In this document: positions 1 through 64,000 of the stretch, in pieces | How the letters are laid out: each line of letters begins with the position of its first letter | How positions within the stretch are numbered: the first letter of the stretch is position 1 | NCBI GenBank assembly: GCA_031177355.1 | Contig: JAPSGR010000004.1 | Span: 27,673-91,672, forward strand | Length of the DNA: 64,000 bases | Reading direction: 5' to 3' | DNA from: Candidatus Nitrosocosmicus sp. | GTDB lineage: Archaea; Thermoproteota; Nitrososphaeria; Nitrososphaerales; Nitrososphaeraceae | Translations under genes and position numbers: made by a program | The notes under the pieces: generated by a model | What the model saw: the letters and a program-made list of their open reading frames with translations, nothing else | What the model was told of the DNA's origin: nothing | The model's database searches: none

Positions 1-133
1 TTTTTTTAGCCCATTTACTTAAGACCAAATGGGTTTCAATCTTTAGTTTAGCCAATGCCTGCAAAAATCTTATGCCGTAAATTACGCCAGAGCTTCCACT
101 GATCCCTACCACCAATTTTAGATTTTCGCTCAT
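1..133 (-). CDS. ubiX: UbiX-family flavin prenyltransferase, N-terminal part (truncated by window edge)
   Basis: Reverse complement reads MSENLKLVVGISGSSGVIYGIRFLQALAKLKIETHLVLSKWAKK; GxSGxxYGIRxL is the UbiX/Pad1 N-terminus. Confidence 0.8.
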   Translation of the reverse strand, partial: MSENLKLVVGISGSSGVIYGIRFLQALAKLKIETHLVLSKWAKK

Positions 134-190
134 TATATTATTGAATTTGTATCCAATATTTTATATTAAATATTCTACTACCAATTCATC

Positions 191-1099
191 ATGCTTACAG
201 TTTTTGGGTCGGTTGCCCTAGATACTACTCGGACCCCTTTTGAAGTAAGAGAACGCGTTATGGGTGGAGCTGCAACATATGCATCTTTGGCCGCATCATT
301 TTTTTCACCAGTCTCGTTAATTGGAGTTATAGGCAATGATTTTCCAAATTCTTACTATACTCTCTTAGAAAAGAGATTAAATCTGGAGGGATTGGTACGT
401 CATAATAATAAAAAAACCTTTTTTTATGATTCTTCATTCGACTATGACTTATCTCACAGAACCACAAACTTAACTGAATTAAACGTGTTAGAAGATTTTG
501 AACCAGTCGTACCCAAAGAATATGTTGATTCTAAATATTTATACTTGGCAAATAACGACCCCGATCAAAATATAAAAATTATTTCCAAATTCAAAAATCC
601 TCAGCTTATAGTATGCGACACAATAGAGTATTGGATAGAGAACAAGAAAGCTTCTGTGATATCAATGATGAAAAAAACACACGGTGTGGTTATAAATGAT
701 CAAGAAGCCCGATTACTTTGCAATAGTTCTAATTTGATTAAATGTGGCCGACAACTTTTATCATATGGCCCAAAATTTGTAGTAATCAAAAAGGGTGAAC
801 ACGGAGTATTATTTTTTTATGATGATGTTATTATACCAATACCTGGTTATCCTTTAGAAACTGTAGTTGATCCTACGGGTGCCGGAGATTCCTTTGCCGG
901 TGGTTTTATGGGTTACTTAATAGCTAATAAAAAAGAAGATACATTTAACGATACTCAATTGTTGAAAGACTCTATTTTAATGGGTAGTGTTATGGGCACC
1001 TTCGCAATAGAATCATTTGGAACTGACAAGTTATTTGAAATAACTCTATCAGACATCCTGAATCGATTTGAACTTTACAAGAAAATGCTTTCGGTTTAG
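191..1099 (+). CDS. PfkB-family sugar/nucleoside kinase
   Basis: C-terminal PfkB signature DPTGAGDSFAGGFMGYL; N-terminal GGAATYASLAAS. Confidence 0.88.
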   Translation: MLTVFGSVALDTTRTPFEVRERVMGGAATYASLAASFFSPVSLIGVIGNDFPNSYYTLLEKRLNLEGLVRHNNKKTFFYDSSFDYDLSHRTTNLTELNVLEDFEPVVPKEYVDSKYLYLANNDPDQNIKIISKFKNPQLIVCDTIEYWIENKKASVISMMKKTHGVVINDQEARLLCNSSNLIKCGRQLLSYGPKFVVIKKGEHGVLFFYDDVIIPIPGYPLETVVDPTGAGDSFAGGFMGYLIANKKEDTFNDTQLLKDSILMGSVMGTFAIESFGTDKLFEITLSDILNRFELYKKMLSV

Positions 1100-1155
1100 T
1101 TTTCAGAAAGCATTATTATCATCTTGTTTGCATTATTAAATGACTATCAAAATAA

Positions 1156-1746
1156 ATGAAAATTTTAATCCTTGATAATTTTGATTCATTCGTTTATAAT
1201 ATTTCTCAACTTGTAGGGTTATTAAATGCGTTACCTATTGTTATGCGAAATAACCAAATTGATGTCGAAGGTATTCGAAAAATGAGTCCTGATGCCATAG
1301 TTATTTCGCCTGGTCCAGGCCATCCAAAGTATAAAAAGGATTTTGGAATCTGTAATGATGTAATAACTAAACTTGGTCCATCAATCCCTATTTTAGGTAT
1401 CTGCTTGGGTCATCAGGGCTTGGTACACGCCTTTGGAGGTAAGGTCAAAAGGGCTAATGAAATTCGACATGGGAAAACAAGTAATATAGAATTTAATGAA
1501 TACTCGAAATTATTTGAAGGGGTTAAGAACCCATTTGTTGCGACACGATATCATTCATTAATTGCCGACAAATCTACATTCCCTAAATGCCTTAGAATTA
1601 CATCGACGTCATTAGATGATGGTGAGATTATGAGCGCTCGTCATGAAAAATATCTTATTGAGGGTATTCAATTTCATCCAGAATCTGTATTGACCACTGA
1701 AGGAAAAAAAATTCTTTTAAACTTCATACAAATGGTGAAGAGATGA
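1156..1746 (+). CDS. trpG: Anthranilate/aminodeoxychorismate synthase component II (glutamine amidotransferase)
   Basis: ILDNFDSFVYNISQ, SPGPGHP, GICLGHQG, GIQFHPESVLT; overlaps trpD start. Confidence 0.92.
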   Translation: MKILILDNFDSFVYNISQLVGLLNALPIVMRNNQIDVEGIRKMSPDAIVISPGPGHPKYKKDFGICNDVITKLGPSIPILGICLGHQGLVHAFGGKVKRANEIRHGKTSNIEFNEYSKLFEGVKNPFVATRYHSLIADKSTFPKCLRITSTSLDDGEIMSARHEKYLIEGIQFHPESVLTTEGKKILLNFIQMVKR

Positions 1747-2888
1747 CTCATAGTTTCGATGGATCAAATTCAACTCAAGAAATTGAATTAATAAAAGAAA
1801 ATCATCTTCTTAATCGATTAGTACTAAAAAAATTAGCACGCAATGAACATCTTGACCATGATGAGATATTTCAAGTGATAAGAAACATTACCAGCGGAAA
1901 ATGTTCGAAAGTTTTTGTTTCTGCTTTTTTAATGGCCTTGGCAGTAAATGGTGAGAACCATAATGAATATTCTGGTGTAATCGAAGCTGTAAGGTCCGCA
2001 TCAGTTAGAATTTCTCCAACGTCCAGGTTCCCATTGGTAGATAATTGTGGGACAGGGGGTGACATGTTGAATACATTTAACATAAGCACAGCCGCAGCAA
2101 TTATTGCCAGCTCATGTAACAGGGTTGCTGTCGCCAAGCACGGGAATCGATCTTCCTCTGGCCTAAGTGGAAGCGCCGATTTGTTTGAACATATAGGATA
2201 CCCATTAGAAAATAAAGATTTGAACCGAACAGAAAAGTCAATAGAAACATTCGGGTTGGGTTTTCTGTTTGCTCCCAATTATCATCCTGGATTAAAAAAT
2301 GTATCTCAAATTAGAAAGGAATTAGGAGTACAAACTATTTTTAATAAAATTGGACCATTGTGTAATCCTTGTAGTAACTTATATGCTCAGGCTATTGGTG
2401 TAGCGGATCCGTTACTATTAATTACTATTCCTAAGATAATTCCAATGCTTGGACTTGAGCGAGCAATGATCGTTCATTCTGAAGATGGAATGGATGAACT
2501 TTCTACAACTTGTAAAAACACGGTTATCCATGTTATCCAAAATGAAGGGAAATATTTAACTCATACGGAAATTCTTGATCCACGGATACTGGGGATACCA
2601 AGAGCTTCAATTAGTGATATAGCAGTAAGAAGTAAAAATGATGCGATTAATGAAAGTTTGCGCGTAATTTACGGGAAATATCGCAATAATCCCAAAGAAA
2701 ATATCGTCCTTCTCAATAGTGCCGCTATTCTGGTTGTAGGAAATATAGTGAACACATTTGAGGAAGGTCTGAACATTACTCGAGAATGTGTTAGAGAAGG
2801 ACGACCTCAAAAACTATTGCAAAAGATGATAAAAAGCATTGGAGATATTAGCAAATTGGAAATGGCTGAAAAAGCACTCGATGTATAA
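1743..2888 (+). CDS. trpD: Anthranilate phosphoribosyltransferase
   Basis: DNCGTGGDMLNTFNISTAAA, AKHGNRSSSGLSGSAD; 4-nt overlap with trpG. Confidence 0.93.
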   Translation: MTHSFDGSNSTQEIELIKENHLLNRLVLKKLARNEHLDHDEIFQVIRNITSGKCSKVFVSAFLMALAVNGENHNEYSGVIEAVRSASVRISPTSRFPLVDNCGTGGDMLNTFNISTAAAIIASSCNRVAVAKHGNRSSSGLSGSADLFEHIGYPLENKDLNRTEKSIETFGLGFLFAPNYHPGLKNVSQIRKELGVQTIFNKIGPLCNPCSNLYAQAIGVADPLLLITIPKIIPMLGLERAMIVHSEDGMDELSTTCKNTVIHVIQNEGKYLTHTEILDPRILGIPRASISDIAVRSKNDAINESLRVIYGKYRNNPKENIVLLNSAAILVVGNIVNTFEEGLNITRECVREGRPQKLLQKMIKSIGDISKLEMAEKALDV

Positions 2889-2901
2889 TCAATAAAGATC
2901 A

Positions 2902-3528
2902 TTAGACCAAGAAGTTGTTAATCCTGCTACTTTCCTGAGGGCTATAACCTTTGCAGAGTAAATAGATTTCACTACTCTGTTTTCTGCTTGCGTCAGGCTT
3001 AGTTATGATCACATTTGAAAATATTCTTTTGGTGTCTGCAATAAATTCTGAAGTTGTTTCACCCTGAAATAATTTATACAAAGCGTTTCCATCAACTCTA
3101 AGAATTTTTTTTGTTATCTCTAATGCTTTTCTGGTTAGGTCGATTTGTTTTAAATGATCAATTTCCCATAATCCTGATACGTTTGGAGCAAGGTCAGAAA
3201 GTACCAAATCTGCTTTACCATCTAAATATTTTAGAATCAAGCTTAGTGTTTCTGTGTCGTCTACATCTCTAATAATAGTGATGACATTTGGAATCGGATC
3301 TATGCTCTTTAAATCTACACCTATAACCATACCGCCTTTACCTACAACTTTAGATGCTAATTGCAACCAGCCACCTGGTGCGGATCCAATATCAACAATT
3401 TTCATGCCCTTTTTTAGAATGTGGTAGGACTTGTTTAGTTGTGATAGTTTGTACACCGCCCTACTTCTATAATTATTTTCCTTAGCTAATTTTCGATATT
3501 GATCCCTTCTAGCATCAGCAAGTTTCAA
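2902..3528 (-). CDS. rlmE: FtsJ/RrmJ-type 2'-O-rRNA methyltransferase (RlmE family)
   Basis: RSRAVYKLSQLNKSY, VDIGSAPGGWLQLAS, DLVLSDLAPNVSG. Confidence 0.9.
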   Translation of the reverse strand: MKLADARRDQYRKLAKENNYRSRAVYKLSQLNKSYHILKKGMKIVDIGSAPGGWLQLASKVVGKGGMVIGVDLKSIDPIPNVITIIRDVDDTETLSLILKYLDGKADLVLSDLAPNVSGLWEIDHLKQIDLTRKALEITKKILRVDGNALYKLFQGETTSEFIADTKRIFSNVIITKPDASRKQSSEIYLLCKGYSPQESSRINNFLV

Positions 3529-3627
3529 TCTTTATTTCTTAGAAAATTAACTGGTGTAAGCGTAATAATTGTTTCCTAGTGATAAATCCAGAAATGTTTT
3601 TTATGGGATAGAGCATTAAAAAATTTT

Positions 3628-4161
3628 GTGCAATTGAATATCGACCACATTCACAACTTGATCCAAAATTATCCTGACTTTCCTAAACAAGGAATTCTGT
3701 TTAGGGACATAACTCCCGTATTTAGAGACATTCAATCATTAAATATTCTTGGAGAATTTTTTTATGAAAAATTTAGGGACATAGATATTGATTACGTTGC
3801 TGGAATTGAGGCCCGAGGATTCATCTTAGCTACCTTACTTGGTTTAAAATTCAAGAAAGGCGTTATTATGATACGAAAAGCTGGTAAATTACCCGGAAGT
3901 ACAATAAAACAAGATTATGATATAGAATATGGAACAGCTACGATGGAAATGCAGCGTGATTCGATGAAAAAGGGCGATAGGGTTCTTATTGCGGATGATC
4001 TCCTTGCCACTGGAGGTACGGCTGCTACTGCAGCTAAACTAGTCGAAGAATTAGGAGGAACTGTATCTGGATTTGCAATAATAGTCGAACTATTATCTCT
4101 TGGTGGTGGAAAACTGTTAAAGTCTAAGGGTTATCCCCTTTGTTCAATGGTGAGTTACTAG
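3628..4161 (+). CDS. apt: Adenine phosphoribosyltransferase (GTG start)
   Basis: FPKQGILFRDITPVF, GIEARGFI, VLIADDLLATGGTAAA-type PRPP loop. Confidence 0.92.
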   Translation: MQLNIDHIHNLIQNYPDFPKQGILFRDITPVFRDIQSLNILGEFFYEKFRDIDIDYVAGIEARGFILATLLGLKFKKGVIMIRKAGKLPGSTIKQDYDIEYGTATMEMQRDSMKKGDRVLIADDLLATGGTAATAAKLVEELGGTVSGFAIIVELLSLGGGKLLKSKGYPLCSMVSY

Positions 4162-4967
4162 TGCTTTCAGATGATGAACCAGTTGAAATCGCAGTAATTG
4201 GTGGCACTGGCATCTATGACACCAATTTATTTAAGGAAGAACAATCTTTCAGACCCCAAACTCCATTTGGGGACATTTCTGACGCGATAGTCGTAGGAAG
4301 ATTTGAGAATAAAAAAGTCGCCTTTCTGCCTAGACATGGTAGAGGACATAAAATACCTCCTCATATGGTAAATTATAGAGCTAATATTTGGGCACTGAAG
4401 GAGTTAGGAGTAAAAAGGATCTTAGCACCATCTGCAGTTGGAAGTTTAGGTTATGACTTTAAACCTGGCGATGTAATGCTCCCTGACCAATTTATTGATC
4501 TTACAAAAAATCGTGAATATACATTTTATGATGGACCACAGGTTTGTCATATCTCACTCGCAGACCCATTTTGTTCAGATTTGAGAAAAGTGGCCAAGAA
4601 CTGTATTAACAAGCTTGGCATTCGTTATCACGATAAGGGAACTTATATCTGTATAGAGGGTCCACGCTTTTCTACCAGAGCCGAGTCTAGGGTATTTAGA
4701 GATGTGTTAAAAGCAGATATAATCGGAATGACTTTGGTTCCTGAGTGTATACTAGCAAGAGAATCTGAGATATGTTACCTTTCCATTGCTACTATTACTG
4801 ATTATGATGTATGGGCCGATAAACCTGTGTCATCGAAGGAAATTATAGAAACCTTGAATAAGAACGTTGAAAATACGAAAGATATTCTTTCAAATGTAAT
4901 TCCATTAATTACTAAAGAAAGGATGGATTGTAGTTGTAAGAACGCGCTTAAAGATGCACTACTATAA
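4140..4967 (+). CDS. mtnP: S-methyl-5'-thioadenosine phosphorylase
   Basis: IGGTGIYD, TPFGDIS, FLPRHGRGHKIPPHMVNYRANIWALKELG, YICIEGPRFSTRAESR. Confidence 0.92.
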   Translation: MFNGELLVLSDDEPVEIAVIGGTGIYDTNLFKEEQSFRPQTPFGDISDAIVVGRFENKKVAFLPRHGRGHKIPPHMVNYRANIWALKELGVKRILAPSAVGSLGYDFKPGDVMLPDQFIDLTKNREYTFYDGPQVCHISLADPFCSDLRKVAKNCINKLGIRYHDKGTYICIEGPRFSTRAESRVFRDVLKADIIGMTLVPECILARESEICYLSIATITDYDVWADKPVSSKEIIETLNKNVENTKDILSNVIPLITKERMDCSCKNALKDALL

Positions 4968-4974
4968 AATGGAT

Positions 4975-5274
4975 CTATTTATTTTTTTTAGCTAAAATAG
5001 TAACGTCGCCTTCTATAATTTTTCTTTGAACAATTTGCACGATTATTTCAGGATCAAATCCTAGCTTTTTGATATCGTTGGAACTCGTCTTTGAGATTTT
5101 GACATTTACGTTATGTCCACCGATGCGTCCAAATGCTATTGCAGTAAATGCGATTCTAATGTCGTTCATAAAAAAGAATCCTGATAATTTACTTGCGACC
5201 GAACCTTCGACTACATTTTTGATGTTAATATCTAATTTTAGATTATAATATTTTTCGGGATATTCATTAATCAT
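4975..5274 (-). CDS. Hypothetical protein (99 aa)
   Basis: ORF abutting the next gene (5276..5749) on the same strand; no recognised motif. Confidence 0.6.
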   Translation of the reverse strand: MINEYPEKYYNLKLDINIKNVVEGSVASKLSGFFFMNDIRIAFTAIAFGRIGGHNVNVKISKTSSNDIKKLGFDPEIIVQIVQRKIIEGDVTILAKKNK

Positions 5275-5275
5275 A

Positions 5276-5749
5276 TTAAGTCAATTCTTTGGTAACTTCT
5301 ATGCTTTTATTTACATTCTCTGATACTGAAAAGCTCCACCATTCTTTATCAATTATCTTGTAATTTGACGTTTCAACTGTAATTTTAGATTCTTCGTCTG
5401 TATCTACGAATTCATTCTTGCCTTCCTTTACAACACTTATCAATCTCCATTTATCTTTGCCTTTTCTGAACCTATTTACAGCTACCGCCCATACTTCTTG
5501 TTCGCTAATTTGAGGCATGCCTATTTTATCAGCAATATCAAGAATTCCTAATCTTTTTTCCTCACAAAATAGCCTTTTTGTAATTAGACTTCTCCAGATA
5601 TCTACAGCTCCGATATTTCTACCGTTCTCATTGATGTTTATTACACCAAAGTAAGTAACCTTGTCTTTATTATTGGAAGAAGTTGACGATTGCATCTCAA
5701 ATATAAAATAATAAATATTCCCATATTTAGGCATTACATTATAAAACAC
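5276..5749 (-). CDS. Hypothetical protein; start possibly at 5695 (MQSSTSSNN)
   Basis: ORF in a tightly packed minus-strand trio. Confidence 0.6.
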   Translation of the reverse strand: MFYNVMPKYGNIYYFIFEMQSSTSSNNKDKVTYFGVININENGRNIGAVDIWRSLITKRLFCEEKRLGILDIADKIGMPQISEQEVWAVAVNRFRKGKDKWRLISVVKEGKNEFVDTDEESKITVETSNYKIIDKEWWSFSVSENVNKSIEVTKELT

Positions 5750-6096
5750 TATGGAGAATTTTGATATTTTTCAACCATTATTGCTAATTGATCGATTTTT
5801 AAATTCTTCTTAAATTCTCTATTATTGGCTTCGCAAATCTTTCGATAACGATTAACTACTGCAAACCTCGGATGCAACGCTCTAAATTCGTTTTTGTTTA
5901 TTTCAATTACCATACCCTTCAATTCTAATGCTTTTGAAATCTCAATTATTTCGCTATTTGATTTGTTGAGGCTATTTTGGATTTCCTTTGGATTACTATT
6001 TTCGGCTTTTATTAATGCCAAGAAAACCGCGACTTCTAATTCATTCATCTCGAGTTCTTTCATTAAGTGTGTTTTGATAATGTCTGATTGATTCAA
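5749..6096 (-). CDS. Probable winged-helix / TrmB-like DNA-binding protein
   Basis: Helical HTH-like composition LEMNELEVAVFLALIKAENSNPKEIQNSLNKSNSEIIEISKALELKGMV. Confidence 0.6.
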   Translation of the reverse strand: MNQSDIIKTHLMKELEMNELEVAVFLALIKAENSNPKEIQNSLNKSNSEIIEISKALELKGMVIEINKNEFRALHPRFAVVNRYRKICEANNREFKKNLKIDQLAIMVEKYQNSP

Positions 6097-6205
6097 CTGA
6101 GATAATGATAAGGTTAATTACAATTAAGTTATAGGTTGAAGGAGGTACACTGGCAAAATTAAATAACATACAAATATTCAAATATAATCCCGTTCAATTT
6201 AATAT

Positions 6206-7738
6206 ATGCCTATTAAGAATGGATCTGAGTATATTGAAAGTCTAAGAAATAGAAATTTACAGGTTTATCTCTTTGGAGAGTTGGTAAAGGAGCCAGTTGA
6301 TCATCCTATGATTAGACCCTCTATAAATGCAGTTGCAGCCACTTACGATATTGCTGTAGAGGATCCAGAAATAGGTTCGGCAAAATCGTCATTGACTGGC
6401 ATGCAAGTAAATAGATTTTTGCATATTGCTGAAAGCTCTCAGGATTTGGTAAATCAAAATAAAATGCAACGAAAGTTGGGACAACAGACGGGAACTTGTT
6501 TTCAAAGATGTGTAGGTATGGATGCATTAAATTCATTATATTCAACAACTTTTGAGATTGATAAGAAATATCAAACTCCATATCACTCCCGACTGACCGA
6601 GTTTATTAAAAAAATTCAATATGAAAATCATGTGATAGGAGGTACTATGACCGATGTGAAGGGTGATCGAAGCTTATCTCCATCCCAACAGGAAGATCCA
6701 GATATGTTTGTTCATATCATAAAAAGGGACGATAAAGGTGTGTATATTAAAGGTGCAAAAGCGCATCAAACAGGATGTATCAATTCTCATTGGCTTATAG
6801 TCATGCCTACTATGAGGCTCAGACCAGAAGACAAGGATTACGCAATTGTGGGAGCTATCCCAGTTGATGCTGAAGGAATTACCTATATTTATGGCAGACA
6901 ATCTTGTGATACAAGGAGCATGGAGGAAGGTGATCTAGACGCCGGCAATTCGCAATTTTCAGGACAGGAGGCGTTGATAATATTCGATAATGTATTCATT
7001 CCTAATGATCTGATCTTTATGGAAGGCGAAGTAGAATTTGCATCGATGCTTGTCGAAAGATTTACGTGTTATCATAGAAGAAGTTATGTCTGCAAGACCG
7101 GATTAGGCGATGTATTAATAGGAGCATCCGCAGCTATTGCAGAGTACAACGGAATATCGAATGCTTCTCATATTAAAGACAAATTGATTGAGATGACTCA
7201 TCTTAATGAAACTATTTTTGCTGCAGGAATTGCTTCCTCTCATCAAGCATATAAAACAGAGTCTGGTAATTTCATAAATGATGAAATGCTTTCAAATGTC
7301 TGTAAACATAACGTTACACGTTTTCCCTATGAAATAGGGCGCCTTGCACAAGATATCGCAGGTGGTCTGATGGTTACAATGCCATCCGAAAAGGACTTCA
7401 GAGGATCCATAACAGGTCCGTTACTGGACAAATATTTGAAAGGAAGAAAGGGTGTTTCAACAGAAGATAGAGTCAGAATACTTCGCTTAATAGAAAACAT
7501 GACGCTTGGCAGAAATGCGGTTGGGTATTTAACTGAATCTATGCACGGGGCTGGTTCGCCCCAAGCTCAGAGAATTCAGATTGCAAGACAAATGCAGTTG
7601 GAATACAAGAAAAAATTAGCAAGAAAATTAGCGAAAGTTCCTGAGAGTGAGAGTTCAAATCCTTCTCCGTTACTAGCTGAATCTTCAGACTACTTTGATA
7701 GAATATTTGGATTAAAAGACAGGCCAAAGAATCAGTAA
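6206..7738 (+). CDS. hcd: 4-hydroxybutyryl-CoA dehydratase (3-hydroxypropionate/4-hydroxybutyrate cycle)
   Basis: HpaB/AbfD-family protein: RCVGMDALNSLY, MTDVKGDRSLSPSQQEDPDMFVHI, GAKAHQTGCINSHWLIVMPT, HGAGSPQAQRIQIARQ. Confidence 0.93.
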   Translation: MPIKNGSEYIESLRNRNLQVYLFGELVKEPVDHPMIRPSINAVAATYDIAVEDPEIGSAKSSLTGMQVNRFLHIAESSQDLVNQNKMQRKLGQQTGTCFQRCVGMDALNSLYSTTFEIDKKYQTPYHSRLTEFIKKIQYENHVIGGTMTDVKGDRSLSPSQQEDPDMFVHIIKRDDKGVYIKGAKAHQTGCINSHWLIVMPTMRLRPEDKDYAIVGAIPVDAEGITYIYGRQSCDTRSMEEGDLDAGNSQFSGQEALIIFDNVFIPNDLIFMEGEVEFASMLVERFTCYHRRSYVCKTGLGDVLIGASAAIAEYNGISNASHIKDKLIEMTHLNETIFAAGIASSHQAYKTESGNFINDEMLSNVCKHNVTRFPYEIGRLAQDIAGGLMVTMPSEKDFRGSITGPLLDKYLKGRKGVSTEDRVRILRLIENMTLGRNAVGYLTESMHGAGSPQAQRIQIARQMQLEYKKKLARKLAKVPESESSNPSPLLAESSDYFDRIFGLKDRPKNQ

Positions 7739-7780
7739 ATAGGAAGTGAGTTGTGTCCGCCAAGGACACATTCAGTTCTA

Positions 7781-8824
7781 TTATTGAAATTCATTTTCTA
7801 ATGTTTTCTTTTTTCTTTTTAGCCCAAATAATTTATCAGTAAGTTTCATAGCTTCTTTTCTTGATTTGTTCTTTAACATTGATTGAATTAACATGTAATT
7901 CTCTGGTATTACCATTCCAGTTTGATCATCTGAATACGAAATTTTTAAAATATCTTCTTGAATTCTGATCAGCTCGTTATGGATATGAACCATGGACGTA
8001 TCTCCATGCTCGAAATTTAACTCTATGGCTTTTTTTCTAATGTCTCCAGTGCCTTTTGCATTATTTAATATAGCTACGCCAAATTCATCTTGGAATAATT
8101 TTAGTATTTCATCCTTAGAGGGTGGTTTGTTTTCAAATCTGATTGTCATCTGGTGAAGGTGCATCATTCGGGAAGGGACTTTGAGTGCATCCACATGCAA
8201 ATTGATGCCTGGAACAATATCTTTAAAATCATCTTGATGATGCGGCTCTTTGTCCCACTCTATAGAATCCTTTACTTCTTTCTTATCTTCTAGGTCGGCC
8301 CACCTTCGAACCAAATTAACATCGAACCTTCTAATAGCATCTCCATATTCTTCAATTATAGGTTGAATAATTTTGCCCATCCCTGTCACATTACAACTGC
8401 CCTGAATTACAAATTCTTTGTCCAAAGTTTTTTCATAATTTATCCTTGAATTATGAATTATATCTGCGACCGATTTTTTTCCGTACCTGTCTTCCCCTCC
8501 CTGAAATACTGCCTTCTTCTTTAAAGGCCTATAATATCTTACCAAATTTTTATATCCATTTCCTTCCGACGATGCATCTATAACTAGATCTGAATCAGTA
8601 ACTGCTTCCTCTATACTTCCAGAGATATCATAATTCTTTTTCCTAAATTCCGTGATCAACTTCTTGGGAACAAAAACTTTGTAACCCTTTCTAATAGCTT
8701 CTTCAGTTTTTTCATCTGCTGAATATTTTGCGATTCCTACTAGACTGGTATCACTGTCTTTTGAGATCGCAGTAGCTAAACGACTACCAATAATTCCATA
8801 ACCATTAATAAAAACTTTATACAC
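7781..8824 (-). CDS. gap: Archaeal type II glyceraldehyde-3-phosphate dehydrogenase
   Basis: INGYGIIGSRLATAI, QGGEDRYGKKSVAD, VIQGSCNVTGMGKII. Confidence 0.93.
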   Translation of the reverse strand: MYKVFINGYGIIGSRLATAISKDSDTSLVGIAKYSADEKTEEAIRKGYKVFVPKKLITEFRKKNYDISGSIEEAVTDSDLVIDASSEGNGYKNLVRYYRPLKKKAVFQGGEDRYGKKSVADIIHNSRINYEKTLDKEFVIQGSCNVTGMGKIIQPIIEEYGDAIRRFDVNLVRRWADLEDKKEVKDSIEWDKEPHHQDDFKDIVPGINLHVDALKVPSRMMHLHQMTIRFENKPPSKDEILKLFQDEFGVAILNNAKGTGDIRKKAIELNFEHGDTSMVHIHNELIRIQEDILKISYSDDQTGMVIPENYMLIQSMLKNKSRKEAMKLTDKLFGLKRKKKTLENEFQ

Positions 8825-9165
8825 TCTTGGTTTGTAAATTTCACCTTATTTAATATATTTTTAATGGTTTGTTTGCCAAATATCTATATTTGTATCAAGC
8901 CATGAAAGGTATTGGTATTCTCCTAAGATGGATTTAAAACTATCCTCTAACTTTTTAAAAACCTTCGAGCCTTTGTCGATTTGAAATCCTTGACAGAAAT
9001 TAAATATGTTACCATGAAAACGTGTGTCACGGCATCTCTACTGGTAATACCTTTAACATATTTTTTTCAAACCTACGTGTTACCTACATTATATGGGTCA
9101 AAAAAATATATACAATACCAGAAAAGGCCAAAGTTATAATAAAGTCAGTTGTACAATAACATACT

Positions 9166-9663
9166 ATGACGATGAATAGCGGTGACAGAAATGCTCATGC
9201 CATGGAACAAACAGTAAACGATTTACTACAAGAATCCAAGCTACTTGAGGCATATTACAATGATATAGTATCAAAGGAATCAGTTCTGCATCGGTTATAT
9301 GAGGAATCCCATAATTCTTACGAAGGCTTGTTGAGTTTATCACAGGAGGTAGAGACTAATTCGTTAGTGCCATTGGGTATAGGAGTATATGTTAAAAGTG
9401 CCATTTATCCAGTTGATAGAGTGTTAGTAAACATAGGTGCTGGAGTAGTCGTTGAGAAAAAGAAAGATGATGCTATTAATTTCATTGAACAAAGAATAAA
9501 AGAGTTTGAATTGGCTACGAAACAATTGTCCAGCCAAAAGCAACAAATCTCTCACCGAATGACGGAAATACAAAATGCCGTTAATTCTTACGTGGGTCAG
9601 ATGCAAAAAGGAGGTGGCGGATCCCATTCTCACTCCCGCGATTCTGTATCACATTCACATTAG
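9166..9663 (+). CDS. pfdA: Prefoldin alpha subunit with His-rich C-terminal tail
   Basis: Coiled-coil ends flanking PLGIGVYVKSAIYPVDRVLVNIGAGVVVEK; located directly upstream of ftsY; tail GGGGSHSHSRDSVSHSH. Confidence 0.88.
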   Translation: MTMNSGDRNAHAMEQTVNDLLQESKLLEAYYNDIVSKESVLHRLYEESHNSYEGLLSLSQEVETNSLVPLGIGVYVKSAIYPVDRVLVNIGAGVVVEKKKDDAINFIEQRIKEFELATKQLSSQKQQISHRMTEIQNAVNSYVGQMQKGGGGSHSHSRDSVSHSH

Positions 9664-9717
9664 AGATATCTTTGAGAATCTTTCTTAACGTAGAACTAAT
9701 TCAGTTAGGGTACTAAA

Positions 9718-11052
9718 ATGTTTGATAGGTTAAAAAAGGCCTTTTCAAGTGCGGCAAAAAGCATTGGCCAAAAAGAAATATCAGAAAAAGACTTGGATGA
9801 AACTCTCTTTGATCTGAGCGTTTCACTTTTGGAAAGTGACGTTTCTCAGGAAGTCATAGACGATCTAACGGAACAATTGAAGCAAAATTTGATTGGTAGG
9901 AAATTACAGAAAAATGAATCTGCAGAACAGATTATGACTAATATTTTAAAGGCAAACTTTTCAAAGATATTGGCTAAAGCAGGTTCTATCGACTTAATTC
10001 ATGAGATTTTTACAAAAAAACAGAACAAAGGAGGTCCATTCAAGATTGTTTTTTTGGGAATAAATGGAACCGGAAAAACTACTACTGTAGCTAAGGTTGC
10101 CAATTTGATCAAAAAGGCTGGATATACCGTAGTCATTGCTGCCGCAGATACGCATAGAGCAGGGGCAATAGAACAAATTTCTTCTCATGCGGAGAAATTG
10201 TCTATTAAAGTGATTTCTCAAAGGTATGGTGCTGACCCGTCTGCGGTAGCTAGAGACGCGCTTGAGTATGCAAGAAAACATTACATCGACGTTGTACTCA
10301 TAGACACGGCTGGAAGAATGCAAACTGCAAAAAACTTAATGGATGAAATAGGAAAAATAGTCAAAGTAATAAGACCTGATATGAAATTATTTGTCGGCGA
10401 CTCGTTATCTGGAAATGATACAATCAATCAAGCAAAGGAGTTCTTTTCTTACACTGAGTTTGATGGTGCGATTCTGACAAAGGCAGACGCCGATTCTAAA
10501 GGGGGTTCAGTCATTTCTATTTCTTATATTACTTCTAAACCTGTCATATATCTAGGGGTAGGACAGAGCTACGATGATATAATTATGTTCAACAGAGACA
10601 GATTTGTTGAAACAATTTTTAATAATGAATCACTTATGTCTTCTCAAAAACAAGTTCAAGGCGTAGTCACAATCGATGAAAACGTTTCTTCCTCAAATGT
10701 TGAAAGATATGGTGAAGATGTATCATCTAATGAATCTAAAGTAAATGTATTAGATGATGATACACTTTCAGATCAATATAAAGAATCTATACCTCCACAC
10801 CCTATTTCCAATCCACCATTCGACAATATAGATAACAATGATTACAATAGAAATATTTTAGACGAACATAATTATGATAAAGAGCAATTGGAGAGTAGCC
10901 AATTTACAACTCCACATTCTGTTGAGTCTGAAAAAGGTGATGCCAATTCCACCGAAGAGCTGAAAGAAAAAGATAATATATTATCCAACGATGGAGATAA
11001 AGAAAAGAGCGAGAAAAAAAGCCGATTCAATTGGTTTAAGAAAAAAAAATAA
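9718..11052 (+). CDS. ftsY: Signal recognition particle receptor FtsY with long acidic C-terminal extension
   Basis: FLGINGTGKTTTVAKVA, AAADTHRAGAIEQ, VLIDTAGRMQT, GAILTKADADSKGGS, YLGVGQSYDDI. Confidence 0.93.
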   Translation: MFDRLKKAFSSAAKSIGQKEISEKDLDETLFDLSVSLLESDVSQEVIDDLTEQLKQNLIGRKLQKNESAEQIMTNILKANFSKILAKAGSIDLIHEIFTKKQNKGGPFKIVFLGINGTGKTTTVAKVANLIKKAGYTVVIAAADTHRAGAIEQISSHAEKLSIKVISQRYGADPSAVARDALEYARKHYIDVVLIDTAGRMQTAKNLMDEIGKIVKVIRPDMKLFVGDSLSGNDTINQAKEFFSYTEFDGAILTKADADSKGGSVISISYITSKPVIYLGVGQSYDDIIMFNRDRFVETIFNNESLMSSQKQVQGVVTIDENVSSSNVERYGEDVSSNESKVNVLDDDTLSDQYKESIPPHPISNPPFDNIDNNDYNRNILDEHNYDKEQLESSQFTTPHSVESEKGDANSTEELKEKDNILSNDGDKEKSEKKSRFNWFKKKK

Positions 11053-11093
11053 TTTTGAAAGCATTAAATTAAAGTTTTTTTTCATTTTTAATA

Positions 11094-12020
11094 TTGAAAG
11101 GTGATGTTTTAAGTCTTCGTGATTTAGATGAAAACCAAATAGTATCATTGTTAGAATTATCTATATTTTTGAAAAACCAGCTGAAAGAGGAGGGAGCAAA
11201 CACCAAGTATCTTGATGGAAAAATTTTGGGAATGATATTTCAAAAACCTTCGACAAGAACACGAGTAAGTTTTGAGACAGCTATGCTTCAAATGGGCGGA
11301 CATGCCATAAATTTGTCTTTCAATGATCTTCAATTGTCTAGGGGCGAATCAATAGAGGATACGGCCAAAACTCTTTCACTTTATGTAAATGCCTTAATGG
11401 CAAGAGTTTATGATCATGATGATATTGAAAAATTATCCAGATATGCAACAGTCCCAGTAATAAATGGTTTATCTGATTTGTTTCATCCATGTCAAATTTT
11501 AGCAGACCTCCTTACCATCTTCGAATACAAAAAGAGACTTAGAGGCATTAAGCTTGCATTTATTGGAGATGGTAATAATATATGTAATGATTTGTTATTA
11601 GGCTGTTCGAAACTGGGAATTGATATATCAGTTTCTACGCCGACAGGTTTTGAACCACTAGATTGGATAACAGATATCGCAAGAAAACAGTCTAGAGAAA
11701 AAAGATCTACTATATTAATAACCTCTGATCCAAAAGAAGCCATTATTGACGCTGATGTTGTAATTACGGACACACACATTTCAATTGGAAAAGAAAGCGA
11801 GATTCAGCATAGAGAAACGTTATTCTTTCCGAAATATCAAGTGAATAACGATCTAGTAAGATTTGCTAAGAAGGATTACATCTTTATGCATTGCCTCCCT
11901 GCAAAGAGAGGTAAGGAGGTCTTATCTGATATAATTGATGGTCCTCACTCCGCAGTTTGGACTGAAGCCGAAAATCGATTGCATGTACAAAAAGCTCTAT
12001 TACTAAAGCAAATCATCTAA
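11094..12020 (+). CDS. argF: Ornithine carbamoyltransferase (TTG start)
   Basis: FQKPSTRTRVSFETAMLQMGG, HPCQILADLLT, FMHCLPAKRG. Confidence 0.94.
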   Translation: MKGDVLSLRDLDENQIVSLLELSIFLKNQLKEEGANTKYLDGKILGMIFQKPSTRTRVSFETAMLQMGGHAINLSFNDLQLSRGESIEDTAKTLSLYVNALMARVYDHDDIEKLSRYATVPVINGLSDLFHPCQILADLLTIFEYKKRLRGIKLAFIGDGNNICNDLLLGCSKLGIDISVSTPTGFEPLDWITDIARKQSREKRSTILITSDPKEAIIDADVVITDTHISIGKESEIQHRETLFFPKYQVNNDLVRFAKKDYIFMHCLPAKRGKEVLSDIIDGPHSAVWTEAENRLHVQKALLLKQII

Positions 12021-12041
12021 TAAAAGTTCTATAGTTTCTAT

Positions 12042-12398
12042 TTGAAAGTAATCAATATATTTAAAATATTCTATTTTGGAGATAATCATATGACAAAGTT
12101 TCTAGTAGACAAAGCTGCAAACATTCCTCAAGATCATTTAAGAAATGTAACGCTTGGTGGTAAAGAGATCTTGATTGTTAATCAAAAGGGTAGATACTTG
12201 GCATTAAACAATATATGCTCTCATGCAGGAGCTGAACTACATGAGGGATTGTTAGAAAACAATGAACTAGTATGTCCATGGCATGGTGCAAAATGGAATA
12301 TTGAAACAGGAGAATTAGTGTGGTTTACACAAGATCTTGAAAATCTAGAATCATACAATGTGATAGTTGAGAATGACCGCGTTTTTGTAGAAATTTGA
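12042..12398 (+). CDS. Rieske-type [2Fe-2S] ferredoxin; start probably at 12090
   Basis: CSHAGAELHEG...CPWHGAKWNIETGE = CxH...CxxH Rieske cluster motif. Confidence 0.88.
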   Translation: MKVINIFKIFYFGDNHMTKFLVDKAANIPQDHLRNVTLGGKEILIVNQKGRYLALNNICSHAGAELHEGLLENNELVCPWHGAKWNIETGELVWFTQDLENLESYNVIVENDRVFVEI

Positions 12399-12471
12399 GA
12401 CTTGATATTCATTTTCGGTGGTTGAAAGGCATAAATTAAAATTGAATTCAAACATTTCAAGGTAAATATTA

Positions 12472-13236
12472 TTGAGGATAAATGAGTTTATTTCGACCCT
12501 ACCAAGCCACATCATTAGTGGAGACCGTATAAAAATTCCAGACGATTTTATCCGTCGAATGTTTATTATGTCTAATCTAAATAGCAGTGATGTATTCTAT
12601 CATTTGGGGATAGGCAACAATCCTTCATCTTTAATTATAGCCAAAGAGGAGTTTAAAGTAAAAAAAGCTGTTGGAATTGATATCAATCCTGCAGTTATAG
12701 ATGAGGTAGGATCAAGAACTAAGTCATTCGATGATATATTTTTGGTAGTTGGGGATGCATGTAAATACCCTTTGTCAGAGGCTACAACTATATTTTCTTG
12801 GTTCACAGATGAAAAAATAAATGATATTCTTGTAAAGAAATTTGAATCTGAACTTAGTAACGGGTCCAAAATCATTTCAATTTGGTCACCTCCTGGTCTT
12901 TTTTTACCTGTTAAAATTGATTTCCCTATATTAGTATGCGAAAAGCCGTTCAAGGTTGGAATGGATATACAAGATCAACTTAAATCAATTTACAAAAGCG
13001 AATGTATTGATTTCACAGCTTCTTGGAATCTGGCCGACAAATACATCAAATCATTTGAATCAGTTGATCGTCAACACCACCGATTTCTAAATATTCTCCA
13101 TAGTCTTATCATTTGGTTTAATGCTAAAGAGCTCGGTATAACTTGTGAAGAAGAAGTACCTCCACCGGTCAAAAGTTATGTGGAAATTATGAGATATTTT
13201 TTCAATATAGATCTGAGTGAATTTTTGATAAAGTAA
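12472..13236 (+). CDS. SAM-dependent methyltransferase-like protein (TTG start)
   Basis: VFYHLGIGNNPSSLIIAKEEFKVKKAVGIDINPAVIDEV resembles class I MTase motif I/II. Confidence 0.6.
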   Translation: MRINEFISTLPSHIISGDRIKIPDDFIRRMFIMSNLNSSDVFYHLGIGNNPSSLIIAKEEFKVKKAVGIDINPAVIDEVGSRTKSFDDIFLVVGDACKYPLSEATTIFSWFTDEKINDILVKKFESELSNGSKIISIWSPPGLFLPVKIDFPILVCEKPFKVGMDIQDQLKSIYKSECIDFTASWNLADKYIKSFESVDRQHHRFLNILHSLIIWFNAKELGITCEEEVPPPVKSYVEIMRYFFNIDLSEFLIK

Positions 13237-13429
13237 ATCTATTGAGCGAATTAACAAATCATAATTTGTTACTTACCAATATTATTTTTTTATGAATCAT
13301 AACAATGTGATAAAATAAATTACTAAAATTCTCATTTCCAAAAAATTTTTTTTATTTTATTATGTATATCTTTAATAACAATTTACCCCAAAGATTATAA
13401 CTATTGATATTATGATGCAAATTTAGGAG

Positions 13430-14992
13430 ATGGACTTCACAATTAATGAGGGAAGAAGAAATTTACCTGTTCCCCTATTAGTTGAAGCAGCTGTTTTAAA
13501 TGAAGAAGGAAAATTGTCGACTACTGGGTCTTTATCTGTTAGGACAGGCAAGTTTACTGGTAGATCTCCTGACGATAAGTTTATCGTCAGAGACGAGATT
13601 ACTACTAATACTGTTGATTGGGGTAAGATCAATCATCCAATTTCTGAAGAACACTTTGACAGGATACAAAGTCGTATGACAAGATATATTTCTGAACAAA
13701 AGTTAGAAGAAAAATTGTATACTTTTGACGGATATGTCGGAGCTGATAGATCTTTACAACTACCTATTAGAGTAATAACTGATAAAGCATGGCATTGTCT
13801 ATTTGCCACACAAATATTTATAAACGCCTCCCGAAACAAATTATTAGATTTTAAGCCAGAATTCACCCTTTTATCACTAAACGATTTTGCCTCACTTCCA
13901 AACGTGGAAGGTACTAATTCTGATACTTTTATTATTATTAATTTTAAAAAGAAGTTGATTTTGATGGGTTCTACCTCATATGCAGGTGAGATAAAAAAAT
14001 CAATGTTTTCTGTGATGAATTTCATACTGCCAAAAAAAGGCGTCTTTCCAATGCACTGTTCAACAAATTTAGGAACTGACGGGAGATCGGCATTATTTTT
14101 TGGCTTATCTGGTACGGGAAAAACTACCCTTTCTGCTGACGAAAATCGTCGATTGGTGGGCGATGATGAACATGGATGGTCCAATTCCGGCATATTCAAT
14201 TTTGAGGGTGGTTGTTATGCTAAATGTATAAATTTAAATAAAGAAAAAGAGCCTCAAATATGGAACGCAATAAAGTTTGGTTCAGTAATGGAAAATGTAG
14301 TAATTGATCACATTTCAAGAGAACCAGATTTTACCGATGGTAGCCTAACAGAAAATACTCGTGTAGTATATCCATTGGGTTTTATTCCTGGCGCAGTCAT
14401 TCCAAGTGTATGTGGACATCCCTCTGTTGTAATATTTCTTACTGCTGATGCCTTTGGAGTCCTACCTCCAATATCAAAGCTGTCAAAGGAAGGTGCAATG
14501 TATCATTTTATGTCTGGTTATACAAGTAAATTGGCAGGAACTGAGAGAGGAATCACCGAACCGAAAGAAACTTTTTCACAATGTTTTGGAGCCCCATTTA
14601 TGCCACTAAAAGCTGCAGAATATGCAAAATTATTGGGTGAAAAGATAACCGAACACAGTTCTAAAGTATACCTTATAAACACAGGGTGGTCTGGAGGACC
14701 TTATGGAATAGGTAAAAGGATAGATTTGAACTATACCAGACTAATGGTCTCAGCTGCTATCAAAGGCCAATTGGAAAAGAGCTCTTACGATACGCATGAT
14801 ATCTTTAACCTTCAATATCCCACTTCTTGCGATGGCGTTCCATCAATTTTGTTAAACCCCAGAAATACCTGGCACGATAAAAATCAATATGATTTTTCGG
14901 CCAAAAGACTAGCCAGATTATTTATCAATAATTTTAAAAAATTTGAACCCATAGATGAAGAAATAATAAAAGCTGGGCCTCATTTAAATTAA
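13430..14992 (+). CDS. pckA: Phosphoenolpyruvate carboxykinase (ATP)
   Basis: GRSPDDKFIVRD, MHCSTNLGTDGRSALFFGLSGTGKTTLSAD, LVGDDEHGWSNSGIFNFEGGCYAK. Confidence 0.95.
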   Translation: MDFTINEGRRNLPVPLLVEAAVLNEEGKLSTTGSLSVRTGKFTGRSPDDKFIVRDEITTNTVDWGKINHPISEEHFDRIQSRMTRYISEQKLEEKLYTFDGYVGADRSLQLPIRVITDKAWHCLFATQIFINASRNKLLDFKPEFTLLSLNDFASLPNVEGTNSDTFIIINFKKKLILMGSTSYAGEIKKSMFSVMNFILPKKGVFPMHCSTNLGTDGRSALFFGLSGTGKTTLSADENRRLVGDDEHGWSNSGIFNFEGGCYAKCINLNKEKEPQIWNAIKFGSVMENVVIDHISREPDFTDGSLTENTRVVYPLGFIPGAVIPSVCGHPSVVIFLTADAFGVLPPISKLSKEGAMYHFMSGYTSKLAGTERGITEPKETFSQCFGAPFMPLKAAEYAKLLGEKITEHSSKVYLINTGWSGGPYGIGKRIDLNYTRLMVSAAIKGQLEKSSYDTHDIFNLQYPTSCDGVPSILLNPRNTWHDKNQYDFSAKRLARLFINNFKKFEPIDEEIIKAGPHLN

Positions 14993-15063
14993 TTTTTTAC
15001 TAAAACGTGATAAAATTTATAAAATTAATTTTCATAAAATTGATTAATTTTGTACAATCGATG

Positions 15064-15192
15064 TAGCCCGGAGCAGATTCGAACTGCTGTCTCCAGGTTT
15101 CTTTTCTATAAGATCCAGAGCCTGAAATCCTTAGTCCTTTTATGGAGTTTGACCGCTAGATTCGGCACCATTGATTCTGGTTCGACCGGGCT
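15064..15192 (-). tRNA. Probable tRNA-Gln (CTG) interrupted by more than one intron
   Basis: Reverse complement begins AGCCCGG and ends AGCAG-TTCGAAT-CTGCT-CCGGGCT-A: 7-bp acceptor and perfect T-arm. TAGCGGTCAA D-loop and CTCTGGA anticodon-loop-like string present. Span of 129 nt implies about 50 nt of inserted sequence. Confidence 0.65.
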
Positions 15193-15284
15193 TCACGAGC
15201 TACAATTGTAGATTCTGTGTTCCTTTATTTTATTTTATCTGTAATTAAAATGGAATGCATAAAATAACAAATATTCGTCTCTAA

Positions 15285-15632
15285 TTATTTTTTGGTGTTG
15301 ATTTCTCTGATTACAGTTCCATAGTCTAGTCGAGTTTTCTTTCTCATATATGGAATTAATTTATAATGAATAGAATAGATATTCTTTTCACGAACTACGA
15401 TTCCTTTAACTAAAAGTGATACAAAGCCGCCTGCAATTTTGGATGATACAATCTCTTTGTCATGGCAGACAATATCCCTTTTCTTGTGATACTCTTGCAA
15501 TGTAAAGTAATTTCTGTTAACCTCTAGTATTAACGGCCAGATGACATATTCCCAAACTAAACGACGATTCTCCGTGGATGAAGCGTGTTTTCCTTTCCTT
15601 TTTTCCTTTTGTTTATAGTTTTCCAATGTCAT
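15285..15632 (-). CDS. Hypothetical protein, possibly winged-helix
   Basis: Basic 115-aa ORF, clear intergenic flanks. Confidence 0.55.
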   Translation of the reverse strand: MTLENYKQKEKRKGKHASSTENRRLVWEYVIWPLILEVNRNYFTLQEYHKKRDIVCHDKEIVSSKIAGGFVSLLVKGIVVREKNIYSIHYKLIPYMRKKTRLDYGTVIREINTKK

Positions 15633-15711
15633 TTTCTTTATTTTTTAGTCGTTATGATTAGAATTAACATCATAGTCACATTTAAACAACCGGGTTTATA
15701 ATTCTACATAC

Positions 15712-16455
15712 ATGACCCCTGTTGATAGGGAATCTAAAAAAGTTAACGAAATTTTAATTGCTTTAGAAAACCTTTCAAAAAATTGGAAAATTGATCCTGT
15801 TGTCCGTGATATGCATCTTGGACTCCGCTCTGATGTTAAGGACTATATTATAAAAGTAAACCAGATCACATATCATATCCCTTATCTACCGGAGACTTCT
15901 GATTTTTTGAAATGGGATTGCTTTTGGCCTGAATGTCACAATTGCTGTGATAGACAAGGGCGATTACCTCTAACATCTAAGGATGTGTCAGTGATTTCAA
16001 AAAAATTAGGATATCCGAATCGCTCAGAATTCCTCAAGAGTGAAACTTATGTTTCAACATGGGAGAGCCCTTCAAGCACTTCCAAAAATGATTCTCAAAT
16101 CATAACTACCCTTACTATGGTAAATCTCAAGCGAAAGAAAAATGAAAGCGAGATTGATAACGGAAAACCGATTTCATGTCGTTTTCTAGATGGATGTGGG
16201 TCTTGCGAAATTAATTCGTCAAAGCCGGGAGTCTGTTGGTTATATCCATTTTTTTCTTGGAGCCAGAATGAAAATAATCGAGTATCAGTTCATGCTTCTT
16301 ATCAATTAACAGGCGATTGTCCTGGATTTTCTCTAACGAAAAATTTAGAGGATATCATGCCTACGCTGCTTAACTATTCAGCAATAATATATAACTATAC
16401 TATGAATGTAAATACGACTTTACGTGAAGGCTTAGCAAGAATAGATATGGCATAA
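15712..16455 (+). CDS. YkgJ-like Cys-cluster (Fe-S/zinc) protein
   Basis: CFWPECHNCCDRQGRLPLT...CRFLDGCGSCEINSSKPGVCWLYPF. Confidence 0.75.
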   Translation: MTPVDRESKKVNEILIALENLSKNWKIDPVVRDMHLGLRSDVKDYIIKVNQITYHIPYLPETSDFLKWDCFWPECHNCCDRQGRLPLTSKDVSVISKKLGYPNRSEFLKSETYVSTWESPSSTSKNDSQIITTLTMVNLKRKKNESEIDNGKPISCRFLDGCGSCEINSSKPGVCWLYPFFSWSQNENNRVSVHASYQLTGDCPGFSLTKNLEDIMPTLLNYSAIIYNYTMNVNTTLREGLARIDMA

Positions 16456-16470
16456 TAAAAAATATGAAAA

Positions 16471-17097
16471 TCAATTATTTTTTGATTTTTCGTATCTGTC
16501 GTTAACGTCTTGCCAGTTAACTAGGTTCCACCAGGCATTGACATAGTCTGGCCTCTTATTTTGATACTTAAGATAATATGCATGTTCCCATACGTCACAC
16601 CCTAGCAATGGTATCAATCGTTCTGTCCTGGGACTGGTTTGATTCGGCATAGATTTGTAATCTACCTTGTTATTAGATGGATCAAATACCAACCATCCCC
16701 AACCACTACCTTGAATTGCTACAGTACTTGCTGTAAATTTTTCTTTAAAATTTGCAAAACTACCAAATGTATTATTGATCGCATCTGCTATTGGTCCCTG
16801 GGGTTCTCCTCCACCATTGGGGGTCATATTATTCCAAAAAATCCTGTGGTTATCAAATCCCCCTCCATTGAAGTTAATTGCACCCTTGACATCACTTGGT
16901 ACCTCATTCAAATTACTCAAGATTTCTATGATATCCTTATTCTGAATCTCTTCTGAACATTTTTCAAGTGCGGCGTTCAAATTATTTGTATATGTTTGGT
17001 GATGTTTAGTATAATGGATTTCCATCGTCTTTGCATCAATATGCGGTTCTAATGCGTCAAAATTGTACGGAAGTGGTGGTAATTCATATTTACTCAT
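16471..17097 (-). CDS. sod: Superoxide dismutase (Fe/Mn)
   Basis: YELPPLPYNFDALEPHIDAKTMEIHYTKHHQTYTNNLN; DVWEHAYYLKYQNKRPDYVNAWWNLVNW. Confidence 0.96.
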   Translation of the reverse strand: MSKYELPPLPYNFDALEPHIDAKTMEIHYTKHHQTYTNNLNAALEKCSEEIQNKDIIEILSNLNEVPSDVKGAINFNGGGFDNHRIFWNNMTPNGGGEPQGPIADAINNTFGSFANFKEKFTASTVAIQGSGWGWLVFDPSNNKVDYKSMPNQTSPRTERLIPLLGCDVWEHAYYLKYQNKRPDYVNAWWNLVNWQDVNDRYEKSKNN

Positions 17098-17257
17098 TAA
17101 TTAGTTTTGAAAATAAAACCTTTTATCCTTTTCCATTTATTTGGATTCAATGAGGTTGGCTCATATTTTTTATTATGCTGTGTAATAAGCAAACCACCAC
17201 CCGTTCTATCTACTAATCGGAAACATATTTATTTATTCCAAGTAAAATAACGATATT

Positions 17258-17683
17258 ATGGTAATCAATAGTGATCTCCTTGAACAACGTAAGAAAATTT
17301 CAGAGCATAGGCCGAAATTTAAGAGACAAGAAAGTTGGAGATATAAAAGACTGGCCGTTAACTGGAGAAAACCTAAGGGAATTGATAATAAGATGAGACT
17401 CCAAGTTTCCGGTGTACCCGCTTTAGTTAAAATTGGCTATCGTGGGCCTAAGGCTTCTAGAGGTTTACACCCATCTGGCTATGTTGATAACCTAGTTCAT
17501 AACGTTAATGATTTATTAAAATTAGATAATACAAAAGATGCTGCACGCATTGCACACACTGTAGGCAATAAAAAAAGATTGGAGATAGTATCAAAGGCCC
17601 AATCACTTGGAATTAAAATATTAAATGGGAGAAAAACTGAATCAAAATCTAATAAAGAAGTTGTGACTCAGGAACAAAAATAG
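17258..17683 (+). CDS. rpl32e: 50S ribosomal protein L32e
   Basis: KFKRQESWRYKRLAVNWRKPKGIDNKMR; GYRGPKASRGLHPSG. Confidence 0.93.
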   Translation: MVINSDLLEQRKKISEHRPKFKRQESWRYKRLAVNWRKPKGIDNKMRLQVSGVPALVKIGYRGPKASRGLHPSGYVDNLVHNVNDLLKLDNTKDAARIAHTVGNKKRLEIVSKAQSLGIKILNGRKTESKSNKEVVTQEQK

Positions 17684-17692
17684 GCGATTAAA

Positions 17693-18139
17693 ATGGTTGT
17701 AAATATTCACAAAAAAAGAGAGCTAGCATCACGAATTCTTGGTGTTGGGGTGAATAGGATTCGATTTGAACCAGATAAGTTAGATGATGTAGCTGATTCT
17801 ATTACAAGGGAGAATATTAGATCTCTAATAAATAGTGGGTCAATTTGGACAGCAAACGTTAAGGGTACTTCAAGAGGAAGGACAAGGTCAAAGCTTGAAA
17901 CTAAAAAGAAACATGGTACCGGGCCCGGTTCAAAAAAGGGAAAAAAAACCGCACGTGTTGGTAAGAAAGAGGTGTATGTTATTAAGGTACGATCTATGCG
18001 AAAGCATTTGAAAATATTAAAAGAAAGAAAGGATATAACCAATGAACAGTTTTGGGCTTTATATAAGAAGGTTAATGGTGCACAGGTTCGTTCGTTGTCC
18101 CATTTAAGAGAATTGGTGAAAATCGCAAAAGCTCATTAA
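17693..18139 (+). CDS. rpl19e: 50S ribosomal protein L19e
   Basis: KKRELASRILGVGVNRIRFEP; TSRGRTRSKLETKKKHGTGPGSKKGKKTAR. Confidence 0.95.
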   Translation: MVVNIHKKRELASRILGVGVNRIRFEPDKLDDVADSITRENIRSLINSGSIWTANVKGTSRGRTRSKLETKKKHGTGPGSKKGKKTARVGKKEVYVIKVRSMRKHLKILKERKDITNEQFWALYKKVNGAQVRSLSHLRELVKIAKAH

Positions 18140-18174
18140 TATTATCTTAATTTATGTAAATGCCGCATCATATA

Positions 18175-18627
18175 TTAGAATCTGCAAAAACAAAATTTTA
18201 AAATTTCGTAAAGCCTTGGAACAAACTCGTACTCGTCTAACTCGTATGAGCTTATCCATCTAAACTCGGTATGTTCCCAATTTAATATGACATCTCTTGT
18301 GGTTGCTAAAAAATAAAATGGTTGTATTAATAGAGTTAGGTCTGGCTTGATATTCACCGTAATTTGATCTAATATTTTGTCCAGTATCAGTTCATTTCTA
18401 TTTATTTTTGTTTCTTCATAAATTTCAAACAAGGCCCGCGAAAGTAAATCTTCGGAAGATTCGAGATATCCGCTAATTCCTGCCCAAACATTTTGCATTG
18501 TCTTTGTAGACGGACTTCTTTTCAAAATTAAGATTTTGTTGCCATTTCTTAAGACGGAGGTAACAGTCAAATAAGTCTTATTTTGCTTCTTGATCATCTT
18601 TTCTACCAGGTCTATATCATATTTCAT
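18175..18627 (-). CDS. NUDIX hydrolase
   Basis: NUDIX-box-like GYLESSEDLLSRALFEIYEETKI. Confidence 0.83.
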   Translation of the reverse strand: MKYDIDLVEKMIKKQNKTYLTVTSVLRNGNKILILKRSPSTKTMQNVWAGISGYLESSEDLLSRALFEIYEETKINRNELILDKILDQITVNIKPDLTLLIQPFYFLATTRDVILNWEHTEFRWISSYELDEYEFVPRLYEILKFCFCRF

Positions 18628-18748
18628 TATAAGGCAACAAGTAATGAACTTGTTGCTCTTTTTCGATTTGCTCGACGTTGTCTTACCTTTGCTAAAACCA
18701 TATAGTGAAAATCCTAATTAAAATTTATATGTGAATTATGTTGCTGAT

Positions 18749-19675
18749 TTAAACAAAATTAATCGTTAAACATTCATCTTCTGAAATTGATATCAGTCGG
18801 TGTTTTTCCGAACCTAACGACTTTTTATCAAAATAAATGTCTGTAACTTGCTCGATAGATTTACCTCTCATCTGATTCAGCATGTTCTTATCGATAAAGC
18901 GTAGGTTATGCTTGCTTGCAATTGAAGCAAAAGCAACATCTGATGAAATAATAAGTTTATTAAACTTCTCAGAATAGTGATTTCCTCCTAGACCAATAGC
19001 AATCTTTGAAGTTTTTTTTGCTTGATACTTGCTTTTCTGCTCGATTGTTTGTAGTAAGCATTTACATACAAGTGAGGCAGTCAATCTATTTTCCCATTCT
19101 TCGTCTGATGATCCTATTTCAACAAACATTATGGGATTAGTCGATGACGTAGGGCCATGGTGAGTTGCTTCAATAGTCAAATCATACTGCTGAAGATCAC
19201 TCTTCATGCCAACAAGGTTTTTCATATATTCTTTTTGAAACGTAGGATAAGCAATCCCCAATTCAAATGGACTTCCTCCAAGGGAATTACTGCTGGAAAA
19301 ATTTCCTGTAAAATGTGAAGTTAGAGCTGGTAGTTTGCTCTTTGAGGCATGTTTAGATAGAAAAATCAATAAACTCCTCTCAGAGACTAGTTCATCAAGG
19401 TTAGGCAGACTCACCAGTTCATGGTCTAATGATAATAAATCAATATTCTCATACTTTTTTGACTTGAAAACTTCATATCCTATCGAAGACTCAGGTGTTA
19501 TTTGGTTGAGTTTATCTTTGTAATTTCTTCTAAATTCGTGGGAATAACTTGAGGTCAATATAGTAAAACCCTCATGTTCCATCAGATAATCTCTCATTGT
19601 GCAACTAGCTTTATCTTTAGAAGAGGCCAGCAAGACGTATTTCATTATCGCCAAAAAAATCATGTTATCTGTCAA
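18749..19675 (-). CDS. dtdA: D-aminoacyl-tRNA deacylase, archaeal type; start probably at 19645
   Basis: TSHFTGNF, EATHHGPTS, MFVEIGSSDEEW, AIGLGGNHYSEKF. Confidence 0.88.
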   Translation of the reverse strand: MTDNMIFLAIMKYVLLASSKDKASCTMRDYLMEHEGFTILTSSYSHEFRRNYKDKLNQITPESSIGYEVFKSKKYENIDLLSLDHELVSLPNLDELVSERSLLIFLSKHASKSKLPALTSHFTGNFSSSNSLGGSPFELGIAYPTFQKEYMKNLVGMKSDLQQYDLTIEATHHGPTSSTNPIMFVEIGSSDEEWENRLTASLVCKCLLQTIEQKSKYQAKKTSKIAIGLGGNHYSEKFNKLIISSDVAFASIASKHNLRFIDKNMLNQMRGKSIEQVTDIYFDKKSLGSEKHRLISISEDECLTINFV

Positions 19676-19773
19676 AATTTAATTGTTGTTTCATAGTGCA
19701 TCTCAGATTATCCATCATTTTCTCGTTATAAACTTATAAATTCCAAAACAGATACAAATATTGATTCTATTAA

Positions 19774-20520
19774 ATGCCTAAAGACCTCCAATACGACGAA
19801 GAAGACCTGGACCTGCTAGACCTTAATACCGATATTAGTGATAAAAATTCTGACAATAATGATACCAATTCCAATGATATAGAAAGTTTTAGTGAGTCTG
19901 AAGTCAGAAATCAGCGAAAACTTTCAAAGAAAGGCAATGGTAACGATAAGATTAATGCGAAGTCAAACTCAAAAAACAAAGACAATCAAACTAATCAATA
20001 TTCTAATTCTAAAAATGATCTTGATAAAGCCAATGTATTAGAAAATGATTCTAACAACTTGACGAGTGAAAATGATGATGATTCAAAATTCTTCGTAGTG
20101 AGGGTAGCCGGGGGACAAGAAAGTATGATTGCATCAATGCTTCAAACTCGACTAAATACTAAAAAGATTGAAGGTATTTACTCTGTATTATTTCTTGAAA
20201 ACTTCAAGGGATATGTTATAGTTGAAGCTATTGATTCTAACATTGCATATGAAGCACTGCACGGAATTCGACATATCCGGGGCCAAATCAGAGGCGAGCT
20301 TCCATTTAAAGATCTGGAAGGTTACTTGATAAAGAAACCCGTGGTAACTGAATTAACAATAGACGATACCGTAGAAATTATTGCAGGACCTTTTAAGTCC
20401 ATGAAAGCCAAAATAACGAGGGTTGACTATGAAAAACAGGAGGCAACAGTAGTGCTATTGGATTCTCCATATCAAATTCCTGTTACGGTTGACGCAAATT
20501 ATCTTAAAAAATCTTTATAG
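19774..20520 (+). CDS. spt5: Transcription elongation factor Spt5 with acidic low-complexity N-terminal extension
   Basis: FFVVRVAGGQESMIASML...GYVIVEAID...HIRGQIRGELPF and KOW motif VEIIAGPFKSMKAKITRVD; located immediately upstream of rpl11. Confidence 0.9.
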   Translation: MPKDLQYDEEDLDLLDLNTDISDKNSDNNDTNSNDIESFSESEVRNQRKLSKKGNGNDKINAKSNSKNKDNQTNQYSNSKNDLDKANVLENDSNNLTSENDDDSKFFVVRVAGGQESMIASMLQTRLNTKKIEGIYSVLFLENFKGYVIVEAIDSNIAYEALHGIRHIRGQIRGELPFKDLEGYLIKKPVVTELTIDDTVEIIAGPFKSMKAKITRVDYEKQEATVVLLDSPYQIPVTVDANYLKKSL

Positions 20521-20561
20521 AGTTATAAATGGATCTAGTATAAGATAGGACGTAATAATCT

Positions 20562-21044
20562 ATGAGTGAAAAGAAAGTCGTAAACGCATTAGTTAGTGGA
20601 GGAGAAGCGAGTGCAGGTCCCCCTTTAGGGCCGGCGCTTGGACCTTTGGGAATTAATATTCTTCAGGTAGTAAATACTATTAACGAAAAAACTAAAGATT
20701 TTCCGGGAATGAAAGTTCCAGTGAAAGTCGAAGTCGATTCTGAGACCAAGCAATTTACAGTTGAGGTTGGAATTCCACCTACAGCTGCTTTAATTTTTAA
20801 AGAATCTGGTATTAACAAAGGATCAGGTACAGCGGGAACAAATTTTGTAGGAAATATCTCTATGGATAGTATAGTCAAGATTTCTAAGATGAAATTAGAC
20901 GTGTCCTATGCTCAATCAACAAAATCATCTGCAAAGGAAATTATAGGTACATGTCTTAGTTTGGGAGTCAAGGTTGAAGATAAAGTAGCAAATGAAATTT
21001 ATGATGATGTCAACTCTGGAAAATATGACTCTCTATTTTCATAA
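20562..21044 (+). CDS. rpl11: 50S ribosomal protein L11
   Basis: LVSGGEASAGPPLGPALGPLGINILQVVNTIN. Confidence 0.96.
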   Translation: MSEKKVVNALVSGGEASAGPPLGPALGPLGINILQVVNTINEKTKDFPGMKVPVKVEVDSETKQFTVEVGIPPTAALIFKESGINKGSGTAGTNFVGNISMDSIVKISKMKLDVSYAQSTKSSAKEIIGTCLSLGVKVEDKVANEIYDDVNSGKYDSLFS

Positions 21045-21127
21045 CATTGTCATTTTTTTATATTAATTTTTTTTGTTTAAGTAAGTTTAAAATATCCCAA
21101 TAATAGCAAGTTAAATTATAATTTTAG

Positions 21128-22810
21128 GTGAATGATGTAAGTATGTCGATTCAAACAGGGTCAGCTGGCGGAATGCCGGTATTGATATTAAAGGAAGGAG
21201 CTAGTGAAACAAAAGGAAAGGAAGCACAGAAGAATAACATTAATGCAGCAAAGACAGTGGCAGAAATAGTAAGAACGAGTTTAGGTCCAAGAGGAATGGA
21301 TAAAATGCTAGTAGATTCCCTTGGAGATGTAACAATAACTAATGACGGAGCAACGATACTCAAAGAGATAGATGTTCAGCATCCTGCAGCAAAAATGATG
21401 GTAGAGATTAGTAAAGCCACCGATAACGAAGTAGGCGATGGAACAACTTCAGTTGTTGTTTTGGCCGGTTCATTGATAGAAAAAGCTGAGGAGTTGATTG
21501 CAAAGAATGTCCACCCAACTGTGATAGTCGATGGGTATAGAAAATGTGCCGTCAAATCAATTGAACTTTTGAATAATATAGCAATAAAGGTTACAAATAA
21601 CGAGAAGGAACAATTGATTAAGATTGCAAAGACATCTATGCAAACTAAATTGGTTTCAAAGGAGTCAAATGATTTGGCAAATATAGTAGTTACAGCATCA
21701 CAACAGGTGTCTGAAACATCTAATGGTTCTACTAAAGTAGATCTGGATGATATTAAAGTAGAAAAAAAATCTGGCGGCTCTATCAGGGATACTAAGCTTA
21801 TCAGAGGTATAGTTTTAGATAAGGAGGTTGTCCACGGGGGTATGCCAAAGCGTGTAGATAAGGCTAAAATTGCATTGATTAATTCTGCTTTAGAGATTGA
21901 AAAAACCGAATTTGATGCAAAACTGAATATCACGTCTCCAGAACAGATGAAAAGATTTTTGGATGAGGAAAATATCATGCTCAAGTCAATGGTTGATAAA
22001 ATAACAGGAACTGGTGCGAATGTTATTATTTGTCAAAAAGGACTTGATGACATAGCACAGCATTACTTGGCAAAAGCTAATGTATTGACTGTCAGACGGG
22101 TAAAGGAAAGTGACATGACGAAGTTATCAAGGGCTACCGGAGCAAGAATTATCAATAATTTGGACGACCTGACCCCTAAAGATTTAGGTTCAGCAGATGT
22201 CGTTGAAGAAAGAAAAGTAGAGACAGATAAGTGGGTATTTATAGAAGGCTGTAAGAATCCTAAATCTGTAACAATTTTAATCCGAGGTGGCTCTCAAAGA
22301 GTAGTAGATGAAGCAGAGCGTTCTATGCATGATGCTTTAATGGTCACAAAGGATGTGTTAGAAAAACCATTCATAGTTGCAGGTGGTGGATCGCCTGAGG
22401 CATATGTATCAGGAAAGTTAAGGGAATGGACAAATACATTAACTGGAAGGGAACAATTAGCAGCTGAAAAATTCGCTGAGGCACTGGAAATTATTCCGAT
22501 GACTCTAGCAGAAAATGCTGGAATGAATCAAATCGATACATTGGCTGAATTGCGTTCTAAGCAGAACAAGGGTTCAAAATGGGCTGGAATCGATGCCCGA
22601 AATTCAAGAATAGCAGACATGTCTAAGATTGAAATTTTTGAACCATTGTCTGTGAAGGAACAAATAATAAAGTCCGCTACCGAGGTTGCATCGATGTTGT
22701 TAAGAATTGATGATGTGATCGCTTCAAGCAAATCTGGTGGAATGGGTGGTGGTATGCCTCCAGGCGGCATGGGTGGTATGCCTCCAGGCGGCATGGACGG
22801 AATGATGTAA
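21128..22810 (+). CDS. ths: Thermosome subunit (group II chaperonin)
   Basis: [54 protein letters not shown]; Gly/Met-rich C-terminal tail. Confidence 0.97.
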
Positions 22811-22910
22811 TCAAAAAATTCTAAATTTAAACATTTTTTGATTGCTACGTTAAATTTGTTTTCTTGTATATAATCAATATTCCAATAACATTATATTTGA
22901 TTTTGATATA

Positions 22911-23236
22911 GTAAGGGTAGGGTAGGTAGGATCGGGGTGCTAGCCGTGCCCCATACCGGAAATCGGCTTTATGTCGGGATCAGTAACTATTAGGTAAATT
23001 CATGAATGGGAGGAAACCCGCTCATTCTTCTAGTATGAAATCATGCCGTATCGGATGGCTATGAGCAGCAAATTACACGAAGGTGTAATATTGACTGTGA
23101 ATTGTTGAAATGGGTGAGGTCCGGGAGGGAGCAACCCTAAGGCATCGTAGCCGTGCTGTTACGTCTACGTGGTGGATTTAGGAGGATTTGAAAAGGGGCC
23201 TCTTGTTCATGTTGGTACTAGTAGGCTACCCTACTT
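22911..23236 (+). ncRNA. Signal recognition particle 7S RNA
   Basis: Conserved helix 8 core GGGTGAGGTCCGGGAGGGAGCAACCCTAAGGCA on + strand; ends gtaagggtagggtagg / ctaccctactt are complementary. Confidence 0.93.
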
Positions 23237-23316
23237 TGACCTATCTAATTCTTCTGGAGGTTTTTTATTTGTCTGTGTTTAAAACGTCTTAAATCTATTT
23301 CCTTTAACCTGAATGT

Positions 23317-23679
23317 ATGGTTCAATCTAAATTCAAGGATACGAGAAATGAAGATAATTATAGTACAGGACAAAATAGATCAGACAAAGTTATTGATGAA
23401 TCATCAACTTCATATGATAATAAGCAGTCTGAATTTGAAAGCGATGTTACTAAACTAATTAAGGAATCGATTGAGCGATCGATTCAACTAAATCGCACCA
23501 AACCTTTTGATACAACTAGTAAGCAGTTAACCAAAGTGACATTAAAGATAGTTAATGAATTGCCAAAAGTTGCAATAAAGACAGGCCATATTGCAATGAA
23601 AATGGCTTCGATAGGAAAAGAAAGTATTATTTCTTTAAATGATCTCAAGAATAACCAGTATTTAAGAAAAAAAGAATAA
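23317..23679 (+). CDS. Hypothetical protein (120 aa)
   Basis: ORF in intergenic context; no recognised motif. Confidence 0.55.
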   Translation: MVQSKFKDTRNEDNYSTGQNRSDKVIDESSTSYDNKQSEFESDVTKLIKESIERSIQLNRTKPFDTTSKQLTKVTLKIVNELPKVAIKTGHIAMKMASIGKESIISLNDLKNNQYLRKKE

Positions 23680-24142
23680 CTATAAGTTCTTTTCAAATAA
23701 CTTGGCTTGTTCGATACGAGAAATGAATTATCATTTGTTTGACATTATTTTCTAGTGAACCCTTGAAGAAAATTCGTTCTTTATGCATGCGCGAACTTAT
23801 TAAATTATAGACCATCATTTTATTGCTCTGAATAACATAATCACAACTTATCACTGATGGTTACTAATGTTATATTAATAGGTTATACGAAGGGATTTTT
23901 CGATCTATAATAACAATTTGTAATTGAAGTCAATTTGAGACAGCTATAGGTGAAATATATAATTTAAATAATTGATATTTTGCTGCTTTTATTATATATG
24001 ACACGAACCCATTTGAGTGGAAATAGGAGTTATATGATTTAGGCCTTAATTTGCAATATCAAAAACATTTAATTATAAAAAATATATACAACTATCTGGT
24101 GAAATTGTTATAAATTTTAATTAGTTTAATTTTGTTGGTTTT

Positions 24143-24835
24143 ATGACACTTCCAGGAGGAGAAATTTCAAAGAGGGAACTTCATTTCATCTGGATTGTAG
24201 ATTGTTCAGGCTCTATGAGAGATGATGGCAAGATACAATCTCTCAACTATGCTATTAGAGAGGCTATTCCTCATATGCAAAGGGAGTCTGAGAATAATAT
24301 TCAGGCAGATCTATTGATTAGCGCTTTAAAATTCTCAACTGGAGCTCAATGGATTATCCCACCTACCCAAGCAAAAAACTTCAAGTGGACAGACATAGAA
24401 GCAAAAGGCCACACTGATTTAGGTCAGGCCTTGGTATTATTGTCTGAGGTATTACATGTACCCCCAATGACAGAAAGGGGACTACCGCCAGTCCTAGTCC
24501 TACTGTCAGACGGCCAACCTACAGATGATTATGAGGGCGGCTTAGAGAAATTATTGCGTGAACCATGGGGTAAAAAGGCTATACGCATATCCATTGCTAT
24601 TGGAGAGGACGCAAACATGAATGTACTTGAGAAATTTATTGCAGACAACGAAAGAAGTCCTCTTCTTGCTCGAAACCCAGAAGCTCTTTCAAATTATATA
24701 CGATGGGTCTCAACTGTTGTGCAATCGGCTTCAGCACGTCCTAAAAGTCAACAAAAGGATTATGAATCATTAGGTTCGAATGTAGATATTCCCCAACCTC
24801 CTGAATCGATCTCTTCTGCTGCCGATGTGTGGTAG
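24143..24835 (+). CDS. TerY-like von Willebrand factor A domain protein
   Basis: MIDAS motif WIVDCSGSMRDDGKI...TDLGQAL...LVLLSDGQPTDD. Confidence 0.9.
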   Translation: MTLPGGEISKRELHFIWIVDCSGSMRDDGKIQSLNYAIREAIPHMQRESENNIQADLLISALKFSTGAQWIIPPTQAKNFKWTDIEAKGHTDLGQALVLLSEVLHVPPMTERGLPPVLVLLSDGQPTDDYEGGLEKLLREPWGKKAIRISIAIGEDANMNVLEKFIADNERSPLLARNPEALSNYIRWVSTVVQSASARPKSQQKDYESLGSNVDIPQPPESISSAADVW

Positions 24836-24853
24836 TCAGTCTGATAATGGAAG

Positions 24854-26314
24854 ATGGAAATGACCAAAACTAATGGGTTCACGATAGGTGAAACCCTGTA
24901 TATCGAACAATTAAGCATGATTTGCAATATTGAGAGGGAAATGGGTTCTGGTACTCAAGGAAAGGTTTATTCTCTTATTTGTCCTGATAATTCTACTTTA
25001 GTGCTAAAATGGTATTTTCCCTCCATGGCTACTAAGGAACAACGTGAAATCATAAATTATTTGATCCAAACCAAACCTCCAAGCGATAGATTTCTCTGGC
25101 CGATAGCATTGGTTGAAAGCCCAAAAAGGGAGGGATTTGGATATGTGATGCCTCTAAAAGAAAATAGATTTAAAAGTTTTAGTTCATGGCTCTCGAGGAA
25201 GGTTGATCCTTCTTTTAGAATATTATTGACTGCATGTTTTGAGTTAGCACAAAATTTCCATCTTATGCATTCAAAAGGATTATGTTATCAGGATCTTTCC
25301 TTAAACAACATATACTTTGATCCTCACAATGGCGAAATAAGAATTGGCGACACGGATAATATAGTGATAAATGGATCTGGAAAAGGGAATGTGTTAGGAA
25401 CTCCTAAATTTATGGCTCCTGAGATAATAGTAGGAAAGGAATCACCCAATACTCAAACCGATTTGTATTCGCTAGCAGTATTATTATTCTATATTTTGTT
25501 CCTAAATCATCCCCTGGAGGGTAAAGCCGAAAGTTCCATAAGAAGTCTTGACATTCCCTCTATGACAAAACTTTATGGTTTTAATCCAGTTTTCATATTT
25601 GATCCTGAAGATGATTCTAATTTTCCCGATCCTATATATCATAGGAACGCTTTAATTTATTGGAATATTTATCCGGAATTTTTTAAAAAACAATTCATAA
25701 AATCATTTACAAAGGGAATCAACGATCCTCTAGAAGGCAGAGTCCGGGAAACTGAGTGGCAGATCGCCTTACTTGAACTACGCGATTCGATATTCTATTG
25801 CAAATTATGTGGATCGGAGAATTTCCTCGATCCCTATCTTGTTGGAGCTTTGAGTTTAGGCAACGTTGATGCATATAGTAATAAAAGTCAGAATGAAATG
25901 AAATCTGCCGTCTTGTGTGAATTGAATAGATCTGTAAAAAATCACATTCCAACATGTTGGAATCATAATTGTAAAACTGCAAATCACAAGGTTATGTATA
26001 TTCAATTAAACGGGCGTTCTATAGTTACACTGAATCATGATACTCAGTTATTTTTACATCATGTAGATCCTAGTTGCAAATATAATTTCTCTTATATCAT
26101 AGCTGAAGTAAATAGACATCCCAGAAATGACCAAGTATGGGGACTAAAAAACTTGTCCGATTTTAACTGGAATGTAACAAAACCCAATTCCGATTCTATT
26201 AAAGTGCTCCCAAAACAGAGTGTATTGATAGCACCTAATACAACCATTGACTTTGGTAAATCTATAGGTACCATATATTATTTAGATGAAATGATAACTT
26301 ATGCTTACAATTGA
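24854..26314 (+). CDS. Serine/threonine protein kinase of TerY-P triad type, C-terminal Cys-containing and beta-rich region
   Basis: MGSGTQGKVYSL P-loop, GLCYQDLSLNNIYFDPHNGEIRIGDTDNI catalytic/Mg loop, FMAPEI; C-terminal CKLCG...CWNHNC. Confidence 0.9.
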   Translation: MEMTKTNGFTIGETLYIEQLSMICNIEREMGSGTQGKVYSLICPDNSTLVLKWYFPSMATKEQREIINYLIQTKPPSDRFLWPIALVESPKREGFGYVMPLKENRFKSFSSWLSRKVDPSFRILLTACFELAQNFHLMHSKGLCYQDLSLNNIYFDPHNGEIRIGDTDNIVINGSGKGNVLGTPKFMAPEIIVGKESPNTQTDLYSLAVLLFYILFLNHPLEGKAESSIRSLDIPSMTKLYGFNPVFIFDPEDDSNFPDPIYHRNALIYWNIYPEFFKKQFIKSFTKGINDPLEGRVRETEWQIALLELRDSIFYCKLCGSENFLDPYLVGALSLGNVDAYSNKSQNEMKSAVLCELNRSVKNHIPTCWNHNCKTANHKVMYIQLNGRSIVTLNHDTQLFLHHVDPSCKYNFSYIIAEVNRHPRNDQVWGLKNLSDFNWNVTKPNSDSIKVLPKQSVLIAPNTTIDFGKSIGTIYYLDEMITYAYN

Positions 26315-27227
26315 CCCCGTTGGACTCGTTGGTTCGGAACCTTTTGGTAAAAATGGATGGATTCTAAACGGGGCCAGCGTAGTAGGTGCTAGTCATTATA
26401 ATATGGGTGTCGAGAATCAGGATTCAATATATTGGATACAATCAAATAAAAATGATGTTGGAATACTGGCAGTGGCAGATGGCCACGGAAGTAAATTCCA
26501 TTTTAGAAGCAATATCGGATCTCGAATCGCTACTAAAACTGCTGCTAAAATGCTATACAATTTTTTTAGTGAATATCAAGTAAATTCTACTACGATCTCA
26601 TCGGTAAAAGATGTCATTCGTTATTCACTTCCCAAACGACTAGTAAAAAATTGGAATGACAATGTCAAAAGTCATTTATTAAGATACCCTTTCTCACACA
26701 GTGAACTTACAAAATTTTCTTTAAATAACAATTCATCCTTTTTGCAGAAACTGCATACAAATCCTCACATTGCTTACGGCTCGACCCTGCTGACTGCAGT
26801 ATTAACTAAAAACTATATTTTCATATTTCAACTAGGAGATGGTAATATCTTGATCGTTGATGAGAATAGAAACATATTATCTCCATTTGACAAGAAACTT
26901 CAATATGATGGACATGAACAGAATATACTTCCACTAAACTTCACTAATTCTTTGTGTATGGATTATAGTTGGTTAGAGTTTGATGTTGGTGCATATGCTC
27001 ATGTAGACATGGTTCCTAGATTAGTAATTCTTTCAACTGATGGTTATCTTAATTCATTCAAAAATGAAAGTGGTTTTTACAAATTAGGAATAGATTATCT
27101 TGACATCCTAGATAACTATGGTGTCGAGTATTTACAAAGCAAATTACAAAATATACTCAAAGAAACTTCTCTAAAAGGTAGTGGAGATGATATTTCTCTA
27201 GGTTATATTTATAAAGGAAGCCATTAG
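26301..27227 (+). CDS. PP2C-family protein phosphatase
   Basis: NQDSIYWI, ILAVADGHGSKFHFRSNIGS, QLGDGNILIVD, LSTDGYLNSF, GSGDDISLGYI; 14-nt overlap with kinase gene. Confidence 0.88.
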   Translation: MLTIDPVGLVGSEPFGKNGWILNGASVVGASHYNMGVENQDSIYWIQSNKNDVGILAVADGHGSKFHFRSNIGSRIATKTAAKMLYNFFSEYQVNSTTISSVKDVIRYSLPKRLVKNWNDNVKSHLLRYPFSHSELTKFSLNNNSSFLQKLHTNPHIAYGSTLLTAVLTKNYIFIFQLGDGNILIVDENRNILSPFDKKLQYDGHEQNILPLNFTNSLCMDYSWLEFDVGAYAHVDMVPRLVILSTDGYLNSFKNESGFYKLGIDYLDILDNYGVEYLQSKLQNILKETSLKGSGDDISLGYIYKGSH

Positions 27228-27276
27228 ATTTCAGAATTTTTAGTAATTCAAAAGTATTACATTAGTTATAAAGTTT

Positions 27277-28500
27277 CTATTTAAAGTTGCTCTCCATGGC
27301 CTTTTCGAGCTCGACCTTAAAGTCATCAACTTTTTGATCAATTTTTTCTTCTTTGCTTGCTTTGTTTCTCGTATCATTATCTAGACTATCTCCATTTAGA
27401 TTTTCTTTAATTATTTGATACTGAGGAAAATTTTCTGATTGAGTTTCTTTTAGTATTATCTGTTCTTCAATTGAATTAGTAAATTCCGATATTAAGTCTT
27501 GGTTAATAGTAGTCTTTGAATCCCGGTCGTCATCAGTAGAGTTATTTTTCTCCACTGGGACGTTAGCTGCATAATTAACACCCTGCGAAATGGATAAATC
27601 ATAATCAGTATTAAAACCTGAATCTACAATTACGTACGCTATGATTGCTAAAGCCAGGCTTAAAGTAGAGACCATAATGCCGACAACATAGAATCGATTA
27701 ATTTTTTTTCTAGTATGCTTAAAATTAGGTGTTTGGTCAATGATTTGATTGTAATATGATACTGTATTTAGGTTCATCAGATCCATTGTGTTGATTTTTC
27801 TTCTAATTGTGAATTCATCGTGGGAATTTATCGATAATGCTTTGTCGTAACACCTTATCGCCTCATCATATTTTCCTTGATTATGAAGAGATAGTCCTTT
27901 ATCTGATAGGATATTATAGTTTTGGGAATTTATCGATAATGCTTTGTCGTAACACCTTATCGCCTCATCATATTTTCCTTGATTATGAAGCTTTAATCCA
28001 CTTTCGTGGAGCTGGTCGATTCCAGACGGATTCAGCCCTATTGGGTTTGATAATGGATTATAGATTTCAGAACTAGAAAATTGATCGTTGTTATTTTGGA
28101 TAGCAAAGTATTTAGGCTCAGTCAATATTGTATGCATATCCTTTTCTGTCATTATATGCATACCTATAGCCCAAACAAAAATCGTCCAAGCTGCTGACTC
28201 TACCTCTGGAACATAATACGAAGTAAGAATTGATATTACATCACATATGTCCTCTCTAAGAGATTGTTCTTTTACTCTCTTTTTTATTAGTTCGGTTGTT
28301 TTCGCCTTTGCTGCAATAACAATCAGATGAATTTCATTTTTATAACTCGAACCATAAATATCTTTAAGATATCCTTCCAATCTGACTGAGTCTTTCGAAA
28401 TTTCTGGATGATCTTTAATTACATTTTGTAATTCTGCCGCAAATAGTGGAACAGTAGCAAACTTCTCAAGGTTTGTCATAGACTTGGATACCTCTATCAA
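27277..28500 (-). CDS. TPR-repeat, single-TM protein with helical N-terminal domain
   Basis: Two TPR units NQGKYDEAIRCYDKALSINS; TM VVGIMVSTLSLALAIIAYVIV. Confidence 0.8.
   Translation of the reverse strand: MIEVSKSMTNLEKFATVPLFAAELQNVIKDHPEISKDSVRLEGYLKDIYGSSYKNEIHLIVIAAKAKTTELIKKRVKEQSLREDICDVISILTSYYVPEVESAAWTIFVWAIGMHIMTEKDMHTILTEPKYFAIQNNNDQFSSSEIYNPLSNPIGLNPSGIDQLHESGLKLHNQGKYDEAIRCYDKALSINSQNYNILSDKGLSLHNQGKYDEAIRCYDKALSINSHDEFTIRRKINTMDLMNLNTVSYYNQIIDQTPNFKHTRKKINRFYVVGIMVSTLSLALAIIAYVIVDSGFNTDYDLSISQGVNYAANVPVEKNNSTDDDRDSKTTINQDLISEFTNSIEEQIILKETQSENFPQYQIIKENLNGDSLDNDTRNKASKEEKIDQKVDDFKVELEKAMESNFK
27821..27992. repeat. Direct repeat, 102-nt period, encoding two near-identical TPR units
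   Basis: tgggaatttatcgataatgctttgtcgtaacaccttatcgcctcatcatattttccttgattatgaag occurs at 27821 and 27923. Confidence 0.95.
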
Positions 28501-29024
28501 TCAATCATAAACCCACTGAATTGTAATATAATTACAGACTAAATGATTTCTTATGTGGGCAAATATATAGAAATTGATAAGTTTAGATTTGGTCATTCCC
28601 TTTTAGTTAAAGATTTGTTTTTTGATTATTATTAATTTAAAAGAATTCTTTCGATACTTATTTCCTCAATTCTATTCTAACTGAATGTTTAGGTAAATAG
28701 AACACTATGCATTTATGATGAACCTGTATAGTGTTTGGTTTGATAATACTTATTTGTCCACACCATCTTTTGACATTGAATTCTCCTTACTCTGTTAAGG
28801 ATCTAAGGGTAGTATTCGTCGAAGCATCTACTGCATACTACATTTCTATACTTAGAGTACTTTGGATTTCTAACCACCTTTGTATTAATATCATTCAATT
28901 CAATCTTACAAACAATACAGCGACTAGATGTTTCACTGTGTGATATCATATTATAGTTTGCAATATACATCAAAATAAAGTTTTTAATTTTTGCATTAGA
29001 TCTTGATTAGGACTGACATAAAGT

Positions 29025-30149
29025 CTAAACTGAGAAATCAAGTTGGAGGTCACTCATATAAATTGAATCAAACTTCTTGCATGTAGTCAAAATGGTTAGA
29101 ATATCATTTTCAAAATTCTTCACCAGTCCAAATCCATTAACAATGTCTTTTTCTTTGGACGATCCAAGACCTATGAAAATGTTATTAAGCAAATTGTAAT
29201 TCGCAGATTTCATTAGAACATATCTAAAATTATTTAGTTGTAATGAATTTCGAGCTGAATAATAAGGCAGGTAAAAACGGTTTCTATAATAAATTGACTT
29301 TACGTCTTTAAGAGGTATCTGAACAGAATTTGATTCTTTTAAATTTACGAATCTTGAAAAGGTATTTAATCTTTTTTCGAATCGGAGTAGGCTAGACCTC
29401 CTTATTATTGGATTTGGTTTGCGCCCGTTTATAATACTACATTTCCAATTGCTTAGTTGCCTTAAAAATTTTTTTATATTCTTGCAGATGTTATTGTCGC
29501 CTAAGCAAACTACACAATCAGGCTTAATTTTTTCTATTAACCTTAATTTATAGTAAAGGCCCATACCATGTAAATACCCATCAGTATTAACAATACATAC
29601 ATCGTGGGGCTTTGATTTGTTTATTAATTTGCTAACGCATCTGATTATTCTGATCTCATTTTTCGCTGGTTGAATACTTCCAATGAAACTAATTTGGTCG
29701 GCTTTTATCATTGACAGATCTATTTTTTGATCCAATAAAACAGCCGATCCAATACATGTTGGAGGTGCTAAATCTCCTTGACCTACATCGGCATCTATCA
29801 AGTATGGTCTAAGATTACTCTCAATGAATTTGTTTGCAAGATATAGTGAGAAGGTAGACTTGCCGGAGTCTGATGCTCCTATGACAACTATTTTTTTATA
29901 TTTTAAATCCATTATAGATCGTAAAATATCTTTCCAAATCGCCATGCCTAAAGCTGTATCGCTGCTATAAATACCATATATTGAATACTTGCTTCCTCCA
30001 AAATGGATCTTTGTATTATCTCTTTTTTCTATAGGCAATATTTTCGTGCTATTCCAGCATATTCTTTGATTTGTAATTTTTACTCCTAGAATATTACATT
30101 CACCGTATACTGTTATGATTACTGGACCACGAATAAGTAAAATCTTCAA
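29025..30149 (-). CDS. Clp1/Grc3-family polynucleotide 5'-hydroxyl kinase
   Basis: Walker A VVIGASDSGKSTFSLYLAN; PYLIDADVGQGDLAPPTCIG. Confidence 0.85.
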   Translation of the reverse strand: MKILLIRGPVIITVYGECNILGVKITNQRICWNSTKILPIEKRDNTKIHFGGSKYSIYGIYSSDTALGMAIWKDILRSIMDLKYKKIVVIGASDSGKSTFSLYLANKFIESNLRPYLIDADVGQGDLAPPTCIGSAVLLDQKIDLSMIKADQISFIGSIQPAKNEIRIIRCVSKLINKSKPHDVCIVNTDGYLHGMGLYYKLRLIEKIKPDCVVCLGDNNICKNIKKFLRQLSNWKCSIINGRKPNPIIRRSSLLRFEKRLNTFSRFVNLKESNSVQIPLKDVKSIYYRNRFYLPYYSARNSLQLNNFRYVLMKSANYNLLNNIFIGLGSSKEKDIVNGFGLVKNFENDILTILTTCKKFDSIYMSDLQLDFSV

Positions 30150-30513
30150 GGCAATTCTATCAGGTTTGTCTTTAATGTAGTCATGACTTTTGATCTGTGT
30201 GATCCAATCTCTTTATATATAATATTGTATCTTGTTCTTCCCATTTGATATTATTCATCATGAATTAGTGTATTATAGGCTTAGTAGTTTATAACTTAAA
30301 GAAGAAATTTTTATACCAATCTACATCTTAATGCTTCTTTATCACAGCATTTTATTTATTATATTGAGTATTCGACTTCAAACGGATTAACGAGTCACTA
30401 CTCAAATTTCATCTCTCTTAATACAAACACTTTCTGATATAAATCCACCGAACCAACATAATATCTAATAACATTTCTTTAAAAATTAAATAACCAAAGT
30501 AAAAACATAGATT

Positions 30514-30936
30514 ATGCAACGAATTAGAAAAATTACATCGGAAATTCTAGTATCTATAGCATTTGTTTTATTGTTAGTTTATATTATAGATGTAGGGGTT
30601 TCGATGATAAACAAATCAGATGGATTTCTGCCCTTATCAGAAAGGGATCGTGGAATGATATTTGGAGGGGGATCCATTTTATTATTTATCGTTTCATTTG
30701 GGGTCGGTATCAACATACCTTCAAGACTATTAACCGTTATTCTAATATTAGGAGGAGCTATTATGGGAACTACGGTTCTCTTATCGTCTATATTCATGCC
30801 ACCAGACAATGAAGTTCAAAACTCCTCCACCAATCCAAATCAAATGGCAATATTGGCTCCACAATTTATAGGAATAATACTTATTGGCTATATAATTATG
30901 GGTATGGGAATTATAAGAGCTGTTAGAAGAAGATAG
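30514..30936 (+). CDS. Hypothetical membrane protein
   Basis: 140 aa with several hydrophobic segments. Confidence 0.6.
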   Translation: MQRIRKITSEILVSIAFVLLLVYIIDVGVSMINKSDGFLPLSERDRGMIFGGGSILLFIVSFGVGINIPSRLLTVILILGGAIMGTTVLLSSIFMPPDNEVQNSSTNPNQMAILAPQFIGIILIGYIIMGMGIIRAVRRR

Positions 30937-31038
30937 TGACTTCCTCGTATATAGAAGACTATTAGTTAATCTATACTCTATCTTCACTTTTATGGTGGAT
31001 ATGTATTCAAATAGCATGGCAAGATATTTTATTACATA

Positions 31039-31875
31039 CTAATCACAATTTTTTTTTATTGCAATGATTTGGTTAGCATATTCTATATACTCCTGATCAA
31101 TTTCTGTACCAACAAAATCTACTCCTAATTCTAGACAAGCTAGAGCTGTGTTACCTATTCCCATAAAAGGATCGTACACTATAAAATCTGTAGGTCTGAA
31201 CCCATGTAACTTGATACAAAGTTTGGCTAACTTTTCTGGAAAAACGGCAGGATGTGATCTTCCGTGTTGGATTGTAGGATATGCTATAAACCAAACATTT
31301 CCTCTATCTCTTTTGTCTTGAATTGCTGATTTCCATCTCCTCAAGTTAGATTTGTCTTGATAGGGAACTCCTATCGATAGTTTATCTATGGGTTTGCTCC
31401 CTGTTTTAGTAAAGTGGAACACATATTCGTGAGTATTAGTTAAGAATCTGTTACTTCTTATCGGTTTATAATGACCAATTGAGACACTGTCAACACCGAT
31501 TGGATTGCTGTTTCCAATATCTTCCTTTTCAATTGATATTGACTTGATCCAATGTATAGTATTTTGGAGTTTATAACCCGCATCTACAAATTTGTTTAGG
31601 ACTTGAAAGGGAAGCAAAGGATCTACTGATGTTCCACCTATATTTAAAAAAAAAGAGCCATTGGTCTTCAATATGGAGTAACTCCTCTGTGCTACCACAT
31701 AGATCCATTCTAGATAATCCTTATGTTCCATATTATCACTGTATGTATTGTATTTCTTACCAATGTTATATGGAGGTGAAGTTACTATTACATCGATTCT
31801 GACTTTATCATTTATTCTGATCTTCTCCATAAACTCTATACAGTCTTCACAATAAATCCGATTGCGAGAAATCAC
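31039..31875 (-). CDS. Site-specific DNA methyltransferase (N4-cytosine/N6-adenine, beta-class motif order)
   Basis: DVIVTSPPYNIGKKYNTYSD (motif IV) preceding VYDPFMGIGNTALACLELGVDFVGTEID (motif I). Confidence 0.9.
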   Translation of the reverse strand: MISRNRIYCEDCIEFMEKIRINDKVRIDVIVTSPPYNIGKKYNTYSDNMEHKDYLEWIYVVAQRSYSILKTNGSFFLNIGGTSVDPLLPFQVLNKFVDAGYKLQNTIHWIKSISIEKEDIGNSNPIGVDSVSIGHYKPIRSNRFLTNTHEYVFHFTKTGSKPIDKLSIGVPYQDKSNLRRWKSAIQDKRDRGNVWFIAYPTIQHGRSHPAVFPEKLAKLCIKLHGFRPTDFIVYDPFMGIGNTALACLELGVDFVGTEIDQEYIEYANQIIAIKKNCD

Positions 31876-32088
31876 AGGACCTATTATACTAAGACAAATT
31901 TAAAATTTTTTAGTTTACCAATATTAATTCTATTTTGAAAGTCTATGGTGTTCAAATACACATCTACAATTATGATCGTGCATTAATCTTTATCTGATTT
32001 TTTAGTCCTGAGGAACTACTTGGTTAGATAATTGTCACCTTCCTTTGCACCCGTTTCTTTCATACCTGATCAATTTCAATTGAATTCC

Positions 32089-33837
32089 TTATTTCAACTG
32101 ATTTCGATAAATTTCTAAAATCTCTTTAACTGTTGTGCTGTCCTCCGGTGCTTTATCTTCTCTTATATTACCAGAAAATTTTGGGAATCTTAATGCCATT
32201 CCATAGCCGGGTTTTATCATATCTTTGCCGGTTGTATAAACCGGGCTTAGGGTGATTTCAGGGGAAATAATCTCTAATACTATAGTTGGTTCAAACCAAA
32301 CATCCATTGATAATGCTCCAGGCTGGACTCTTGGATGTTTTTTATGAATTATCAGATTGCTTAACTTTTGGTAAAGATTATCTAGAACGTCGTCCTTAAA
32401 ACCTGTTCCTACTTTACAAATTGTATAAAAGGTGTCATCTTCTTTACTATATGAGCCTAATAATAAAGCTCCGTATTTTCCAACGCGTCTGCCTTTTCCA
32501 TATAAAGCACCCAAGATCACTAAGTCAACCGAGTCAGTTATTGTTCCAGAGTATTCTTTCTTAAGCTTTATCCATGCCCATTCTCTGGCTCCTGCGCGAT
32601 ATATGCTATTAGGATTTTTTAGCATTAAACCTTCGCTGCCATATTCTAAAGCCTTTTTCATAAACATTTCGATTTCATCAATGCTTGACACTTCCATCTG
32701 GTCTATCAGCCTGAGCCTATTATTAATAACATTACCAAAAACAGATTCTAATAATCTCCTTCTTTCAGCAAAAGGTGAATCCATTTTATTCTGACCGTCG
32801 TAGTATATTATGTCAAATAGATTCAGTAATACTGGATATGTTTCCATAGTCTGTTGGATATTGTATTTTCTTCTTCTTCGCATTAAGCTTTGAAAGGGTA
32901 GATATTTGGAATTAGCAGGATTAATTGCAACGACCTCTCCTTCAACGATCATCTCATTTGAATCAAAGTCAGCAAACATCTTTGCGATCTCTGGGAAATT
33001 TGACGAAATGTTTTCGAGGCTTCTAGTAAAAAGTTCAACCTGTTGTCCTTTTTTGTGTATCTGGATTCTCTCACCATCTATTTTGAATTCAGCTAGACAC
33101 TTACCTCCGATTTTATTTAATGCATCCTTTGAATCTGCTGCTCTTTCAGCAAGCATCGGTCTGATAGGTATAAACAAGGATACCGATATTGATTTGACAT
33201 CTTCTAAGGAACCCTCTGCCAAAATTCTAGCTATATTTCCCAAATCACTAGAAAGATTAAAGGCGCTTTCTAGTATTTTCCGATTCTTCTTATCGCCAGT
33301 AAAACATAATGCTAACGCATCAATCAGAGTAAAGTTAGCTATACCCAACCTCAGATTTCCGAGAATTAGTTTCAATAAGTATTTTGATTCTAAGTTCGAG
33401 GAATTGTTTATCAAACTAGTAATATACCTAATCTTCAGATCCAAAGAGCCTACCCCAGAAGAACTTGCTATCTTTAGTAACGTATCAAATACCTTTTCGA
33501 TTGTAAGATCTTCTTGAAATAATGTACTTTGTGTCTTGTCAATTATTAAACTATAAGCCACATCCCCTAGGTCGCCAATTTTATCAAATCTTGACTTGAT
33601 TTCATTTTTAGACATCCCAGTGGCTAGTGATAGAGCTTTAGTAACTATTTTTTCAGCTATTCCTAATTGACTTGATTTGTGATCTGGCCCGAGTTTTCCT
33701 TGAATAAGATATACCGTTTTATCTATTATATTCGCAGGTGTTTTTCTTAAAAGATCTACTAAAAACTGTGTAAGTTCTAATCTGCTACTGGTTTTCTCCA
33801 TTCTCTCGAAAGTCTGCGCGAGTTCTAAAAATAGCAT
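32089..33837 (-). CDS. lig: ATP-dependent DNA ligase
   Basis: Nucleotidyltransferase motif CLAEFKIDGERIQIHK; EGSEGLM-type motif YGSEGLMLKNPNS; WIKLKKEY. Confidence 0.95.
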   Translation of the reverse strand: MLFLELAQTFERMEKTSSRLELTQFLVDLLRKTPANIIDKTVYLIQGKLGPDHKSSQLGIAEKIVTKALSLATGMSKNEIKSRFDKIGDLGDVAYSLIIDKTQSTLFQEDLTIEKVFDTLLKIASSSGVGSLDLKIRYITSLINNSSNLESKYLLKLILGNLRLGIANFTLIDALALCFTGDKKNRKILESAFNLSSDLGNIARILAEGSLEDVKSISVSLFIPIRPMLAERAADSKDALNKIGGKCLAEFKIDGERIQIHKKGQQVELFTRSLENISSNFPEIAKMFADFDSNEMIVEGEVVAINPANSKYLPFQSLMRRRRKYNIQQTMETYPVLLNLFDIIYYDGQNKMDSPFAERRRLLESVFGNVINNRLRLIDQMEVSSIDEIEMFMKKALEYGSEGLMLKNPNSIYRAGAREWAWIKLKKEYSGTITDSVDLVILGALYGKGRRVGKYGALLLGSYSKEDDTFYTICKVGTGFKDDVLDNLYQKLSNLIIHKKHPRVQPGALSMDVWFEPTIVLEIISPEITLSPVYTTGKDMIKPGYGMALRFPKFSGNIREDKAPEDSTTVKEILEIYRNQLK

Positions 33838-33986
33838 CGTTAACTGATAATAAAATTAGAATATTAAATTTGAACATTACTTTTTGAAATTTGCACTAAC
33901 ATATTGGATCCTAAAAAGATAGAAGGAATTGCAGTGCGTATGATTAATACTATTTATATTTATTTGATTCATCTTAATATAAGGAA

Positions 33987-34445
33987 ATGAGCACCGTTAG
34001 TGAAATAATGTCACCTCGTGAACCGTGGACAATTCAAGCATATTCTAATAAGACTGCTCATGATGTAGCCACTATGCTAACCAACTATCGTATAGGATCG
34101 GTACTTGTTATCGATAAGGATAAGACACCGATTGGGATCATTACTGAGCGGGACATGGTTAAGCGTGTTTGTCTTGAGAGTTTGAATGCAAGTAAAGTGC
34201 TTGTAGAGGACATTATGACATCGCCATTAATAACTATAATGACATATGATTCTGTTGATACCGCATCAAGGATCATGATATCAAACAAAATAAAACGATT
34301 ACCCGTGATGGAAGCAGATAACCGAATTGTAGGTATCATAAGTGTTACTGATATAACTAAAAATCTTGCAAAAATCTTATTTGATGATTATAATCGATAT
34401 AGATCATTAAAGAAAATTCTTGAGATTGATGATGTATCGAATTAA
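33987..34445 (+). CDS. Tandem CBS-domain protein
   Basis: Two CBS repeats: VLVIDKDKTPIGIITERDMVKRV, RLPVMEADNRIVGIISVTDI. Confidence 0.88.
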   Translation: MSTVSEIMSPREPWTIQAYSNKTAHDVATMLTNYRIGSVLVIDKDKTPIGIITERDMVKRVCLESLNASKVLVEDIMTSPLITIMTYDSVDTASRIMISNKIKRLPVMEADNRIVGIISVTDITKNLAKILFDDYNRYRSLKKILEIDDVSN

Positions 34446-34801
34446 CCTCTAATTATCGTAGATTTTAAGTCTTCATGCAACATTATGCTTGAAAAATTAT
34501 AATTTATTTGATCTTAAGTAAAATTTGCACAATTTTAGAATTTGATAAATAATGGGATAGAAAATATTTGTTCTGTTTTTTTATTATCTCTAGATCTATA
34601 TTTTACAAAATTTTTTCCCGGCACTTTATTCATTCTTTCTTTATTCTTTTTATTGACTTCATAATCATAATCTGGATTGGATTACTAATATTTAAAAAAC
34701 CAGGATTATACTAAATCTGAAAAATCGGATTGGTAGAAACAGAATTGACCTATCACAATGGAAATGGTTAAATTATGTGTTCAATTTTTTTATAATAAAA
34801 T

Positions 34802-34876
34802 GCCTTGGTAGCTCAGCCTGGCCAGAGCGTTGCCTTGGTAAGGCAAAGGTCGCGGGTTCAATTCCCGCCCAAGGCT
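34802..34876 (+). tRNA. tRNA-Thr (GGT)
   Basis: Cloverleaf: GCCTTGG/CCAAGGC acceptor, TTGCC-TTGGTAA-GGCAA anticodon arm, GCGGG-TTCAATT-CCCGC T-arm. Confidence 0.95.
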
Positions 34877-35387
34877 TTCTCTATTTGGGCTTTGCTTGAA
34901 AAAAGAATGATGGTTTGGGTTTGTCTGGGAAGTATTGGTTTGAATAATGTAGATACTGTTTTGACAATCAGGTGAATATAATTATCACAAGTGCAACATT
35001 AGAGTCGTATTTATTGAAAAATTCCTTACATCTATTCTAATATAGCTAAATTCAGGTCCAGTGTGACGATATTGAAAATTGCTCATTTATGATTCTATAA
35101 GGGTGGTTTATGATCTTTTATTCCTCTAGGGTATTTTCATCTAACTTTATTTATTATTACACTTGTCTTTTGCCAATAGTGACGAAAATCTAAATTTAAT
35201 AAAAACGATGTATGTAATCATATATCTTTATTAAATATTAGGGTAATGCAGTGATCGGACTACGAGTTACGTTAAAAAATGTAACTGAATTATAGTCCAG
35301 TTTAGAGTAACTAATCCATCTTCGTTTAGTTTTATTTAAGACCGTTATTATAAATAAGCACAGCAAACAGATGCAATCTTAATTCAC

Positions 35388-35993
35388 TTGCTGCAACACT
35401 CTTTCAATAATGTTTATATTTGTATAGAATTATTAAATGCTAATTTGTATAAAACACAAATTCTAAATAAAAAGACTTTAGGTTCACTCAATTTATCTAT
35501 TGTCACATTGACCATGTTGTTGTTAACCCTAGGAGTTACTTCGTCCTATTCTCAAGGTTTTGAAGAAGATCAATCAACATCTGTTCAAATATATAAGTCA
35601 TCTTTAAATTCATATAGTATTATCAATGATACTGCTTTTATTAAACCATTTTTTGATACAACATATACAATTAGTGGCAGTAGCACGTCTATGAATACTT
35701 CTCAAAGTATAATTAATTCGACAATCATTAATGACTTTATGTTGTCTCCCACTGTAGGTTATATCATGCAATATACTAATAACACAAGCATAGGGAATAA
35801 TTCAAGCACTATACTTCCTTCACTGCCTAATCCCTTTGTTGATATCGATACCATAAGTAGCAAAATTCATCAAGAAATTTCTCAAGCCATCAACAATGCT
35901 GTTGATATTGGCAATTATAAAGTAGACATAAGATGCACTTTTGGAGAAAATATTGAAGATTGGGATTGTGAGGTTTTTAGCTTGCCAATATAA
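35388..35993 (+). CDS. Hypothetical secreted/anchored protein
   Basis: Hydrophobic signal-like segment LSIVTLTMLLLTLGVTSSYSQG followed by Ser/Thr/Asn-rich ectodomain. Confidence 0.55.
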   Translation: MLQHSFNNVYICIELLNANLYKTQILNKKTLGSLNLSIVTLTMLLLTLGVTSSYSQGFEEDQSTSVQIYKSSLNSYSIINDTAFIKPFFDTTYTISGSSTSMNTSQSIINSTIINDFMLSPTVGYIMQYTNNTSIGNNSSTILPSLPNPFVDIDTISSKIHQEISQAINNAVDIGNYKVDIRCTFGENIEDWDCEVFSLPI

Positions 35994-36298
35994 ATTTGCA
36001 AGCCCTTCGCCACTTTTTTTGTATAGAGTCAGAATAATTCTTTTTTTCCAAAACTGATCTCAAAATTTCGGAAATCGAGGCCACTCTTTTAAAACATAAA
36101 TTTCTTCAATAGATTAATATACAATTGAATTGCAATTATGCCCTTTCGATAATTAGTTAATCACGAAACAATCTATGTTTATTTTACCTCTGCTTAATGT
36201 GTATGAACTGTTTGTTAGACTAGCAAAAATACATTCAGTCAATTGCTTTTAAGGATTTACGATATATATATAAGTATTTCAGAAATAAGTGTAAACGG

Positions 36299-36415
36299 GC
36301 GGGGGTTGTAGAGCCTGGCCAAATAAATCTGTGTATTTTGGAGACGCGGGACTTAAGATCTTTATGAGGGATCCCGTCTCTCAGGGGTTCGTGGGTTCAA
36401 ATCCCACCTCCCGCA
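36299..36415 (+). tRNA. tRNA-Leu (TAA) with anticodon-loop intron and insertion in the D-arm region
   Basis: GCGGGGG...CTCCCGC-A acceptor, GTGGG-TTCAAAT-CCCAC T-arm, type II variable arm TCTCTCAGGGGTTC; CGGGA-CTTAAG-[atctttatgaggg]-A-TCCCG. Confidence 0.85.
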
Positions 36416-36614
36416 CTTGAGATGAAGTCTATCTTCCACTAGAATATCAGATATACTTACCATACATCATGCACTCCTTTTGGGTATAGTAAAATGTTAA
36501 CTGTGTTTATATTTAGCAAAGATATTTCTATCCATTTATATTGTAATAAACTTACGTTATTCAATGATGCTTCGAAACAATATATAAGATTTTCAGGAAT
36601 TTAAGAGGCAACAA

Positions 36615-37250
36615 TCAATTTTTTTTAGAATTATTATATTCCAAACACATATTCAAAAAGCTTTTATGAAATCTATTGTCGTTTGCTAGCTCAGGATGAA
36701 ATGACGTTGCTATGATGTTATTTTGCCGAACGGCAACAATCTTGTTATCTAATTTTGTCAAAATTTGAACCCCTTCTCCTATCTCCGTTATTGCTGGCCC
36801 TCTGATGAAAACACCATTAAATGTCTCTTCCCCCAAGAACGGTATATTTAGTTTACTTTCGAATGAATCTTTTTGTCGTCCAAATGCGTTTCTCTCAACA
36901 GTAACATCTAGAATCTCTAATAAATGTTGCTTTGTTTCACCAACCGTTTTATCATAGGTTTTATTAGCCAAAAGAATGAGGCCTGCACATGTACCAAGTA
37001 CGGGCAACCCGCTTTGAATTTTGTTTTTAAGTAAATCTAGTTGAACCTTTTGAAGGAATAATAACATCCCGATCACAGTACTTTCACCACCAGGGATAAT
37101 TAGCCCATCAATTTCGGTTACGCTAGTGAAGTTTTTTAAAAAAATTACTGATCCTTCAATTTGTAATTCCTTTAATGCTTCATTTATTGCATCTGAATTT
37201 TCTTCAATATCTCCTTGGATACCTAAAATTCCAATTCTTAATTTCTTCAT
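36615..37250 (-). CDS. pdxT: Pyridoxal 5'-phosphate synthase glutaminase subunit
   Basis: IGILGIQGDIEE, GLIIPGGESTVIG, VLGTCAGLILLA, ATSFHPELAND. Confidence 0.95.
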   Translation of the reverse strand: MKKLRIGILGIQGDIEENSDAINEALKELQIEGSVIFLKNFTSVTEIDGLIIPGGESTVIGMLLFLQKVQLDLLKNKIQSGLPVLGTCAGLILLANKTYDKTVGETKQHLLEILDVTVERNAFGRQKDSFESKLNIPFLGEETFNGVFIRGPAITEIGEGVQILTKLDNKIVAVRQNNIIATSFHPELANDNRFHKSFLNMCLEYNNSKKN

Positions 37251-38218
37251 TATACTAATGGACCTCTTTCTTGCATTCTAAGATCCAAATTCTTGGTATC
37301 TAGTCCTACAAGTGATTTTTTCTCATCTACCATTTTCTGGGCTTCCAATAATATTTTTTCATCATCATAGAAGGTAGTTGCCAAAACGACTGCCCTAGCT
37401 CGTAATGATGGGTCTGTTGATTTAAAGATACCGGAACCTACAAATACACCGTCACAACCTAAACTCATTAAAAAAGCTGCATCTGAAGGGGTGGTTATCC
37501 CTCCTGCTGCAAAATTCACTACTGGAAGACGACCCAGTTTTCCAACTTCCATTACCGTTTCTAATGAAACCCTAAATTCTCTGGACAGTTTTATCATTTC
37601 TTGAAAGTCGCCGTCAGAATAGACACTGCGTACCGTTCTTATTTCCCTATTCAGTAATTTAATATGATTTACAGCTTCTGCAACATTTCCGGTTCCAGGT
37701 TCTCCTTTCGTTCTGATCATAGATGTACCTTCTTCTATTCTTCTCAATGCCTCGCCCAAATTCTTTGCACCATTAACAAAAGGAACTGTAAAATTCCATT
37801 TCCATATGTGATTTTCTTCGTCTGCTGGGGTTAATACCTCGCTCTCATCTACCATATCCACTCCGCAAGTCTCTAACATCTTTGCTTCAGAAATATGTCC
37901 TATCCTGCATTTAGCCATAATGGGAATAGATACTGAATCCATAATATCTTGAATTGTTTTAACACCGGCTGTCCTAGCGACTCCACCCGCCTTTCTAACG
38001 TCATAAGGTAATTTGTCCAGCACCATTACTGCTACAGCTCCAGATTCTTCAGCAATTTGAGCTTGCTCTACATTTGTAACATCCATGATTACTCCATGTT
38101 TTTGCATATGTGCGAAACCTCTCTTTACTAAAACACTACCTTTTATAGTCTCCTTATCATTTTCAATCAAGATTTTCCGTCCCTCTGATTTCCTATCAGG
38201 TATTAATGAAATAGCCAC
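37250..38218 (-). CDS. pdxS: Pyridoxal 5'-phosphate synthase lyase subunit
   Basis: [64 protein letters not shown]. Confidence 0.96.
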
Positions 38219-38372
38219 AAATTCTATTGGCTAAAACGATATATAGATATATTTTTTTATTCAAAAACTTTTAATTCTTTATTTGATAAATTTGCTAAAT
38301 TTTCTGTAAATGAGTGGTTAATTGCATCTACTATTCATAACGTTAAAACAATATAGCAATATTTAAAAAGGT

Positions 38373-38393
38373 ATTACCTTTATTACAGGTAAT
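38373..38393. promoter_or_regulatory. Perfect 7-bp inverted repeat overlapping the amoX start codon
   Basis: ATTACCT-ttattac-AGGTAAT; the second arm includes the AT of the amoX ATG (38392). Confidence 0.5.
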
Positions 38394-38733
38394 GACTTTA
38401 CCAAAAGGGTATAAACCTAGTGGACAAACCGGTTCCGGTAGTAGTGGTAGTAGTGGTAGCAGTGGTAGCAGTGGTAGTTCCTCTGGAGCAAGTCGAGATG
38501 AAATTGAGCGTATGATCGGCCGTAGAGTCGAGAATATGAAAGGTATTATAGTATTGGGCTTTATATTATGTTGGGTTGCCACAGCTGGCGGTGTGTATGT
38601 AGGTGTTACAGTGTATCCGTGGGCATATCCGTTACCAAGTGGGATATATGCTCTCTCTGTTCTAACCGTAATTGAAATATTAGGTATGATATGGATGTTA
38701 AAGATTGTTGGTGAAAAACCAGTAAGAATGTAA
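38392..38733 (+). CDS. amoX: AmoX-like protein associated with ammonia monooxygenase, with Gly-Ser repeat
   Basis: Small two-TM protein directly upstream of amoA; N-terminal GSGSSGSSGSSGSSGSS linker. Confidence 0.72.
   Translation: MTLPKGYKPSGQTGSGSSGSSGSSGSSGSSSGASRDEIERMIGRRVENMKGIIVLGFILCWVATAGGVYVGVTVYPWAYPLPSGIYALSVLTVIEILGMIWMLKIVGEKPVRM
38437..38481 (+). repeat. 9-nt microsatellite (GGTAGYAGT)n coding for Gly-Ser-Ser
   Basis: ggtagtagt ggtagtagt ggtagcagt ggtagcagt ggtagttcc. Confidence 0.93.
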
Positions 38734-38868
38734 CATCTTATTTTATTTTTTTTAACCTTCTCGACTCTTTTAAAGACAGTAACAACATTAACAACAATAT
38801 TACTTCTAACGTTGGGCTTCATTGAAAATAGGAGATGATGTTAATTTCTAAAATAATGCACACAAAAT

Positions 38869-38876
38869 CTTATATA
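38869..38876 (+). promoter_or_regulatory. Putative TATA box of amoA
   Basis: cttatata about 24-31 nt upstream of the amoA ATG (38900), compatible with a leaderless or near-leaderless transcript. Confidence 0.45.
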
Positions 38877-38899
38877 CTACCTATAAGAACAGCATAATA

Positions 38900-39550
38900 A
38901 TGGTCTGGTTAAGACGTACAACTCACTATTTGTTCATAGTTGTTGTTGCAGTTAACAGTACTTTGCTTACAATCAACGCAGGAGATTATATCTTCTATAC
39001 TGACTGGGCATGGACATCATTTGTCGTATTCTCAATTTCTCAATCCACAATGCTTGTGGTCGGAGCTATATACTATATGTTGTTTACAGGTGTCCCCGGT
39101 ACTGCTACGTATTATGCAACTATAATGACTATATATACATGGGTTGCCAAAGGTGCATGGTTTGCTTTGGGATATCCATACGACTTTGTCGTGGTTCCAG
39201 TATGGATACCGTCGGCTATGTTGTTGGACTTGGCATACTGGGCAACAAGGAGAAACAAACATGCGGCCATATTAATTGGTGGTGTGTTGGTAGGAATGTC
39301 ACTACCACTATTTAATATGATAAACTTGTTGCTGGTTGCTGATCCCTTAGAAATGGCATTCAAGTATCCTAGGCCCACCTTGCCTCCATACATGACTCCA
39401 ATTGAACCTCAGGTAGGTAAATTCTATAACAGTCCTGTCGCCTTAGGAGCGGGTGCTGGAGCTGTCCTATGTGTGCCTATAGCGGCGTTGGGTGCAAAAC
39501 TCAATACTTGGACATACAGATGGATGGCAGCATGGAGTAAGTGGGACTAA
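38900..39550 (+). CDS. amoA: Archaeal ammonia monooxygenase subunit A
   Basis: MVWLRRTTHYLFIVVVAVNSTLLTINAGDYIFYTDWAWTSFVVFSISQ, 216 aa; characteristic archaeal AmoA. Confidence 0.97.
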   Translation: MVWLRRTTHYLFIVVVAVNSTLLTINAGDYIFYTDWAWTSFVVFSISQSTMLVVGAIYYMLFTGVPGTATYYATIMTIYTWVAKGAWFALGYPYDFVVVPVWIPSAMLLDLAYWATRRNKHAAILIGGVLVGMSLPLFNMINLLLVADPLEMAFKYPRPTLPPYMTPIEPQVGKFYNSPVALGAGAGAVLCVPIAALGAKLNTWTYRWMAAWSKWD

Positions 39551-39698
39551 CTCCCTTTTTTTTCTAAAATCTTAAATTTTATAAATCAAACTTTTACAAG
39601 ATTGATTACAAACAATAAATTCTGTATTTGACCTCTAGACAATTTATTTTACATTGATCTTAAATCATGGTTGGTTGTAAACTAAGCTATAATATCTC

Positions 39699-42690
<2,992 letters not shown>

Positions 42691-42757
42691 TAATTACTTT
42701 ATTATCGTTAATCGGTCTTATTATGGTTTCAATTAAATTCGAGTCTATAATTATTCT

Positions 42758-42937
42758 TTATCCACCAGTCATAGAGTCCTGAACACAGCATTCACATTTA
42801 TCACCTATTCCACAATAGGGACATACACACATACATGCATCGAGCATATTTCCACAGAAATCACACATTATAATTTCTTCCTTTTCATTAGGGCGGAAAT
42901 CATCTGTCTGATTCACTAAATTCGAATACTGAATCAT
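42758..42937 (-). CDS. Small Cys-rich, zinc-ribbon-like protein (59 aa), not in supplied ORF track
   Basis: Reverse complement encodes MIQYSNLVNQTDDFRPNEKEEIIMCDFCGNMLDACMCVCPYCGIGDKCECCVQDSMTGG*. Confidence 0.72.
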   Translation of the reverse strand: MIQYSNLVNQTDDFRPNEKEEIIMCDFCGNMLDACMCVCPYCGIGDKCECCVQDSMTGG

Positions 42938-43329
42938 TGTATTAATACTTATACTTCAAAAAAAAATTCAGTTTTTAATGATACAAATCCTTTATTCTTT
43001 TATATTAAACGCATAGGCGGCAAACGTGGTAGCGATTAAATTTTGACAGGAATGAAATGAGCATTGAACAGTGGGTTACATTCTTTTAACTATTTTAAAC
43101 CCTATTACGCTAATCATAATATGACATTATAGAAAATGATATCATATCTTAGTAGTTCACAGAAGACTATGTTTGTAGCTGTTTAATAAATACTATAGAT
43201 GGTCATATATTATCACACATATAAATAATAAAGCAAAATGAAAATTAAAAGATTTAGATAAAATAAGATACAAAATTCTAACCAAGAAAACAGCAAACTT
43301 TTTATCTATGTAATTAGTGGAATCCCTAG

Positions 43330-43908
43330 ATGAATAAGAAGAGCGGCAACACAACCGCTATGGTGTTTCTAATTGTAACATTTGTAGCAGGAGCATCCAT
43401 ATTAGCTAGTATTATAGCATTACTTCCATCGGCTGATGGACACGGTGTTCAGGCCCAGCTTCAAAGTAGATTCGTTAGAATCAATAATGAAGCATTTTCA
43501 GCACAATCCCTTAACACTGGTGATACATTGGTAGTTACAGGAGAGCTTCAAAGTCTTGTGAATAGACCAATGAGAGGTTGGATTTCACTATTTAGCGAAT
43601 CTACTAATGCTGGTAACAGATGGGAATTTGTAAGTAGAGATCCGCCAGGCAATATAATGGAGATTCAACCGCAAGAAACCATTCCTTATCGACTGGAGGC
43701 AAAAGCTCTAGAACCTGGAATATACCATGTACATACACAACTTAATCTTGCAAATGTGGGACCAGGTTTAGGGCCAGGCCAAACAATCCAAGTCGTGGGT
43801 GAACCGATACTTAAGCCAATACCTTGGAATAACATAATTTACCAAAGCATAATTATTGCTGCCGGGCTAGGAGTTACATTTGCTACAAGACCGTGGCAAG
43901 TAATCTAA
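43330..43908 (+). CDS. amoB: Archaeal ammonia monooxygenase subunit B
   Basis: N-terminal signal/TM, SADGHGVQAQLQSRFVRINNEAFSAQSLNTGDTLVVTGELQSLV, C-terminal TM ending TFATRPWQVI. Confidence 0.94.
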   Translation: MNKKSGNTTAMVFLIVTFVAGASILASIIALLPSADGHGVQAQLQSRFVRINNEAFSAQSLNTGDTLVVTGELQSLVNRPMRGWISLFSESTNAGNRWEFVSRDPPGNIMEIQPQETIPYRLEAKALEPGIYHVHTQLNLANVGPGLGPGQTIQVVGEPILKPIPWNNIIYQSIIIAAGLGVTFATRPWQVI

Positions 43909-44173
43909 CCTTTTTTTTGTAAAGATTCGTCTGAAAATAGACAATAAATAGTATTTATTTACATATTAAAAATTAATGCCTTTTGTTTAAAATTTAGGAC
44001 TCATAAACTAAAGAAAAAATATCATTAATATCGTGACTTTAGGCGGTTACCTTATGCTTCCTTGAAGCTTTAATAAGTCTCATTATGCTTATTATTCTAC
44101 TAAAAAAGTTCCTTTTCTCCATTTTGTACAATTAATCTGGTGCTGTTATTTTTAAATCTTATGTAATTACTGG

Positions 44174-44701
44174 TTGAACAGCGTATGTAATGTCTTACAT
44201 ATAAACTTCTATAACATGGTTTATTCAGGTATTTCAAACACGTTAGTTAATGGAAATCTTTTTTTATCCAATAAAATAGGAATTGTTATGCAAGAAGTGG
44301 TGAGTGAGATAATGTCAAACCAGGTTGTAACCATTGATTCGACAAAGACTGCTTTGGACGCCGCTTTATTAATGAAGGAAAAAAGAATTAGTTCTTTAAT
44401 AGTTCAGGATGATGATCAACCACTTGGTATCATTACTGAAAGAGATTTTGTTAAACGAGTGTGTGCTGACAATAAGAAATCTTCAGACGTTAAGATAACC
44501 GAATTAATGTCTAAAATTCAAACTTTTGCATCCCCAGATACCCCAGTGGATGTTGCGGTTCAGAGAATGATAAATAATCGGATCAGACGATTACCCGTCA
44601 TTTTAAATGGAAAAGTGATCGGAATTATAACTGTGACTGATTTAGCAAAGGAATTGCGACGAATTATGTTGACACAGGGAATCATCGAACTTATCGATTA
44701 A
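44174..44701 (+). CDS. Tandem CBS-domain protein; start probably at 44288
   Basis: SSLIVQDDDQPLGIITERDFVKRVC and RRLPVILNGKVIGIITVTDLAKEL. Confidence 0.85.
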   Translation: MNSVCNVLHINFYNMVYSGISNTLVNGNLFLSNKIGIVMQEVVSEIMSNQVVTIDSTKTALDAALLMKEKRISSLIVQDDDQPLGIITERDFVKRVCADNKKSSDVKITELMSKIQTFASPDTPVDVAVQRMINNRIRRLPVILNGKVIGIITVTDLAKELRRIMLTQGIIELID

Positions 44702-44747
44702 TTTGGAGATATAGACTATTTCATGAAAAGTATATCTCGTTATTATA

Positions 44748-45026
44748 ATGGTGTCGTATACATCAATTTTGATTTCTAGTGAAAAGATATCCATGAATTA
44801 TGATAACTCTTCTATTAGCAAATGGATTATTATTTTTTCCCTTATTGCCATCATCTCAATAAGTGTTGGTTTAATATTTGAAATTCCAGCCATACAGATC
44901 GCAGGAGCCGTGATTATCTCTTTGGTGTTGGTTATCTCCGCATTCGTATTCCAGAGAATTGGCTCGAAATTTTCTAGCAGGGATGATCCATATAGTAATA
45001 CCCCAAACGATAAAACTAGTAAATAG
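44748..45026 (+). CDS. Small membrane protein; start possibly at 44793
   Basis: Two hydrophobic segments. Confidence 0.5.
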   Translation: MVSYTSILISSEKISMNYDNSSISKWIIIFSLIAIISISVGLIFEIPAIQIAGAVIISLVLVISAFVFQRIGSKFSSRDDPYSNTPNDKTSK

Positions 45027-45253
45027 AAAAATGTTTTATATTGAATGACCACTCATTTGTTTTATATGCGTTCATAGAAACACCCTAAAGTTCTGTTTAT
45101 CTTGTTCCGTACCTTTTAGATATTAATAAAAATCTACAAAGTCTAATAAAATATTTACATTCACCTTCGTACTTTTATCTTTAAAATAATAGGAATGATG
45201 ATCTTGATATATTATATTCGATTACAAATCATTTATAGTAAAATAAATAACTG

Positions 45254-47056
45254 TTACTCTGTATTCTTTAGAACTTGAATCTTTTCACTTACAAAATCAA
45301 AACCATTTTGCCAAAAACTCTCCTTGGTGATGTCGATCCCGTTTTCTAATAGTAACTCCTCAGGTTTCCTAGATCCACCGGATGATAGGATATTTATATA
45401 CTTTGGAATAAATCCATTTCCTTCATTCTTGTATTGTTGGTATAGTGATAAGACCAAAAGATTACCAAAGGAGTAAGCATAACAATAGAAAGGTGAATGA
45501 TAAAAGTGTGGTATGTATAACCATTCGTACTTAAAATCATCAGACAACTTCATAGTATTACCAAATTGCTCCTTTAGATTATTTATATATAAATCACATA
45601 ACTCATCACTAGTTGTTGCACTGTTTTTACCTACAATATTATGTGCATCAATCTCAAAGATGGTAAAATAAGCTTGCCTCATAATTGTTGCATAAAAGTC
45701 GTCAATTTGTTCTGCCAGCATTACCTTTTTGTTCTTTTTTGTGACCTTACTAAGTAAAGCGTCATTAAGAATCATTTCTCCAAAGACTGATGCAGTTTCA
45801 GCTAGAGGTAGGGAAGGATGCTGAACACTGATAGGTTTATCGGAAGCCAAAACACTATGAATTGCATGTCCAAACTCATGAGCCATAGTTGAAATATCTC
45901 TTAAAGTACCATCAAAGTTTAAAAGAACATATGGATTTATCGATGGGCTTATTGTCGAGCAGAATGCTCCACTCTGTTTATTATCTTGTAACTTAGAATG
46001 TATGTGTTTTTCTGTTATCATTTTTTGTACAATTGATTTAAATTCTGGATAAAATCCTTCAAAAGCTTCCAAAACCATTTTCATAGCAGTACCGTAGGCA
46101 ACCCTATTTTGTTTCTGAGTCTTTAATGGAGCATACAAATGATATCTTTCTAATCTTCTAACTTTTAACATCTTTGCTTTTTCTAAAAAGTATTTTTGAA
46201 ATACCTTAGAATTAGACTGGCAAACTTTTAATAAAGCAGATACTGCTTCATCACTAATATCATTAGACAGGTTTCGTACCGATATTGGAGTTGGAAATTT
46301 ACGTAGTTCAATAAATTCATTATGCCAATTTAATATGCGATTTAAATATATTTCGCCCAAGATCCCGCTATTCTTCTTGTAAGTTGTTAGAAGTGCCTTA
46401 TATGCTGCCACTCTTTCCGATGCTTTGGGACTTCTCACTAAGGATGTTAACTTCTCCTTGTTGGTAAAGATCTTTTTTACCTTTTTTTTACCTCGTGATT
46501 CGATATATTCAAACTCAAATGAATTTGACATTCTATCGTATACCTTGATTAAAGCACTAATTCCAGTAACATCCATCAAATTAATTATTTTTTCTTCTGA
46601 TTCTTCCAAAGTATATTTGGACATGGACCGTTCGTGTATTAGGTAATCTCTATATACTGAAGGGGCACTTTGTATTAATCTCTTAGCATTATCTTCATTC
46701 AGAACTTTCTTGAACCAGAGATCAAAAAAAAGCAATCTATTTGATGCTTCGGTTGCGAAATTGCTCATTTTAGTAACTAAAGCTGCTGAACTGTTAGAAG
46801 ATGTGTTTTCCGCATATTTAAGGTGTGCATACCCTGTTATAATACTCAATTCTTCAGATATAATTTCAGAGTCTTGAACCAACTTAATGAAATCAGATGA
46901 GGAAATATTAGAATTTAGTGAGGCTTTTGATTCTTCAAACGAACTTATCTTTGTATTGATCCTTTCCAAGGTCTTATTGATTTGCTCCGAACTCGGATCC
47001 TTCAAAAGGTCCGACAAATTCCATTCACTTGGTTTTAGTTTCAAAATATTAGACAT
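45254..47056 (-). CDS. pepF: Oligoendopeptidase F (M3B metallopeptidase)
   Basis: HEFGHAIHSVLA zinc motif HExxH; YIPHFYHSPFYCYAYSFGNLL. Confidence 0.94.
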   Translation of the reverse strand: MSNILKLKPSEWNLSDLLKDPSSEQINKTLERINTKISSFEESKASLNSNISSSDFIKLVQDSEIISEELSIITGYAHLKYAENTSSNSSAALVTKMSNFATEASNRLLFFDLWFKKVLNEDNAKRLIQSAPSVYRDYLIHERSMSKYTLEESEEKIINLMDVTGISALIKVYDRMSNSFEFEYIESRGKKKVKKIFTNKEKLTSLVRSPKASERVAAYKALLTTYKKNSGILGEIYLNRILNWHNEFIELRKFPTPISVRNLSNDISDEAVSALLKVCQSNSKVFQKYFLEKAKMLKVRRLERYHLYAPLKTQKQNRVAYGTAMKMVLEAFEGFYPEFKSIVQKMITEKHIHSKLQDNKQSGAFCSTISPSINPYVLLNFDGTLRDISTMAHEFGHAIHSVLASDKPISVQHPSLPLAETASVFGEMILNDALLSKVTKKNKKVMLAEQIDDFYATIMRQAYFTIFEIDAHNIVGKNSATTSDELCDLYINNLKEQFGNTMKLSDDFKYEWLYIPHFYHSPFYCYAYSFGNLLVLSLYQQYKNEGNGFIPKYINILSSGGSRKPEELLLENGIDITKESFWQNGFDFVSEKIQVLKNTE

Positions 47057-47166
47057 GATTTAAGTTGTTATCTAGCAGGTTTATTTGTCTTTATAGTGTT
47101 TCTTGCGACTCTCAGTTACTAAAGAGAAAGTTTATAAAATATTAAATGCATAAAGTAAAATGATAA

Positions 47167-47898
47167 TTATAGCTTAAAGATCTGGTTTTGTAATAAATCA
47201 TAAGCTTTGATAGCTTGATTACGTTCTAAAATTATTACTACTTCATTACTGGTAAAAAAGATATTATGTATGGTAATTTTATGATTACCCAATACATCAA
47301 AAATGCTAAACAATAATTTTCTTATACTATTTACGTCCTCGTAGAACAAACTAATTGTAATCTTTGATAACCCCTCTGTAATTTTGCCCTGACAACTCTC
47401 AGTTAATGAGGTTATTATTCTTCTTGAATTTAACATATCTTCTGTAACTATTCTTATTTTTTCTGCAGTTCTAATTAGATTAAAATCAAACAAATCGTCT
47501 TTAGCAAGTTTATCCAGCAATTCATTCACTCTTTTGAAAGAGTTCTGATCAGCTAAATCAACATCTATGATACTGCCCGTCAATTTCATTCTTGCGTCTT
47601 GTGGGGTAAGATGTGAATTCTTATGAACACTTTTTGAATGGTTATTGTTCTCATCATTACCTTGTTTATAGGAATTGATATTTTCGGAGCTTGTAATAAT
47701 GTCCGCTAGTCTTTTTATAGCTACCACTATTGTCCCGATATTGACCTTAGTACTTGTATTAACTTCTACTTCACTTTGAATCTTGTTAGCTATGGCTGTA
47801 TAATTGGCGATTCCATGCCTAATTGCCTTTGAGTACAAGTCATTTGAAAGAATAATTTCCTTGACCGCCTGAGGTACAGAAACGTCACGGACATACAT
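47167..47898 (-). CDS. Probable regulator with C-terminal ACT-like domain
   Basis: KITISLFYEDVNSIRKLLFSIFDVLGNHKITIHNIFFTSNEVVIILERNQAIKAYDLLQ resembles ACT fold. Confidence 0.6.
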   Translation of the reverse strand: MYVRDVSVPQAVKEIILSNDLYSKAIRHGIANYTAIANKIQSEVEVNTSTKVNIGTIVVAIKRLADIITSSENINSYKQGNDENNNHSKSVHKNSHLTPQDARMKLTGSIIDVDLADQNSFKRVNELLDKLAKDDLFDFNLIRTAEKIRIVTEDMLNSRRIITSLTESCQGKITEGLSKITISLFYEDVNSIRKLLFSIFDVLGNHKITIHNIFFTSNEVVIILERNQAIKAYDLLQNQIFKL

Positions 47899-48126
47899 AA
47901 TATGTAATATTATGATATGATTTAAATAAACTTTACTGAAAGAAACGGATGTAAAAATATGTATTTATTATTACAACCTGTAATACTTTATTCCAATTAA
48001 CGAAGAAAACCTTTATCGGATTAACTCGTCACGGTAATATATGAGTGCGAGGGATGTCTATTTAATTGATTGTTAATAGCATTTTAAGATTGCTTATACA
48101 TATAAGGAATTTCTGATAATAACAAT

Positions 48127-48570
48127 CTACTTGACTTTGGTCTCTTTATAACGTTTCTCGGCCTCTTTTGCAATCCGCTCCATCGCGTTAATAGTTCCAG
48201 CTAGAATGTGTTTTTTAACCATGGGAGTAAACACCCTTATGAATCCTTTTAGGTGTATATCCCAATTAACATCAAGATATGATTCATTATCCGAAACGTT
48301 TGTCAATCTCAACACCTTTTTACCAATTATTGGACCATTAATTATGTTTATGGTTATTTGATTCGAAGGCTCTAAAGTTATTATTTCCTGGGATTTAGAG
48401 TGTTGAAACGAAATAATTGTTTCTCTCTCGATTACATTCCCATCTACTCTCAGATTCCTTGCCTCTTTGATTCCCTGCCAATAAGTAGGGTCGCTGTCTA
48501 AATCTGATATGATTGTCCAAATAATTTCTTTCGGTGAGTATATTGTCCTACTTGTTGATATTATTACCAA
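48127..48570 (-). CDS. SRPBCC-fold (START/polyketide-cyclase-like) protein
   Basis: IYSPKEIIWTIISDLDSDPTYWQGIKEAR...ERETIISF. Confidence 0.75.
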   Translation of the reverse strand: MVIISTSRTIYSPKEIIWTIISDLDSDPTYWQGIKEARNLRVDGNVIERETIISFQHSKSQEIITLEPSNQITINIINGPIIGKKVLRLTNVSDNESYLDVNWDIHLKGFIRVFTPMVKKHILAGTINAMERIAKEAEKRYKETKVK

Positions 48571-48796
48571 GATATAATGAGGTATAATCCCGTAATTAAT
48601 TTACATTTATTGTTTTCGAAACCGACTTTATACAATTTTCTTATTAGCCTTATGAACTGATCCATATCTTGAATCAATTGGCATATTTTTTATTAGGTAT
48701 TGAATCGTAGCTGATTTTGAATATAATAATTGGATCGTCTAATCTTCTCAACCACGGGAGTATACTTAATAGTCTAGTAATATGGATCTTCAGAAA

Positions 48797-49558
48797 CTAA
48801 CCAATTCCCGGATTAGGATCATCTTTGAATGTTTCGCCCAAATTAACTCTGTTTTTATCTTCAATGAGCTGATTTTCGTAATCCAAATCGAACTTGTCTG
48901 TGTTAATCTTCATGTGTTCTAACTTAGAAAAAACCTTTACAATAGATTTGGCTGCTAAAGGTTGAGGTTTATTGGTGTTTGCTATCTCACCAAAAAGACC
49001 AGTTGCAGTAAACCCCATTTCCTTCGCAACGGCCATTATTAACCCATTAAACCAAGTGATAATTTCAATATCTTTATCAAAAAAATCTATTCCTTGCTCC
49101 TTCAAATTGTGAATCGTGTTTATGTCTGTAGAAACAGCGAAAACTCTGGGAGCACCAGCAAGTTGCGGTTTGTGGTATCCACCAGCTGTGTAGATATGCT
49201 TAGGTATGCCGATAGTTTTAATTATGCATAAAAAACTATCACATAAACTCAAAAGATTATTTGGGTCTTGCGGTTGCTCATTTCCGGAAAGTATTATTAT
49301 TTTATGATTTTCGCTAATAAAAAGGTCGAAATTATCAGTAACTGATGTTATCAATCCCTCCTTGACCTTTACCCATGGCTTTTCAAATATCTTGATATTC
49401 GCAAATTTTTCCGCCTTAAGTTCTGATATTAAATGTTTAGAAACTAATCCACCGACTTGACCCATATCAGGCAACGAAGCAAATACGATAAAGTTATCCA
49501 TTTTAATTTCTTTATGGCTATAAATTGATGGGCTTATCATTGTGTCGAATTGATTCAA
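48797..49558 (-). CDS. PAC2 (proteasome assembly chaperone 2)-family protein
   Basis: FASLPDMGQVGGLVSKHLISEL...TAGGYHKPQLAGAPRVFAVSTD...TGLFGEIANT. Confidence 0.85.
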   Translation of the reverse strand: MNQFDTMISPSIYSHKEIKMDNFIVFASLPDMGQVGGLVSKHLISELKAEKFANIKIFEKPWVKVKEGLITSVTDNFDLFISENHKIIILSGNEQPQDPNNLLSLCDSFLCIIKTIGIPKHIYTAGGYHKPQLAGAPRVFAVSTDINTIHNLKEQGIDFFDKDIEIITWFNGLIMAVAKEMGFTATGLFGEIANTNKPQPLAAKSIVKVFSKLEHMKINTDKFDLDYENQLIEDKNRVNLGETFKDDPNPGIG

Positions 49559-49815
49559 TACAGTACTATTTAAATTTTGAATTTATTGACCTTAACCATT
49601 TCCAACCAGTTCCTTTAAGCCTTGTAGATACCTTAACTCCCTTGTATATTTGAATTATCTCTCGAGATTCAGATAACTGATTTAAATTATTGCATTATGG
49701 CTTTTCTTATGTATTTGTAATGGTGACCCCTTTGTCATCCTATTTACAAACTCAGCGTGAACCTAAAACTAATCGTAAATATTATGATCTTTATTTAAGA
49801 TAAATTTGTTGCACT

Positions 49816-50247
49816 TTATTTTGGATTTTTTAATCTTTTAATTATTTCAAGGATTTTCAATGACTCTTTAAGGGCGCTCAAAGTTTTCTTATGTCCTTTT
49901 GAGTATCTGTCCATGGTAAGCCTAACACTCAAGTCCGCGATACTTTGTATTAATCTGCCTTCGATTTCCTCTAAAATAATATTTGTCTCTATATTGCTTT
50001 TGTAATTTTCTCTCGTGTCTGAATCTTGCAATTTGAAACCTTCAACTTTTTCACTCGGACTTATTCTACTATCCTTTTCTGCAGCGATAGCGGAATCTTG
50101 CAATTTACTCTTCTCCTGACAACTTAAACATATGATTTCTCCTTTAAATTTTATTTGCAAGTTTCCGCATTTTTGACATGGCTCAGAAAGGAGTGTGCCT
50201 CCCCTCAACAAATAATATGCTCCTTGTTTTATAGAATCGTTACTCAT
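49816..50247 (-). CDS. Sjogren/scleroderma autoantigen 1-like zinc-ribbon protein
   Basis: GAYYLLRGGTLLSEPCQKCGNLQIKFKGEIICLSC. Confidence 0.78.
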   Translation of the reverse strand: MSNDSIKQGAYYLLRGGTLLSEPCQKCGNLQIKFKGEIICLSCQEKSKLQDSAIAAEKDSRISPSEKVEGFKLQDSDTRENYKSNIETNIILEEIEGRLIQSIADLSVRLTMDRYSKGHKKTLSALKESLKILEIIKRLKNPK

Positions 50248-50253
50248 TTTTGC

Positions 50254-50775
50254 TCATGTAACTGATTTATCATCTATTTTTCTATCTTCTACTTGAATTC
50301 TCTCTTGGTTATTGAGTTTTTTAAGCTCATTAACAAGAAATTCTTTGTACTTATTTTTTTCTTCTTCGGTCATTCTATCTAAATTGGAACTCAATGTAGA
50401 ACCAATTGCTGAGATTCGATCAATAAGGTCCATTGTCATAAACCTGCCCATATTACCTATTCGGAACATTACCTCTAGATGTTTTTGCATGATGTTGTGT
50501 GCTGACTTGATATCTGAAGCTATGGAAATTCCTTTCTTAGTAATCCTGTACCTCCCATTTTCATGTTCTTCTATTAATCCCTCTTCCAATAATCTTCCTA
50601 GTAATGGATAGATAAGGCCTGGAGAGGGTTTCCATCTCCCGCCAGTTTGAAGAATTGCTTTATCAATTATTTCCTTACCTGTCATTGGTTGCTCTGCAAG
50701 TAATTCTAGAATATAATGACGAGAAAACCCCCTTGGAATGGCACTTCCCACCCTGGACAACCAATCGGATATCAT
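50254..50775 (-). CDS. PadR-family transcriptional regulator
   Basis: FSRHYILELLAEQPMTGKEII...WKPSPGLIYPLLGRLLEEGLI. Confidence 0.9.
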   Translation of the reverse strand: MISDWLSRVGSAIPRGFSRHYILELLAEQPMTGKEIIDKAILQTGGRWKPSPGLIYPLLGRLLEEGLIEEHENGRYRITKKGISIASDIKSAHNIMQKHLEVMFRIGNMGRFMTMDLIDRISAIGSTLSSNLDRMTEEEKNKYKEFLVNELKKLNNQERIQVEDRKIDDKSVT

Positions 50776-51100
50776 TAATATGTATATATCGCTAGTGACT
50801 TAATAAAATTTTCCTTTTGAAGTTGTTTAATGATCTGGTAAAAATTTGGATTTTCTGATATGATCTCCTTTAAAAATCTTAAATTTAATTATCGCAAGTA
50901 ATATGAAAAGCCATTAGAGATATTCTTATCATGTGTTCAGACTAAGAGGCATTGATCTTCCAATATATATTATCACCTGGAACTATAAATTGTCTGAATT
51001 TCTCTTATTGTCTAATTCGTTCTAATTCGAACACAATAGTTTTTGAATTATTCTAGCATAGTTTTTATTTAGGAAAACGACCTACTTTTTTATAAGAAAG

Positions 51101-51583
51101 TTGTCAGTAGAGGAGTTTAAACATATTCTAAGAATTGCAGGCAAAGATATTGAGGGCAGCAAAAAATCAGTTGTTGCTTTAAGTGAAGTTAAGGGTGTCG
51201 GCTATAATTTATCACAGGTAATTTTACAATCTTTAAATATTAATCCGTATCTTCGAGTAGGGTTCCTTACCGATAAGGAGCTTTCAGATATCGAAAATGC
51301 ATTAAGAAACATCAGTACTGTTGGGGTTCCAAAATGGTATCTAAACAGACAAAAGGATATGGACTCTGGTGCGGATATTCATTTAATAACTTCTGATCTT
51401 GATTTTACCCAATCTAACGATGTTGAAAGAGAAAAGTCTGTAATGAGTTGGAGAGGTTATAGACATATGTTTGGCTTGCGAGTTAGAGGACAGTGCACTA
51501 GAACCACTGGGAGAAAGGCAACTGCAGTTGGAGTTAAGAAGGCTGCAGGAAAAGCACCCGCAGGAGCAGCAGGATCTAAATAA
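51101..51583 (+). CDS. rps13: 30S ribosomal protein S13
   Basis: FKHILRIAGKDIEGSKKSVVALSEVKGVGYNLS; RGYRHMFGLRVRGQCTRTTGRKATAVGV. Confidence 0.96.
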   Translation: MSVEEFKHILRIAGKDIEGSKKSVVALSEVKGVGYNLSQVILQSLNINPYLRVGFLTDKELSDIENALRNISTVGVPKWYLNRQKDMDSGADIHLITSDLDFTQSNDVEREKSVMSWRGYRHMFGLRVRGQCTRTTGRKATAVGVKKAAGKAPAGAAGSK

Positions 51584-51598
51584 CCTAAGGTGATTTGA

Positions 51599-52108
51599 AT
51601 GGGAGATCCTAGAAAATCAAAGAAAAGCTATAATAGACCACGAAGTATCTGGACGAGTGATCAAATAAGTGCCGAGTTATACGTTGTAGGTTCGTATGGC
51701 CTTCGAAATAAACGTGAATTATGGAAAGCACAAACAGAAATAGCTAGAATACGAAATCAAGCACGTGCATTGTTGGCGCTATCCATAGAGGTAAGACACG
51801 AAAAAGAGACACAATTATTAAACTACTTGTCTAGATTGGGGTTGGTGGCTAATGAATCATCTTTAGACGATGTTCTGAATTTGAAGATCGAAGATATACT
51901 TGAAAGGCGTCTTCAAACTATAGTAATGAAAAAATCCAATTTGAAGTCGCCTTATCAAGCACGACAATTGGTTGTTCATGGACATGTTAGCATAGGTAAT
52001 AGAAAAATCAATCTTCCTGGTTACCTGGTAAAAAAGGAAGAAGAGTCTCTGATCATGACACATTTATTGCCTTCTTCTGAAAATACTGAACCAATTACCA
52101 ACCAATAA
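51599..52108 (+). CDS. rps4: 30S ribosomal protein S4
   Basis: GDPRKSKKSYNRPRSIWTSDQISAELYVVGSYGLRNKRELWKA; S4 domain ARQLVVHGHVSIGNRKINLPGYLV. Confidence 0.96.
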   Translation: MGDPRKSKKSYNRPRSIWTSDQISAELYVVGSYGLRNKRELWKAQTEIARIRNQARALLALSIEVRHEKETQLLNYLSRLGLVANESSLDDVLNLKIEDILERRLQTIVMKKSNLKSPYQARQLVVHGHVSIGNRKINLPGYLVKKEEESLIMTHLLPSSENTEPITNQ

Positions 52109-52125
52109 TAAGAATCTACAATCTA

Positions 52126-53109
52126 TTACTTTTTCACAATTTCTTCGATATCTACATAGTCAATTTTACCATCACTGTCCATATCGTATCCTTGTACAAT
52201 CGCTTCCCATTCGATTTCATTACCCGAGTAATCTGCAAATGTTTTTTCACCAAAGTTCGTGATTGCTATGACTGCAGATTTTGTTCCAATTGAACGCACA
52301 CCAGCAATTAATATAATGTATTTATCCTCATTAAATGGATTTTTAAATTTCGCTATTATTCCCAAATTATCTAAATGATATAATTTTCCCTTCTTATCAA
52401 CTAATCCTGACCAATAGTTTTCGTCATTGAATTTAATCGGAAGGAACCTATTAAATTCTGAAGAAACTATATTGGTTCCTGGTCCTCCAATAATTATCAA
52501 GTTATTATCTTCTAATTCTTTCTCAGCTTTAGCATCCTCATCCAGTTTGACCACAAACCCAGTAGGCAAATTGCAAACATTCCCTAAGAGAAATCCTAAT
52601 TGAATCGCATAATGTCCATCTCTAGCAGATGTTTTGAAAATACCGTGGGGGTTAGGAGATCCAACTATTATCAACCCATTAAATTTGTTCTCGTGGTCGA
52701 TAAATTCTTTCAAAAATTTCCGAACAATTTGATTTTCTGACTTTTTCTTCCATTCGTCATGAGTATAGATAAACGATAGCGACTCTCCCCAACCCATCTC
52801 CACTCCATATGCTGGAAAGACAGTTCTGTATAATCTGGCGGTGCCTCCTTTTATGAAATCGGTACCTGATTCTTTAATAGCCCCTATGGACACTAGCTTT
52901 CTAACATAATAGTATGCACTCTGTTCATAGATTTTCAATTCTTTTGCAATTTGTGCAGTGTATAGCGGCTTAACAGATAATAAGTTAATTATCTTCCAGG
53001 CTACGGGATTAGATAAAATGTGTATTTCTTTTTGATTTTCAAAAATTAGTATTTCTTTTTCGAAAGATTTGCCATTTTTTTCATAGGTTAACCTCTTTTC
53101 ACTTCCCAT
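52126..53109 (-). CDS. Winged-helix regulator fused to S-layer-outer-domain-like module and terminal EF-hand/dockerin-like motif
   Basis: HTH LYTAQIAKELKIYEQSAYYYVRKLVSIGAI; IIIGGPGTNIVSSEFNRFLP; C-terminal DMDSDGKIDYVDIEEIV. Confidence 0.8.
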   Translation of the reverse strand: MGSEKRLTYEKNGKSFEKEILIFENQKEIHILSNPVAWKIINLLSVKPLYTAQIAKELKIYEQSAYYYVRKLVSIGAIKESGTDFIKGGTARLYRTVFPAYGVEMGWGESLSFIYTHDEWKKKSENQIVRKFLKEFIDHENKFNGLIIVGSPNPHGIFKTSARDGHYAIQLGFLLGNVCNLPTGFVVKLDEDAKAEKELEDNNLIIIGGPGTNIVSSEFNRFLPIKFNDENYWSGLVDKKGKLYHLDNLGIIAKFKNPFNEDKYIILIAGVRSIGTKSAVIAITNFGEKTFADYSGNEIEWEAIVQGYDMDSDGKIDYVDIEEIVKK

Positions 53110-53276
53110 TAATAGACCTTATAATTTTTTTTTTGCTGGTATATAAATTGTGTATCTTCTATTTCGGCGTCGCTGTCTAAATTATCCTAGTTGTTGATGA
53201 AACCCTTATTAACTTTCATATAACGGTAATATCTTATTTTAATAAAAGTTTTAAATTAATTTTACCAAAAAGATCC

Positions 53277-55052
53277 GTGTGCTCAATAATAGGATATAGC
53301 GGAAAATTGACCTTCGCTGCACCCCTTTTAGTAGAAAGTTTGAAAAAAATGGAGTATAGGGGTTATGATAGCGTAGGGATTGCTACGTTAAATAATGGAT
53401 CTATTCTAGTTAGCAAAGGAGTAGGAAAGGTTACGGAAGTTGACCAGAATATGCAGCTTAATAAACTTCCAGGTGCAATTGGAATCGGACATACCCGTTG
53501 GGCCACTCATGGAGGAGTCAATGATAAAAACGCACATCCTCACTATTCATGCACTTCAAGAATTGCTGTTGTTCATAACGGAATAATTGAAAATTATGAG
53601 GAATTAAAAATAAAATTAGAAAGGGATGGTCACGCATTTAAAAGCCAAACAGATAGTGAAGTTATCGCCCATATTCTGGAGAAGTATTATGAAAAATACA
53701 ATTTTAGCATAAGAGACACAATGACACATGTATGTGAAGAGATTAGGGGGTCTTTTGCGTTTGTTGCAGTTTTTGATAATGGTGTCATTGCTGGTGCACG
53801 CTTTGATGAACCATTAATTATTGGTGTTTCACAAGATGCCCTCTTTCTATCAAGCGATGTATTGGGTTTTTTAAAGTATACTGACAAAGCAATATTTTTA
53901 GATAATGGAGATATCGCAATACTTGAAAATAAAAAATATACGATTTTCGATAATAACAGAAAAATCATAACTCGACCAATTACTCAGGTTGCATGGGAAT
54001 TAGGATCAGCAGAAAAAGGTAAATTTGCACATTATACAATAAAGGAAATTCATGAACAATCAGATACACTATTGAAACCATTTGAGGCCTCTAACGATTT
54101 TGAAACATTCTGCAAGTTTTTGAATACTGCATCCAACATTTACATCACAGGGAGTGGAACAAGCTATAATTCTGGACTGCTTGGTAAATTATTGTTATCA
54201 AAGTATGCAAAAAAGAAATCAGAAGTTTACATGTCAAGCGAATTTCAGTATTTTTCTGATACTGTTGAACCGAATTCGGTAGTAGTCGCAATTTCTCAAA
54301 GTGGAGAAACAGCTGATGTACTCCACTCTGTAAAGCGAGCAAAAGAGAATGGTGCAAAGATACTTTCAATAGTAAATATTCCTACATCTTCACTAGCAAG
54401 GATGAGTGATTCATTTCTTTCGCTTAATTGTGGACCTGAAATTGGAGTTGCCGCAACTAAAAGCTTCATGGGTCAACTCATGATTTTGTACAATATCGTA
54501 TTTATTCTCTCAAATAGGTCATTGAGATTTAGTGTAAAAGATCAAAAGAATTTACAAAATTTGGTAAAGAGAGCTTTAGATTTGAATGATAAAATTAAGG
54601 ATGTGGTAAATTCATTTGACACTAATCTAAAAGATATTTATATTTTAGGAAGGTCTATTCATTATCCTATTGCTTTAGAAGCTTCCTTGAAAATAAAAGA
54701 ATTAGCTTATATCCATGCTGAGGGTATTGCTGCAGGAGAACTAAAACATGGGCCATTGGCATTAATTGATAAAGAATCAGTAGTAATAGTATTAAATCCA
54801 AATGACGAAACATATCAGGATATTATATCTAGTACAAACGAAATAAAATCAAGAGGTGCTTTTATAATCGGAATTTCAAATTTGCCTAGTGACTTGTATG
54901 ATGTATTTATAGAATTGCCTGAGACAGAGCTTTATCTTTATCCTTTGGTAGAAATAATTCCTTTACAAATGATGTCATACTATTTAGCTATTCAGAAACA
55001 ACTGGACCCCGATTATCCAAGAAATCTTGCAAAGTCCGTTACTGTTAAATGA
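53277..55052 (+). CDS. glmS: Glutamine--fructose-6-phosphate aminotransferase (isomerizing), GTG start
   Basis: CSIIGYSGK N-terminal Cys nucleophile, RWATHGGVNDKNAHPH, ITGSGTSYNSG, SQSGETADVL, ELKHGPLALID. Confidence 0.95.
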   Translation: MCSIIGYSGKLTFAAPLLVESLKKMEYRGYDSVGIATLNNGSILVSKGVGKVTEVDQNMQLNKLPGAIGIGHTRWATHGGVNDKNAHPHYSCTSRIAVVHNGIIENYEELKIKLERDGHAFKSQTDSEVIAHILEKYYEKYNFSIRDTMTHVCEEIRGSFAFVAVFDNGVIAGARFDEPLIIGVSQDALFLSSDVLGFLKYTDKAIFLDNGDIAILENKKYTIFDNNRKIITRPITQVAWELGSAEKGKFAHYTIKEIHEQSDTLLKPFEASNDFETFCKFLNTASNIYITGSGTSYNSGLLGKLLLSKYAKKKSEVYMSSEFQYFSDTVEPNSVVVAISQSGETADVLHSVKRAKENGAKILSIVNIPTSSLARMSDSFLSLNCGPEIGVAATKSFMGQLMILYNIVFILSNRSLRFSVKDQKNLQNLVKRALDLNDKIKDVVNSFDTNLKDIYILGRSIHYPIALEASLKIKELAYIHAEGIAAGELKHGPLALIDKESVVIVLNPNDETYQDIISSTNEIKSRGAFIIGISNLPSDLYDVFIELPETELYLYPLVEIIPLQMMSYYLAIQKQLDPDYPRNLAKSVTVK

Positions 55053-55110
55053 GAAACTCGTTTTATTATATATTCATATTTAAATAAAATCATCGGTGTA
55101 GTTCTGAGTA

Positions 55111-55860
55111 TTGACAATATTGGACTTTAAAATTGATAACTGCTTTTTTCCAAGTGATTATCTATATGATCTCGAAAATTTCATGTGGATAAAATTTGCA
55201 GACAGAGTAAACCAAGGGAAAAATACTGAAAAAGAATTTTTAATTGGTATTACTCCTGTTTATGCATATATAGCAGGAAAAATAAATAATCTAAAGTTAA
55301 AGCCGATTGGAACTTTGATTCAAAAAGGTAAAAGTATCGGATCTATTGAAAGTTTAATCCATTTTGGTACCCTCCGATGTCCTCTTGCTGGAAAGGTTAC
55401 TGAGATAAATCAGGTTGTAATCGATAATCCTAAGGTTATTAATGACTCTCCTTTTGATTATGGTTGGTTAGCTAAAATTACTACATCTGAAAATTATGAT
55501 GATAATATATCTTTAAAAAAAATTGATGATTGTAAGGAGGAATTGTTGTCTCAGATTAGAAAGTATCATGTGAAATGCTTCAAATTATTTCCTGACTTTC
55601 AAATATATGAGATAGGGACAGAATGTGCAGCCACTTTAGCCAAACTTGACGAATTTATGGACAAATCCATGCAAAAAGGGCAAGTTGTCAGACTGGTATC
55701 GGACGATCCGACAGCCGATCTCGAACTGTTGAGATGGGCTGAGCAGAACCAAGAGGAAATCGTAGAGATAATAAGAGAAAAAAATAATGCTCTTATTTCC
55801 TCCCAAACCAACAACAATAATTATTTATTCAATATTGTTATAAGAAAAAAGAAAGATTGA
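55111..55860 (+). CDS. GcvH/lipoyl-carrier-fold-like protein
   Basis: FLIGITPVYAYIAGKINNLKLKPIGTLIQKGKSIGSIESLIHFGTLRCPLAGKVTEINQVVIDNPKVINDSPFDYGWLAKI resembles the GcvH pattern; lipoyl Lys region (ESVK) is changed. Confidence 0.7.
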   Translation: MTILDFKIDNCFFPSDYLYDLENFMWIKFADRVNQGKNTEKEFLIGITPVYAYIAGKINNLKLKPIGTLIQKGKSIGSIESLIHFGTLRCPLAGKVTEINQVVIDNPKVINDSPFDYGWLAKITTSENYDDNISLKKIDDCKEELLSQIRKYHVKCFKLFPDFQIYEIGTECAATLAKLDEFMDKSMQKGQVVRLVSDDPTADLELLRWAEQNQEEIVEIIREKNNALISSQTNNNNYLFNIVIRKKKD

Positions 55861-55869
55861 CTCAAACGA

Positions 55870-56718
55870 TTATTTTTCAATAGGGTTTCCTATCATATTA
55901 CCCCATTCAGTCCACGATCCATCATAATTCTTTACCTTTGGATAACCTAGCAAGTATTTTAAGACAAACCATGTATGGGACGATCTTTCGCCAATTCTAC
56001 AATATGTAATTACCTCCTTGTCCGGCACTATTCCCTTTTCCTCGTACAGATGAGTCAATTCTTCAAATGATTTGAAAGTTCCGTCTTCGTTGACCGCTTT
56101 TCCCCATGGAATATTTTTTGCACCTGGGATATGTCCACCACGTTGTGCATGTTCTGTCGGATATTCTGCTGGTGCTGTAACTTCTCCTGTAAATTCGGCA
56201 GGAGACCTGACATCTACCATGACGTGGTCGTTCTTATTGATCGAATTTGATACTTCAATTAAATACGTTCTAATTTTTTCATCCTGGTCTTTAGCTTTAA
56301 AATTACCTTGCGGATATGATGGAATAACCTTGTCTAATTCTCTATCTTCTTCCAGCCATTTTCTTCTTCCGCCATTCATTATTCGTACGTCCTTACATCC
56401 ATAGTACTTGAAAACCCAAAAAGCAAAAGCAGCAAACCAATTGTTAAAGTCTCCATAAAGAATTAATGTCGTATCTTCATTGACTCCTACTGACTGTAAC
56501 AATTTTTCACATGCTGATTTAGAAATTATGTTTCTACTTATAGGATCGTTAATATCCTTTTTCCAATCAATCAATACCGATCCTGGTACATGACCTAAAT
56601 GGTAATTGGCGGTTGGGTCGTAATCTACTTCGGCAATACGTACATTCGTATCGTTAATATGTCCTTCAGTCCAATCCGTATCTACTAATACTTCTGGATG
56701 AGCATAATTTTTTGTCAT
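55870..56718 (-). CDS. sseA: Thiosulfate/3-mercaptopyruvate sulfurtransferase (tandem rhodanese)
   Basis: VLVDTDWTEGHINDTNVRIAEVDYDP; active-site CRIGERSSHTWFVLKYLLGY. Confidence 0.93.
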   Translation of the reverse strand: MTKNYAHPEVLVDTDWTEGHINDTNVRIAEVDYDPTANYHLGHVPGSVLIDWKKDINDPISRNIISKSACEKLLQSVGVNEDTTLILYGDFNNWFAAFAFWVFKYYGCKDVRIMNGGRRKWLEEDRELDKVIPSYPQGNFKAKDQDEKIRTYLIEVSNSINKNDHVMVDVRSPAEFTGEVTAPAEYPTEHAQRGGHIPGAKNIPWGKAVNEDGTFKSFEELTHLYEEKGIVPDKEVITYCRIGERSSHTWFVLKYLLGYPKVKNYDGSWTEWGNMIGNPIEK

Positions 56719-57015
56719 ATATTGACTTAGAATAAAAACTGACCTATTTAAATTGTGAAAATAATGGGATTATGACAGATTAAATTTAGTGACTCTACGA
56801 TCTATAAATTTTATACTAGAAATGTGTATAGATCACTCGATTAATTTGCAACTATTATGCAGAAGAAACAACCATTATATACTATCATACTTGCATAATA
56901 AAATTCTTGCCAATGAATGATTTATAGTCAGGATTATATCATGATTTGAATAAGGCCATACGTTTAGTAAATAGAAATCACTGGCAACAATGTATTTGCA
57001 TTTGCGTATATTTTT

Positions 57016-57249
57016 ATGCAACGAGATTCAATTTCACATATGGTTTACAAATACATAGACATAGTTGGAACTTCATATACTGGAGTGGACGACGCTATCA
57101 ACAATGCATTTAAGGAAGCTTCAAAGACCGTAAAGAACATTCAGTGGGGTGAGATGGGCAGAGTTACTTTCAGATTGGATGCAAATCAAAAGATTGAATA
57201 TCAAGCTGAAGTAAGAATCGGGTTCAAAATAGAAAGGGGGAATGAGTAA
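57016..57249 (+). CDS. Dodecin-like flavin-binding protein; start probably at 57040
   Basis: VYKYIDIVGTSYTGVDDAINNAFKEASKTVKNIQWGEMGRVTFRLDANQKIEYQAEVRIGFKIE. Confidence 0.88.
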   Translation: MQRDSISHMVYKYIDIVGTSYTGVDDAINNAFKEASKTVKNIQWGEMGRVTFRLDANQKIEYQAEVRIGFKIERGNE

Positions 57250-57307
57250 AAAATTAGGAGATTTTTTACATTTTCATTTCAATATGATGCTACCAAAATA
57301 CAAAACA

Positions 57308-57682
57308 TTACTTTGACTCGCTCAGTCTCTTTTCTACAATTTTTAAAAAACTGTCTTTGTTAATTGGTTTTTTTATTATACAGTTAAAACTTAAATCGGT
57401 ATATGATTTAATAATAGATTGATAATATTCTTCAAATGCTGTAGCAAGGCAGATTCTAATTCTCCTATCCATTATTCTGATCCTGCTAGCGAGCTCAAAG
57501 CCGTTAATCCTTGGCATTCTTATATCTGTAATTAAAAGATCAAAATGACCCGGCTCAAATTGCTCTAACAATGAACCCGGGTCATTGAAGATTGTTACTT
57601 GATGCCCTTCTTCTTCCAAGCATATTTTGAAGAACAATGCTGTGCCCACGTCGTCATCTACTATTAAAATATTATTTCCCAT
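57308..57682 (-). CDS. Stand-alone response regulator receiver protein
   Basis: ILIVDDDVGTALFFKICLEEEGH; DLLITDIRMPRINGFELASRIR; IIKKPI. Confidence 0.9.
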   Translation of the reverse strand: MGNNILIVDDDVGTALFFKICLEEEGHQVTIFNDPGSLLEQFEPGHFDLLITDIRMPRINGFELASRIRIMDRRIRICLATAFEEYYQSIIKSYTDLSFNCIIKKPINKDSFLKIVEKRLSESK

Positions 57683-57856
57683 TATTGGTTACCTTCCTAT
57701 AATGTTCTACCAACTAAAAAATTTTTATATATGGCAATAGTACTAAATATCAAAATTCGCAATAACCATATGATTATGCTTGTTTTTTTGTGGAAAATTA
57801 TTTATGCAGAAACTTAGTTTTTCAATTAACTTAGACTAATACCGCATCGACTTTAT

Positions 57857-58969
57857 TCATTTATGTTTCTTAATTAAGTGACTATTTATTAAATCAAATA
57901 CTGCTTCCGTAATGGGCAAATTAGTACGTTTTTCGATCCAAAACCAGTCACCTACTGGATTAACTTCGAGAAAAATCAGATTCCCTGCATTATCTATAAC
58001 AAAATCAATACTTGACATCGATAATCCTAATTTCTTATTTAGATGGAGGCATAAATCTCTTGTTTTTCTATCCATGGTAATTTCCTTAAATTTGAGGTCA
58101 GCTTCCTTGAATTTGTGTAAGTCTAAAAATTTGTCCTTAGACAAACGAGTTCCAATCTCGCATGAATAAACCTTATTTTTTATTACTGTAGTTCTGATTT
58201 CCACTCTGTTCTTAATTTTCTTTTGGAAAATTACAGGAGCATATATGAGATCGTTATAGCTTGATAGATGACTGTTCTTTACCTCGTTAGTGAGAAATCT
58301 ATAAGAAACACACTTTAAGTTAATTTCATGATGATGCAATACTTTTGCTACCATGGACTTATGACATTTATCAAAGAACTCCTTACCAGCTGGAGGAAAG
58401 TTAGTAATTAACGTTTCTGGGATTTTAAAACCCGTCTTTTTTGCAGTAATAAGTTGCAAGTATCTATTTTCTGCTGTAAATGTTTTTTCTAGATCATTGA
58501 TCCACATACAGTTCAAGTTCATCTTGAGGCTATGGAAAGCTTGATTCCACTGTTGGGAGAAATACATTTGGCGTAATCCTGAGCAATAACTTAAAAATCT
58601 CAAGTCAAAGTGTCTAAATAAGACTAATTTTACTTTTTCTGGACTAATTTTTCTCTTGTAGTGGAATAGCTGAGATTTGATTGTTTCACCTATATAATAT
58701 CTGAATTGAAATTTTAATGGTATATCTTCTTCATTGATTTTTACGTAGTCAAGGTCATTTTTTAATAGTTTTATTCCTAATAGATCTGATTCAATATCTG
58801 TCTTCTTTGTCAAAATTAGAACAGGCGGGTCATCTCTGTCATTAAGAAGTTTCCCAAGATTTAGTTTATTGATTAAGACTTTGGGATCGATAGTCATTTT
58901 TTTTAAATTATCGTCCTCTATACGCTCAGAAAAGTTAAACATAAATGGTTTATTTGTCACACTTATCAT
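57857..58969 (-). CDS. MvdD/RimK-like ATP-grasp ligase (RiPP-maturase-like)
   Basis: VLILTKKTDIESDLL...WINDLEKTFTAENRYLQLITAKKTGFKIPETLITNFP...FLEVNPVGDWFWIEKRTNLPI. Confidence 0.82.
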   Translation of the reverse strand: MISVTNKPFMFNFSERIEDDNLKKMTIDPKVLINKLNLGKLLNDRDDPPVLILTKKTDIESDLLGIKLLKNDLDYVKINEEDIPLKFQFRYYIGETIKSQLFHYKRKISPEKVKLVLFRHFDLRFLSYCSGLRQMYFSQQWNQAFHSLKMNLNCMWINDLEKTFTAENRYLQLITAKKTGFKIPETLITNFPPAGKEFFDKCHKSMVAKVLHHHEINLKCVSYRFLTNEVKNSHLSSYNDLIYAPVIFQKKIKNRVEIRTTVIKNKVYSCEIGTRLSKDKFLDLHKFKEADLKFKEITMDRKTRDLCLHLNKKLGLSMSSIDFVIDNAGNLIFLEVNPVGDWFWIEKRTNLPITEAVFDLINSHLIKKHK

Positions 58970-59034
58970 GGGATGACAATATAATTATATTTATATTATT
59001 GGTAACAAATAATCAAGATAAGTTTATTTAATAA

Positions 59035-60516
59035 AGTGTCATAATTAATAATATATCTCCCGTATCTAGTTCAGATCACAAGGATGATAATATTAGTTTA
59101 AGTGGTCATACATGCTATTTATGTGGGAGAAAGGTAGAGGTTGCTGAAAATATATATAGTAGCGACATCGATACTGTAACTGAAAAATATTATCATCGTA
59201 ACTGCTTATTACTTAGAGGGCGATTGGATAAGGTTTATGGAGATCGGCTTATTGATTTTTTCACAGATAAAATAGATTGGAGACAACATTCTAGTGATAT
59301 TCTTGAAAGATCCGTATCTGAAATAAACAAAACTGATTTCAATATTTCAGAGATCAAGCCTGATTACAAATTATTTAAAGAGCATCTTATACAGCAATGG
59401 ATTGGGTGTCAACACGATGTGTTAATTTACTGTTCGCATCCGAGGACCCTTTTACAATATTGGGAGGACATTAAGTCCTTTCTATCCTCGTCTGGAGACA
59501 ATCGACGGGTTAAATATTCAGCCCGGATTTTGATTCCGAGTTGTAGGGAAGCCTCCGTGTTCTTAAAGGAAGTCCAATCAATTTCGAATTCAAATCCAGA
59601 AATAGAGATCAATACTATTACAGCAAGTAATGTACAATGTTTCTTCTCCATCATTGATGAGAAATTAGCTGTCTTCTCAGAGGTAAAATCCGGTGAGCGG
59701 AAGAGAAAACCTGATTATTTTAATATCATAACAGGTAAAGATTCAATAATTTGGAATTGTGCTGCCATATTCGAATCTCTTTGGAAACAATCTGTTCTAG
59801 AGAGTAAAGTTCATCTGCTTAATACTAAACTGACTGATAATGATAAACTGAATCAAAACGTAATGCGAATAATTGCACATGAATTGAAGAATCCGATTCA
59901 ACCAATTTTGGGATTCTCCGAAATGATGCGATCTAATCCTCGCTTAAGCGTAGAGCAAAAAAATGATCTACTAAAAATAATATCTAGAAATGCTAGAAAA
60001 CTCGATCTTTTGACGGATAATATCCTTGATTATGCTAGACTGGAGAACGGTATTTTCAATCTTAATCTAGAACATTTTGATCTAATAAAGGTTGTTAAAG
60101 ATTTGATATCTGATTATCAGTTTCAAACTCTAAAAAGAGATATAAAATTTGTTTTAAAATATAGCGAGAATCCGTTTTACATTGAGGCCGATAAAGTGCG
60201 ACTGACAGAGGTATTGGATAACTTATTAAGCAATTCTCTGAAATTTACTGAGAAAGGGCGTATAAACATTTCTATATTGAATAATAAAAATTTTCTACAC
60301 CTAGAAGTTAAAGACACTGGTACAGGCATACCCGATGAAAATTTTGACAAATTATTCTCAAAATTTTTTACAACTGATAAACTTGGGACTGGACTAGGGT
60401 TATATTTGTCAAAAATAATTATCGATAAACACCATGGCAAAATTGGCGCTTACAATAATGAAAAACAAGGATGCACTTTTTATATCCATTTACCTATTAG
60501 TCATAACGATTATTAG
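59035..60516 (+). CDS. Histidine kinase; canonical ORF starts at TTG 59224 but the same frame is open from 59035 and adds a zinc-finger-like N-terminus
   Basis: HisKA MRIIAHELKNPIQPILGFSEMM, N/G boxes LLSNSLKFTEKG, DTGTGIPDENFDKLFSKFFTTDKLGTGLGLYLSKII; upstream in-frame CYLCGRKVEVAENIYSSDIDTVTEKYYHRNCLLLRGR. Confidence 0.85.
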   Translation, partial: SVIINNISPVSSSDHKDDNISLSGHTCYLCGRKVEVAENIYSSDIDTVTEKYYHRNCLLLRGRLDKVYGDRLIDFFTDKIDWRQHSSDILERSVSEINKTDFNISEIKPDYKLFKEHLIQQWIGCQHDVLIYCSHPRTLLQYWEDIKSFLSSSGDNRRVKYSARILIPSCREASVFLKEVQSISNSNPEIEINTITASNVQCFFSIIDEKLAVFSEVKSGERKRKPDYFNIITGKDSIIWNCAAIFESLWKQSVLESKVHLLNTKLTDNDKLNQNVMRIIAHELKNPIQPILGFSEMMRSNPRLSVEQKNDLLKIISRNARKLDLLTDNILDYARLENGIFNLNLEHFDLIKVVKDLISDYQFQTLKRDIKFVLKYSENPFYIEADKVRLTEVLDNLLSNSLKFTEKGRINISILNNKNFLHLEVKDTGTGIPDENFDKLFSKFFTTDKLGTGLGLYLSKIIIDKHHGKIGAYNNEKQGCTFYIHLPISHNDY

Positions 60517-60606
60517 CTTTAATATGCAGTAACATACAATTTTTGGACTAGGGTGTCTACTTAGTATTCAAAACTCTTATTACCTGATTCATTATTTATA
60601 CTTGAA

Positions 60607-61455
60607 TTGGGTAAGTGTATATCATTTCATTCCTATAAAGGAGGTACTGGAAAAACAACATTGGCGACAAATTTTTCGTTTTTATTGGCATCAAAGGGTT
60701 ATTCTGTTTATCTACTAGACCTTGATTTTTATGCTCCTAGTCTCTTTTCTTACTTTGATGTTAAACCAAAATCTTGGATAAACGATTATTTAATTGGAAA
60801 TAGTTCCATAGATGATATATTTATTGATTTATCATCTCTGATTAATGGGAACATTGATGGTAAACTCTTCTTAGGTTTTTCAAAAGGGGGGAAAGAAGAT
60901 GTATATCAACTGGAAGGAAATTTAACTACTGATAAACAGGTGAAGCTGAAGCAATTCCAAAATTTTATCTCAATGCGTGAGGAAATATTGGTTAATAAGG
61001 AAGCAGATTTTATGATTGTGGATACAAGTCCAGGTATACGATATTGGTCAATTAATTCTATTGTAGTCTCGGACATTATTTTGTTGACTCTAAAAATGGG
61101 TGATTTGGATTTGAAAGGAACAATAAAAATGGTTGAAGAAATATATAACTCTTTGATTGAAAATGGTGCCATTTGTAAATTGTTATTGAATAGAGTATCA
61201 GGATACTGCATGCCTCCGATACTTGAAATTAATCATAATATGGAACCTAGAGAAACATATTATAAACAAAAAGTTGATGAAATGTTCAAGGGTGCGAAGA
61301 AGACATCTATTACCTTAGATACTTTGGTTGAAATTCCTTGTTACTGTGATATTCAATTTAAAGAGCGAGAATATTTGACGATTAAAGAGTCTCCTAATCA
61401 CCCTTTTTCTACCAAAATTTCTGAAATGTTTGATAAGATTATTAAACTTTATTAG
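60607..61455 (+). CDS. ParA/MinD-like P-loop ATPase (TTG start)
   Basis: Deviant Walker A FHSYKGGTGKTTLATNFSFLLASKGYSVYLLDLDFYAPSL; FMIVDTSPGIRYWS. Confidence 0.87.
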   Translation: MGKCISFHSYKGGTGKTTLATNFSFLLASKGYSVYLLDLDFYAPSLFSYFDVKPKSWINDYLIGNSSIDDIFIDLSSLINGNIDGKLFLGFSKGGKEDVYQLEGNLTTDKQVKLKQFQNFISMREEILVNKEADFMIVDTSPGIRYWSINSIVVSDIILLTLKMGDLDLKGTIKMVEEIYNSLIENGAICKLLLNRVSGYCMPPILEINHNMEPRETYYKQKVDEMFKGAKKTSITLDTLVEIPCYCDIQFKEREYLTIKESPNHPFSTKISEMFDKIIKLY

Positions 61456-62819
61456 ACATCCATACCTTTTCGTTTTTTATATGCATCTATTACATCACTC
61501 AGATAATTTTTTATTTCTTCTGGTGAATTAGTTAATTCAGATTCATTCTTCTGTTCCATTTCATTAGAAAAGGCTTGAGCCATACTCAATACCCTTAATT
61601 TTATTTCATCGATCATTTGATTCTCAGCTAAATTTCCTATCAACTTCAATTCGTTGTATGTGGAATTCTTAATGAATTTCTTAATGGCTATATCATTTGC
61701 TATGGCTGTCATAGAATAAAATATACCTATATACATCAACATCGAAGAAATGGGAAGGAACACAATATTTGGGATTCCGAAAGGTGGCATGCCAGCTGAT
61801 GCTAATGTAGCATTTGCCGTAATAAAATAGGTTATTACTCCCAAACCCGTAATATAAAGAAGTTTCTCTACTTTAGGAGATATCTTCAGCAATCTTCCAA
61901 CTGAGAAAAAACCTATTCCGAACAAAAGGCCGCATAGGGCTGTTAACAAGGTGCCCAGAAATAATTGAAAAGCAAATGCTATATTCTCATCAAATTTTAA
62001 TTCCTCACTAATAGTGAAAAATTCCTCATAAGTATATACAAACTGAAAATAGAATAAAATAATTGGAATGGCAAACAAAACAAAGAACTTAATTTTTCCA
62101 ATTTTTTTGATATAACGATGAAGTAACAATATATTACATCCCCAAAAAAGAATAAAATAAATAACTAATGTATAATTCTGTAAAAGAAGTAAATTTTCTT
62201 TGAGGATACAGTTTAAAGACTCCTCCTCACATTCAAAATCAAATACATTTGGAGTAAGCATAGTGTACTCTAACGGCTTCTCAAGTAATAATGAATTAAA
62301 CAAAAATAATGAAATCAAACTATTAGTGAAAATAAATAATAATGTTAATCCAAATAAGATGACAAATTTGTTTCTATTTGTTCGATACCAAGAAAAGAAC
62401 TTGATTGTCGCAATTATGCTCATGAAAATACTTGAGCCATAACTAATAGTTACTATTAGATTGAGAATGAATGTAAAATAACGATGATCGCTGAGTATAT
62501 CATATAACAGTCCCAGTGATAACCCATACAGAGCAATTTGGCTTATTCTAAAAGCTTTTCTATACTTTGAGAATAATGATTTTTTTTCTTTGACTATCCT
62601 AAGAATGTTTTCCATAAAAAAAAAACTAATCCCAATACTTGTGAATAATATTACAGTAAATAGAATTAAACCCAATTGATTCTTTATGACATCACTCATT
62701 ACATCTAATGAGGAACTCAAGTAATTGTCACAGAATAATAGTATTACAACAATTGGGATAATAATTATCACAATTCTTGATTCTTTTTCAAAAAAATCAA
62801 AGCTAAGAAGCGGATTCAA
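61452..62819 (-). CDS. Polytopic membrane protein with soluble C-terminal helical tail
   Basis: Many hydrophobic segments; tail NQMIDEIKLRVLSMAQAFSNEMEQKNESELTNSPEEIKNYLSDVIDAYKKRKG; stop overlaps the convergent ATPase stop. Confidence 0.75.
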   Translation of the reverse strand: MNPLLSFDFFEKESRIVIIIIPIVVILLFCDNYLSSSLDVMSDVIKNQLGLILFTVILFTSIGISFFFMENILRIVKEKKSLFSKYRKAFRISQIALYGLSLGLLYDILSDHRYFTFILNLIVTISYGSSIFMSIIATIKFFSWYRTNRNKFVILFGLTLLFIFTNSLISLFLFNSLLLEKPLEYTMLTPNVFDFECEEESLNCILKENLLLLQNYTLVIYFILFWGCNILLLHRYIKKIGKIKFFVLFAIPIILFYFQFVYTYEEFFTISEELKFDENIAFAFQLFLGTLLTALCGLLFGIGFFSVGRLLKISPKVEKLLYITGLGVITYFITANATLASAGMPPFGIPNIVFLPISSMLMYIGIFYSMTAIANDIAIKKFIKNSTYNELKLIGNLAENQMIDEIKLRVLSMAQAFSNEMEQKNESELTNSPEEIKNYLSDVIDAYKKRKGMDV

Positions 62820-63292
62820 TCAATACATAATGAGTTTACACGTATTTAATTTTTAATTTAAATAGAACTCAAATGACTATTAAAAAAGTGCCATGATTGC
62901 TTTATTCAAATCATGTCTAGTTTAATGTCTCTATTACTGTTCATGCAAATTTGATTCACCCCAAAGTTTACGAAAGTTTAATTATTCTTAAAAGTAGATA
63001 CCGATTTGTTAACGACGTAAATTCTTTATTACCTATTAGTGGAAAATTTAATATATTTCCGACATATATCTTCAAAAAAAACAAAAACGACTATCAGTTT
63101 GCCGACGATTCATATTATTTTAAAAGACTTGAGAATAGAATTTGATTTGACGACAAATAGGTTATTTACCAGATCACCTGCTCTATTCATTTAACTTTTG
63201 TTTTTATAATGAAAATTTCGATATTTTCTATTGGCCCAGAAGATGTCTTTAACATTTTAGGATCTGTTTATCAAATGATGGTGATCTTAAAT

Positions 63293-63481
63293 TCAAGAGT
63301 CGATCAGTAAAAATGATAAGAACTCACTCCCATAAAGTTTTGTGAATCTTGTATATAAGAGGAGACAGTTTTTAGTATCAAAAGTAATTAGCCTTGATTG
63401 ATCGGTTAAAGAATAGTAACAGCAACAATTTACCCTATTTCCGCACATTAAGCATTTTTTGTTCTCGTGTGGTAAGTTCAT
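63293..63481 (-). CDS. Small protein resembling the zinc-finger-like N-terminal module of the 59035..60516 kinase (standalone or remnant)
   Basis: CLMCGNRVNCCCYYSLTDQSRLITFDTKNCLLLYTRFTKLYGSEFLSFLL aligns by eye with CYLCGRKVEVAENIYSSDIDTVTEKYYHRNCLLLRGRLDKVYGDRLIDFF. Confidence 0.55.
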   Translation of the reverse strand: MNLPHENKKCLMCGNRVNCCCYYSLTDQSRLITFDTKNCLLLYTRFTKLYGSEFLSFLLIDS

Positions 63482-63538
63482 AATTTACCGTCCCATTGAT
63501 CAATTGAAATTATCGTATAAAAATGAAATAGTAGACAG

Positions 63539-63703
63539 CTATCGTCTTTTCAGAGGGTAAGGAAAAAATGCCGATATACTCTTGTATCTATATGCATAAT
63601 CTTCGATTGTCTTAATCTGGTTCGCATCAAGATTGCTTTCCAAATTTTTATCTTTTATATTACCTTCAAGTACTGAGACTATTTCTTTAATGATTTTGTC
63701 CAT
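63539..63703 (-). CDS. Hypothetical 54-aa protein, not in supplied ORF track
   Basis: Reverse complement: MDKIIKEIVSVLEGNIKDKNLESNLDANQIKTIEDYAYRYKSISAFFPYPLKRR*. Confidence 0.4.
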   Translation of the reverse strand: MDKIIKEIVSVLEGNIKDKNLESNLDANQIKTIEDYAYRYKSISAFFPYPLKRR

Positions 63704-64000
63704 ATAAGTATAACTCATTTATAAAACTTATGAGTTATCCTTATAGTAACAATGTTCAAGAAAAAGCTTAAAATCAAATCAAATATCAAATTTTCGAATT
63801 TATCCTTAATAATCAAATTTTTTTTTAATGCTCTAGATTATACTAGATCACTCTAGAGTAACGTGTTTATTCTATTTATGGATTTATTTTCCTAAAATTA
63901 AATAACTTGACGACATCTTTTTCTCTGAAATCTATTACTCTCAAGTTATGGTTTAGCCCGATAAAAGTTCACAAATCTGAGAATTCATATTTAGCTTAAA

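Follow-up and report, generated by a model that had tools for sequence, protein, structure and literature searches.

TerY-P triads are widespread, and the targets of their kinase and phosphatase are not established. A locus of Candidatus Nitrosocosmicus sp., an ammonia-oxidising archaeon of soil, raises the question of whether such a switch is accompanied by its partner: three adjacent + strand genes encoding a vWA protein, a Ser/Thr kinase and a PP2C phosphatase are followed there by a convergent gene for a TPR protein with a single transmembrane (TM) segment. The window analysed here comprises 64,000 nucleotides of contig JAPSGR010000004.1, and all positions refer to it. The four open reading frames, recognised in a preliminary description made from the sequence alone, were confirmed by their coordinates and by Pfam matches (E-values of 6e-7 for VWA_2, 4e-17 for Pkinase, 1.4e-31 for PP2C_2 and 2.5e-18 for TPR_1). 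The vWA and kinase genes are separated by 18 nt, and the converging 3' ends of the PP2C and TPR/TM genes lie 49 nt apart. A 14 nt overlap between the kinase and PP2C genes is confined to this genome, most relatives having 10-16 nt between the end of the kinase gene and the start of PP2C.

Sequence alignments with relatives demonstrated that the active sites of the triad are largely conserved. The TerY-like vWA protein (24143-24835, + strand; Pfam VWA_2/VWA) has a complete and invariant MIDAS (D20-S22-S24/T91/D123) and a conserved C-terminal tail with a final Trp. In the kinase (24854-26314, + strand), the catalytic Lys, Asp and Asn and the metal-binding Asp (K52, D147, N152 and D166) are invariant in Nitrosocosmicus and invariant or nearly so in relatives, despite non-canonical HRD and DFG motifs that read Y-Q-D and D-T-D, respectively. 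The tail of the kinase is a zinc ribbon (25799-25972, + strand), whose cysteines C316, C319, C368 and C373 are all invariant within Nitrosocosmicus and in the alignment with bacterial relatives, followed by a predicted FHA-fold beta-sandwich with approximate limits of 25994-26281 (+ strand). The latter was assigned from an AlphaFold2 model of the C-terminus (mean pLDDT 80), for which nearly all of the best 24 Foldseek matches in the PDB were FHA domains, with probability up to 1.00 and TM by target of 0.5-0.7; clear canonical phosphothreonine-binding residues are absent from this domain. The PP2C-type phosphatase (26301-27227, + strand), the sole PP2C_2 match in the genome, retains its metal-binding aspartates, with D41/D60-G61/D247/D296-D297 invariant or nearly so in relatives.

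The TerY-P triad is defined as a TerY vWA protein, a PP2C phosphatase and a zinc-ribbon Ser/Thr kinase, according to the account of Anantharaman et al. (2012) given in PMC11090510 and PMC4978471. The Nitrosocosmicus triad is a TerY-P-like module, as the preliminary description had proposed, in that it consists of three adjacent co-directional genes with the same domains and an intact MIDAS, zinc ribbon and set of PP2C metal residues; its kinase is also homologous to the ter-operon kinases on Lelliottia and Hymenobacter plasmids. It differs in its archaeal host, in the FHA fold added to the kinase tail and in its partner, which is a TPR/TM protein and not ter or restriction genes. A link to tellurite was not supported: TerD was found in none of 15 Nitrosocosmicus genomes, with positive controls in B. 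subtilis and Deinobacterium, and the block is therefore not a tellurite (Ter) system. The anti-phage TerY-P-like system of Gao et al. (2020), as cited in PMC11090510, has a kinase with an OB fold, unlike the Nitrosocosmicus kinase, in which the zinc ribbon is followed by an FHA fold in the model and no OB fold is present. The same three enzymes recur in GAP1-N2 systems, where a kinase/zinc-ribbon/beta-domain, PP2C and vWA theme has been described as restricted to actinobacteria (PMC7159879), but no GAP1-N2 or DO-GTPase Pfam match was found in the block or in those flanking genes that were scanned.

The TPR/TM gene (27277-28500, - strand) may start at the ATG at 28479 instead of the TTG at 28500, since relatives start near the former. 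Its product comprises an N-terminal helical domain (residues 13-121; 28138-28464, - strand) and TPRs, both predicted to be cytosolic, a single predicted TM segment (residues 274-292; 27625-27681, - strand) and an external tail of ~115 aa. The TM segment has a hydropathy of 2.38 over 19 residues and charges of +4 on its N side and -3 on its C side, from which an N-in/C-out topology is predicted by the positive-inside rule. Two TPR units (27922-27990 and 27820-27888, - strand) form a homogenised tract, sharing 68 of 69 nt. The external tail is short and of low complexity, lacks a recognisable sensor fold and carries a conserved motif at its very C-terminal end. The helical domain was modelled by AlphaFold2 with high confidence (~105 aa, pLDDT 91.6, pTM 0.85), and had no match in Pfam and no fold match in the PDB or among the viral folds of BFVD.

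The N-terminus of the TPR protein had been likened to an adaptor near bacterial kinase signalling proteins, and profile-profile comparison bore this out with a domain encoded directly after bacterial TerY-P-like triads. On plasmid CP157007 of Methylomonas sp. AM2-LC, a kinase ~41% identical to that of the window is encoded with vWA and PP2C proteins, and five genes carrying the homologous domain follow directly; this triad differs in that the kinase gene comes first and no TPR/TM partner is present. The domains of the window and of Methylomonas were aligned by hhalign with probability 93.9, E 1.6e-7 and a score of 43.7, the best of 60 shuffles in that direction scoring 16.4. Within the Myxococcota, the domain lies at a triad locus in 4 of 11 triad-bearing genomes (one copy truncated), although a scan of 189 genomes recovered it in only 3. 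A more distant homologue is encoded after triads in Bacteroidota (E 5.9e-5, score 30.4 vs 14.9 for the best shuffle); the first direct comparison was weak (probability 5.7, E 0.0067), and the match became convincing only with an enlarged family. Reversed and shuffled ORFs gave no matches. The helical domain is thus homologous across four phyla, although not every bacterial triad has it nearby. When plasmids were searched directly by tblastn, the window domain returned no match, whilst the Methylomonas domain retrieved its own plasmid only and no phages. Scans of viral contigs with the domain, PP2C and vWA likewise returned no matches, and the kinase retrieved a few bacterial-type triads. A solitary kinase, outside any triad, was encountered in Acidobacteria.

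The proteins carrying the domain vary widely in their remaining architecture. The bacterial partners include Sel1, WD40, FGE-like, Clp_N, ClpX zinc-finger and helicase-nuclease modules; those of Methylomonas are Sel1, Tim44-like, Clp_N, zf-C4_ClpX and one unknown. In this respect the domain resembles the effector-associated domains, or EADs (PMC7159879), being small, non-enzymatic and encoded in adjacent genes with varied partners beside a conserved core. Several adjacent proteins with variable partners, as expected of an EAD, occur in Methylomonas (five copies) and in genome G409, which has two adjacent copies. Unlike EADs, the domain was not found on the core proteins, with no copy on a kinase, vWA or PP2C protein in 24 triad or kinase loci. 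No Pfam EAD model matched it at E up to 1. Its recurrence in three bacterial phyla and an archaeon suggests a general adaptor that joins switches to interchangeable partners.

Within Nitrosocosmicus, the triad and TPR genes form a five-gene block with an upstream gene of 120 aa (23317-23679, + strand), which has no Pfam match and whose orthologues in block-bearing relatives occupy the same position with 32-43% identity. The block is located at the thermosome/Clp1 junction, and synteny of the TPR gene and the triad holds in all block-bearing relatives for which this site is covered. In four genomes of the genus (G013-G016), all five genes are missing together at this junction, where gaps of 855-1100 bp hold no trace of them, while block-bearing genomes retain all five, and hence the TPR gene was gained or lost with the triad. 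An unrooted thermosome tree places presence and absence of the block as one event, either gain or loss; in the Clp1 tree, which carries long-branch warnings, the empty genomes are nested within the block-bearing group. Co-occurrence within the genus was therefore counted once, as a single heritable unit that arose or vanished one time. Intra-genus synteny was rejected as proof of function, being weak where the whole neighbourhood is syntenic, and the empty site and cross-phylum linkage were used instead. Among 300 Nitrososphaeria genomes (69 genera) the kinase is restricted to Nitrosocosmicus, and it nests among bacterial homologues.

We consider it probable that the locus encodes a TerY-P-like phospho-switch that came from bacteria and became fixed, with a dedicated partner, at a single site of the Nitrosocosmicus chromosome, and that the helical domain couples the switch to interchangeable partners. 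The kinase, with its zinc ribbon and FHA-fold tail, and the PP2C phosphatase would control whether the module is phosphorylated, whilst the vWA MIDAS protein would bind a partner peptide and act as a subunit for assembly or regulation. The TPR protein may dock on the triad via its helical domain, hold it at the inner membrane face and be phosphorylated by it; its TPRs would provide a peptide-binding surface, and its tail would face the exterior. In bacteria, switches of this type would receive other modules through the same domain. In favour of this reading we count the joint absence of the five genes from the empty sites, the cross-phylum homology of the domain, the conserved kinase, vWA and PP2C active-site residues and a separate triad of G016, in which TPRs are fused directly to the PP2C. 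Against it stand the non-canonical HRD and DFG motifs, the FHA fold without clear phosphothreonine-binding residues and the convergent orientation of the TPR gene, which therefore does not share a transcript with the triad.

That orientation would also suit an ordinary acquired TerY-P triad with the TPR gene as an unrelated hitch-hiker on the same transferred fragment, as would the synteny of the whole neighbourhood and the single gain or loss of the block. We regard this as quite improbable, given that the domain at the N-terminus of the TPR protein recurs beside triads of Methylomonas and Myxococcota, with a more distant version in Bacteroidota, and that the PP2C of the separate G016 triad carries fused TPRs. 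It is rather unlikely, if less so, that the block is a defence against mobile elements in which the triad gates a toxic TPR/TM membrane effector, as in TerY-P-linked restriction systems. TerY-P triads are indeed found with CoCoNuT and other conflict systems (PMC11090510), one copy of the domain in Myxococcota forms part of a DUF4011-helicase-nuclease fusion protein encoded next to a triad, and the separate G016 triad adjoins a NurA/HerA-like pair and an IS element. The Nitrosocosmicus block, however, holds a stable core position between the thermosome and Clp1 genes and includes no nuclease, a single TM segment followed by a long polar tail would be untypical of a pore, and PADLOC, which matched only generic kinase models, has no model for the vWA, PP2C or TPR protein of the block.

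A directional version of the preferred phospho-switch reading, in which the external tail senses envelope stress or a ligand and activates the triad inside, is put forward tentatively as the less doubtful of these alternatives. The predicted topology and the motif at the tail's end accord with it, as does the preponderance of binding modules (WD40, Sel1, FGE/Lcl C-type-lectin-like) among the domain's bacterial partners; it is weakened by a short, low-complexity tail with no recognisable sensor fold and no known ligand, and by a topology that is a prediction only.

A domain recurring beside triads in unrelated lineages with changing partners is a concrete candidate for the link between the switch and its output or input, and makes that link directly testable in binding assays. 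The broader proposal, that it represents an undescribed family which, across four or more bacterial and archaeal phyla, serves as a universal plug between TerY-P-type switches and interchangeable modules for recognition or effector functions, we hold to be evenly balanced; in Nitrosocosmicus the TPR protein that crosses the membrane would then be the module plugged in, and the whole would amount to a transmembrane device for Ser/Thr phospho-signalling in an archaeon. Little is understood of Ser/Thr signalling among ammonia-oxidising archaea, for which the block offers a kinase, a phosphatase and a candidate substrate in one compact system. A link to the DNA methyltransferase encoded at 31039-31875 was considered and rejected, the latter being conserved across the family with or without the block.

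Open reading frames bore out the layout given in the preliminary description, in which genes for a vWA protein (24143-24835, + strand), a Ser/Thr kinase (24854-26314, +) and a PP2C phosphatase (26301-27227, +), with 18-nt spacing and then a 14-nt overlap, face a convergent gene for a TPR protein with a transmembrane segment (TPR/TM; 27277-28500, - strand); each of these identities was matched by Pfam. Such vWA, kinase and PP2C sets have already been described in bacteria as TerY-P triads (PMC11090510, PMC4978471), and a kinase/zinc-ribbon/beta-domain, PP2C and vWA arrangement has been noted in actinobacterial GAP1-N2 systems (PMC7159879). No description of the module in Nitrosocosmicus, nor of the N-terminal domain of the TPR/TM protein, was found in the open-access papers searched. 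In alignments, the MIDAS (vWA), PP2C and main kinase residues were all conserved. The kinase catalytic loop reads YQD-L-S-L-N-N rather than the usual HRD-L-K-x-x-N, and its DFG site is DTD, suggesting an atypical, though probably active, enzyme. Its C-terminal region carries four invariant cysteines followed by a beta-sandwich (25994-26281, +), which was modelled as an FHA fold (mean pLDDT 80), nearly all of its PDB matches being FHA domains (E 1e-3 to 1e-2, TM by target 0.5-0.7, probability up to 1.00); by inspection, canonical FHA phosphothreonine-binding motifs were not evident in the alignment.

In tblastn searches the kinase was 41% identical to that of a Methylomonas plasmid, 31% to that of a Prevotella plasmid, where it belongs to a run annotated as TerY-C/kinase/vWA/PP2C, and 28% to those of ter operons carrying TerD, vWA and PP2C genes; TerD itself was absent from the Nitrosocosmicus genomes searched. 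The kinase was limited to Nitrosocosmicus among 300 genomes from 69 genera of the class. In the tree the Nitrosocosmicus kinases form a single group (support 95/95), whose nearest neighbours are the kinases of Acidobacteria, Methylomonas and one viral contig. The simplest reading of these comparisons is that the triad kinase is of bacterial origin, having been acquired by transfer. A genome of another genus, without the triad kinase, encodes a PP2C approximately 35% identical to that of the window (G052, L037 623-1516), and in genome G010 the kinase and a truncated PP2C recur as a perfect inverted duplicate at the end of contig C255 (L030 1-4802), probably an assembly artefact.

As far as contigs extend, the gene order in block-bearing Nitrosocosmicus, including the 2.3 Mb MAG studied here, is constant: thermosome, a 120-aa gene, vWA, kinase, PP2C, convergent TPR/TM and a Clp1-like gene. 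In four other Nitrosocosmicus genomes (G013, G014, G015 and G016) the thermosome gene adjoins Clp1 across a gap of 855-1100 bp, as against 6214 bp in the window, and none of the five block genes was traceable in these gaps. Thermosome sequences of block-bearing and empty genomes formed two groups with full support, and a single gain or loss therefore suffices; in the Clp1 tree with outgroups, which has long-branch warnings, the empty genomes were nested among the block-bearing ones. G016 harbours a diverged triad at another locus (L034 2-11979), where its neighbours are a NurA/HerA-like pair and an IS transposase. The PP2C of this triad is joined to a TPR array, and a further gene, divergent from that of the vWA protein, encodes a separate TPR protein. 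An N4/N6 DNA methyltransferase (31039-31875, - strand) is kept across the family and is not block-specific.

The N-terminal domain of the TPR/TM protein is a predicted seven-helix unit of high confidence (pLDDT 91.6, pTM 0.85), with no Pfam match and a fold matching neither PDB nor viral-fold structures. Within the family it is confined to Nitrosocosmicus, in every case next to PP2C. On the Methylomonas plasmid (CP157007), five genes come after the triad (kinase, vWA and PP2C), and all of them encode a domain of about 105 residues sharing the invariant pattern R..G.LKD....E..L...A.......A.W....WA with that of the window. Profile-profile comparison matched the two (probability 93.9, E 1.6e-7, score 43.7), the maxima of 60 column shuffles per direction being 16.4 and 18.6. 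The five tandem copies (L060 10840-15376) are 88-98% identical and joined to different modules, the presence of Clp_N and a ClpX zinc finger among these hinting at a link to Clp proteolysis.

A domain profile search recovered the domain from 3 of 189 Myxococcota genomes, two of which were among the eight of these 189 that encode the kinase (hypergeometric P = 0.005). Triad neighbourhoods were inspected in 11 Myxococcota genomes with this kinase. Two adjacent domain genes, one with WD40 repeats, lie at the triad locus of G409, whilst in G778 the gene immediately following the kinase carries the domain (first-pass E 4e-4). In G414 (L106 7366-13971) it precedes, on the N-terminal side, a DUF4011-helicase-nuclease protein whose gene diverges from that of the vWA protein; this very large fusion (DUF4011-helicase-MTES_1575 nuclease-DUF3320) has an uncertain start codon. 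G388 has a truncated copy on its triad contig, whereas the copies on its other contigs are complete and joined to FGE-like or Lcl_C modules. Reversed and shuffled ORFs of the same loci gave zero matches. Bacteroidota triads (a Prevotella plasmid and two rumen contigs) are followed by proteins with a more distant N-terminal homologue, which was weak in a first comparison with a smaller domain family but, against the enlarged one, scored 30.4 across 98 columns with E 5.9e-5, as compared with at most 14.9 for 60 shuffles.

A small domain that recurs on varied proteins, each time next to the same three-gene switch, shows the behaviour expected of an adaptor. There is a resemblance to the effector-associated domains (PMC7159879), but the domain departs from the homotypic part of their definition because it was never found fused to a triad protein; direct binding to a triad protein is more likely. 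In Nitrosocosmicus, such an adaptor would anchor the switch to a TPR protein in the membrane. The single hydrophobic segment of that protein (residues 274-292) is flanked in five orthologues by net charges of +2 to +5 (N-terminal) and -2 to -4 (C-terminal), hence the helical domain and TPRs are predicted to be cytosolic and the tail of about 115 residues external. The bacterial partners are mostly binding modules, and we lean slightly towards the TPR/TM protein acting on the input side, as a receptor, rather than on the output side as an effector.

The two TPR units (27922-27990 and 27820-27888, - strand; orthologues L025-L036), always exactly two across 11 genomes, are 87-99% identical over 69 nt within each genome, third codon positions included, yet only 64-81% identical between deep lineages, and the adjoining 33 nt are dissimilar (24-30% in most genomes). 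The copies thus evolve in concert with their number held at two, the homogenisation, whether by gene conversion or repeated replacement, being confined to about 60-69 nt. Between the close relatives G009 and G017, both copies have changed at the same codon.
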